Source of the DNA: Verrucomicrobiota bacterium
GTDB lineage: Bacteria; Verrucomicrobiota; Verrucomicrobiia; Verrucomicrobiales; Verrucomicrobiaceae
Direction of reading: 5' to 3'
DNA length: 37,186 nucleotides
NCBI GenBank assembly: GCA_026397715.1
Contig: JAPLUN010000641.1
Coordinates: 1 to 37,186, forward strand
The first letter of the stretch is position 1. Every line of letters starts with the position of its first letter. This document shows, one piece after another, positions 1 to 37,186 of the stretch. Under the pieces are notes generated by a model, which had not been told where the DNA came from, searched no databases, and was given only the letters and a program-made list of their open reading frames with translations. The position numbers and the translations under genes are program-made.

Positions 1-509
1 TGGCGCTGGCGGGCCTCTATCCGCAGTTGAACCGCGACCTCATGATCGCGGGCGTCTTGTTTCACGACTGCGGCAAACTCTGGGAGAATGTCTATGCAGA
101 GTCCGGCTTCACCATGCCTTACAATCTCACCGCCGAAATGCTCGGCCACATCCCGCTGGGCCTGGAACTGGTGAACAAGCTGTGGCGTGATCTGCTGGAA
201 GATCCTTGCGCTGCGGAATGGACATCCTTGGAACCCGCTTCTGAAATCGTGCGTCTGCATCTGCTGCATCTCATCGCGGCACATCACGGCAGCCTTGAAT
301 TTGGCTCCCCCGTTCTACCCAAGACGCCTGAGGCCGTGGCGCTGCATCACGTCGATAACATCGACGCCAAGCTCGAAATGTTCCGTCGTGGCTATGCCAG
401 TAGCAAAGAACTCGCTCCCGGCATCTTTGAAAAATTTTCCCCATGGCCGGTGAACATCGTCGCACCGCTGCCTGCCATGCATCTGCCGCCGGGAGAGAGC
501 ACTGTTTAG
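1..509 (+). CDS. HD-domain hydrolase, YhaM-like 3'-5' exoribonuclease family (5' end missing)
   Basis: The reading frame is already open at the window edge (codons from base 3, beginning ALAGLYPQLNRDL), so only the C-terminal ~168 residues are present. The metal-binding HD motif is seen in LFHDCGKLWEN. It is followed by an AAHHG segment and ALHHVDNIDAKL, which gives the order of histidines and aspartates of an HD phosphohydrolase and resembles the HD half of YhaM-type 3'-5' exoribonucleases. If that is right, the missing N-terminus would carry an OB-fold nucleic-acid-binding domain; this cannot be seen. The TAG stop overlaps by 4 bp the stop of the convergent peptidase gene. The HD-hydrolase call is firm; exoribonuclease activity is an inference from similarity. 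Confidence 0.75.
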   Translation, partial: ALAGLYPQLNRDLMIAGVLFHDCGKLWENVYAESGFTMPYNLTAEMLGHIPLGLELVNKLWRDLLEDPCAAEWTSLEPASEIVRLHLLHLIAAHHGSLEFGSPVLPKTPEAVALHHVDNIDAKLEMFRRGYASSKELAPGIFEKFSPWPVNIVAPLPAMHLPPGESTV

Positions 510-1621
510 GCGCGCAGTTTCATCAATGCCGCACGCACCATCAGCGTCTCGCCCACGTTTTCCGTGGTGAGCAGACCGATGACTTCACCGCTGATGGGAT
601 CAAGGACCGGCAGGGCCGGGCAATTGCTGGAGTTCAAGGTTTCCAGCGCCTGCGTGAGGTCAATGCTTGCCTGAGTCGATTCAGAGCAGGGGCGCATCAC
701 ATCCACCACCGGCTGCCCGGTACCCTTTTCCGCGAGAGCTGAGATCAGATCGTGTCGCGTCAGCATGCCCTGAATGCCGCCATGGGCGTCCAGTACGGGA
801 AAGTCCTGCTGTGCGCCGGCGAGCAGCAGCTCGACACCATCACGCAGCGTGGCCTCCGGTGGCAGGCTGCGGAAATCAGTGAGCATGGCATCACGCACGC
901 GCAGATTCCGCGTGGCCTCCTGCTGGGTTACCATGGCTGCCTCCTGCCCTGCGGCCATGAAGATGAAGAAGCAGATGAGCAGTATCATCGGATCAATCTT
1001 GTGGTTCAGCAGCATGTAGATGGCCACCATCATCGCAATGCCCTGCCCGATCGAAGCCGCCCGGCGTGTTGCAACACCGTACTCCATGAACATGGCAAAC
1101 AACGCGCGCAGCACCCGGCCGCCGTCCATGGGAAAGGCAGGGATCAGGTTGAACAAGACCATGAGGATATTCCACATCATGAGCTTCTGGAAGAAATGGC
1201 CTGATTGCAGAAAATCGTACCCAGGATGGAACGCCGTGCTGATGCCAGAGCCCAGCCAAATGGCCGCCGCAATGATTACGTTGACCAGAGGTCCGCTGAT
1301 GGCCACCACAAGCTCCTGCGAAGGTTTGCGCGGCATGCGCTCCAGCCGTGCCACGCCGCCGATGGGCAGCAGCGTGATGTCCGGCGTGCGGATGCCGTAA
1401 CCCCGCGCCGCCGTGACGTGGCCAAACTCATGCAGCACCACGCACGCAAACATGGTGGTGATGAACAGGGTCGACTCCAGCGCTGCAGGAAGTCCCTGTC
1501 CGCTCAGAAAACTCTGGCTGGCGACAAACAGCAGCAGCAGCAGGAAGGTGACATGAACACGAACCTCCGTGCCGGCAAAGGTGAAGAGGCGAAAGGACCA
1601 TTTCATAGAGGGGGTAGTCAA
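506..1621 (-). CDS. M50-family site-2 protease (SpoIVFB-like) with C-terminal CBS pair
   Basis: Intramembrane zinc metalloprotease of 371 residues. The zinc motif HEFGH lies at residues 64-68 within a hydrophobic helix. The second conserved motif, NLIPAFPMDGGR, supplies the third (aspartate) ligand. About six membrane segments fill residues 10-220, and the last ~130 residues form a tandem CBS module (RVRDAMLTDFRSL, VVDVMRPCSES), which in this family is thought to bind adenine nucleotides and regulate cleavage. The start lies 2 bp after the stop of the SulP transporter gene on the same strand, so the two are probably co-transcribed and translationally coupled. The substrate is unknown. The family assignment is very secure; a role in cleaving a membrane-bound regulator is inferred. 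Confidence 0.93.
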   Translation of the reverse strand: MTTPSMKWSFRLFTFAGTEVRVHVTFLLLLLFVASQSFLSGQGLPAALESTLFITTMFACVVLHEFGHVTAARGYGIRTPDITLLPIGGVARLERMPRKPSQELVVAISGPLVNVIIAAAIWLGSGISTAFHPGYDFLQSGHFFQKLMMWNILMVLFNLIPAFPMDGGRVLRALFAMFMEYGVATRRAASIGQGIAMMVAIYMLLNHKIDPMILLICFFIFMAAGQEAAMVTQQEATRNLRVRDAMLTDFRSLPPEATLRDGVELLLAGAQQDFPVLDAHGGIQGMLTRHDLISALAEKGTGQPVVDVMRPCSESTQASIDLTQALETLNSSNCPALPVLDPISGEVIGLLTTENVGETLMVRAALMKLRA

Positions 1622-1623
1622 AA

Positions 1624-3477
1624 CTAGGGCTTGGGGGATTTCGAGGGATCGTAGTAGATACGCACATCAGCGTCCTTGATGCCCAGAATCTCCTGCGCAC
1701 GGCGCAAAGCATTGCGGGTGGAAAGATTGGGGTTGGACGGACTGGCGGGGAAGAGATTGTCCTTCCCGATCACCTCCACCATGCCAGCACCCTTCAGCAC
1801 ACGGTACAGATCCTTCGATATGCCGCTGACGATCAGGTCCCGCCCGTCGGCACGCAGCGTGCGCACCAGTTCTTCAATCGCCATGGCACATGTGGCATCG
1901 AGGTGGCGTGCATTCTTTAGCCGCAGGATGACAATCCGCAGATTCGGGTCGGTGCATGAGCCTTGGATCTGTGTGCGAAACAGGTCGGCCGAGGCAAAAA
2001 ACAAATCGCCCTCCACATGCACGATGGAGATGGCCGGATGCTGGCGCCCTCCCTGGTGCGCTTCGGCCAGATTGCCTTCTTCATTGAAGACATATTCCAC
2101 CAGCGAGGGCTGGCTGGCCTTGTGCAGGTAAAGAATGATCGAAAGGCCCACGCCGGTGAAGATCGCCACATGCAGCGGCACCAGCAGCGTGGCCACGAAG
2201 GTTGTGATAAACACCACTGCATCCGCCCCTGTCGCTCGCAGGGATATGTGGATCTGCCGCTTGTTAATGAGCGCCACCGCTACACAGATCACCATCGCCC
2301 CCAGCGCAGCCTTGGGGATGAACGCCACCAGCGGGCCGATCGTCAGCGCCGCCACCAGACACACCACTCCACTCACAATGGCAGACACAGGCGACACCGC
2401 CCCGCTCTCATACGCCGCCAGCGAACGTGTCAGCGAATGGGATGCAGGCATGCCGCTGAGGTAGGCACAGGCCAGATTCGCCGCGCCCAGGCTGAGCATG
2501 TCCTGGTTGGCATCCACATTGTGCCCCGAACGGCTGGCCAGCGTGCGCGCCATCGCGGAGTTTTCCATCATCGCCACAAACGCGAGCGAAAGCGCCAGCC
2601 CAAAGAGCTGGCTGAACTGCGCCGAGGCATTGCCGCTGGTGAAGTCCGGGAAGGGTGGCAGCAGCGTGCGCCAGGTGAAGGACAGATCTGAATAGGTGGC
2701 CACCTGCAGTCCCGCTTTGTTCATTATCACCGCGATCAGTGACATCAGGATCAGCGTCAGCGTCAGCGCCGGGAAGCGTTTGCCAAAACGTTTGAGACAA
2801 TAGTAGCAACCAATGGCCAGAGCGCAGATCAGCGCACTCGGCCAGTGAATGCCCCCGAGATTGCCCAGCACATTATGCACATCGGAGACCAGCGTTCGGG
2901 CCACCGGTTTCCCGGAAGGCTCGGAGAGCTGCTGGCCCAGCACCACAGGGAGCTGATGAGCAAACATCTGCAATGCGGCGCCGGTAAGATACGCCACGAC
3001 CACTGCCCGGCTGATGAAACGCGCCATGTCCGCAACGCGAAAATACGCGCCGAAGATCAGCAGCGCACCCACGAGGAACACCAGCATCGGCATCGAGGCC
3101 ATTTGATTCAAGTTGGGAAACGCGGCGAAATAGGACGACACCATGAAGGCCGTGGCATTCGTCGGCCCATAAATGGAATGCCGTGAGCTCATCAACAGCG
3201 CGCCGACCACACAGGCCACGGCGGAGCAAGTGATGCCATAGGCCAGCGGCAGTCCGGCCACCACGGCAAACGCCATTCCCTGCGGGATGGCCAGCAGCGC
3301 GCCGTCCAGCCCGCTCCTGGTGTCCGCCTTGAACATTTCTTGGTTGTAACTCTTCAGCGTCTGCCTGAGCGGAAAGGGGTCCAGCTCACTTTCGGCTGCC
3401 AGCGTTTGCAGCCACGTCTTGCCCTGACGTGAGAAATCACGCAGTTGCTGGAACCAGGACCGTAGTTGGGGACGCAA
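1624..3477 (-). CDS. SulP-family anion transporter with STAS domain
   Basis: Inner-membrane anion transporter of 617 residues, the usual size for bacterial SulP proteins (sulfate, bicarbonate or dicarboxylate carriers). Residues ~1-50 are cytoplasmic. A SulP core with the typical GLPLAYGITCSAVACVVGAL and FVAMMENSAMARTLASRSGH segments runs to ~440. A STAS domain follows from ~480 to 590 (SIVHVEGDLFFASADLF, LDATCAMAIEEL). The start is taken as TTG at 3475-3477 because a strong AAGGAG lies 6 bp before it and no ATG fits. It is the first gene of a probable two-gene unit with the site-2 protease. The substrate cannot be deduced from sequence. Confidence 0.93.
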   Translation of the reverse strand: MRPQLRSWFQQLRDFSRQGKTWLQTLAAESELDPFPLRQTLKSYNQEMFKADTRSGLDGALLAIPQGMAFAVVAGLPLAYGITCSAVACVVGALLMSSRHSIYGPTNATAFMVSSYFAAFPNLNQMASMPMLVFLVGALLIFGAYFRVADMARFISRAVVVAYLTGAALQMFAHQLPVVLGQQLSEPSGKPVARTLVSDVHNVLGNLGGIHWPSALICALAIGCYYCLKRFGKRFPALTLTLILMSLIAVIMNKAGLQVATYSDLSFTWRTLLPPFPDFTSGNASAQFSQLFGLALSLAFVAMMENSAMARTLASRSGHNVDANQDMLSLGAANLACAYLSGMPASHSLTRSLAAYESGAVSPVSAIVSGVVCLVAALTIGPLVAFIPKAALGAMVICVAVALINKRQIHISLRATGADAVVFITTFVATLLVPLHVAIFTGVGLSIILYLHKASQPSLVEYVFNEEGNLAEAHQGGRQHPAISIVHVEGDLFFASADLFRTQIQGSCTDPNLRIVILRLKNARHLDATCAMAIEELVRTLRADGRDLIVSGISKDLYRVLKGAGMVEVIGKDNLFPASPSNPNLSTRNALRRAQEILGIKDADVRIYYDPSKSPKP

Positions 3478-3483
3478 TAGAAA

Positions 3484-3489
3484 CTCCTT
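3484..3489 (-). promoter_or_regulatory. Shine-Dalgarno that fixes a TTG start for the SulP gene
   Basis: On the minus strand AAGGAG is followed by six bases and then TTG. Most genes in this window lack a recognisable Shine-Dalgarno sequence, so this strong one is good evidence for the non-ATG start at 3477. Confidence 0.75.
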
Positions 3490-3542
3490 GGAAACGCTTG
3501 GCCCAAGCTAGACGTCTCAGCACAGATCACAAGCACTGTGCA

Positions 3543-3577
3543 TATCGAATGCCCCTGGACTCGGGGTTCTATCGAAT
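3543..3577. repeat. Direct repeat TATCGAAT x2 flanking a small hairpin, SulP/smr intergenic region
   Basis: TATCGAAT occurs at 3543-3550 and again at 3570-3577, with a short CCCC/GGGG inverted pair between them. It sits in the 112-bp divergent region between the SulP transporter and the Smr gene, 13 bp before the smr start, where an operator could lie. The repeat is short and may be chance. Confidence 0.25.
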
Positions 3578-3589
3578 CATCTTCCACCC

Positions 3590-3886
3590 ATGCCCGCAGA
3601 CGCTGACGAACCGATCCCCGATGTTGTGGAGCATCCCATCGGCCCAGAGCTCGACCTGCATACCTTCCGCCCCGATGAAATCGGCAGCCTGCTGCCAGAA
3701 TATTTCGCCGAATGCCGCAAGCGCGGCATCCTCCGTGTCCGCGTCATCCACGGCAAAGGCAGTGGAACTCTTCGAACCGGAGTGCATCAGCTGCTCGCAA
3801 AGCTGCCCGAAGTTCACCAGTTCATCTGGCCCGCTGATGAAACCAGCGGCTCCTGGGGCGCGACGTGGGTGGTCTTGAATGCGTGA
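3590..3886 (+). CDS. Stand-alone Smr-domain protein
   Basis: A 98-residue protein made almost entirely of a Smr (small MutS-related) domain. The two hallmark motifs are visible: LDLHTFRPDE near residue 22 and HGKGSGTLR near residue 55. Smr domains are linked to DNA-nicking endonuclease activity, and in other lineages to mRNA cleavage on collided ribosomes; which applies to this short form is not known. The gene runs divergently from the SulP transporter and converges on the small gene ending at 3893. The first ATG is used. No partner MutS2 segment is attached. Confidence 0.88.
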   Translation: MPADADEPIPDVVEHPIGPELDLHTFRPDEIGSLLPEYFAECRKRGILRVRVIHGKGSGTLRTGVHQLLAKLPEVHQFIWPADETSGSWGATWVVLNA

Positions 3887-3892
3887 AAGACA

Positions 3893-4222
3893 TCAAAGCC
3901 TCCAATACTCCATAAGTTCCCACCAAGGATGCTTGATGGACTGCCAGATGCTCTCATGGTCGTCGCCCTCGTCAATATTCAAACCACGGGCGTGGAACCA
4001 CAGAGTCAGTTCATACCTTTTGCGGATACTGGTCTCTTGGTCCTCAGCGCTGAGACCGCTTTCCCTGTTGGCTAAAGTCTCATAATGTGAGCGATTGGCC
4101 AAAACGACCGTTTGGGGCGTCGAGAGACGGTAAAAAAGATGGATGCAGTTAGGTCCCCCAGAAATCAGCAACAGCAACGTTAGGGCTCCGATGCCTGCTT
4201 TCCAAAGGCCTTTTCGGTTCAT
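3893..4222 (-). CDS. Small hypothetical membrane-anchored protein
   Basis: A 109-residue protein of unknown family. With the start at 4222 (MNRKGLWKAG) it has one N-terminal hydrophobic segment (IGALTLLLLISGG) and a polar, acidic C-terminal part with several tryptophans (WFHARGLNIDEGDDHE, HPWWELMEYW). A longer frame begins at 4276 but would overlap the upstream gene by 44 bp, so the 4222 start, 10 bp after that gene's stop, is preferred. It follows the gene at 4233-4730 on the same strand and is probably co-transcribed with it. I recognise no domain and propose no function. Confidence 0.55.
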   Translation of the reverse strand: MNRKGLWKAGIGALTLLLLISGGPNCIHLFYRLSTPQTVVLANRSHYETLANRESGLSAEDQETSIRKRYELTLWFHARGLNIDEGDDHESIWQSIKHPWWELMEYWRL

Positions 4223-4232
4223 AGATCGAAGT

Positions 4233-4730
4233 TCAGAGAGCCCACGAAGCACTAGTCCACACCCTAGGCTTTCCATTCTCCAGCTTCTCCAAATCCAGCG
4301 CCGTGCCGTTTTTGACTTCCAGCTTCTGCCCGCGGATTTCCAACGTCAGCGGGCCGGCTAGGTCTGCTTTTTCCAGCCAGAATCGCAGTCGGACATCGCC
4401 CGTGGTCTGGGCTTCGATGCTCGGCGGGCGTTCCACCGGGAGAATAAAGGGGGGCACATCCTTGCCGGCTCCATTGACCAAACGCACGTCCGGCGCCTGC
4501 ATGGAGAGCGGTCTAGGGCTGGAATTTTTGTAGCGCACCTCCAAATCCAGCCGGGCATTGCCAAAATCCCGCTCCAGCGTGCAGCGGCGCAGCTGCAGGG
4601 GAGAATCGGCGCTTATTTCGGCTTCTGGGCTATTTTCAACCGGATTTGGGGCCGTTTGAAACGACCACCAAATAGCGATTCCGCCTACGATAAGCAGCAG
4701 CCAGACCTCAAATCTCTGAAAAATACGCAT
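4233..4730 (-). CDS. Hypothetical single-pass membrane-anchored protein
   Basis: A 165-residue protein with an N-terminal transmembrane or signal-anchor helix (WLLLIVGGIAIWWSF) followed by an exported domain rich in short beta-strand-like stretches (LEVRYKNSSPRPLSM, DVRLRFWLEKADLAG, LTLEIRGQKLEVKNG). This suggests an immunoglobulin-like beta-sandwich, but no family is recognised. It is divergent from trigger factor and heads a probable two-gene unit with the small membrane protein downstream. Coding character looks genuine. Confidence 0.65.
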   Translation of the reverse strand: MRIFQRFEVWLLLIVGGIAIWWSFQTAPNPVENSPEAEISADSPLQLRRCTLERDFGNARLDLEVRYKNSSPRPLSMQAPDVRLVNGAGKDVPPFILPVERPPSIEAQTTGDVRLRFWLEKADLAGPLTLEIRGQKLEVKNGTALDLEKLENGKPRVWTSASWAL

Positions 4731-4761
4731 GAAGGCTAAAATCGGGGATGTCGTTCTCTGT

Positions 4762-4789
4762 TTGTCAAAACCGTCAAACTGTCTATCAT
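4762..4789 (+). promoter_or_regulatory. Probable sigma-70 promoter of tig
   Basis: TTGTCA at 4762-4767, a 16-bp spacer and TATCAT at 4784-4789 match the housekeeping promoter pattern. Transcription would begin near 4797, giving a leader of about 74 bases before the trigger factor start at 4871. Confidence 0.45.
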
Positions 4790-4870
4790 GCGCGCCCCTC
4801 CGGCCCGGACGCGGTTCCCCACCGCCCGGTTGTTGGGATGGAAAACACTTCGCCCCCTAACCTCTTTCTC

Positions 4871-6220
4871 ATGAACATCAACGTCGAACATCAGCCCAAC
4901 TGCCGAGCCGTCGCCCACGTCCGCGTTCCTTCCGACCAGGTCGGCAAAGAACGTGACGAGATCATCACCTACTTCGCCGGCATGGTTCGCATGCCCGGCT
5001 ATCGCCCCGGCAAAACGCCGAAGAGCATCGTCGCCAAGCGCTACGAAAACGAAGTGAAGGACGAACTCGAAAAGAAACTCATCAGCGAAGGCCTGCGCCA
5101 GGCCGTGAAGAGCGAAGGCCTCGAGCTCCTCAACGTCCTCGCCGTGAACGACAAGATGTATCACGACACGGACAAGAGCTTTAGCTTCACCATCGAGATG
5201 AGCCTCGCGCCGAAGTTTGAGCTGCCCGAGTACACCGGCATCCCGGTCAAGCTTCCGCGCATCGAAGTCACCGACGCTGATGTGGACCACGATCTCCTCC
5301 ACCTCCGCGAAAACCAGGCCACTTACGAAGACGTGGATCGTGTCGCCGCCGTGTGTGATGTCGTCGTTCTCAGCGTCACCGGCAGCCTCGATGGTCAGCC
5401 CATCGCCGAAGCCATGCCAGATGCCCCTTCTCATCTCAAGGAGATGAATGAAAACTGGTTCCTCCTCGCCGACGAAGACGATTTCCTCCCCGGCTTCTAC
5501 GCAGGCCTCGTCGGCATCGCCAAAGATGACGAGCGCACGCTCAACATCACCCTGGCAGACGACTTCAACTTCGAAGCTCTGCGCGGCAAGACCATCGCCC
5601 TGGCCGTTAAATGCCACGGCGTGAAGAACAAGGCCGTGCCGGAACTCACCGAAGAGTTCATCAAAAAGATCGCCGGTGAGGAGATGAGCCTCGAAACCCT
5701 TCGCGATGAAGTGCGCGACGCCATCCGCCGCCGCCGCGAGCAGGCCCGTGATGCCGCGAAGTCCAATCAGGTCATCGCCCACCTCTTCGAAAAGGTGGAG
5801 TTCGAACTCCCTCAGGAAGTCGTGAACCGCGAAGCCCAGCGCCGCACCAACGAAATCGCCCAGCGCGCCATGCAGCAGGGCATCGGCGAAGAAGAGCTGA
5901 TCAAGCAGCAGGACGAGATCCTCAATAGCGCCACCAATCAGGCCCGCCAGAACGTCAAAGTCAGCTTCATCCTTGAGCAGATCGCCAAGAAGGAAGCCCT
6001 CGAAGTTCCCGGCCAGAAGATCGCCATGGCCCTCGCACAGATCGCCGAGCGTCAGAAGACCCCCGCCAAGAAGTTCATGGCCGAGGCTCAGAAAAACGGT
6101 CTCATCGACAATGTCCGCAGCGACCTCCTCCTGCAGGAAGCCATGGAGTTCCTCAAGTCCAAGGCCATCGTCGAAGAAACCGAGCCCGAAGCGGAACACT
6201 GCGACACGCACAGCAAGTAA
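4871..6220 (+). CDS. tig: Trigger factor, ribosome-associated chaperone / prolyl isomerase
   Basis: Folding chaperone of 449 residues (E. coli has 432) that binds near the ribosomal exit tunnel. With the start at 4871 (MNINVEHQPNC) the ribosome-docking signature GYRPGKTP falls at residues 43-50, exactly where E. coli has GFRKGKVP. This supports the start over upstream ATGs such as 4838. The N-terminal domain covers ~1-145, a FKBP-type isomerase domain ~150-245, and the helical C-terminal arm domain the rest. The gene has its own promoter-like sequence and a strong terminator, so it seems monocistronic. In many bacteria clpP and clpX follow tig; here a convergent pectate lyase does. Confidence 0.97.
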   Translation: MNINVEHQPNCRAVAHVRVPSDQVGKERDEIITYFAGMVRMPGYRPGKTPKSIVAKRYENEVKDELEKKLISEGLRQAVKSEGLELLNVLAVNDKMYHDTDKSFSFTIEMSLAPKFELPEYTGIPVKLPRIEVTDADVDHDLLHLRENQATYEDVDRVAAVCDVVVLSVTGSLDGQPIAEAMPDAPSHLKEMNENWFLLADEDDFLPGFYAGLVGIAKDDERTLNITLADDFNFEALRGKTIALAVKCHGVKNKAVPELTEEFIKKIAGEEMSLETLRDEVRDAIRRRREQARDAAKSNQVIAHLFEKVEFELPQEVVNREAQRRTNEIAQRAMQQGIGEEELIKQQDEILNSATNQARQNVKVSFILEQIAKKEALEVPGQKIAMALAQIAERQKTPAKKFMAEAQKNGLIDNVRSDLLLQEAMEFLKSKAIVEETEPEAEHCDTHSK

Positions 6221-6241
6221 GCAGCGGCGCACCCCTCAAAG

Positions 6242-6286
6242 AATGGTCAAGCGGTCGCCTGATGGCGGCCCTTGACCATTATTTTT
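6242..6286 (+). terminator. Rho-independent terminator of tig
   Basis: The outer arms AATGGTCAAG (6242-6251) and CTTGACCATT (6271-6280) pair perfectly. The inner GGTCGCC pairs with GGCGGCC around a TGAT loop, giving a 17-bp stem with one bulged C, followed by TTTTT at 6282-6286. It lies 22 bp after the tig stop. The pectate lyase stop (6279-6281) overlaps the right arm, so the hairpin may also serve the opposite strand, where the following T-run is weaker (CTTTG). Confidence 0.9.
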
Positions 6287-7520
6287 CTTTCTCCAGCCGC
6301 TTTCTCCAGCGGGCGGCCTCCTTCTCCAGCACTTCCTTCGGACGAGTGCTGAAGAAATCGTAGGCGACTTTGTTCTTCGCCGCCATTTCGTGAAAGGTGG
6401 GATAAACAATGCCGTCTTCGGCACCGGCGAAGATGGGCTTGCCGGTTTTAAGATCGTAAAAACGGGCCCAGATCACCTCGGTTCTCGTGGGATCGTCGAT
6501 GTAGTCGGTCTTGCCCTCGGCCGTTTTGGTTTTTCGCAGGCCGGTGAGCCGATGCCCCTCGAACCATTTCATCGCTGACTCGATCATGCTGACGACCTCG
6601 GGCGTCGTGGGACCTTGTCGCATGAGGAACTTCACCAAGTTGGCGGATTCGCCACCGCTCAGGGAAGGGGGCTCTTTAGCCCGGGCCTTTACGGGAGCCA
6701 GCGTGAGCGGATGATGTTGCGCACACCAGACGGTGGGGACGCCGTCGATTTTGACCTGCATTGCCGCAATGCAGGAAATGCCTTTGTCGAATGCGGCCTG
6801 CGCCCGCTGCTTCAGTGTTTCATCGGCGAAACTGAAAAGCTTTTCGCCCTTTGTTACAGCATGCAGCAGTTCGAGCACGTGCATCATGGCGTCGTCATTG
6901 AGCGTGATCGCCTCGTGATACCCTCGTTCCACCGGGTAGTTCTGCGGCCAGCCCCCATTGGGATACTGCGCGGCGAAAACGTAGTCGAGTCCCTTCATCA
7001 GCGCGGCATGTACTTCCTCGCGTTTCGTCGCGGTGAACACTCCGGCCAGGAACTTGAGCTGCTCGGTCGTCGTGCGGTTGTCGAAGGTGCCGCAGTAATG
7101 CCATGCGTCCCCCTTTTGGGCGGTCCAGTGCGTGCCGGGCTGGCGCGGCCCCTTCGTGTAATCCACCGCCTTCGACCAGCCGCCAGTGGGTGTTTGATAA
7201 CTGACGACAACTTCGGCGAGTTTCTGGTTCTCGGCGCTGCCAAACCACTCGGCAGGCGTGTCACTGTCGAACTCAAACTCCTTACGGTTGCCTGGTGCCG
7301 GTGCTGAATTTTTGAAACCTGCTTTCTGGCACTCCTCCGCGAGGATGCGGCGCTCGTTGGCAGCAGCAGCACGTGACTTCGCCATGTAGGTGTTCCACTC
7401 AGCACACTGTGATTCAGGGAGCTGCGCCAGCAGTTCGTCTGTGAGCATCGTGAAAGGTTTTTCCTCGGCCGAGATGGCAGTGGCCAGCACGAGATGAACG
7501 AACAGGAGGCGTGTGAGCAT
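6279..7520 (-). CDS. Secreted pectate lyase, polysaccharide lyase family 10
   Basis: Exported enzyme of 413 residues expected to cleave de-esterified polygalacturonate by beta-elimination. A signal peptide is visible (MLTRLLFVHLVLATAISAEE). PL10 features follow: PTGGWSKAVDYT, GTFDNRTTTEQLKFLAGVF, QYPNGGWPQNYP, the NDDAMMHVLELL helix, and TRTEVIWARFYDLKTG, whose arginine corresponds to the catalytic arginine of the family. The gene ends inside the tig terminator and is divergent from recQ, with 129 bp between starts. It looks like a single-gene unit. No carbohydrate-binding module is attached. Substrate preference within pectin is inferred from the family. Confidence 0.92.
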   Translation of the reverse strand: MLTRLLFVHLVLATAISAEEKPFTMLTDELLAQLPESQCAEWNTYMAKSRAAAANERRILAEECQKAGFKNSAPAPGNRKEFEFDSDTPAEWFGSAENQKLAEVVVSYQTPTGGWSKAVDYTKGPRQPGTHWTAQKGDAWHYCGTFDNRTTTEQLKFLAGVFTATKREEVHAALMKGLDYVFAAQYPNGGWPQNYPVERGYHEAITLNDDAMMHVLELLHAVTKGEKLFSFADETLKQRAQAAFDKGISCIAAMQVKIDGVPTVWCAQHHPLTLAPVKARAKEPPSLSGGESANLVKFLMRQGPTTPEVVSMIESAMKWFEGHRLTGLRKTKTAEGKTDYIDDPTRTEVIWARFYDLKTGKPIFAGAEDGIVYPTFHEMAAKNKVAYDFFSTRPKEVLEKEAARWRKRLEKEK

Positions 7521-7649
7521 GAGGATATTGGTTGTTCAAGACCCCGGGCAGTGCGAATCGTATTTTCTGATGTCCGCCATAGCGGCAGCCTATCCTTCCA
7601 AGCGGGTCGTCTTGACCGTTTGCCACATGATTGCTTTTTTGCGGATATA

Positions 7650-9596
<1,947 letters not shown>

Positions 9597-9601
9597 ACCA
9601 G

Positions 9602-9625
9602 TGTGATCCTCACAGTCTGTTTTTA
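9602..9625 (+). terminator. Weak candidate terminator after recQ
   Basis: A small inverted repeat TGTGA-TCC-TCACA lies just after the recQ stop and is followed, three bases on, by TTTTT. The stem is only 5 bp and not GC-rich, so it is a candidate only. Confidence 0.3.
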
Positions 9626-9640
9626 CGACCACCTTCAGGT

Positions 9641-10186
9641 TCAGCGATCAACGGCTTGTTCGACGGAAACGCGGTAGTACCTGCGGCTCTGCTTCCCCAG
9701 CACAAACCAGCAAAGTAACGAGATGATTATGGCAAAACCGAGCCACTGCCCAATCACCAAGGTTTGATCATCAGAGGCGCCAGGCCAGGAGATTTCGAAC
9801 CATGCACTCCCGAGGCTCACAAGGGCGGTAAGTGCCAGACAAAGACTGACGAGCCAATAAACCCAGGGTTTTCGCGTCTCAGCAAGCATCGCTCTGCATG
9901 CGATAAGGCACCCGATAAACCATGCCGATGACAACCAATCACCATGGACGCTTGGAATTTCGATGTGAAACGGCTCTCCTCCAAACCGGGTGAGCACCCA
10001 TGATGCGCCTGCAAAGAAAAAGGCGACTGCCAGGAGTAAAATTGAGCACCCGCCCGTCAACGCTGGCAATGCCAGACAACCCAGGGCAGCACGACTCGAT
10101 GCTGGTATAGCAGGAGGGATATTGGCTGATGAAGCCCGAAGCGGCTTTTCAAAGCCTGAATCTGGACTCTGGTTGGAATCAATCAT
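9641..10186 (-). CDS. Hypothetical four-helix membrane protein
   Basis: A 181-residue protein with a ~30-residue polar N-terminus, then four hydrophobic segments: ILLLAVAFFFAGASWVL, WLSSAWFIGCLIACRA, WVYWLVSLCLALTALVS and VIGQWLGFAIIISLLCWFV. It ends in a basic tail (GKQSRRYYRVSVEQ). No family is recognised. It is convergent with recQ and divergent from the SGNH esterase, so it is probably transcribed alone. The reading frame has ordinary codon use and is likely real, but no function can be proposed. Confidence 0.6.
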   Translation of the reverse strand: MIDSNQSPDSGFEKPLRASSANIPPAIPASSRAALGCLALPALTGGCSILLLAVAFFFAGASWVLTRFGGEPFHIEIPSVHGDWLSSAWFIGCLIACRAMLAETRKPWVYWLVSLCLALTALVSLGSAWFEISWPGASDDQTLVIGQWLGFAIIISLLCWFVLGKQSRRYYRVSVEQAVDR

Positions 10187-10307
10187 CAGTCGTGAAGGTT
10201 AGTGGCTCGGCCGTCTTGCCACAAGATGTGAGTTTAGGGATGGATAAACAAATCCTTGCCAGAACTCCCCTTTTTTGGAGGTATGTGAACCTCTCATTTC
10301 AACCACC

Positions 10308-11558
10308 ATGCGCATTCTCCCGCTTCTTTCCATCCTCCTCGCCGCCGTCAGTCTGCGTGCCGAGTCCCTGCTGCCGCCCAACGCCCGTGTCGCTGTCATT
10401 GGCGACAGCATCACCGAGCAGAAGATTTATTCCAAATACATCGAGACCTACCTGCTGGCCTGCACCGGTCGCAGCGACATCCATGTCTTCCAGTTCGGCT
10501 GGAGTGGTGAGCGCGCTGGCGGATTCGCGGCACGCCTCGAAAACGATCTCGCGGTGTTCAATCCGAATATCGCAACGACCTGCTACGGCATGAACGACGC
10601 CAGCTACCGGCCTTACGCACCCGAGATCGGCGCCGAGTATGAGAAGAACATGCGCCTGGTCGTCGACGGCCTGAAAAAGGTCGGCGTGAAGGTCATGGCC
10701 ATCGGCTCCCCCGGCAGTGTGGACCCGGACTACTTCAAGAAGAACGTCACCGGCCAGGACTACAACGACAACCTCTCCCACCTGCGTGACATCGCCAAAA
10801 AGCTCGCAGAAGAGAACAAGCAGCCCTTTGCCAACGTGTATGACACGATGATCAGTGCTCTCACCAAGTCGAAGGCGGCGCTTGGCAAAGAATATGGTCC
10901 TTTCGGCGGTGACGGCTTTCATCCGGCACCGGCGGGTCAGCTCCTGATGGCGCAGGCGTTTTTGAAGGCGCTGGGCTTTGACGGCGACATCGGCCAGGTC
11001 ACGGTCGACATGAAAGGTCCCAATACCGCCAGCACCGGTCACACGGTCAAAGGCCTGCAACTCGGCAGCGTCACGTTGGAAAGCACGAAGTGGCCGTTTG
11101 TCTTCGACGCAGATTCATCCTCAGCAGGCAGCAATCGCAGCATCCTGCCCTTCACCAGCTTCAATCAGGACCTCAACCGCTTCACTCTCAAGGTAGTGAA
11201 CCTCGGCAGCGCCAAGGCCAAGGTCACCTGGGGCACTCAGAGCAAGGAATTCAGCCGCGAGCAGCTCGAAGCAGGCGTCAATCTCGCCGCCGAGTTCACC
11301 AAGACACCTTTTGACAACGACTTTGCCGCATTGAGCAACGCCATCACCCAGAAGGAGAGCTATGAAACGATCCTGATCAAAAACCTCGTCACTCACATGC
11401 GCGTGATCGCCGCTGAAGCGGCCGAAGATCCCAAAGTGGCCGTGGCTTTGACTAAACTGAAGAAGAAACTGGCCGATGAGCATGCCAAGCAGGACGCCAA
11501 CGTCCGCAAGTTCATCAAACCCGTCACGCACACGATCAAGGTCGAAGAAATCCGCTGA
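10308..11558 (+). CDS. Secreted SGNH/GDSL-family esterase
   Basis: Exported hydrolase of 416 residues. The start at 10308 gives a clear signal peptide (MRILPLLSILLAAVSLRAE). All SGNH blocks are present: GDSIT with nucleophile Ser34, the glycine block GWSGERAGG, GMND with Asn96, and DGFHP with Asp202 and His205. The catalytic domain ends near residue 225. The remaining ~190 residues include a beta-rich stretch (PFVFDADSSSAGSNRSI) and a charged helical tail of unknown role. Proteins of this type commonly remove acetyl groups from plant polysaccharides, but the substrate here is inferred only. The gene converges on the PLD lipoprotein gene with 8 bp between stops. Confidence 0.9.
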   Translation: MRILPLLSILLAAVSLRAESLLPPNARVAVIGDSITEQKIYSKYIETYLLACTGRSDIHVFQFGWSGERAGGFAARLENDLAVFNPNIATTCYGMNDASYRPYAPEIGAEYEKNMRLVVDGLKKVGVKVMAIGSPGSVDPDYFKKNVTGQDYNDNLSHLRDIAKKLAEENKQPFANVYDTMISALTKSKAALGKEYGPFGGDGFHPAPAGQLLMAQAFLKALGFDGDIGQVTVDMKGPNTASTGHTVKGLQLGSVTLESTKWPFVFDADSSSAGSNRSILPFTSFNQDLNRFTLKVVNLGSAKAKVTWGTQSKEFSREQLEAGVNLAAEFTKTPFDNDFAALSNAITQKESYETILIKNLVTHMRVIAAEAAEDPKVAVALTKLKKKLADEHAKQDANVRKFIKPVTHTIKVEEIR

Positions 11559-11566
11559 GGCGGCAC

Positions 11567-13123
11567 TCAGAGCAGATCTTCCCAGGGCAGGCAGCGGTAG
11601 ATGCAATACTCAAGCCGGCGCAGCAGCGACGCGCCGGGTTCGATGCGGCGCACCGCGCGCTGACCGTTGGCCAGCTGCCCTGTCCAGAGGAAGGAGCCGT
11701 TGGCCGCACGCGTGATCCGCCAGCTGTTCTTCGGCTCCAAACCCTTCATCAAATGTGATGTCAAGCGCGCGGCGAATGCCGCGCTCTGGATGATCACGCC
11801 CGTCTCGGTATTGATGTATTTGGAGCGCGGATCCATGTTGCACGAGCCGATGAACGACAGGCGGTCATCGACGACGAACCCTTTCGTATGCATCCCCAGT
11901 GGCGTCAGTCTGCGCGCATGGATGTAGTCTTGACGATCTGCCGCATGTGCATTGAGTTCAAAGAGGCTGACCCCGCTGTCCAGCACGCCAGCGCGGCGGT
12001 TCGCGATCCCCGCCATTGCGGCCACTCCATCGATGGAAGCCAGGGAATTGGTCAGCACCTGAACGTGCACACCGCGTGCTGTCGCCGCTCTCAGCAGTTC
12101 CAGCGTGTCGTTCTGAGGAATGAAATAGGCGGCATGCATCACCACGTCGGACTTCGCCTTGCGAACGGCAGTTTCAATCTTGCGCCATACCGGTGAGGCT
12201 ACTTGTCTCTGACGCATCATGCGCTCCGGCGGGTCTGCCACGAACTCGTACTCAGCCCAGATCATGCGGTTCACGAGTTGGTGCAAAGTTTCCAAAGCTT
12301 CCTCTCGATTCAGCGAAAGAGGGAAGGGGCGCCCGCTTTTCGCTGCCAGTATGCGCTTTTTGCGACCGACGTGCTTGCGCAGTTCACGCAGTTTTTCACG
12401 TTCATGCTCGGTGATCTTTGACTGATCGCCCATGCGTGTCAGCGGCGACCGCCAGTAAAGTTCAAACGACTTGGCCGATGCATCCACCACCGGCCCTGCG
12501 GCGATGAAATCCAAATCACGCATGTTATGCTCACGATGGATGCCAAAGTAGGGGTCTCCCAGGTTTCGCCCACCGCCAATGACCAGGGTGCCATCCGCGA
12601 TCAAGACCTTGTTGTGCATGCGGCTTTGCATGCGGTCGATCTCACCGATCACCGGGATGGGATTCCCGGCAAAAATGCCCTTCAGATCCGTCAGCGGATT
12701 GAAGAAGGCCACCTGAATGTTGGGATGCGCCGCTAGCGCGGCGGAGCTCACCTCGACCTGGGCATCGGTGGTGTTGTCCAGCAGCAGGCGTACTTTCACG
12801 CCGCGGTCCGCGGCTGCCAGCAGACGTTCGGCGAACGTGGTGCCGACCACATCGTCTCTCCAGATGTAGTATTGTACGTCCAGCGTGTGCTGCGCGGCCT
12901 CCACCATGGCCAGTCGCGCTAGGAAGGCCTCACGACCATCCGGCAGCATTTCAAATCCAGCCGTGCCCTGGCGGCGTACGGTGTGCTGGCGGCAGGCATG
13001 CGCGATGGTTTCCTGACTGACAAATCCCACCGTGGGGAGGGCACCATTTTTCGGAGTGGAGGTCCCGCAAGATGCCAGCAGAATGAGTGTCCCGCCAAGC
13101 AGTAGACGGGGCCATAATTTCAT
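11567..13123 (-). CDS. PLD-superfamily lipoprotein, cardiolipin-synthase-like
   Basis: A 518-residue phospholipase D superfamily protein with two complete HKD motifs: HNKVLIAD (His170, Lys172, Asp177, followed by GGGRN) and HTKGFVVDD (His412, Lys414, Asp419, followed by GSCNMDPRS). The start at 13123 gives a lipoprotein signal (MKLWPRLLLGG) with lipobox LASC, so it is probably membrane-tethered; a longer frame from 13165 would spoil this signal. Relatives include cardiolipin synthase C (ClsC/YmdC) type enzymes. Phosphatidyl transfer or phosphodiester hydrolysis at the envelope is inferred. The gene is divergent from the creatininase-family gene. Confidence 0.92.
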   Translation of the reverse strand: MKLWPRLLLGGTLILLASCGTSTPKNGALPTVGFVSQETIAHACRQHTVRRQGTAGFEMLPDGREAFLARLAMVEAAQHTLDVQYYIWRDDVVGTTFAERLLAAADRGVKVRLLLDNTTDAQVEVSSAALAAHPNIQVAFFNPLTDLKGIFAGNPIPVIGEIDRMQSRMHNKVLIADGTLVIGGGRNLGDPYFGIHREHNMRDLDFIAAGPVVDASAKSFELYWRSPLTRMGDQSKITEHEREKLRELRKHVGRKKRILAAKSGRPFPLSLNREEALETLHQLVNRMIWAEYEFVADPPERMMRQRQVASPVWRKIETAVRKAKSDVVMHAAYFIPQNDTLELLRAATARGVHVQVLTNSLASIDGVAAMAGIANRRAGVLDSGVSLFELNAHAADRQDYIHARRLTPLGMHTKGFVVDDRLSFIGSCNMDPRSKYINTETGVIIQSAAFAARLTSHLMKGLEPKNSWRITRAANGSFLWTGQLANGQRAVRRIEPGASLLRRLEYCIYRCLPWEDLL

Positions 13124-13195
13124 CAGGTAGGATTCCAGCTCGGAACAAAGATGCAAGTCCATCAAAAAACGAATCGCTAATGGCGTTCTAATTGG

Positions 13196-13954
13196 ATGCT
13201 TTTAGCTGATCTCACCTGGCCCGCTGTGGCCGCCCTTGACAAAAACACCCCCGTCATCTTTCCCGTCGCTGCTTTGGAGCAGCATGGCCGGCACATGCCG
13301 GTCTTTACGGACAGCATGCTGACAAACGAACTCGTCCGCCGCACCGAGGCCGCGCTGGGAAAGCGTGTGTTGATTGCGCCACTGACCTGGCTCGGAAATT
13401 CGCACCATCACATGGACTTCCCCGGCACCTTGTCTGCAGAGCCACGGCTGTATCTCGATCTGCTTAACGGCCTGATGGACAACTTCATCGCCCATGGCTT
13501 CAAGCGCCTCGTCTTCCTCAACGGCCACGGCGGCAACGACATCCCCGGCAAACAGGCCGTCTTTGAAACACGGCAGAAATATCGGGATCGCAGCGATCTG
13601 CTGCTGCTCTTCGCCACTTACTGGAATCTCGGTGCCGAGCCATGGACCCGTGATCCTGCCATTCAGCAGCGCGTCATGGGCCACGCCTGCGAATGGGAGA
13701 CCAGCATGGTGCTCCGTCTCCGCCCCGAACTCGTAGTCGATCTGCCCAAGACGAGTGATGTCCCCTTCGGCAACGCATTCGAACCCGCCTCTCGCGGCTG
13801 GATCATGCCAGACCGCAGCGAACCCGGCCACGTCGGCGATCCCCGCTCCGCCACCGCCGAAAAAGGCGAGGTACTGTTTCAATGCTTCAGCGAGACAGTG
13901 GTTAAGATGCTGGAACGCGTGATCGCGTGGGATGGAAAGAGCTGGGAAGGGTGA
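13196..13954 (+). CDS. Creatininase-family metal-dependent amidohydrolase
   Basis: A cytoplasmic 252-residue protein of the creatininase superfamily, which includes creatininase, the FAPy deformylase ArfB and the mycofactocin peptidase MftE. Metal ligands can be placed: Glu28 and His30 in LEQHGRH, Asp39 in FTDS, His111 in LNGHGGND, and a glutamate in HACEWETS. The 3' end is followed within 50 bp by the toxin-antitoxin genes, which appear to have their own promoter. The exact substrate (a cyclic amide, formamide or peptide) cannot be told from sequence. Confidence 0.9.
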   Translation: MLLADLTWPAVAALDKNTPVIFPVAALEQHGRHMPVFTDSMLTNELVRRTEAALGKRVLIAPLTWLGNSHHHMDFPGTLSAEPRLYLDLLNGLMDNFIAHGFKRLVFLNGHGGNDIPGKQAVFETRQKYRDRSDLLLLFATYWNLGAEPWTRDPAIQQRVMGHACEWETSMVLRLRPELVVDLPKTSDVPFGNAFEPASRGWIMPDRSEPGHVGDPRSATAEKGEVLFQCFSETVVKMLERVIAWDGKSWEG

Positions 13955-13967
13955 GATGAATTGATTC

Positions 13968-13995
13968 TTGTCGAAAGCAGGCCATTTGCTAATCT
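13968..13995 (+). promoter_or_regulatory. Possible promoter of the toxin-antitoxin/MFS unit
   Basis: TTGTCG at 13968-13973, a 16-bp spacer and TAATCT at 13990-13995 resemble a sigma-70 promoter. The start site would fall at or next to the antitoxin ATG (14002), implying a very short leader or none. The match is modest. Confidence 0.3.
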
Positions 13996-14001
13996 ACTGC
14001 C

Positions 14002-14238
14002 ATGCTTACTGCGGAACTCGCTCAACTCGTGACCAAGCTCGACTATGGTGACCGCGCAGAACTGGCCGGCCTGCTGATAGACTCTCTGGGTGGTGAAGAT
14101 TTTGAGGATGAAGATGCAGGAGAAGACAGTGTCACCATCGCCTTGCGTCGTAGTGCGGAAATGAGATCCGGCGAGGATCCTGGGATCACCTTGGAGGAGC
14201 TCATGGCTGGGGTGCAGGCAGGCCGCGTGAAAAAATGA
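14002..14238 (+). CDS. Antitoxin, putative addiction-module component (RelB-like)
   Basis: A 78-residue acidic protein beginning MLTAELAQLVTKLDYGDRAELAGLLIDSL. This resembles the short helical antitoxins annotated as 'putative addiction module component', which pair with RelE/ParE toxins. The middle is strongly acidic (GEDFEDEDAGEDS) and the C-terminal part (ITLEELMAGVQAGRVKK) would wrap the toxin. Its stop overlaps the toxin start in ATGA, the classical coupled arrangement. The pair probably autoregulates its own promoter. The family call rests on size, composition and partner. Confidence 0.8.
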   Translation: MLTAELAQLVTKLDYGDRAELAGLLIDSLGGEDFEDEDAGEDSVTIALRRSAEMRSGEDPGITLEELMAGVQAGRVKK

Positions 14239-14534
14239 ACCTTCGGCTGCATACCCGCACGCGGCATGAGATCCGTCATGTGGTGGATTGGCTGGACAGA
14301 AATTCAGACCGCGCGGGAGATGAGTTCCTCTTGGAGCTTAACGCGGCATTGGAAAACATAGCAAAGAACCCGACTCATTTTCACTTTGCCAGCGGCAATC
14401 TCCGGCGCTGCAACTTGCAACGTTTCCCGTACCATATCCTGTACGAAATACATCTGACGCATGTGCATGTCCTCACCGTGAAGCATCATCGTCGGCATCC
14501 AGATTATGGAAGAAAGAGTCGAGAAAACGATTGA
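14235..14534 (+). CDS. RelE/ParE-family toxin
   Basis: A 99-residue basic protein with the RelE/ParE fold signature: an N-terminal strand and helix (HTRTRHEIRHVVDWLDRN), a helix near AALENIAKNP, and the closing strands RFPYHILYEIH, VHVLTVKHHRRHPDYGRK. Members either inhibit DNA gyrase (ParE) or cleave mRNA on the ribosome (RelE); the HHRRHPDYGRK ending does not settle which. It overlaps the antitoxin by 4 bp, and its own stop overlaps the next gene's ATG by one base (TGATG). No degradation is visible, so the pair looks functional. Confidence 0.85.
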   Translation: MNLRLHTRTRHEIRHVVDWLDRNSDRAGDEFLLELNAALENIAKNPTHFHFASGNLRRCNLQRFPYHILYEIHLTHVHVLTVKHHRRHPDYGRKSREND

Positions 14535-15811
14535 TGCGTTCAAACGGCACGCTTGATGCCGTACTCAACTCCATGCCCACTCCCCGCTCCTCTCTCTGGA
14601 AATGGTATCTCTGCGGCCTCCTGCTGCTGGCCACGACGATCAATTACATGGACCGCCAGACGCTGGCGAATGCCTCGACGCGGGTGACAAAGGAGTTCCA
14701 TCTGTCGCAGGAGCAGTATGGCGACATGGAGCTGGCGTTCGGTTGGGCGTTTGCGGTGGGATCTCTGGTGTTCGGCTTTCTGGCGGACCGCTTTCGCATT
14801 TACTGGCTCTATCCGGTGGTGCTCAGCGGCTGGTCGCTCATGGGCATTGCCTCAGCGCATACTCAAGGCTACTGGCCGTTGCTGACGTGCCGTGTGCTGC
14901 TGGGCTTCTTCGAAGCGGGCCACTGGCCGTGTGCGTTGAAGACGACGTTTGCATTGCTGCAGCCAAAGGACCGCACCATGGGAAACAGCGTGCTGCAAAG
15001 CGGGGCGTCCATCGGCGCTGTGGTGACGCCGCCGCTGATGATCTGGCTCATGACGGATGAGCTTTCCAGCTGGCGCCTGGCCTTTGAAGTCATCGGCTTC
15101 ATCGGGCTGCTATGGGTGGTGCTTTGGTTCGTGTCGATGCGCAAAAATGATCTGGATGTGGTGGTGGAGGATGATCCATCCAAACGCGAGAGCATGTGGG
15201 ACATTCTGCTGGGCGGTCGTTTCTGGGCGCTGGCCATTTTGATCTTCGGTGCGCAGACCTGCTGGCATCTCTTCCGCGTCTGGCTGCCGAAGTTCATGCA
15301 GGAAGGGCGCGGTTACTCGGAGACGGAGGCCCTCGCCTTCAATTCCGCCTACTACATCGGCACGGACATCGGCTGCATCGCCGCAGGGATCATCTCACTC
15401 TGGCTCGCCCGGCGGTTCACTATTTCCGCACACGGCGCACGGCGTTGGGTGTATGCAGGCGCTTGTTTCATGACGTCGTTCAGCTTGCTCCTGCTATGGC
15501 TGCCCAAAGGCTGGCCGCTCATGGGGGCCATTCTCATCGTCGGTGCCGGAGCCCTGGCTTTGTTCCCATGCTACTACAGCTTTGTGCAGGAGCTTTCCGA
15601 CAGGCACGTGGGAAGGCTCACGGGCTTGCTTAGCACCTGGGTGTGGGCGGTGTCATCACCCATGCACAAGCTTTTTGGCCGGCTCGTGGATGAAACGAAG
15701 TCCTTCGATCTCGGCATGGCCATGGCAGGCCTCGCCCCGTGGCTCGGCGTTATCGCCATGAAGCTCCTCTGGGACACGCAAAAATCGAAGGACCCGGCAG
15801 TCGCGCGCTGA
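14534..15811 (+). CDS. MFS transporter, anion:cation symporter (hexuronate-type) family
   Basis: Inner-membrane transporter of 425 residues and 12 predicted helices. The N-terminal LLLLATTINYMDRQTLA segment and the loop-2 motif GFLADRFRI are characteristic of the ACS family, whose members take up hexuronates, glucarate and similar sugar acids. The ATG at 14534 overlaps the toxin stop (TGATG); ATG 14573 (MPTPRSSLWKW) is an alternative that would give a more typical N-terminus. Its placement as third gene of a toxin-antitoxin operon is unusual. Uptake of galacturonate released by the pectate lyase 8 kb away is an attractive inference only. Confidence 0.88.
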   Translation: MRSNGTLDAVLNSMPTPRSSLWKWYLCGLLLLATTINYMDRQTLANASTRVTKEFHLSQEQYGDMELAFGWAFAVGSLVFGFLADRFRIYWLYPVVLSGWSLMGIASAHTQGYWPLLTCRVLLGFFEAGHWPCALKTTFALLQPKDRTMGNSVLQSGASIGAVVTPPLMIWLMTDELSSWRLAFEVIGFIGLLWVVLWFVSMRKNDLDVVVEDDPSKRESMWDILLGGRFWALAILIFGAQTCWHLFRVWLPKFMQEGRGYSETEALAFNSAYYIGTDIGCIAAGIISLWLARRFTISAHGARRWVYAGACFMTSFSLLLLWLPKGWPLMGAILIVGAGALALFPCYYSFVQELSDRHVGRLTGLLSTWVWAVSSPMHKLFGRLVDETKSFDLGMAMAGLAPWLGVIAMKLLWDTQKSKDPAVAR

Positions 15812-15870
15812 GCGAGATAGAAACCCGGGTGACCGATGCCGCAGTGGCAAAAAACGGCAGGTAGCCCGCA

Positions 15871-16302
15871 TCATTCCAAATACTCACCGGCAATGACCTC
15901 CTCCTCGCCCTCAGTTTCATGGATGGCACGGGAGATCACCCGTTCGGTCACTTCATCGAGGTAAGTTTGCAAGACCTTGCTGAGTTCAAGGAACTCTGGC
16001 CACAGCGTCTCGTCCACAAAACTGCGCGGCACTCGGACCATGACCGTGGTTCGCCGCTGACGCGCATAGCGGTACGGCCTGAGCTCATACCGGCGCAGCA
16101 GGGCGGTGAAGAGTTTTTTCGACCAGCCATCCGCAAGGGTGAACTTGTACTCAATGGGCCGCTCGATCTTGGCGGTCTCACCCAGTCGTCGTTTGATGCG
16201 CATGATGGCATCGGCGGCGGCTTCTTTCTCACCGGGAGTCGCAGCGCCTGCATAAAGTCGCTCGATTTTGCTCAGCTTGTCGAGAAGGTCCTGTTCGCGC
16301 AT
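15871..16302 (-). CDS. Hypothetical protein with DUF2786-like N-terminus
   Basis: A soluble 143-residue protein. The first ~45 residues (DLLDKLSKIERLYAGAATPGEKEAAADAIMRIKRR) resemble the short helical DUF2786 element, which is often found in phage or nucleic-acid-associated proteins. Residues 45-125 form a mixed region with many basic residues (RRYELRPYRYARQRRTTVMVRVP), ending in an acidic tail. It lies 46 bp downstream of the hybrid kinase on the same strand and may be read through from it. The DUF match is from memory and tentative; no function is proposed. Confidence 0.55.
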   Translation of the reverse strand: MREQDLLDKLSKIERLYAGAATPGEKEAAADAIMRIKRRLGETAKIERPIEYKFTLADGWSKKLFTALLRRYELRPYRYARQRRTTVMVRVPRSFVDETLWPEFLELSKVLQTYLDEVTERVISRAIHETEGEEEVIAGEYLE

Positions 16303-16348
16303 GCAGGTTCTTTCTCAAACAAGACGCGCTTGTCAACGCGAGCCCCGC

Positions 16349-18658
16349 TTACGAAGCGCGGCGAATGCCCCGTGTCGCCAGGATGTTGCGCACGAGGCGC
16401 AGCATGTCGGCAGGCTCATAGGGCTTTGGCAGCACGGCGGCAAAGCCGTAGGAGGCAGGGTTGGCCATCACCGGATCATCCGAGTAGCCGCTGGATACAA
16501 TGGCAAAGACTTCGGGGTCGATGGCACGAAGTTTCTCCATCGCACGCACACCACCCATGCCATTGGGAATGCTGAGGTCGAGAATGACGAGGTCAAAGGC
16601 CCGGCCTTGGGTCACGCTTTCCTGATACATGCGCACCGTTTCACTGCCTTCAGAGCTCTCAGCCACATCGAAGCCGTTGCCAGTGAGATTGCGGACAATC
16701 AACGAGCGCACCAGCGGATCATCCTCCAGCACCAAGATGCGCGGATTGGCAGCGTTCAGTTCCGGTGCCGCGTCGAACACCTTGCTGAGACCAAAGGCAT
16801 CGGCTTCCTCACCATCAGAATCCAGCGGCAGGTAGAAGCGCACCGTGGTGCCCTTGCCATGATCTGAACTGACGGTCAGAGAGCCACCATGGGCTTTGGC
16901 GATGGATTCGCAGACAGTGAGGCCCAGACCAGTCGCGTTGTCAGCCTTGCGGGTGCTGAAGTAAGGCTCAAAGATGTGCGGCAGGTGTTCCGTCGTGATG
17001 CCTTCACCTTTGTCTTCGACTTCGATGGCAAGGCCCGAGGGCTGGAAATTCGTGTCGGTGACCATTTCACCGGGGAACATCTCGGCGTGATCAGGAGCAA
17101 AGCAGCGCACGGTGATTTCACCGCCGTTCGGCTGCGCCTGTTCGGCGTTGCGAATCAGATTGCTCAGCAGGCGGCGGATCTGAGCACCATCAATGGCGAT
17201 CTGCGGCAGGCCGGGCTGCACTTCGATCCGGTACTCTACGCGATTCGCACGAGTGTGGTGTGCAAAGAAGGTCTCAATGAGATCGCCAAGGCGGATCTGT
17301 GTTTTGATCGGCGCACCGCCTCGGGCGAAAGTCAGCAACTGCTGCACAAGGTTCTGCGCCTGCAGCGTGGCCTGCTTGGCCGTGTGCAGTTCAGGCAGAG
17401 TGATGGCATTGCGCAGGCGCATCTCGGCCAGCGAGATGTTGCCCAGCAGCACAGTGAGCAGATTGTTGAAATCGTGGGCAAAGCCGCGCGCCAGCAGTCC
17501 GAGTGATTCCAGGCGGTCAATGCGGTTGCGGCGCTCCGCTTCCTCGCGCCGGGCCGTCACATCCTGCACCAGGAGCAGGAGGCCCTCACCGAAGGGGTAA
17601 CCGCGCAGTTCCAGCCAGATCTGTTTTTCGTCGAGGTAAAGCTCACGGTTCACCGTCTCGCGGTGCAGCATGGCATGGGCGAACGCCTCATGGTGCAGTT
17701 CACGCGTGGCGCTGGGCATGATGTCCCACAATGAAAGGCCCAGCATGTTCTGCAGGTTGCGGTCAAAGAGGCGCAGGGCGCTCGCGTTGGCATAGGTCAC
17801 CCGCCAGCGGGCATCCAGAGCAAACAGCGGGTCGGAAATGCTTTCCACCACATCCACCAGCGGCGCAGTACTGCGATTCGCGAGGGGCGCTGCTTCTACC
17901 GGCGCTGGCACAGCCGCAGCTCGGAAAAGAATGATGAGTCCGGTCAGCTGACCCTGCGCATCACGCAGCGGTGCCGTACGGTCCTGGATCGGTACGCGTT
18001 CACCCGCCAGCGTCGTGAGATAGACGGTGCGTTCGGCGGCTTGCGTGGCTGACTCTGCAGAGAGAATCTCGGCGGGCTCTCCAGTGCTCTGATAAATACG
18101 AAACACTTCGTTCAAGGAGCGACCGACGGCTTCCTGCGCATTCCAGCCCGTGGCACGCGCGGCGGAGGGGTTCATAAACACCACGCCTCCAGACAGATCC
18201 GCTGCGATCACGCCATCGGCAAGGCTTTGAAAAGCCTCAAAGTAACTGTGCTCACGCCGCTGACGCTCGTTCTCTTCAAAATGGCGCTGCGCAGCCACTT
18301 CCACGGCAAGGCGCAGTTCGTCGTGATTAAAAGGCTTGAGCAAATAGCCATGCGGGTGCGTTTGGCGCGCACGGGCCACAGTGTCCAGATCCGCACAGGC
18401 AGTGACATAGACGATGGCCACACGGCTGCGGCTCTGCAGCTCTCGGGCAGTGTCAATCCCATCCATCTGCCCCGCTAGATGAACGTCCATCAAGACTAGA
18501 TCAGGCCGAAACTCATCCAAACGTTCAAGTGCTTCCTCTCCTGAAGCACAGATGGCGACCACCACATAGCCGAGTTTGCCAAGAGTCGTGGCCATGTCGC
18601 AGCCCACGAGGCCCTCGTTCTCGACGATTAATATGCGAATGCGGTCAGAATTGGTCAT
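16349..18658 (-). CDS. Hybrid sensor histidine kinase, REC-PAS-PAS-HisKA-HATPase-REC
   Basis: A soluble 769-residue signalling protein with no membrane segment. The N-terminal receiver domain (1-125) has phospho-acceptor Asp58 in LMDVHL and the receiver lysine in LLKPFN. PAS domains follow at ~140-255 and ~275-375. The dimerisation/phosphoacceptor domain has His395 in GFAHDFNNLL. The ATPase has an N-box LIRNAEQA, a G1 box VEDKGEGI and GLGLTVCESIAKAHGG. A C-terminal receiver has Asp694 in LVILDLSIPNGMGG. This is the domain set of a cytoplasmic phosphorelay protein; the stimulus and output are unknown, and no DNA-binding response regulator lies nearby. The small DUF2786-like gene follows on the same strand. 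Confidence 0.95.
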   Translation of the reverse strand: MTNSDRIRILIVENEGLVGCDMATTLGKLGYVVVAICASGEEALERLDEFRPDLVLMDVHLAGQMDGIDTARELQSRSRVAIVYVTACADLDTVARARQTHPHGYLLKPFNHDELRLAVEVAAQRHFEENERQRREHSYFEAFQSLADGVIAADLSGGVVFMNPSAARATGWNAQEAVGRSLNEVFRIYQSTGEPAEILSAESATQAAERTVYLTTLAGERVPIQDRTAPLRDAQGQLTGLIILFRAAAVPAPVEAAPLANRSTAPLVDVVESISDPLFALDARWRVTYANASALRLFDRNLQNMLGLSLWDIMPSATRELHHEAFAHAMLHRETVNRELYLDEKQIWLELRGYPFGEGLLLLVQDVTARREEAERRNRIDRLESLGLLARGFAHDFNNLLTVLLGNISLAEMRLRNAITLPELHTAKQATLQAQNLVQQLLTFARGGAPIKTQIRLGDLIETFFAHHTRANRVEYRIEVQPGLPQIAIDGAQIRRLLSNLIRNAEQAQPNGGEITVRCFAPDHAEMFPGEMVTDTNFQPSGLAIEVEDKGEGITTEHLPHIFEPYFSTRKADNATGLGLTVCESIAKAHGGSLTVSSDHGKGTTVRFYLPLDSDGEEADAFGLSKVFDAAPELNAANPRILVLEDDPLVRSLIVRNLTGNGFDVAESSEGSETVRMYQESVTQGRAFDLVILDLSIPNGMGGVRAMEKLRAIDPEVFAIVSSGYSDDPVMANPASYGFAAVLPKPYEPADMLRLVRNILATRGIRRAS

Positions 18659-19085
18659 TTCCCCGTTAGTGCTATTATTCTAACCGATATGAATTAGAAA
18701 CGCCATAGGAATTCTAAGTCCTTTTATTTGACTGGTGAGAATTTGTCGAAATGACTCACAGTCCGGTTGGCACTTGTCCAGGATGCCTTGCGTGTTGGTA
18801 CTGACGGGGCCGTTCTTTGCTGAGATATAGAAACTTACATCATAGCGCCGGTCGCGGAGCAGGTGCTTAGTAATAGCTGAGTAGGTAGGCCGAGCCGTAG
18901 TTGTGATGCTCAGAGGGCAAAAGCTTCATGCGGTGAATGCTAGAATAGGGCCATCCAAAAATGCCGAACCCTTAGGTGCCTAGTGCCTGCCGTTGCCTCT
19001 GAAAAAAAGAAGCCAGACAAAATTTGGCTCGCCATTCCTCCTATTCATTTAATAATCTTGCTGGTCACTTCACAAAATCTATCTC
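18659..19085. other. 427-bp gap between the hybrid kinase and the HhH gene
   Basis: This divergent region carries no intact gene. Its minus strand holds a probable decayed reading frame (separate entry). An imperfect inverted repeat, GACTGGTGAG (18730-18739) and CTCACAGTC (18755-18763), lies 72 bp before the kinase start and could be an operator or chance. The last 100 bp before the HhH gene are AT-rich (TTTAATAATC at 19048-19057), and a promoter for that gene is likely there although no clean -35/-10 pair is seen. No tRNA or small-RNA fold was recognised by eye. Confidence 0.5.
18680..18981 (-). pseudogene. Candidate remnant of a frameshifted gene, unknown family
   Basis: Reading the minus strand, one frame is open over about 35 codons and looks protein-like (GFGIFGWPYSSIHRMK, then LLPSEHHNYGSAYLLSYY) before a TAA. 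Shifting by one base at that point, near 18870, continues for about 65 codons (KHLLRDRRYDVSFYISAK, GPVSTNTQGILDKCQPDC) to a TAG at 18680. Upstream the frame is closed by a TAA at about 18974-18976 and no start is seen. The pattern suggests the 3' part of a gene with a frameshift and a lost 5' end. I do not recognise the protein, and the call rests on composition alone. Confidence 0.35.
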
Positions 19086-19493
19086 ATGAAATCGTTCCTC
19101 GCATTTCTCGCCGTTCTATCTCTCAGCTTTGCTCTTACTGCCGCAGAAACCTCCCCGCCGAAGAAAAGTCCGGAGAAACCCTCGGCCAAGGTGGAGGCTG
19201 TGGCCAAAACGCTGGTGACCCAGCAAAGGGCCCAGCTGCTGACTCTGCTGAACCAGGGGGATCTGGCGGCGCTCATGGCGATTCCCGGCATTGGTGAAGT
19301 CCGCGCCAAGGCCATCCAAAAAGCCCGCCCTCTGGCCGATGTGACCAACGTGGTGAGCGTCGATGGCATTGGTGAGGGCATTTTTGCTCAAATGGTCGCC
19401 TATGCGAAGGCAGGCTTTCCCCAGCCGGAGAAAAAAGCTCCCGCCAAAAAGAAGTCCTCGCCGAAAAAAGCGGACACTCCGAGCTCAAAATAG
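19086..19493 (+). CDS. Secreted helix-hairpin-helix protein, ComEA-like
   Basis: A 135-residue exported protein. The signal peptide is MKSFLAFLAVLSLSFALTAA. A tandem helix-hairpin-helix unit follows: IPGIGEVRAKAI (66-77) and VDGIGEGIFAQM (92-103). The C-terminal ~25 residues are lysine-rich (PEKKAPAKKKSSPKKADT). HhH units bind DNA backbone non-specifically, and an exported HhH protein resembles ComEA, the periplasmic DNA receptor of natural transformation. The basic tail could add DNA or surface binding. It precedes nuoI, but with a 174-bp gap containing a separate promoter and operator, so it is probably not part of the nuo operon. The role in DNA uptake is inferred. Confidence 0.82.
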   Translation: MKSFLAFLAVLSLSFALTAAETSPPKKSPEKPSAKVEAVAKTLVTQQRAQLLTLLNQGDLAALMAIPGIGEVRAKAIQKARPLADVTNVVSVDGIGEGIFAQMVAYAKAGFPQPEKKAPAKKKSSPKKADTPSSK

Positions 19494-19580
19494 CCTCTGT
19501 AGAGGAGCTTTGGAGCCACTGCCGTTCATTCAGGCGATTCAAGGCCAATTTCAGCCTGATTTTGGGATTCGGGCCCGACC

Positions 19581-19598
19581 TTGTGAAATTTTTCACAA
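19581..19598. promoter_or_regulatory. Rex-type operator (NADH/NAD+-responsive) upstream of nuoI
   Basis: TTGTGAAATTTTTCACAA is a perfect 18-bp inverted repeat. It matches the published Rex consensus TTGTGAA-N4-TTCACAA at all fourteen defined positions. Rex represses respiratory and fermentation genes when NADH is low and is known to control nuo operons in actinobacteria. The site is 70 bp before the nuoI ATG and 8 bp upstream of a -35-like element. No rex gene lies in this window, so the regulator is inferred. Confidence 0.8.
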
Positions 19599-19605
19599 AT
19601 AGCGG

Positions 19606-19633
19606 TTGCCGCACTGCGGGACGTTCGGATAAT
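19606..19633 (+). promoter_or_regulatory. Probable promoter of nuoIJKLMN
   Basis: TTGCCG at 19606-19611, a 16-bp spacer and GATAAT at 19628-19633 form a plausible sigma-70 promoter, immediately downstream of the Rex-type palindrome. The transcript would start near 19640, about 28 bases before the nuoI ATG. No clear Shine-Dalgarno is seen. Confidence 0.45.
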
Positions 19634-19667
19634 CAAACCCGGTTCTCCTGCGGTTCCCTGCTCATAC

Positions 19668-20213
19668 ATGGCCACTATCATTGTACAACGTCCCAAACTT
19701 GCCTGGCATGAACGCTGGTTCATTTCCACGCTGCTGAAAGGGCTGAAAATCACGATTGGGCACGGCATCAAGACCTTCCTCCAGATTGCCGGGGGCAAGC
19801 CCAAGGTCACGATGGAATACCCGGAGCAGAAGTGGGACGAGCATCTGCCCGAACACTACCGTGGTGCCCCCGCCCTCGTCACGGACGAGCAGGATCGCGA
19901 GCGCTGCGTCAGCTGCCAGCTCTGCGAGTTCATCTGCCCGCCCAAGGCCATCAAAATCATCCCCAGCGAGATTCCCAGCGATGATCCATGGGCCAAGGTC
20001 GAGAAGAGGCCCAAGGAATTCGACATCGACATGATTCGCTGCATCTACTGCGGCATGTGCGAGGAGGTCTGCCCGGAGCAGGCCATTTTCCTGCGCAAGG
20101 ATTACGCCATCACCGGTCTCTCACGTCAGGAGATGGTGCACAACAAAAAGCGCCTTTATGAAATCGGCGGCCAGCGCGTGGGGCTGGTGAACAAGTGGAA
20201 CGAGCTCAAGTAA
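19668..20213 (+). CDS. nuoI: NADH-quinone oxidoreductase subunit I
   Basis: The 181-residue complex I subunit that carries clusters N6a and N6b and passes electrons toward the quinone site at the membrane junction. Two complete ferredoxin motifs are present: Cys80, Cys83, Cys86, Cys90 (CVSCQLCEFICPP) and Cys125, Cys128, Cys131, Cys135 (CIYCGMCEEVCPE). The N-terminal ~40 residues contain an amphipathic stretch (ISTLLKGLKITIGHGIK) typical for membrane docking. It is the first gene of the nuoI-N operon; nuoH, its usual upstream neighbour, is absent, so nuoA-H must lie elsewhere. The stop shares one base with the nuoJ start (TAATG). Confidence 0.97.
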   Translation: MATIIVQRPKLAWHERWFISTLLKGLKITIGHGIKTFLQIAGGKPKVTMEYPEQKWDEHLPEHYRGAPALVTDEQDRERCVSCQLCEFICPPKAIKIIPSEIPSDDPWAKVEKRPKEFDIDMIRCIYCGMCEEVCPEQAIFLRKDYAITGLSRQEMVHNKKRLYEIGGQRVGLVNKWNELK

Positions 20214-20791
20214 TGCCCCCTCTGCTGTTCTATCTCTTTGCACTGATCACCCTGGGCTTCGGCTTCCTGGTCGTCACCGGTCGCAATCCAGTCACCTGCG
20301 CTCTAGCTCTTGCGGCCAGCTTCGTTGGCCTCGCCGCGCTGTTCCTCAGCCTTGATGCCTACTTTATAGGAGTCATCCAGATCCTCGTCTATGCCGGCGC
20401 AGTCATGGTGCTCTTCCTGTTCATCATCATGCTGCTGGACATCAAAACGGAGGAGGGCAAGAAACTAAACGTCCCCGCCATCGTGTCCGGTGTGTTGCTG
20501 GCGGTGTTGCTGACCCTGCAAATCATCGCGGTTGTTGGCAGCACCGAACTGGCAAATAAAACCTCACAAAATACCCCCTTGGCTCTGGCCGAGGCAGCAG
20601 GAAAAATCGGCAAAGCGGCGCTGCCCACGATTACCAATGATCTCAAAGCAGGCACGCTGCCTGATGCCAAGCTGATCGGCTTCACTCTGTTTGATCAATA
20701 CGGCTTCCACCTTCAAGTCATCGGCCTGCTCCTGCTCGTCGGTACGATCGGTGTCGTCGTTCTCAGCAAACGCGAAAGGAGCGCCCCATGA
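20213..20791 (+). CDS. nuoJ: NADH-quinone oxidoreductase subunit J
   Basis: A 192-residue membrane subunit with five hydrophobic helices. The conserved third helix is seen in LDAYFIGVIQILVYAGAVMVLFLFIIMLLD, here spanning residues ~45-75; it carries the pi-bulge region linked to coupling. The start ATG at 20213 overlaps the nuoI stop by one base; a frame back to 20195 lies inside nuoI and is rejected. A polar loop (~100-155, NKTSQNTPLALAEAAGK) separates helices 4 and 5. Its stop overlaps the nuoK start in ATGA, indicating coupled translation. Confidence 0.95.
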   Translation: MPPLLFYLFALITLGFGFLVVTGRNPVTCALALAASFVGLAALFLSLDAYFIGVIQILVYAGAVMVLFLFIIMLLDIKTEEGKKLNVPAIVSGVLLAVLLTLQIIAVVGSTELANKTSQNTPLALAEAAGKIGKAALPTITNDLKAGTLPDAKLIGFTLFDQYGFHLQVIGLLLLVGTIGVVVLSKRERSAP

Positions 20792-21105
20792 TCACCCTTG
20801 GCCACTATCTCGTTGTCAGCGGCATGCTGTTCTCGCTGGGTCTCGCTGGCGTCATTGCCAGAAGAAACATCATCATCGTCTACATGTGCCTGGAGATGAT
20901 GCTCAGCGCTGCCAATCTCGCTCTCGTCGGCTTCTCCCGCTTTCATCTCGTCAACGGCCTGCCGGATTACACCGCGCAGTCGCTCGTGTTCTTCACCATC
21001 ACCGTGGCTGCTGCTGAAGTGGCCGTGGGTCTCGCCATCATCGTGGCTCTCTTCCGCTCCAAGCAGAGCGTGGATGTGGAGTCCGTCACCAAACTTCAAG
21101 GATAA
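20788..21105 (+). CDS. nuoK: NADH-quinone oxidoreductase subunit K
   Basis: A 105-residue, three-helix membrane subunit, of the same size as NuoK elsewhere. Helix 2 contains the conserved glutamate in YMCLEMMLSAANLALVGF and helix 3 the second in TVAAAEVAVGLAII; both are proton-path residues in the family. The 4-bp overlap with nuoJ and the 9-bp gap to nuoL place it firmly in the operon. Confidence 0.96.
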   Translation: MITLGHYLVVSGMLFSLGLAGVIARRNIIIVYMCLEMMLSAANLALVGFSRFHLVNGLPDYTAQSLVFFTITVAAAEVAVGLAIIVALFRSKQSVDVESVTKLQG

Positions 21106-21114
21106 CGCGCCCGC

Positions 21115-22995
21115 ATGCACGCCAGCATCATCCTACTGCTGCCATTCTTTTCGGCGCTCGTCATCCTTCTGGGGCACCGTCAGCTCAAAGGGGCTTCCGT
21201 GCTCATTTCGGTGGGTTCCTCCATCATTTCCTTCATCGCCTGCCTGTTTTTCCTGGCCGCAGAAGATGACAACAAGCTGCTCCTGCCCTTCCTCGACGTC
21301 GGCGGCCATTTCCATGCAGGCATTGAAGTCCTGATCGACAAGCAGAGCCGGGGCATGATGTTCATCGTCAGCTTCATCGGCATGCTGGTGCACATTTTCT
21401 CGCTCGGCTACATGAAGGACGACGATGCGAAGCCACGCTTCTTCGGTTCCCTCTCACTCTTCATGTTCTCCATGACCGGCATCGTGCTGGCTGGAAACCT
21501 GATCATGATGTTCATCTTCTGGGAGCTCGTCGGTCTGAGTTCCTACCTGCTCATCGGCCACTGGTACCAAAAGGCCAGCGCCGCCGAAGCCTGCAAAAAA
21601 GCCTTCCTCACCAACCGCATCGGCGACTTCGGCTTCATGATCGGCATCTTGCTGCTCTTTGGGGCCAACCACGGCAGCGTGAACCTCGATGATCTCGCCA
21701 CGGCCTTCAAATCTGGCCCGCTGGCTCCCGGGGCACCCGGTTACAGCGCAGGTTTCACCACGGCGGCTGCTTTGTGCATCTTCCTCGGCGCGGTGGGCAA
21801 ATCCGCTCAGTTCCCGCTCCATGTCTGGCTGCCGGACGCCATGGAAGGCCCCACCCCCGTCTCCGCTCTCATCCACGCCGCCACCATGGTCGCCGCAGGT
21901 GTTTACATGCTGGTGCGTGTGAGCTTCCTCATTGAGGCTTCGCCGCTTGCGGCGGAAATCATCGCTGGCATCGGCTGCTTTACCGCATTGTTGGCAGCCT
22001 TGATGGCCACGCAGCAGAACGACATCAAGCGTGTGCTGGCCTATTCGACTCTCTCCCAGCTTGGTTACATGGTCATGGCCGTCGGTGCCGTGGCGATGGC
22101 TGCCCAGCACGGCCACGAGGCGCACGGTCCGAACCCCGGCCATCCGGCCATGTTCCACCTCTACACGCATGCCTTTTTCAAGGCGATGCTCTTCCTCGGC
22201 TCAGGTGCCGTCATCTATGCCTGCCACCATGAGCAGGACATCTGGAAGATGGGCGGTCTTCGCAAGCACATGCCCGTCACCTTCTGGACCTTTCTCATTG
22301 GCACCCTCGCATTGATGGGCCTTCCATGGATCACCAGCGGATTCTACAGCAAGGAAGCCATTCTCGGCGCGGCTTATGACAGCGGCTGCAGCATCCTCTT
22401 CCACTCCGCCGCGCTCACAGCACTGCTGACTTCGTTCTACATGATGCGTTTGGTCATCATCGCCTTCTTTGGCAAGCCCCGCACCGAATCCGCGCATCAT
22501 GCCACCGAGGTTCCGGTGATCATGTGTCTGCCCTTGATTGCTCTCGCGGTCTTTTCGGTTCTGTCCGCTTGGGATGGATTTGCCACGCCGCTGCAGGCCT
22601 TGAAACCAGCTCACGAGCCACCTCATGCCACGGTGCTGTTTGCCTCCATCGCCGCATTCATCATCGGCACCGGCGGTGCGATCTACCTCTATCGTGGCAA
22701 GGACAAGGACCCGATCAGCATCAAGCTCTTCGCCAACAAGTTCTATTTCGACGAAATCTACGCCGTCATCGTTCGCATCTGCCAGGACCGCCTCGCTTGG
22801 ATCGTCACCGCCTTGGAGCGTGTGTTTGTCGATGGCCTTATCGCCCGCCTGCCCACTGCGATCGTCGCCCGTCTTGGAGCCGCCACCCGTCTGCTGCAGG
22901 GCGGCCATCTGCAAGGCTACACCTTCCTGCTGGGTGGTGGTGTCATTGCTGTGATTTATCTTGTCGTGTTTGTGCTGCCCCGCATGGGCCATTGA
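21115..22995 (+). CDS. nuoL: NADH-quinone oxidoreductase subunit L
   Basis: The 626-residue antiporter-like subunit at the distal end of the complex I membrane arm. Channel residues are in place: the helix-5 glutamate in FIFWELVGLSSYLLIGHWYQ, the helix-7 lysine in GAVGKSAQFPLHVWLPDAMEGPTPVSALIHAATMVAAG (given here as context at residues ~220-258), and a helix-8 histidine pair. The C-terminal part after ~520 forms the long lateral helix and final transmembrane segment (TFLLGGGVIAVIYLVVFVLP). The protein is full length and lies 12 bp before nuoM, preceded by a GGAG Shine-Dalgarno for that gene. Confidence 0.96.
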   Translation: MHASIILLLPFFSALVILLGHRQLKGASVLISVGSSIISFIACLFFLAAEDDNKLLLPFLDVGGHFHAGIEVLIDKQSRGMMFIVSFIGMLVHIFSLGYMKDDDAKPRFFGSLSLFMFSMTGIVLAGNLIMMFIFWELVGLSSYLLIGHWYQKASAAEACKKAFLTNRIGDFGFMIGILLLFGANHGSVNLDDLATAFKSGPLAPGAPGYSAGFTTAAALCIFLGAVGKSAQFPLHVWLPDAMEGPTPVSALIHAATMVAAGVYMLVRVSFLIEASPLAAEIIAGIGCFTALLAALMATQQNDIKRVLAYSTLSQLGYMVMAVGAVAMAAQHGHEAHGPNPGHPAMFHLYTHAFFKAMLFLGSGAVIYACHHEQDIWKMGGLRKHMPVTFWTFLIGTLALMGLPWITSGFYSKEAILGAAYDSGCSILFHSAALTALLTSFYMMRLVIIAFFGKPRTESAHHATEVPVIMCLPLIALAVFSVLSAWDGFATPLQALKPAHEPPHATVLFASIAAFIIGTGGAIYLYRGKDKDPISIKLFANKFYFDEIYAVIVRICQDRLAWIVTALERVFVDGLIARLPTAIVARLGAATRLLQGGHLQGYTFLLGGGVIAVIYLVVFVLPRMGH

Positions 22996-23007
22996 TGGAG
23001 AAACTGA

Positions 23008-24468
23008 ATGAGCGTTCTTGAACTAATCATCGCACTCCCGCTGCTCGCCGCTCTGGCGATCTGGCTCGGTGCGCCTGCCCGCGCTGCATCCCTCGGTGCC
23101 ACGTTCATCAATCTGATCCTCGTGCTCTACACGGCGGTTCAATACTGGGGCAAAACGGGCCTCGCCTTCACCCATTCTCGGCCGATTCTAGAAAATCCAT
23201 CACTTAGCTTCGCCGTCGGTGCAGATGGGATCTCGATCATCCTCGCCCTGCTCACAGCTCTGGTGATGCTCGCTGCCATCTGGCAGATTGAGGATCGCCC
23301 CCCAATTTTCTACGTTTCCTCGCTGCTCATCGGCGGTGGTGCGCTTGGGGCCTTCCTCACCACGGATGTTTTCTTCATCTACGCCTTCCATGAGCTCGCG
23401 TTGATCCCGACCTTCCTCATGATCGCACTGCACGGGCGTGCCGAGCCTGCCCAGCGCAAGGCTGTTGCATGGAAGGCCACCATTTATCTCGGTGTCGGCA
23501 GTCTCGTGCTGCTCGCGGGTTTGGTGTGGCTGGTGCTCGAATTCAGCGGTGGTTCCAAGCTCACCTTTGATCTCGAAGCTCTCCGCAGCCAGGCCAAGCT
23601 GAATCCTCTGCCCGATGCCAAGCAGGCGCAGATCTTCTTTGTGCTCCTTCTTGGATTTGGCTCCCTCGTCAGCCTCTTCCCCTTCCATAGCTGGGCCGCA
23701 CCGGCCTACGCCACAGCACCCACACCCGTGGCCATGCTTCACTCCGGCGTGCTGAAAAAATTCGGTCTCTACGGCCTCATCCGCATCGCCCTGCCGCTGC
23801 TTCCCCAAGGTGCTCATGTGGAATGGGTGCAAAACGCGCTGCTCTTGATGCTGCTTGGCAACATCCTCGTCATGGGCCTCGTCACCATCCATGCGAGCCG
23901 CCTCGACAATACTCTGGCCAACTCCAGCGTCATGCACATGGGCTACATCTTCCTCGGCATTGCCGCAGGCACGGAGATCGCTCTCAAAGGCGCTGTGATC
24001 CTTATGTTCGCTCACGGCATCTCCATCGCGTTGCTGTTCGGCCTTTGCGGTCGCATGCGCAATCAGCTTGGCACTTTGGAGTACAACAAGCTCGGCGGTC
24101 TCGCCACTCATGCACCGGCGTTCACGGTGTTGTTCGCCTTTGGCTCCTTTGCTTCCATCGGCCTTCCCGGCCTCACCAACTTCGCCGGCGAAGTGCTGAT
24201 CTTCCTCGGCAACTTCACCGAGTTCAAAGCAGGCGTCCTGACCAATCTGCAATGGACCGTAATCCTGGCGCTTTGGGGCGTGGTGATGTCCGCAGTTTAC
24301 ATGCTGCGCGCCTACCGCAGCATCTTCCACGGCAGTCCTGCCACAGGCCTCTTCATGATCGATCCTGTGTTCTCCCAGCGCGTGCCGTTCATCATGCTCG
24401 CCACCACGCTGCTTGTCACCGGCTGCTGCCCTTGGCTGCTGCTTAACCTCATGAAATCCGCGCTGTAG
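23008..24468 (+). CDS. nuoM: NADH-quinone oxidoreductase subunit M (variant channel motif)
   Basis: A 486-residue antiporter-like subunit. The helix-5 glutamate is present (FHELALIPTFLMI), as is the helix-8 lysine (SGVLKKFGLYG). The helix-7 region differs from the classical form: it reads GSLVSLFPFHSWAAPAYATAPT, where E. coli NuoM has [24 protein letters not shown]. By this alignment the essential lysine (E. coli Lys234) is Leu220 here, and LPDAH is replaced by AAPAY. The frame is intact with no sign of decay, so this is a real variant, perhaps a lineage subfamily. It starts 12 bp after nuoL and ends 7 bp before nuoN. Confidence 0.94.
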   Translation: MSVLELIIALPLLAALAIWLGAPARAASLGATFINLILVLYTAVQYWGKTGLAFTHSRPILENPSLSFAVGADGISIILALLTALVMLAAIWQIEDRPPIFYVSSLLIGGGALGAFLTTDVFFIYAFHELALIPTFLMIALHGRAEPAQRKAVAWKATIYLGVGSLVLLAGLVWLVLEFSGGSKLTFDLEALRSQAKLNPLPDAKQAQIFFVLLLGFGSLVSLFPFHSWAAPAYATAPTPVAMLHSGVLKKFGLYGLIRIALPLLPQGAHVEWVQNALLLMLLGNILVMGLVTIHASRLDNTLANSSVMHMGYIFLGIAAGTEIALKGAVILMFAHGISIALLFGLCGRMRNQLGTLEYNKLGGLATHAPAFTVLFAFGSFASIGLPGLTNFAGEVLIFLGNFTEFKAGVLTNLQWTVILALWGVVMSAVYMLRAYRSIFHGSPATGLFMIDPVFSQRVPFIMLATTLLVTGCCPWLLLNLMKSAL

Positions 24469-24475
24469 TCCTGCC

Positions 24476-25948
24476 ATGAGCGTTTTCACCATCGAAGCTG
24501 GCCTCGCCATTCTCGGACTCGTTCTCCTCTTGCTGGAGGCCTTCAAGCCCGACATCTCCCGTCGCACTCTCGGCCTCACCGCCATCGCTGGCGCCACCCT
24601 CGCGCTCGTTTTGTTGACCATCGCGCCGCATGATTCTGCCAGCTTGCCCGGCTTCATCCAGCCTTGGCATCAACTCGACAGCCTCGCGCTCTTCTACAAG
24701 GGCTTTGCGCTCGTCATCACTATCCTCGTTCTCTGGCTCACGCTGGAATGCGCCCCCTACCTCACCCGCTTCACCGTAGATGGCAAACTGGCCGAAATGT
24801 TCAGCCTGCCCCTCATCGTCTGCGCCGGCATGATGTGGATGGCCTCCGCCCGTGACCTCGTCACCGTCTTCGTTGCGCTCGAACTCGTCACCGTCTCCTT
24901 CTATGTCCTTGTCGCCTTTGCACGCAAAAGCGCCTTCAGCCTTGAAGCCGGCGTCAAATACCTCATCCTCGGCGCTCTATCCACCGGCGTCCTCGTCTAT
25001 GGCATCGCCTGGATCTACGGTGCCACCGGCACAATGAGCTTCGACGGCATCGCCAAGGCGCTCGCCAATCCTGCTACCAGCAAAACCACCGCTCTCTTCG
25101 GTGCCGCCGTATTGCTCTGCGGTCTCGGCTTCAAAGTCGCCGCCGCTCCCTTCCACATGTGGGTTCCGGATGTCTATCAGGGCGCTCCGACTCCTGTGAC
25201 GGCCTTCCTGTCCGTCGGCTCCAAAGCCGCAGGCTTCGTCGTCCTCACTCGTGCGCTGGACGCCTTCATGGCCGAGGGCTCCATCATTGGCAGCGAAATC
25301 CAGGGCTTCCTGCTCGTCATCGGTTCGCTCACCGCCCTGCTCGGCAGTCTGCCCGCCATGTTCCAGACCAGCGTCAAGCGTCTGCTCGCCTACTCCAGCA
25401 TCTCGCATGCAGGTTATCTGCTCCTCGCACTCGCCTGCCGCGAAAGCGCCCGCTTCGATCTCTCCTCCGGTGGTGTCGTCGCCTTCTACCTCGCAACCTA
25501 CCTGCCCATGACCGTCCTCGGCTTCCTTGGTCTTGGCCTCATGCGCGCCAATGGCCTTGGCGAAGACATCAAGGACTTCGCCGGACTCGCCAAGCGCAAC
25601 CCGCTGCTCGCGTTGCTGATGACCATTTCCTTCGCCTCCCTCGCCGGTCTACCTCTCACTGCGGGCTTCCTCGGCAAGCTCTTCGTCTTCCTCGGCCTCG
25701 CCGATCACGGCTACTGGGGTGCCATGAGCTGCGCCGTCATCGCCGCCGCCGCTGGTTTCTACTACTACTTCAAGACCATCCTCGCGATGTACACCACCGA
25801 AGGCACCGACGTCCCCGCGCTGACCTTCTCAGGTCCCGCCAAAGCCGTCGCCGGCGCCCTGGCTCTCGTCATCCTGATCCTTGGTGTCTATCCCAAGCCC
25901 CTGCAAAGCGTCCTGACGTCAGATCGCCCTGCTGTCTTGGCGAAGTGA
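24476..25948 (+). CDS. nuoN: NADH-quinone oxidoreductase subunit N
   Basis: A 490-residue antiporter-like subunit, and the last gene of the operon. Diagnostic segments are FVALELVTVSFYVLVAF (helix-5 glutamate) and GFKVAAAPFHMWVPDVYQG (helix-7 lysine at the classical position), followed by FLSVGSKAAGF (helix-8 lysine). Fourteen helices fit the hydrophobicity. Codon use is like that of the preceding nuo genes. It is followed by an 86-bp gap with an inverted repeat and a promoter for the C39-like gene, so the operon seems to end here. Confidence 0.96.
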   Translation: MSVFTIEAGLAILGLVLLLLEAFKPDISRRTLGLTAIAGATLALVLLTIAPHDSASLPGFIQPWHQLDSLALFYKGFALVITILVLWLTLECAPYLTRFTVDGKLAEMFSLPLIVCAGMMWMASARDLVTVFVALELVTVSFYVLVAFARKSAFSLEAGVKYLILGALSTGVLVYGIAWIYGATGTMSFDGIAKALANPATSKTTALFGAAVLLCGLGFKVAAAPFHMWVPDVYQGAPTPVTAFLSVGSKAAGFVVLTRALDAFMAEGSIIGSEIQGFLLVIGSLTALLGSLPAMFQTSVKRLLAYSSISHAGYLLLALACRESARFDLSSGGVVAFYLATYLPMTVLGFLGLGLMRANGLGEDIKDFAGLAKRNPLLALLMTISFASLAGLPLTAGFLGKLFVFLGLADHGYWGAMSCAVIAAAAGFYYYFKTILAMYTTEGTDVPALTFSGPAKAVAGALALVILILGVYPKPLQSVLTSDRPAVLAK

Positions 25949-25980
25949 AGGGAAGAATGATTTGTAGGCAGTATGATGAC

Positions 25981-26016
25981 TTGGCCTATCAGTAAACATT
26001 GACAGGTTTAGGCCAA
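25981..26016. repeat. Inverted repeat TTGGCCTA...TAGGCCAA after nuoN
   Basis: TTGGCCTA (25981-25988) and TAGGCCAA (26009-26016) are perfect inverted copies separated by 20 bp. No T-run follows, so it is not a standard terminator. It overlaps the -35 element of the promoter before the C39-like gene and could be an operator. Confidence 0.4.
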
Positions 26017-26027
26017 ACCAGATACAT
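25999..26027 (+). promoter_or_regulatory. Promoter-like sequence at the C39-like gene, possibly leaderless
   Basis: A perfect -35 TTGACA (25999-26004) is followed by 17 bp and ATACAT (26022-26027), a modest -10. Transcription would start at about 26034, directly at the ATG (26035), which would make the mRNA leaderless. The -10 match is imperfect. Confidence 0.4.
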
Positions 26028-26034
26028 AAGCCGC

Positions 26035-27807
26035 ATGAAATTTCGGCTGCTCCTCGGTTCGGTTCTGCTTGCATGGCTGAGCTTTCATTCTGCCGCCAAT
26101 GCGCAGACCAAGTCTTCCGGTCCTTCCATCGATGATTTGATCGATTGGGCTGATCCTCTGGCGCTGACGCAGCAAAAGCTGATCAGCTTTTTAGATGCGA
26201 ACAGTAAAGACCGACGCAAGCCTTCATACACCATCGTGACAGATGAATCGGAGAGCCGAGTGACTTTTTATCCTGGGAATTCGGCCCAAGGTAGCATGTT
26301 GGAAGACACCATGTTTGGCGGCCTCTTTGAGGTTACGCACGTTGCCGTAAGCTGTTACCGCACGAGCTCTTCGTTCGACATAACACTCAACAATAGGAAC
26401 GTGACGAAGAAAAAGCTGGCCGCACTGGAGATCATCCTCGCGCAAAAAACCGGCGATTCCCATCCTAAAGAGGTCCCGGTTGGGCCGTCGGGTCAAACGG
26501 CGCTGTGGTGGGCAAACCCAAAATATAGGGTTGGTATTACTTCGAATGGTTATTCATTGAACTTTTCCATCTCAGGCGTGCCCCCCACGTCGCAGCCTTC
26601 TCAACGACAGGCTGCAAGCGAGCCCGACAAACAGCAGACATTGTCCGCCAACCTCGACGCCCTGCTGAACTTCGCTGGATTGTGGCAGTGGACACCAGCT
26701 GATCTCGAAAAGAACTACGTGCTGAAACTCCAAGATCAGGACAAGCAGCCGAAGCCGCCACAGTTTGAATGGGTGAGCAGTGCCAAGGACCGCGCACGTT
26801 TCTCCCGCCACATGTTTAGCAATGCAGAGACCAATCTGACCATGTTTGGCGGTTCCATCAAAGTGGAGGAAGCCATTCTCGAATTCGTGAACGGCAAAGC
26901 GGCCCGCGCCACGATCTCCTTCTACAATCGCGGCGACTCGGGCGATATCACCACGACAGAATTCGACCGCATTTTCAAACTGATCGGTCAAAACCTAGGT
27001 CAGGTGATGAAGGTCACTCCCAAGCGCCAGATAGTGTCCTCCAACGCCGCGCTGCCCGTTACCGGCTGGAACTGGACCTCGCCCAGCGGCGTCGCACTGC
27101 TCGAATACAACGACTACAACACACCCGGCAAAGTCACCAAGCCCGAGTTCCTGCGCCTGAAACTCGCCGCACCCAATCAGGCCGACTGGAGCATGGGCAA
27201 GATGGCCACTGGCGTCCAGCGCATGGAATTGCTCCAGCGTGTGAAAAAGACCGCCGAAGGTGATGTCTACATTTCTGGCGTACCCATGGTGGATCAGGGG
27301 CAGAAAGGCTACTGCGTCGCCGCCAGCTGCCAGCGTCTGTTTGAATACATGCGCATTCCTTGTGACCAGCACGAGATGGCCAAACTCGTCAGCATCGATG
27401 CTGGAAGCGGCGCTGATATCACCACCATGCAGAAGAGCCTCGCCAAGATCGACGGCGCTTTCAATGTGACTTTCAAACCGCTGATCAATCCCGAACAGTA
27501 TTACTCCAGAGGCAAGCGCCGTGTCTCAGAGAAGGAGTTCCTCTCCATCATCAAAGAATACACCGACAAAGGCGTGCCCTTGCTCTGGGGTTTGTTCCTG
27601 GGTCAGAAGCCCGAGGATCCACCGCTGCCAAACGGTGGCCAGGTCAGCGGCGGTCACATGCGCATGGTCATTGGTTACAACCTCGCTAAAAACCAAGTGC
27701 TCTTCACCGACTCCTGGGGTGCCGGCCATGAGCTCAAGCGCATGACATTGCTTGACGCTTACGACGTCACCCTCGGCCTCTACTCCATGGCTCCGCGCGG
27801 CTTGTGA
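26035..27807 (+). CDS. Secreted C39-like cysteine peptidase with duplicated N-terminal domain
   Basis: A 590-residue exported protein. The start at 26035 gives a signal peptide (MKFRLLLGSVLLAWLSFHSAANA). Residues ~400-590 resemble the papain-like peptidase C39 family, with Cys427 in GYCVAAS, His541 in GGHMRMVIGYN and Asp559 in FTDSWG. Two copies of an unrecognised ~160-residue domain come first (~32-187 and ~206-370). Each opens with a short helix rich in Leu and Trp, has a strand-turn MFGG (93-96 and 270-273, at the same offset) and ends with beta-strands. The repeat is diverged but collinear. Processing of another exported protein is possible; no substrate or ABC transporter is adjacent. 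It abuts the convergent DUF5069 gene with no gap. Confidence 0.82.
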   Translation: MKFRLLLGSVLLAWLSFHSAANAQTKSSGPSIDDLIDWADPLALTQQKLISFLDANSKDRRKPSYTIVTDESESRVTFYPGNSAQGSMLEDTMFGGLFEVTHVAVSCYRTSSSFDITLNNRNVTKKKLAALEIILAQKTGDSHPKEVPVGPSGQTALWWANPKYRVGITSNGYSLNFSISGVPPTSQPSQRQAASEPDKQQTLSANLDALLNFAGLWQWTPADLEKNYVLKLQDQDKQPKPPQFEWVSSAKDRARFSRHMFSNAETNLTMFGGSIKVEEAILEFVNGKAARATISFYNRGDSGDITTTEFDRIFKLIGQNLGQVMKVTPKRQIVSSNAALPVTGWNWTSPSGVALLEYNDYNTPGKVTKPEFLRLKLAAPNQADWSMGKMATGVQRMELLQRVKKTAEGDVYISGVPMVDQGQKGYCVAASCQRLFEYMRIPCDQHEMAKLVSIDAGSGADITTMQKSLAKIDGAFNVTFKPLINPEQYYSRGKRRVSEKEFLSIIKEYTDKGVPLLWGLFLGQKPEDPPLPNGGQVSGGHMRMVIGYNLAKNQVLFTDSWGAGHELKRMTLLDAYDVTLGLYSMAPRGL

Positions 27808-28239
27808 TCAGGGTGCACGTCCTTCCTCGACATCCATCATGTCAAAGAAAGTCACAAGGTCTTCGCGATGGGCCAGGCCGGCCTCGGCCCGCTGCTTGAT
27901 GAGCCCTTCACTGGCGGCATCGCGCCAGCCGCGCTTGTGCATGAAGCCGTTCCAAATTTCAATCTGCTCCGCCGTCGGCCGGTTGCCGTTCAAGCAGCAC
28001 CACTCAAGGATTTCCTCGTCAGTTCCACCTGCCAGCGTGCGCTCTGAAAGCTCACTGAAGTCCACTCCGAGAAACTTGCACACACGCTCGTCAAAGGTGC
28101 GGTTTCCACTCAGGTAGCCCAGATGATAGCCGTCGGGCAGTTTGCCTTCCTTGGCGTTGAGCCTGATTTTATCGAGGATGCGCCCAAAGACGGCGATGCC
28201 GCCGACCAAATCACGGGGAGAACGAATGGGAAATGCCAT
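27808..28239 (-). CDS. DUF5069-family protein
   Basis: A soluble 143-residue protein. The N-terminal IRSPRDLVGGIAVFGRILDK and the LPDGYHLGYLSGNRTFDERV segment are typical of DUF5069, a family frequent in verrucomicrobia and planctomycetes with no known function. It lies 43 bp downstream of the DUF1080-like gene on the same strand and may be co-transcribed. The stop directly abuts the stop of the C39-like gene. The protein is complete; nothing in it suggests catalysis. Confidence 0.8.
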   Translation of the reverse strand: MAFPIRSPRDLVGGIAVFGRILDKIRLNAKEGKLPDGYHLGYLSGNRTFDERVCKFLGVDFSELSERTLAGGTDEEILEWCCLNGNRPTAEQIEIWNGFMHKRGWRDAASEGLIKQRAEAGLAHREDLVTFFDMMDVEEGRAP

Positions 28240-28282
28240 GCGCCTTTTTAACTAGGACGCATGGCAAAGTCAATTCGCCGCC

Positions 28283-28993
28283 TTATTCCGCCTTCTTCTT
28301 CCCTTTGCCCGCCGGTTTGGCGGCAGCAGCCACCTTTTCACCGGGCTTCGGCAGGCTGGCCTTCACCTCTTCCCACGCAGGATTGAGCGTAGCTTCGGTC
28401 AGTGAGAAGTTGCGAAAATCCACCGTCTGTCCGCTCACCGTGAATCCGGGGCTGGCTTTCTCAGTCAGGAAAAGGTCACTGGCACCCCAGGCCACGAGGT
28501 CATCCACCTTGCCCAGCATCTTGTCTCCCACCATTTCCAGGCGCACCTTGTGCCAGCCTTCACCGAGTTCCGTGGGAAAACGGGCAAAGACGACCGCCTT
28601 GTCCGGTCCCTCATGGTCGTTGTCATCACGCTGGATGGCCACCGTCTTCGGCGTGATCATGATGCGCGCCATGTGGTCCTTGATGGCGTTGATGGAAAGG
28701 CTCGTGGCCTTGGCCCCGGAAAACTTGAACTCATACTCAATCACAAAATCCTTCAGCTTGTTGGGCAGGCGGGTCACTGCACCATGCTTGTCAGCCTCCA
28801 GTTCAGAGCCGCGCAGCACGCCGTCAACCGGCTCCCACTTGCCCTTGGCTGCCTTCCACGGAGCGCCAGTGCCGGTGCTGAGATTGTTTTCATAGATGAC
28901 CTTGCCAGGAATGGCGAGCAGCGGCTTGTCCTCGCCACGTGCAGCAAAGGCGGCAACAGCGAGCGTCAGGGTGAGCAGGGAGGTATGTTTCAT
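28283..28993 (-). CDS. Exported DUF1080-like (concanavalin-fold) protein
   Basis: A 236-residue protein. The start at 28993 (MKHTSLLTLTLAVAAFAARGE) gives a signal peptide, so the longer frame from 29098 is rejected. The body has the single beta-sandwich pattern of DUF1080 / 3-keto-disaccharide-hydrolase-like proteins: GKWEPVDGVLRGSE, FVIEYEFKFSGAK, GEGWHKVRLEMVGDK and FTVSGQTVDFRNFSLT. The C-terminus is a low-complexity basic tail (AAAAKPAGKGKKKAE). Some relatives cleave 3-keto-glycosides, but key residues for that cannot be confirmed here, so the family fold is the safer claim. It is divergent from the broken hydrolase gene with a 67-bp gap. Confidence 0.75.
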   Translation of the reverse strand: MKHTSLLTLTLAVAAFAARGEDKPLLAIPGKVIYENNLSTGTGAPWKAAKGKWEPVDGVLRGSELEADKHGAVTRLPNKLKDFVIEYEFKFSGAKATSLSINAIKDHMARIMITPKTVAIQRDDNDHEGPDKAVVFARFPTELGEGWHKVRLEMVGDKMLGKVDDLVAWGASDLFLTEKASPGFTVSGQTVDFRNFSLTEATLNPAWEEVKASLPKPGEKVAAAAKPAGKGKKKAE

Positions 28994-29060
28994 GGGTCGT
29001 TGTGAACGACAGCATCGCATCCATGTTGCGCGAAAATTCCCGACCTGATAGAACCGGCGC

Positions 29061-30120
29061 ATGCGCACCACTGCTGTTTGTCTCACTCTCCTGCTCACTC
29101 ACATGCAAGCCGACGAACCCAATGCCGCCGCCGAAGCCTGGCTCGCGAAGACCAAGATCGCTCCGCCCATGCAAGTGCCAGCCTCCCTCGACGCATGGCA
29201 GAATCAGCGAGCACAAATCCGCGCGAAGTTAAACGACCTCCTCGGCGACCTCCCACCGCGTCCACCCACCTCCGCATTCCAAGTGCTCACCCGCGAGGAC
29301 AAAGGCAGCTACACTCTGGAAACCCTCCAATTCGACAATGGCGCAGGCGAAATCGTGAAAGGCTATGTCTTTGTACCGAAACACGCGACAGCACAAACCA
29401 AGGCCCCCGCCATCCTCTACTGCCACTGGCACGGCGGCCAATATGACATCGGCAAACAGGAGCTCCTACAAACGAATGCGACACCCGTCGCCGCAGGCCC
29501 CGCGCTGGCCGCTGCCGGTTACATCGTCCTTGGCATCGACGCACCCTGCTTTGGCGAACGCAACGGCCAGGGCCCCGATGGCCCGCAGCAGAAAGGCGGC
29601 AACGGCGAGATGACCGCCTCTAAATTCAATCTCTGGGCCGGCCGCACGCTGTGGGGAATGATGCTGCGCGATGATCTCACCGCACTCGATTACCTTTGCT
29701 CACGCTCGGAAGTAGACGTGCAGCGCATCGGCGTCACCGGCATCAGCATGGGCTCCACCCGCAGCTGGTGGATCATGGCGCTCGATGACCGCCCGCGCGC
29801 CGCCGTGTGCGTGGGCTGGCATTTATTACTTCGTCCCCGGCATGCTCAAACACTTCGACACCGAAGCCGTCATCGCTCTCGGCGCCCCGCGCCCCATGCT
29901 CTTCATGACCGGAGATCAAGATAGCGGCTCACCCACCGACGGCGTACGCCACATCGGCAAGATCGTGAGCCAGGTGTACGCACTTCATGGCCAGGATGCG
30001 ACATCACATTTCGACAACGAGATCTACCCCGGCGTCGGCCACGTCTATCTGCCCGAGATGTGGGACAAGACGGTGCAATGGATGGACCGCTGGGTGAAGA
30101 ACGGAAATCCAGTCAAGTAG
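29061..30120 (+). pseudogene. Alpha/beta hydrolase (acetyl-xylan-esterase / dienelactone-hydrolase type), frame-disrupted
   Basis: The gene begins with a signal peptide (MRTTAVCLTLLLTHMQA) and runs in one frame through APAILYCHWHGGQYD, the oxyanion region and the nucleophile elbow GISMGS to RAAVCVG. The remaining protein (GIYYFVPGMLKHFDTE, the acid loop FMTGDQDSGSP, and histidine in YPGVGHVYLP) continues in another frame to the TAG at 30118-30120. The switch lies at about 29811-29822. From memory, intact relatives have about 20 more residues (LTRYQ...HG) between AVCVG and GIYYFVP, so an out-of-frame deletion is more likely than one lost base. All three catalytic residues survive on opposite sides of the lesion. 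A sequencing or assembly error is the alternative. Confidence 0.8.
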
Positions 30121-30150
30121 GTCAAAGCTACGCTCAGGCGCATTTTGACC
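30120..30150. terminator. Candidate bidirectional terminator between the hydrolase and pfk
   Basis: GGTCAAA (30120-30126) and TTTGACC (30144-30150) are perfect inverted copies, with an inner CGC/GCG pair. The hairpin sits in the 39-bp space between two convergent stops. The T-runs are poor on both sides, so efficiency is doubtful. Confidence 0.35.
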
Positions 30151-30159
30151 TTCTCTGGG

Positions 30160-31308
30160 CTACCACGAACTCAAATCATCATGCAGCCGCTCCATCTCAC
30201 GGGAGAAGGCCGCACGTTCCGGCATGTCAGGCTCGCCGTAAGGCACGATTTCGATGACGTTCTTGCGCAGCGCGGTGATGCCGCTGCTGCCGTCACTCTT
30301 CTGAATGGTCGTCCACGCACAATCCGCAAAACGTGCGGCGAGGAGGCAGTCCTGCGGCGTCGTATGGCCCCCGCGCTGCAAATGGCCGAGCACGGAAGGA
30401 CGCACTTCAAGGTCAGGGAAGGGGGCTCCGGCACGCTGGAAGTACTGCTGGAAGGCATCCATCAGCACATAGGCGCGGTTGCGCTTCTGCGGTGGATCAA
30501 ACTCCACGCCTTCCGCCACCAGCACAATGGCGTGGCCACGTCCGCGTGTCATCGCGCCTTCGATCTTGGCTGCGAGCTTCTTCATGGCCTCCTCGTTCAG
30601 CGGGCCTCCTTCAGGGGTGACGATCATCTCCGCACCCGAAGCCAGGCCAGCCATCCGGGCCAGATCACCGCTGGCGCGGCCCATCGTTTCCAGCACCATC
30701 ACGCGGCGGTGGCTGCGTGCCGTGTCGATGAAGTGATCCACCGCCCAGACAAGCGTGTTCACCGCCGTATCGACGCCCAGCGCCATGTCAGTAAATTGAA
30801 GATCGTTGTCAATCGTCGCAGGAATGCCGATCACGCGCAGGTCACTTTCCTCCGCCAGCAGCTTGGCACCCGTGAGTGAGCCATCGCCGCCCACGACGAC
30901 CAGCGCGCGCACGTTGAGGCTCTTCAGCAGCTTGATGACGCTGTCACGCACCTTCTTCTCGTGGAATTCCAGGCAGCGTGCGGATCCGAGGATGGTGCCG
31001 CCTTTGCCCATGATGCCGCTCACGCTCGCGTGGTCCATCTGGATGACGTGCAGCTGCTCGGAGATCAGACCCGCCCGGCCCGTGTGGGTGGCGATGTCCT
31101 TTTTCAGACGCACCAGGGCTTCCGCATCATCATTCACAGCACGTGCGGTACGGACGAGGCCGCGGTAACCGTCTCGGATGCCGAGCACCGCGATTTTTTC
31201 ACGGTTCAGGCCCAGGCGCACGATGGCACGCAGGAAGGCATTCATGCCAGGTGAATCACCACCGCTGAAAAGGACGGCGACGGATTGCTCGGGGAAAGTG
31301 GCGCTCAT
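30160..31308 (-). CDS. pfkA: 6-phosphofructokinase
   Basis: A 382-residue glycolytic enzyme that phosphorylates fructose 6-phosphate. Family motifs are complete: GGDSPGMNAF, GGTILGSAR, GGDGSLTGAK, IPATIDNDL with the catalytic Asp, MGRASGDLA and GHLQRGG. The glycine in GGDGS and the alanine in PATIDND (not GGDDS / PKTIDND) point to ATP rather than pyrophosphate as phosphate donor. The start at 31308 (MSATFPEQSV) is chosen because family homology starts just after it; a frame back to 31359 adds nothing typical. The gene is about 60 residues longer than E. coli PfkA. It is divergent from the EamA transporter. Confidence 0.95.
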   Translation of the reverse strand: MSATFPEQSVAVLFSGGDSPGMNAFLRAIVRLGLNREKIAVLGIRDGYRGLVRTARAVNDDAEALVRLKKDIATHTGRAGLISEQLHVIQMDHASVSGIMGKGGTILGSARCLEFHEKKVRDSVIKLLKSLNVRALVVVGGDGSLTGAKLLAEESDLRVIGIPATIDNDLQFTDMALGVDTAVNTLVWAVDHFIDTARSHRRVMVLETMGRASGDLARMAGLASGAEMIVTPEGGPLNEEAMKKLAAKIEGAMTRGRGHAIVLVAEGVEFDPPQKRNRAYVLMDAFQQYFQRAGAPFPDLEVRPSVLGHLQRGGHTTPQDCLLAARFADCAWTTIQKSDGSSGITALRKNVIEIVPYGEPDMPERAAFSREMERLHDDLSSW

Positions 31309-31415
31309 GGAAAATAGGGTTGGGGGGTCTTTGCTTAGCGAGCACTCTGCGCGTGGCAAGTGGCTGCTTAAGAGGTTGAAATTCCTCGCGCTTGCTACCC
31401 TGCCTGCGCGTGTTA

Positions 31416-32312
31416 ATGGCGGGGGTGTCCCCTGCCTTCGCCACCACGCTTTTTCCGCTCATTGCCGCCCTCCTCTATGCTTTTGGGGCCCTCGTGCTGA
31501 AACGCTCCAGCGACCTCGGCGTCGGCCTCTGGCGTACCACATTTGTCGCAAATTTGATCGTCGCGGGGCTGTTTTCCTTTCTCTGGCTGCTCGGCGGGCC
31601 ACCGGTGGAAATAGTCGATTTGTGGCAGCCCGGCGTGATCGCCATGTGCCTATTCATCGGCCAGCTCGCGCAGTTTCTGGCGCTGGAAAAGGGGGATGTG
31701 TCCGTCGCCGTGCCCGTCTTTGGACTGAAGGTCATCCTCGTCGCCTTCTTCACTCCACTGCTCATTGGTGAAGCCGTCGGCTTGAAGCTGTGGATCGCCG
31801 CCTTTCTCAGCGTCCTGGGCATCACCTTCCTCAACCGCAAGGATGCCGGCCAGCCGCCTCGCCATCTGCTCATCACCTTCGTCGCCGGTGGCATCGGCGC
31901 AGTGGCCTTCGCCATCTTCGATGTGCTCGTGCAAAAGTGGGGCCCCTACTGGGGCGTAGGCCGCCTGCTCCCCTGCATTTTCTGGATCAATGCCCTGCTC
32001 TCCTTCGGCCTCATCTTCCGGTTTTCAGCCCCCCTGAGCGCCATCCGGGTCCAGGCCTGGCCATGGCTCGTGGGTGGGGCGGTCCTGCTCGGCACCCAGA
32101 GCATCATTTTCGTCAGCACCCTCGCCGTCTTTGGCAAGGCCACCTCGGCCAACATCGTCTATGCCTCACGCGGCCTCCTCAGCGTGGCCCTCGTCTGGAT
32201 GATTGGCCACTGGTTCATGAACGCCGAACAGCATCTCGGCCCCAAGGTCATGCGCTGGCGTCTGGCCGGCGCGCTCCTCATGATGAGCGCCATCGTGCTT
32301 GTCGTGGGTTAA
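31416..32312 (+). CDS. EamA/DMT-family transporter
   Basis: An inner-membrane protein of 298 residues with ten hydrophobic helices and the internal two-fold repeat of the drug/metabolite transporter superfamily. The first half contains TLFPLIAALLYAFGALVLKR and ending helices near FGLKVILVAFFTPLL; the second half runs from VAGGIGAVAFAIFDVL to MMSAIVLVVG. ATG 31416 is taken as start; an in-frame TTG at 31392 is less likely. Substrates of this family range from amino acids to metabolites and cannot be deduced. It lies 73 bp before the CehA/McbA-like gene, so a shared transcript is possible. Confidence 0.87.
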   Translation: MAGVSPAFATTLFPLIAALLYAFGALVLKRSSDLGVGLWRTTFVANLIVAGLFSFLWLLGGPPVEIVDLWQPGVIAMCLFIGQLAQFLALEKGDVSVAVPVFGLKVILVAFFTPLLIGEAVGLKLWIAAFLSVLGITFLNRKDAGQPPRHLLITFVAGGIGAVAFAIFDVLVQKWGPYWGVGRLLPCIFWINALLSFGLIFRFSAPLSAIRVQAWPWLVGGAVLLGTQSIIFVSTLAVFGKATSANIVYASRGLLSVALVWMIGHWFMNAEQHLGPKVMRWRLAGALLMMSAIVLVVG

Positions 32313-32385
32313 AAGAATTCGCTGCTGCAGTCCAAGCCGCCCTCGCATTTGGAAGCCCGCATCCTCTGCGAACGTTGGAGTCCCC

Positions 32386-34698
32386 ATGAAAACGTCGCTC
32401 TTGCTCTGTCTGTGTGTCGCCATCATGACTTCGGGCCACGCCGCCGAAGTCGAACCCCAGCCCTTCTTCACCGCCACTCAGCGCCTCATCGACGCCGCAG
32501 CCTTTCTCGGCTCGCCCTTTGATCAGACCGAGCTCACCACGCTGCGCGCCTGCATCAAGACTCACGACGCAGCCTCCGTCGCCAAGGCCCAAACAGTGCT
32601 CAATGCCCACGCTCTCTTCCACGTCACCATCACGCCCGAACAGCGCGTGAAGGTCGAGCGCGGCGCGGCCAAAGCCGTCCTCGATGAATCCGGCTGGCGG
32701 CAGTACCTTGTGCGCGTTGAGAATGAAGCCGGCGTCACCGCCAAGCTCGCCGCCAGCAGTCCGCAGGCCAAAGAAGTCTATGTGAAAGGCTCCCCGCCCG
32801 TGGCACCGCATGCCCAGCCTCGCGATCCCGGACCACCGGCGCTCTCCGCACGCTGGCTCGACCTGCAAATGTTTGAGGCCCCGCCGTTGCAGCCCTCGCT
32901 CAGCGGACTCGGCGTCGAGTATCGCATCATCCAACTCTACAGCAGCGAGGCGGGCAAACGCGAAGCCGTCTTCAGTTTCGACACCGGCCAGGGCACGCAG
33001 GATCTTGGCTTCCGCGCTGAAACGAGCGTCCTCTTTGAATGCCAGCCCGCACGCGAAGTGGCGCTGAACATCCTTGATGAAAGCGGCAAACCCTGCATCG
33101 CCGAACTCCTTATCAAAGACCACGCCGGACGCATCTACCCGAGCCAGATCAAACGCCTCGCCCCAGATTTCTTCTTCCACCCTCAGATCTACCGTGGCGA
33201 TGGCGAAGTGCTAAAACTCCCCGATGGCGACTACGACATCATCTTCCGTCGCGGCCCGGAATCCGTGCCCGAGCAGCGCAAGGTCAAGATCGCGGGGAAA
33301 AACAACTCGCTAAAATTTCAGGTCAAGCGCTGGATCGATCCCAGCCAGCTCGGCTGGTGGAGCGGCGATCACCACATCCACGCGGCCGGTTGTGCCCACT
33401 ACTCCGTGCCGACCATGGGCGTGCATGCCCCTGACATGGCGCGGCATTGCATGGGCGAAGATTTGAAGATCGGTGCCAACCTCACCTGGGGGCCCTGCTT
33501 CGATTACCAAAAGCAGTTCTTCACCGGCACCGAGGACAAGGAGTCGCGCTTCCCTTTCCTCCTGCGCTACGATGTCGAGGTCAGCGGTTTCGGCAGCCAC
33601 AAAAGCGGCCACCTCTGCCTGCTCAAACTCAAAGAGCTGATGTACCCCGGCGGCGACAGCACCGCGCACTGGCCCACCCTTTGCCTGAACACCCTCAAGT
33701 GGGCCAAAAAACAGGGCGCACTCTGCGGTCCCGCCCACAGCGGCTGGGGACTGCAACCGCTCGCTGAAAATGATCCGGCCCGTAAGCAGAACTACAAACT
33801 CGGCATCCATAGCGCCACCGACGAACTGCCGAACTTTATCATCCCTCCCTTCAACGGCATCGGTGCGAATGAATACATCGTCGATGTCACTCACCTGGTG
33901 GAAGGCCCGGATGGCAAACCGGTGCCAGCGGTCGATTTCCTCTCCATGGTGGACACCCCGCACACCTGGGAGCTGAATATCTGGTATCACACCCTCAATG
34001 CCGGCTTCCGCACCCGCATCAGCGGCGAGACCGACTTCCCCTGCATCTACGGCGAGCGCGTCGGCCTCGGCCGCTCCTACGTGAAGCTCGATGGCCGCCT
34101 CAGCTACGATGCTTGGTGCGAGGGCATCCGCGCCGGTCGCGCCTACGTCAGCGATGGCAAGAGCCACCTCATGGACTTCAAGGCCAACGATCAGGAACTC
34201 GGCGTGAACGCCAGCGAACTCAAACTCGCCAAGCCCGCCACTATCAAACTCACGGCCAAAATCGCCGCACGACTGGATGACGTACTGCATCCCGAAATTC
34301 AATCCGCCCCCGTCGATCAAAAACCCTTCTGGGACCTCGAACGCGCCCGCCGCGGCGCCTCGCACAACGTGCCCGTCGAAGTCATTGTGAACGGCATCTC
34401 CGTCGCCCAGAAAAACATCACCGCCGATGGCGTCACCCGCGAAATGAGCTTCGACGTGCCCATCACCAGGAGCTGCTGGGTCACCCTGCGCATTCGCGCC
34501 AGCTCACACACCAATCCCATCTTCGTCATCGTCGCCGACAAGCCCATCCGCGAAAAACGCAGCCTCGAATGGTGCCTCAAAAGCGTCGATCAATGCTGGT
34601 CACAAAAAGAAGCCCTCATTGACCCCAAAGAACATGCCGATGCCGTGGCAGCCTATGACCACGCGCGTCAGGTGTATCGGGAGCGGCTGACAGAGTGA
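32386..34698 (+). CDS. Secreted CehA/McbA-type metallohydrolase (PHP superfamily)
   Basis: A 770-residue exported protein. The ATG at 32386 follows a GGAG and begins a signal peptide (MKTSLLLCLCVAIMTSGHAA). After ~310 residues of mostly beta-type sequence comes the PHP-like metal motif GDHHIHAAGC (His329, His330, His332) and, later, GPAHSGWG (His451), as in the CehA/McbA family, named for carbaryl-hydrolysing members. The C-terminal ~200 residues include VDTPHTWELNIWYHTLNAGF and GRAYVSDGKSHLM, typical of the family. The natural substrate is unknown. The stop lies 3 bp from the convergent small gene. Confidence 0.87.
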   Translation: MKTSLLLCLCVAIMTSGHAAEVEPQPFFTATQRLIDAAAFLGSPFDQTELTTLRACIKTHDAASVAKAQTVLNAHALFHVTITPEQRVKVERGAAKAVLDESGWRQYLVRVENEAGVTAKLAASSPQAKEVYVKGSPPVAPHAQPRDPGPPALSARWLDLQMFEAPPLQPSLSGLGVEYRIIQLYSSEAGKREAVFSFDTGQGTQDLGFRAETSVLFECQPAREVALNILDESGKPCIAELLIKDHAGRIYPSQIKRLAPDFFFHPQIYRGDGEVLKLPDGDYDIIFRRGPESVPEQRKVKIAGKNNSLKFQVKRWIDPSQLGWWSGDHHIHAAGCAHYSVPTMGVHAPDMARHCMGEDLKIGANLTWGPCFDYQKQFFTGTEDKESRFPFLLRYDVEVSGFGSHKSGHLCLLKLKELMYPGGDSTAHWPTLCLNTLKWAKKQGALCGPAHSGWGLQPLAENDPARKQNYKLGIHSATDELPNFIIPPFNGIGANEYIVDVTHLVEGPDGKPVPAVDFLSMVDTPHTWELNIWYHTLNAGFRTRISGETDFPCIYGERVGLGRSYVKLDGRLSYDAWCEGIRAGRAYVSDGKSHLMDFKANDQELGVNASELKLAKPATIKLTAKIAARLDDVLHPEIQSAPVDQKPFWDLERARRGASHNVPVEVIVNGISVAQKNITADGVTREMSFDVPITRSCWVTLRIRASSHTNPIFVIVADKPIREKRSLEWCLKSVDQCWSQKEALIDPKEHADAVAAYDHARQVYRERLTE

Positions 34699-34701
34699 GG
34701 T

Positions 34702-35160
34702 TTAATCTTCGTCCTCAAGCCAGAGAACCCCTGATTTTCCTTCATCAAGTACCAGGAGGCCACCATCAAAAGTAGCATCAGTGGCGGGCACCGATTCTGC
34801 TCCAAAGCATGTGCTGCTGTGTTTGGATTTTCGCCAGCCGACTTCCCACATTCCATTGGTGAAGAATCGAGCAGCTTTGCCGAAATGTTCGAGGAACTCG
34901 CTGATGCATATTTTGCTCTCTGGCTCCGATATCCGCGGCTGTTGAAAGGCCATGTCCTCGCAGAGAATCCTTGAAAGCAGCGCCGCTGCAATAGCTCTGT
35001 CCACCTCTCTCCAATGGGGGCCCAACTGTTTGAGTCCAAAATGAACCGCCGCCTCATCGGGATTGACGAAACCTTGATCGCAAATGTCCAAATAAAGTCC
35101 GCAAGCCACGGGTTCGGCTTCATGAAGAACTTTGAGATACATTTCCTCGGGTGGTGTCAT
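34702..35160 (-). CDS. Hypothetical small acidic protein downstream of pbpC
   Basis: A soluble, acidic 152-residue protein with no recognised domain. It has a helical N-terminal half (MYLKVLHEAEPVACGLYLDI, REVDRAIAAALLSRILCE) and a C-terminal half with a tryptophan-rich end (EGKSGVLWLEDED). Its start is 2 bp after the pbpC stop, so the two are almost certainly translated from one message. The size and acidity recall immunity or inhibitor proteins, but there is no toxin gene in view and no motif to support this. Base composition is somewhat less GC-rich than in its neighbours. Confidence 0.65.
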   Translation of the reverse strand: MTPPEEMYLKVLHEAEPVACGLYLDICDQGFVNPDEAAVHFGLKQLGPHWREVDRAIAAALLSRILCEDMAFQQPRISEPESKICISEFLEHFGKAARFFTNGMWEVGWRKSKHSSTCFGAESVPATDATFDGGLLVLDEGKSGVLWLEDED

Positions 35161-35162
35161 GG

Positions 35163-37186
35163 TTATTCCTCCTGCACAATCACAAACGTCTTCGCACTCA
35201 ACCCACTCGCCTCATCCCTCACTTCAATCTCGTGCCTCCCCGCTTTGAGAATCGCAAAAGTGTGAGCACCCTCATTGCGCAGCTCCAGCGTCTTGCAACT
35301 CCACCGCGCCTGACTCGCCCCCACCGCCTGCAGCAACAATCGACTGCCGCTGTTACGAATGTCAGGATCAAGAATCACCACCGTCCCAGGAATCGGATTC
35401 GTGATGCGCAGCTCAGGTCTCGCATTTGTCTCCGCAGTCGTGACCAAATCACCCAGCCAGTTCCCGCTGCTGCCGATCCACCCGGCATACTCACGCGGCA
35501 AAATCGCGCGCCCCTTCGCATCATAATCACCAGCTTGCGCCACAGCAGGGAGCTTTCCGCCGATGAAAAATTCCTCGCGGCTCACCCGCGCCGGAGGCGT
35601 CTGCGGTGTCAATCGTTTCCCCGTGCGCGGATCAATGCGCGCACGCACAATGCCCTTCGGCGTCGCAAACCAAGTCGCAGGGTGCTTCTCATGCAGGTGC
35701 AGCATCACGTCACGAAAGATCGGCCCCGCACCTGTCACACCGCTCACATCCTGCATTGGCGTATTGTCAAAGTTACCCACCCACACTCCCACGGTGAACT
35801 CCGGCGTGTATCCCAGTGTCCAGTTGTCGCGAAAGGTGGAACTCGTTCCGGTCTTCACAGCGCATTTGAACGGCAGCCGCAGCACAGACCAGCTTCCAAA
35901 CGCCATCTCTCGCGCCTGATTGTCGCTGAGAATATCCGCGATCAACCAGCTCTCATTCTCTCCCAAAAGCCGCCGTTCTTCTGCAGCTCGATCATCCTGC
36001 AGCAGCGTCCATGTCTTGAACAGCCCCAGACTCCCGAGACATGCATACGCATTCGCGAGTTCAACCAGTCGCACCGAAGCATTCCCAATCGTGAGGCCCA
36101 GCCCATAGTGCGCCGCGTCTTCGTTGAGGGTGCTCATGCCGAGCTCACGCAGCTTCGGCAGCAGCGTCTCAGCTCCGCCGATGGAATCCAGCACTCGCAC
36201 CGCAGAGATGTTAAGCGAATTGCCGAGCGCGTAGCGATACGTCATCGGCCCATAGCTGCGCAGGGAGAAATTTTCGGGACGATACGTGCCCGAAGCAGTG
36301 CCAAACTCCACCGGCAGATCCGCCACAATGCTCGCCGGCGTAGCCCCACGCTCAAAGGCAAGCAGGTACGTAAACGGCTTCATCGCCGATCCCGGTGAAT
36401 GCGCCGCCCACGCCCCGTTGAGCTGCCCTCCATCCTGCGCATAGTAATCGCGCGACCCGGCCAGCGCGAGTACCGCGCCCGTCGCATTCTCGATCACCAC
36501 CACCGCCGCATGCGTCACATGGCGGCCTTTCAGCGATTCGAGCCTCTGCGCGATGATCGTCTCCACTTGCTGCTGCAGCGTGGCATTCAGCGTGGTGCGG
36601 ATCGTTTCCCCATGTCCTCCTCCTCGCAGCATCTCCACCGCATGCGGTGCCTCGAACCCACCACTAAAACGTTGCAGCACGATCTTCTGATCCAATGCCA
36701 CACGATGCGGCTCGTCATCCAGCCAGCGCAGTTCGTGCATCTTGTCCAAGATTCGCCGCTGACGCGGCAGCACTCCTTCCAGATTTCGAAACGGATTCAG
36801 CCGCGCCGGAGACTGCGGCAGTGCCGCGAGCAGCGCACATTCGGCTGGCGTCAGATCCCCCAGCGGTTTGTGAAAATAGCCGGACGCAGCCGTGGCGGCC
36901 CCGGTCATGAGATTGCCAAACGAAACCCGGTTCGCATAAGCCGCCAGCACCTCCTCGCGGCTCCAGCACATCGCCAGCCGGCGCGCCCGCAGTGCTTCAG
37001 TGATCTTCACCCCCAGCGTGCGTTTTCCGGACTGCGGCGTGGTGTTCTTGATCAGCTGCTGGTGAATCGTCGAAGCACCGGAAACGATGTGTCCGCTGCG
37101 TCCATTGTCCCACACCGCACGCACCACCGCGATCAAATCAATGCCGCCATGCGAAAAGAAGCGTTTATCCTCAGCCGCCAGCAGCG
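35163..37186 (-). CDS. pbpC: Penicillin-binding protein 1C, bifunctional peptidoglycan synthase (5' end beyond the window)
   Basis: About 674 residues are present; the frame stays open to the window end. The transglycosylase (GT51) domain is cut just before its first motif: AAEDKRFFSHGGID, with the catalytic Glu, lies at the edge, then GASTIHQQLIKN and RRLAMCWSREEVLAAYANRVSFG follow. The transpeptidase has SAMK (in SPGSAMKPFTY), the SLN motif (GNSLNISAVR) and KTGTSSTFRDNW. The C-terminal ~90 residues form the PBP1C-specific tail (RITNPIPGTVVILDPDIRN). In E. coli pbpC neighbours the alpha-2-macroglobulin gene yfhM; any such gene here would be upstream, outside the window. The small acidic gene follows 2 bp later. 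Confidence 0.95.
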   Translation of the reverse strand, partial: LLAAEDKRFFSHGGIDLIAVVRAVWDNGRSGHIVSGASTIHQQLIKNTTPQSGKRTLGVKITEALRARRLAMCWSREEVLAAYANRVSFGNLMTGAATAASGYFHKPLGDLTPAECALLAALPQSPARLNPFRNLEGVLPRQRRILDKMHELRWLDDEPHRVALDQKIVLQRFSGGFEAPHAVEMLRGGGHGETIRTTLNATLQQQVETIIAQRLESLKGRHVTHAAVVVIENATGAVLALAGSRDYYAQDGGQLNGAWAAHSPGSAMKPFTYLLAFERGATPASIVADLPVEFGTASGTYRPENFSLRSYGPMTYRYALGNSLNISAVRVLDSIGGAETLLPKLRELGMSTLNEDAAHYGLGLTIGNASVRLVELANAYACLGSLGLFKTWTLLQDDRAAEERRLLGENESWLIADILSDNQAREMAFGSWSVLRLPFKCAVKTGTSSTFRDNWTLGYTPEFTVGVWVGNFDNTPMQDVSGVTGAGPIFRDVMLHLHEKHPATWFATPKGIVRARIDPRTGKRLTPQTPPARVSREEFFIGGKLPAVAQAGDYDAKGRAILPREYAGWIGSSGNWLGDLVTTAETNARPELRITNPIPGTVVILDPDIRNSGSRLLLQAVGASQARWSCKTLELRNEGAHTFAILKAGRHEIEVRDEASGLSAKTFVIVQEE

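Follow-up and report, generated by a model that had tools for sequence, protein, structure and literature searches.

An 18-bp inverted repeat stands in front of nuoI in the window, which is the whole 37,186-nucleotide stretch of Verrucomicrobiota DNA that we analyzed. It raises the question of which regulator reads this box, and how far the control exerted through it extends.

A Rex-type box and its copies in the source genome

The letters at the box, read directly, are TTGTGAAATTTTTCACAA, and they fit the published Rex consensus TTGTGAANNNNTTCACAA at all fixed positions, as the first-pass annotation had claimed. The same annotation described the box as a perfect palindrome of 18 bp. Its two 8-bp arms are indeed exact reverse complements of each other, yet self-complementarity fails at the TT between them, so that 16 of the 18 positions are palindromic. 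An NADH dehydrogenase operon had been placed 70 bp downstream; the operon is there, and domain and family profile matches identify its genes as the proposed nuoIJKLMN, but the gap between the box and the nuoI ATG, when counted, is 69 bp. Between the two lie a -35-like and a -10-like element (Table 1), and from these letters the transcription start of the nuoI block is predicted near 19640. The true start of nuoJ is probably the ATG at 20213. No second copy of the box was found in the window with up to 3 mismatches allowed, and shuffled sequences gave 0. Directly upstream of the box, positions 19086-19493 encode a 135-aa helix-hairpin-helix (ComEA-like) protein, a position common to several close relatives.

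Table 1. Coordinates of the box and its neighbors in the window, and of the boxed operons, nuoA and rex in the source genome (G000).
Feature	Location	Strand	Basis or remark
Predicted Rex operator (ROP), TTGTGAAATTTTTCACAA	19581..19598	.	Exact match, genome copies, distribution tracking rex
-35-like element, TTGCCG	19606..19611	+	7 bp past the box; offset common among nuo/atp boxes
-10-like element, GATAAT	19628..19633	+	Conserved fixed distance, 16-17 bp past the -35
nuoI, 4Fe-4S subunit, heads the block	19668..20213	+	TIGR01971, E 8e-32, slightly under the curated cut-off; Fer4 domains
nuoJ	20195..20791	+	PF00499
nuoK	20788..21105	+	PF00420
nuoL	21115..22995	+	NF005141, above cut-off
nuoM	23008..24468	+	TIGR01972, above cut-off
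nuoN	24476..25948	+	TIGR01770, above cut-off
Boxed operon, nuoI-N	window		
Boxed operon, nuoH	C40		
Boxed operon, nuoDE	C81		nuoE after nuoD
Boxed operon, nuoBC	C289		
Boxed operon, nuoF	C329		
Boxed operon, nuoG	C545		
Boxed operon, ATP synthase	C527		From atpB
Boxed operon, probable alternative complex III	C675		Multihaem cytochrome, large Fe-S protein, NrfD-like protein
nuoA, solitary	L157:3853-4230 (C464)		
rex	L019:6157-6786 (C445)		PF06971 (winged-helix) and PF02629 (Rossmann)

The source genome, that of a Verrucomicrobiaceae/Prosthecobacter relative, is a fragmented assembly (703 contigs totalling 6.76 Mb, 93% complete) in which boxes may be missed; even so, a whole-genome pattern search matched TTGTGAAANNTTTCACAA exactly at 8 sites, where base composition predicts about 0.0003. 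Degenerate second-class sites, sought with 1 or 2 mismatches, were not found in this genome, and a reversed control pattern gave 0 matches. All 8 boxes precede respiratory or energy operons. A chance palindrome or an unrelated inverted repeat, for which we found nothing in favor, has practically no probability left and is refuted by these genome counts.

The nuo genes of this genome are spread over 7 places, and the box stands ahead of all of them except nuoA, before which none was found. nuoA is also missing (0 cases) from 155 distinct boxed promoters with a recognized first gene that we collected across relatives. The first-pass annotation had predicted control of the proton-pumping half of complex I. 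That holds for nuoI-N but is too narrow, as all complex I pieces except nuoA are boxed, together with ATP synthase and an operon that its gene order and domains mark as a probable alternative complex III (ACIII). Further copies, which the annotation proposed to look for near nuoA-H among other genes, do stand at nuoBC, nuoDE, nuoF, nuoG and nuoH, but not at nuoA.

The box and the rex gene

A Rex operator called for a rex homologue, with a winged helix and a Rossmann fold, in the same genome, and a single one is present (Table 1). It scores above cut-off in the NCBIfam Rex models and resembles solved Rex structures. This rex gene itself has a degenerate match to the box, with 5 mismatches; rex autoregulation is common, not universal. 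Right before the rex start lies a degenerate inverted repeat, GTGAATTTTCAC (L019:6120-6157), with a spacing shorter than that of the operator.

The exact box occurred in 24 of 388 sampled genomes of the phylum, and rex was present in 24 of these 24. Within the order of the source genome, 21 of 21 rex-bearing genomes carried the box (2-11 boxes each) versus 0 of 24 rex-less genomes (Fisher p ~3e-13, without phylogenetic correction); these counts ignore kinship, and 23 of the 24 rex-less genomes belong to one genus (g5) and are hence non-independent. One genome (G216) has neither rex nor box, and two others of its genus, G244 and G255, carry the gene as well as the box. In a genome of another class (G163), the sole exact box lies immediately before rex, which is followed by nuoE- and nuoF-like genes. 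Rex-bearing genomes of other families without an exact box also exist (G296 and G323).

The box also fits exactly the pattern TGTGA-N6-TCACA, which has the half-site and the spacing of CRP, so a regulator of the CRP/FNR family might read it instead. We rejected this candidate, which we regard as very improbable. The 93%-complete genome, searched with the HTH_Crp_2 profile (PF13545), gave no match above cut-off, and the sole weak match is a GntR/UTRA protein. The presence of the box tracks rex, as counted above, and box decay at nuoG promoters correctly predicted the absence of rex (see below). Sequence comparison thus gives good support to Rex as the protein that reads the box, and the box is very probably under Rex-mediated control, with Rex predicted to bind it and to respond to NADH.

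Broken nuo operons and a fixed promoter frame

To map gene order and boxes, we sampled 80 relatives by their NuoI protein and not by the motif, and a box was scored when it lay at most 250 bp from the gene that opens a nuo block. The blocks in this NuoI-anchored set begin at nuoD, nuoG, nuoH or nuoI. A box was found at the head of 53 of the 59 blocks (13/13 nuoD-first, 23/27 nuoG-first, 7/8 nuoH-first and 10/11 nuoI-first). The palindrome is therefore conserved ahead of nuoI where nuoI comes first, as expected of a functional site in relatives; elsewhere the box is found before nuoH, nuoG or nuoD. The set contained a single box inside a nuo block, at L153, where one box precedes nuoD and a second separates nuoF from nuoG, in what looks like an intermediate stage of operon break-up. 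The most broken-up genome, G235, has separate boxes at nuoB, D, E, F, G, H and I. The nuo operon broke up stepwise, and living relatives display several of the stages. Another exact box of G235 (L243:2977-2994, C6) adjoins no recognized gene; the nuoG box follows 1.4 kb downstream of it.

The boxes of G163 and G235 come from a set of sites picked by the exact motif, so the invariance of that set is a product of selection, and the NuoI-anchored set alone is free of that. Other boxed genes in relatives encode a polyprenyl synthase, an MqnC-like radical SAM protein, NDH-2, COX1 and a cytochrome c; taken together, the boxed targets across relatives span the respiratory chain as a whole, along with parts of its quinone supply. 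In one relative (G241), the probable ACIII operon is preceded by a tandem pair of exact boxes, 25 bp apart (L232:2001-2043).

When nuo and atp promoters were aligned on the box, a TTGCCG-like -35 started 25 bp from the box start (23 bp in many nuoB and some nuoD promoters), which leaves 5-7 bp between the box end and the -35. A TTG was present at offset 22-26 in 132 of 138 nuo/atp boxes versus about 8 expected from neighboring windows. Most of these promoters have a GATAAT-like -10, 16-17 bp beyond the -35, and the box, which ends before the -35 begins, has its center near -50 relative to the predicted start. The actA promoters differ. There, in several genomes including the source genome, a TTGCAA/TATTCT-like promoter, read by eye, lies upstream of the box, which would put the box at about the predicted transcription start. 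We also considered that one promoter cassette had been copied to every nuo fragment, and rejected this: the similarity of the 16-bp spacers was 0.31 between different genes of one genome versus 0.29 between different genes of different genomes, with no sign of copying.

Six NuoI blocks had no box. Four of them are headed by nuoG promoters (L114, L118, L134 and L155) that retain the -35 and the -10 and have lost the arms of the box. Their decayed boxes predicted that rex would be absent, and no rex match was found in 4 of 4 genomes, while the boxed genomes tested alongside had rex in 11 of 11. The other two blocks (L147 and L119) are in rex-bearing genomes, and they are probably not operon heads, because a conserved promoter is absent at both.

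Ten nuoG and nuoD promoters from five rex-less genomes retained the positions of the AAA..TTTC core in 7-9 of 10 cases. The last AA survives in 9-10 of them, but the outer TTGT in only 1-3; the promoters come from few lineages, so that core retention does not amount to 10 independent events. At rex-less nuoD promoters, the downstream half of the box was retained more than the upstream half, and at the nuoD promoter of G390 almost nothing of the box is left. The pattern is suggestive of a decay of the outer arms after rex loss, while the core, the -35 and the -10 mostly persist. In a rex-bearing genome (G394), the nuoD box is lost (L310, 5 mismatches) with its -35 and -10 kept, and the nuoG box (L115) is intact.

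How Rex may act, and comparison with known systems

We propose that a single Rex regulon spans the broken complex I genes, ATP synthase and the probable ACIII. At low NADH, Rex would occupy the box and deny the polymerase access to the AT-rich core; when NADH/NAD+ is high, as it may be at low oxygen, Rex would depart. The freed AAA..TTT core could then work as an UP-like element, and all the respiratory pieces would be induced jointly. UP elements lie at about -57 to -38, just upstream of the -35, and the nuo/atp box would cover the place where the C-terminal domain of the RNA polymerase alpha subunit binds such an element. At the probable ACIII operon, where the box is at the predicted start, Rex would simply block the polymerase.

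The sign of regulation is the firmer part of this proposal, and we consider Rex at the box likely to be a repressor. If Rex were instead an activator, bound near -50 and touching RNA polymerase, its contact would explain the fixed spacing to the -35. Distance and phase to the -35 are fixed over many unrelated operons, the box is almost invariant in the NuoI-anchored set, chosen without the motif, and, given that the Streptomyces Rex sites overlap the -35 (PMC5355995), a box wholly upstream of it at constant spacing is not typical of a repressor and could also suit an activator. We nevertheless judge activation unlikely and favor repression, because the loss of rex hardly alters the core promoters (rex-less relatives retain a near-identical -35 and -10, with no evident compensation), because at actA the predicted -10 precedes the box, a placement that makes sense for repression only and would leave an activator ineffective, and because the characterized Rex regulons consulted here are repressed (PMC5355995, PMC2883068).

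Rex could also repress by plain steric hindrance with no UP role for the core, the fixed spacing being due to one copied promoter module or to a steric optimum. This account is a serious one, to which we give somewhat less than an even chance. The same module does stand ahead of every nuo fragment, and S. aureus has known Rex sites that precede promoters by a few bp (PMC2883068). It is opposed by the spacers, in which no copied cassette is visible, and by the retention of the core after rex loss. An UP-like role of the A/T core is suggested by the fixed position of the nuo/atp box together with that retention, although the box agrees with the complete UP consensus AAAWWTWTTTTNNNAAA only in part, and we hold this role as a tentative addition to repression. 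In the same tentative spirit, the box may have a double use, the outer arms serving Rex and the A/T core serving the polymerase, with Rex masking the core and the module gained anew at each nuo break.

One sensor seems to hold together the gene set of an operon that has fallen apart. Fragment by fragment, physical linkage would give way to a common operator set in a fixed promoter frame, and complex I, whose subunits have to be produced together, could thereby outlive the break-up of its operon; the regulator-less lineages are natural knock-outs for this arrangement. The rex-less genus g5 has a contiguous nuoD-N (L284-L286), whereas rex-bearing Verrucomicrobiaceae have it broken up; Rex control may conceivably permit nuo break-up.

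Our literature search, which covered mostly papers available without subscription, found no report of such a regulon for Rex in Verrucomicrobia and nothing relevant on Rex combined with an UP element. Rex control of nuo, atp and ndh2 is already known from Streptomyces, and what appears to be new is the phylum, the scattered operon and the fixed geometry. The Rex respiratory regulon appears to be extended to Verrucomicrobiota.

A close likeness is to the Rex regulon of Streptomyces avermitilis and S. coelicolor, which shares the operator consensus TTGTGAANNNNTTCACAA and the nuo, atp and ndh2 targets (PMC5355995). In that regulon, Rex represses nuoA-N, the atp operon, ndh2 and cyd, and NADH releases it (PMC5355995). 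The Streptomyces nuo genes, however, form one operon with one degenerate site on the -35 (the sites at nuoA1 and atpI overlap the -35 and contain mismatches; PMC5355995), whereas here nuo lies in 7 places, all but nuoA have a near-invariant box placed upstream of the -35, and the regulon takes in a probable ACIII. Our box fits exactly the operator of S. aureus, TTGTGAAW4TTCACAA, and some of the S. aureus sites are found within a few bp of a promoter, on one side or the other (PMC2883068); the targets there, in contrast, are fermentation and anaerobic genes with many mismatched sites, where ours are the respiratory chain. With UP elements (full consensus AAAWWTWTTTTNNNAAA; PMC2412878) the box shares an AT-rich core that precedes the -35 at the corresponding position and persists after Rex loss; it differs from them in matching the consensus only in part, and any contact with the alpha subunit is here putative.

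Follow-up and report, generated by a model that had tools for sequence, protein, structure and literature searches.

C39-like peptidases of the family Peptidase_C39_2 (PF13529), the stand-alone 3erv among them, and the C39 domains of ABC exporters such as PCAT1 and ComA are the closest described relatives of the catalytic domain considered here. Exported papain-fold proteases with an N-terminal non-catalytic domain are represented by SpeB and staphopain; PMC2873492 describes the genes for both as adjoining those of their specific inhibitors, among which Spi is an analogue of the propeptide. Polymorphic toxin systems, as described in sections of PMC3482391, include a papain-like toxin domain, Tox-PL-C39, and combine one constant part with another that is exchanged by recombination. 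The protein analysed here is encoded in the window, by which we mean the whole stretch of 37,186 nucleotides under analysis (contig JAPLUN010000641.1, from a bacterium of the Verrucomicrobiaceae). With Peptidase_C39_2, including 3erv, it has in common a papain-like fold, the order Q, C, H and D and a match to the family profile; it differs in adding an N-terminal module with an N-x-G-D loop, which lies outside PF13529. Nothing on this architecture was found by title or abstract start in a literature search whose coverage lay mostly outside subscription journals.

The gene follows nuoN and is itself followed by a convergent DUF5069 gene, and an ORF check confirms the frame (26035-27807, +) and its product of 590 residues (Table 1); an in-frame TTG at 25999, upstream, is also a possible start. 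A paralogue in the same genome (L002, 472 residues) consists of one module and a C39 domain, preceded by a stretch that weakly resembles SHD1 (13.1 bits; cut-off 23.7). Elsewhere in the window, an Abhydrolase/AXE1-like gene at 29061-30120 is divided between two overlapping frames (29061-29924 and 29785-30120); it is a single frame of 365 residues in L003 and appears disrupted in the window.

Table 1. Features of the peptidase gene and its surroundings (positions in the window)
Feature	Position	Strand	Remarks
C39-like cysteine peptidase, 590 aa	26035..27807	+	signal sequence, distal module, proximal module, linker, peptidase domain
Signal sequence, residues 1-24	26035..26106	+	hydrophobic run ending ANAQ; by inspection
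Distal module (copy 1), residues 27-200	26113..26634	+	includes terminal linker; fast-evolving; without N-x-G-D
MFGG turn of copy 1, residues 93-96	26311..26322	+	
Proximal module (copy 2), residues 201-384	26635..27186	+	conserved; type found ahead of sampled C39 domains
MFGG turn of copy 2, residues 270-273	26842..26853	+	
N-x-G-D loop, N298-R299-G300-D301	26926..26937	+	mark of proximal modules
C39-like peptidase domain, residues 400-590	27232..27804	+	Q421, C427, H541, D559
Block differing in L006, approximate ends	25880..26680	.	nuoN end, intergenic region, start, signal sequence, distal module

PF13529 is the only Pfam or NCBIfam family above its cut-off in the protein, scoring 25.5 bits for the whole protein and 28.2 bits for the domain alone against a cut-off of 24. 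The residues named in the original prediction, Cys427, His541 and Asp559, were found at those positions, and Q421 is a further conserved residue beside them; Q421, H541 and D559 are kept in all 69 distinct C39 domains of the loci compared and C427 in 68 of the 69. The predicted fold is papain-like, with Q, C, H and D in order and fold matches of up to Z = 14.2. In this search, which used a model of middling confidence in the peptidase region and in which Z differences below 1 were counted as ties, the domain matched the PCAT1 peptidase 6mpz (Z 14.2, rmsd 3.0, 141 aligned), the phytochelatin synthase Alr0975 (2bu3; Z 14.2, rmsd 3.2, 160 aligned), C39-like 3erv (Z 14.0, rmsd 4.5, 161 aligned), ComA 3k8u (Z 13.9, rmsd 2.7, 136 aligned), the pseudomurein endoisopeptidase PeiR (Z 13.4, rmsd 2.6, 138 aligned), prostaphopain B 1x9y (Z 12.0, rmsd 3.8, 154 aligned) and streptopain 6uqd (Z 11.4, rmsd 3.1, 152 aligned). 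The family match, the PDB fold matches and the N-terminal signal sequence recognised by inspection bear out the earlier assignment as a secreted C39-like peptidase: the 590-residue protein is apparently an exported papain-fold (C39-like) cysteine peptidase. The fold scores of Alr0975 and PeiR are about as high as those of true C39 peptidases, and the PF13529 score is barely above its cut-off, as might also be expected of a transferase or amidase of the same fold that acts on glutathione-like or cell-wall peptides, the modules holding a small or polymeric ligand. We consider such an enzyme highly improbable, as the C39 peptidases PCAT1 and ComA tie with Alr0975 and PeiR, and the eight neighbouring genes scanned give no indication of thiol or wall metabolism.

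No ABC transporter was found in the open reading frame or among the eight neighbouring genes scanned, in agreement with the original view that none stands beside the gene. Since this link was looked for and not found, the protein was filed apart from the ABC-linked C39 peptidases. The domains of PCAT1 and ComA are among its best fold scores (Z up to 14.2), but the window protein differs from them in having neither a fused nor, among the eight genes, a neighbouring transporter, and in carrying what is by inspection its own signal sequence. Judged by its sequence, it is a C39-like peptidase of new architecture and not of the ABC-linked C39 type.

Ahead of the peptidase domain, two segments of about 160 residues had been described as repeats. 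BLASTP comparison of copy 1 with copy 2 of the window protein was not significant (E = 1.2), so the match by eye was no proof. Profiles of the modules were built from 18 relatives found by one scan of genome contigs, and a 13-row profile, from 12 distal modules and a single stand-alone one, was compared with that of 17 proximal modules. The distal and proximal profiles match over 145 columns with E = 1.3e-6 and a probability of 90.6, colinearly and with MFGG on MFGG. The real score was 45.4 and the best column-shuffled control 23.7, none of 200 controls being as high, and the peptidase alignment, used as a negative control, gave E = 0.43. Single distal modules gave E values of 0.001-0.37 against the proximal profile, and the case for homology therefore rests on the family profile. 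With the profiles in register the proposed repeat stands: on this comparison, the two segments, of about 165 residues, are copies of one domain. The MFGG turns, said to lie 61-63 residues into each copy, do align; they start at residues 93 and 270, with measured offsets of 60 and 62 from the conserved Asp residues D33 and D208. At the turns (window 26308-26321 and 26839-26852) the two copies share an identical stretch of 14 bases, although they are otherwise far diverged.

The full-length structural model was poor overall (pLDDT 61.9, pTM 0.35), copy 1 forming a block of pLDDT 71-88 over residues 31-180 and copy 2 being of low confidence. Modelled alone, copy 2 reached a pLDDT of 80.6 and a pTM of 0.79, although this model is not independent because its alignment contained copy-1 rows. 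In the full-length model, copy 1 has helices at 32-35, 46-55 and 125-139, with strands at 65-69, 73-78, 98-108 and 112-119 and, after the last helix, at 145-149, 154-160, 165-170 and 174-180. In its own model, copy 2 (module numbering + 200) has helices at 208-211, 213-216, 221-227 and 307-320 and strands at 203-206, 244-246, 253-257, 266-270, 279-285, 288-297, 342-349, 352-361 and 369-378, the helix at 307-320 falling between the strands 288-297 and 342-349. The elements predicted for the two copies thus follow nearly the same order, as the original prediction of two matching segments would have it, but three strands are unpaired: 145-149 of copy 1 and 203-206 and 266-270 of copy 2 have no listed counterpart in the other copy.

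The module had been called an unrecognised domain, and Pfam and NCBIfam uphold this: no named family scores above its cut-off over the module in the proteins scanned, the nearest being DUF6301 at 16.9 bits (cut-off 27.2) in one distant member (L088). Searching the PDB by sequence returned two chance-level matches alone (E = 1.6-1.7), with no propeptide match for the module. The matches in the fold search with the whole model were all taken up by the peptidase. The best VIA match to the module (9j9w, Z 7.0, rmsd 3.6, 122 aligned) is within the stated background range of that tool. Several of the weak fold matches to the proximal module are EagT6, SciW, LpqN and PsbP, which we take to belong to one Mog1/PsbP/DUF1795-like grouping (Z 5.0-5.3 over about 100-111 residues, rmsd 3.8-6.5); these scores are, however, in the background range, and Foldseek gave no match to a known fold for the proximal module at E = 0.001 or better.

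A search for other proteins with the same unit, as the original prediction proposed, was carried out in the phylum of the organism itself, Verrucomicrobiota, where the named sources of relatives are mostly metagenome assemblies. At E = 0.001, the mixed module profile A4 matches 62 of 68 family genomes, 171 of 288 genomes drawn evenly from the order and 48 of 387 drawn evenly from the phylum; no match indicative of mobile carriage was found in plasmids, phages or viral contigs. Trees of the family contain many weak and long branches. The C39 profile matches at least 102 of 194 phylum genomes at E = 1e-5. From the C39-only matches listed, 20 proteins were hand-picked across Verrucomicrobiota, one per genome, and all 20 match a broad profile trained on 58 regions directly ahead of C39 domains in other proteins (domain E from about 1e-28 to 8.5e-5). 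Because the broad profile models a position, the sampled set was re-checked independently of it. Taken as a set, the 20 upstream regions match the proximal profile with E = 3.1e-17 over 146 columns (score 107.9; best of 50 shuffles 17.8) and A4 with E = 1.9e-10; the match to the distal profile is weak (E = 0.0016, probability 16) and the C39 profile, as a negative control, gave E = 0.1. Singly, six of the 20 match A4 at E = 0.001 and 14 at E = 0.1. Since the set fits the proximal profile but the distal profile only weakly, the conserved unit is, on these profile matches, a proximal-type module with C39 that extends across the phylum, the distal type being an addition.

Two copies were dropped as the defining architecture, and with them that part of the original prediction, as orthologues carry one, two or four modules (none, one or three of them distal) and the two copies behave differently. 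Among 49 distinct C39 proteins of the loci scanned, one module was detected in 29, two in 18 and four in one; the single protein with none comes from a frame truncated where L049 ends, and its gene is whole, with modules, in L063. In 23 of the 29 one-module proteins fewer than 90 residues lie ahead of the module, L019 being truncated at its contig end; some of the remaining ones leave space for an undetected divergent module, as divergent distal modules can be missed. That 29 of the 49 have one detected module indicates that the distal module is dispensable.

The two kinds of module are also told apart by a loop. N-x-G-D is found in all 17 proximal modules of close orthologues and in none of the 12 distal modules. 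In a wider set, [N/S]-x-G-D is present in 84 of 87 proximal regions (81 with N, three with S), the exceptions being L093, which has T-R-G-D, L121, in which the motif lies outside the cut, and L060, in which it is lost. L060 is the sole proximal module without any x-G-D and its peptidase is the sole domain without the catalytic Cys; this joint loss of loop and Cys is one case. Of the 31 distal, stand-alone and Lon-linked modules with matches longer than 120 residues, three have the pattern, and none of these three is a distal module with the motif in place: L009 and L030 are the same protein twice, with the motif elsewhere in the module, and L050 is a truncated proximal module.

The distal module is also the part that changes. 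Across the 36 pairs of nine two-module proteins, the window protein included, mean identity is 41.3% for the distal module (20.8-97.1), 84.1% for the proximal module and 89.3% for the linker and peptidase, and distal identity is the lower in 34 pairs. Between the window and L003 the relation is reversed, with differing sites at 3.0% in the distal module, 8.2% in nuoN, 9.7% in the proximal module and 14.3% in the peptidase (Fisher p = 1e-10 for distal versus proximal plus peptidase and 2e-5 versus nuoN), and the corresponding dS values are 0.09 (distal), 0.32 (proximal) and 0.80 (peptidase). L004 and L005 form a similar pair (dS 0.05, 0.58 and 0.57, respectively). Compared with L006 in 60-base windows, the DNA identity of the window is 32-63% from 25880 to about 26660; on either side it reaches 88-98% (end of nuoN) and 87-92% (from about 26720), so that the signal sequence and the distal module diverge together, as one block. 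A search of 68 family genomes for a source of the distal module in L006 gave one match at E = 1e-5, in G042, on a contig as long as that of L006 (99297 bases) and hence the same place as L006 itself; the distal type of the window matches eight of the 68, its own genome included. On these comparisons the distal module is variable and mosaic, and it has seemingly been exchanged between related bacteria, although unequal loss within tandem arrays, and not import, could be the origin of the mosaic. For seven of the nine two-module proteins (L006 and L007 left out), distal dN/dS was about 0.1-0.6 in the 14 of 21 pairs with estimable dS, seven distal pairs being saturated, and proximal dN/dS about 0.09-0.16. 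Positive selection on the distal module was thus not detected, dN/dS being below 1 in each of those 14 pairs, and its rapid change may reflect relaxed constraint.

The peptidase gene is flanked by nuoN and DUF5069 in 10 of the 18 scan loci (L003-L007, L009, L011, L012, L015 and L020), with module remnants between them in L003 and L011. L008 has a further gene in the nuoN-DUF5069 interval; in L014 nuoN is seen with other genes between, in L010 and L019 DUF5069 alone is seen, and in L013 and L016-L018 neither is present in the DNA examined. Genes that by inspection are restriction-modification or DNA methyltransferase-like separate nuoN from the one-module peptidase gene in L008 (2929-5796) and L014 (3264-5843), and the nuoN interval therefore takes in other genes too. 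The label of L010, Akkermansia muciniphila, may be wrong, as the peptidase gene in L010 and the genes around it group with Prosthecobacter-type loci. At L011:4829-5898, the peptidase gene is preceded by remnant modules and by a duplicate of 38 residues from the end of nuoN; as far as their sequence tells, these are the trace of a tandem duplication. Gene pairs occur in L063 and L064, in which none of the window's neighbours is present in the DNA examined, and also in L065. We infer duplication, deletion and recombination.

The module is also found on a second type of protease. Between nuoN and the C39 gene, L065 encodes two modules with a Lon-type domain (PF05362, Lon_C, E = 8e-16), and in L068, where the C39 gene of the genome is elsewhere, a gene adjoining nuoN likewise encodes two modules and Lon_C (E = 3e-14). 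In both proteins (L065:7107-9494 and L068:5038-7401 (-)) the N-terminus is signal-like, and Pfam gives no AAA match for either. Of the 68 family genomes, 22 have Lon-type domains; out of 36 matches listed, ten Lon-type proteins were read, and modules are present in two (genomes G059 and G024) and absent from the other eight (L102-L109, including L106 from the window's own genome), in which the N-terminus differs. Exported Lon-type (S16, PF05362) proteases of the same genus thus share modules with the C39 protein in two of the ten read, beside nuoN, but differ from it in their catalytic domain and, in those eight, in their N-terminus. Two candidate descriptions were dropped, the module as C39-specific in view of the fusions in L065 and L068, and the exported Lon family as a general module carrier in view of L102-L109. 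The four-module protein L009 shares 64% identity in its module 1 with module 1 of the Lon protein from L065 and 41% in its module 2 with module 2 of the one from L068, and its module 4 is 78-80% identical to proximal modules; in L009 a Lon-type front appears to have been fused to a C39 gene.

Such rearrangements raise the question of whether the proximal module alone matters, distal modules being drifting by-products of duplication and deletion with little function. The gene pairs in L063, L064 and L065, the remnants in L003 and L011 and the L009 fusion would all fit, as would the many one-module orthologues and the fast evolution of distal modules. Against it, dN/dS is below 1, the predicted fold is confident and the frames are open in the two-module proteins read; moreover, two pairs have a very low dS, which suggests that one intact module was substituted for another and speaks against decay. 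We regard drift of this kind as unlikely.

Module-only frames bear on a different explanation, namely that the modules are pro-domains, the proximal one gagging the peptidase until export, the distal ones being added pro-segments and neighbouring stand-alone modules acting as inhibitors in the style of Spi and SpeB. Frames of two modules without C39, ending at a module boundary, follow the protease gene in L060 (386 residues) and L061 (422 residues), where the window's neighbours are absent from the DNA examined. In L060, a peptidase copy with Ser at the position of the catalytic Cys (6828-8855 (-)) is followed at once by the two-module frame (5667-6824 (-)); the two are possibly a binding or inhibitory pair. 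These frames in two genomes, the proximal-type module directly N-terminal to the papain-fold domain in all 20 sampled proteins, and the presence of prostaphopain B and streptopain among the peptidase fold matches are what pro-domains would predict, and the inhibitor genes beside SpeB and staphopain, in the part of PMC2873492 that describes them, provide a precedent. The window protein resembles SpeB/Spi and staphopain/staphostatin as an exported papain-fold protease with an N-terminal non-catalytic domain and, in two genomes, module-only frames, but differs from them in the number of its modules, in having no PDB propeptide match by sequence for the module and in that the same module fronts a Lon-type serine protease. 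Furthermore, distal modules of close orthologues are without the conserved loop (0 of 12), and the stand-alone module of L003 may be decaying, its apparent signal sequence being in another frame. Pro-domains throughout are the chief rival to the reading preferred below but seem rather unlikely, although the two functions may both be true, with the proximal module as a built-in partner of the peptidase and the distal module serving recognition.

The reading we prefer, to which we give about an even chance, is that of a constant core, made up of proximal module and peptidase, with an exchangeable distal recognition module. The proximal module would be integral to the enzyme, its N-x-G-D loop probably contacting or ordering the peptidase domain. 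The distal module, next to the signal sequence, would recognise something outside the active site, for instance a substrate protein or a surface. It would change by duplication, loss and recombination while the core is unchanged, and with the core constant and the distal module changing, specificity could be re-pointed without touching catalysis. Since module number varies and the two copies behave differently, it is chiefly to the distal copy that the original suggestion of substrate or surface binding can plausibly be applied. Polymorphic toxins, as far as PMC3482391 covers them in the sections used here, offer a likeness in mirror image, for here it is the catalytic C-terminus that is constant and the N-terminal module that is variable. 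A wider proposal, in which recognition cassettes, with signal sequence and upstream DNA, are exchanged between lineages at one chromosomal locus and moved between the unrelated C39- and Lon-type proteases, re-aiming exported proteolysis at changing targets, is possible but tentative.

The module represents an as yet unnamed domain family, which occurs in much of one phylum and is now split into an enzyme-bound and a variable class, with N-x-G-D as the sequence mark. The comparisons suggest that the targeting end of these proteases evolves separately from the cutting end. If the distal class is a recognition module, the family would constitute a natural series of modular proteases in which the targeting part has been changed repeatedly with the cutting part held constant and, if this is true, the choice of targets by exported bacterial proteases would become testable by means of module swaps.
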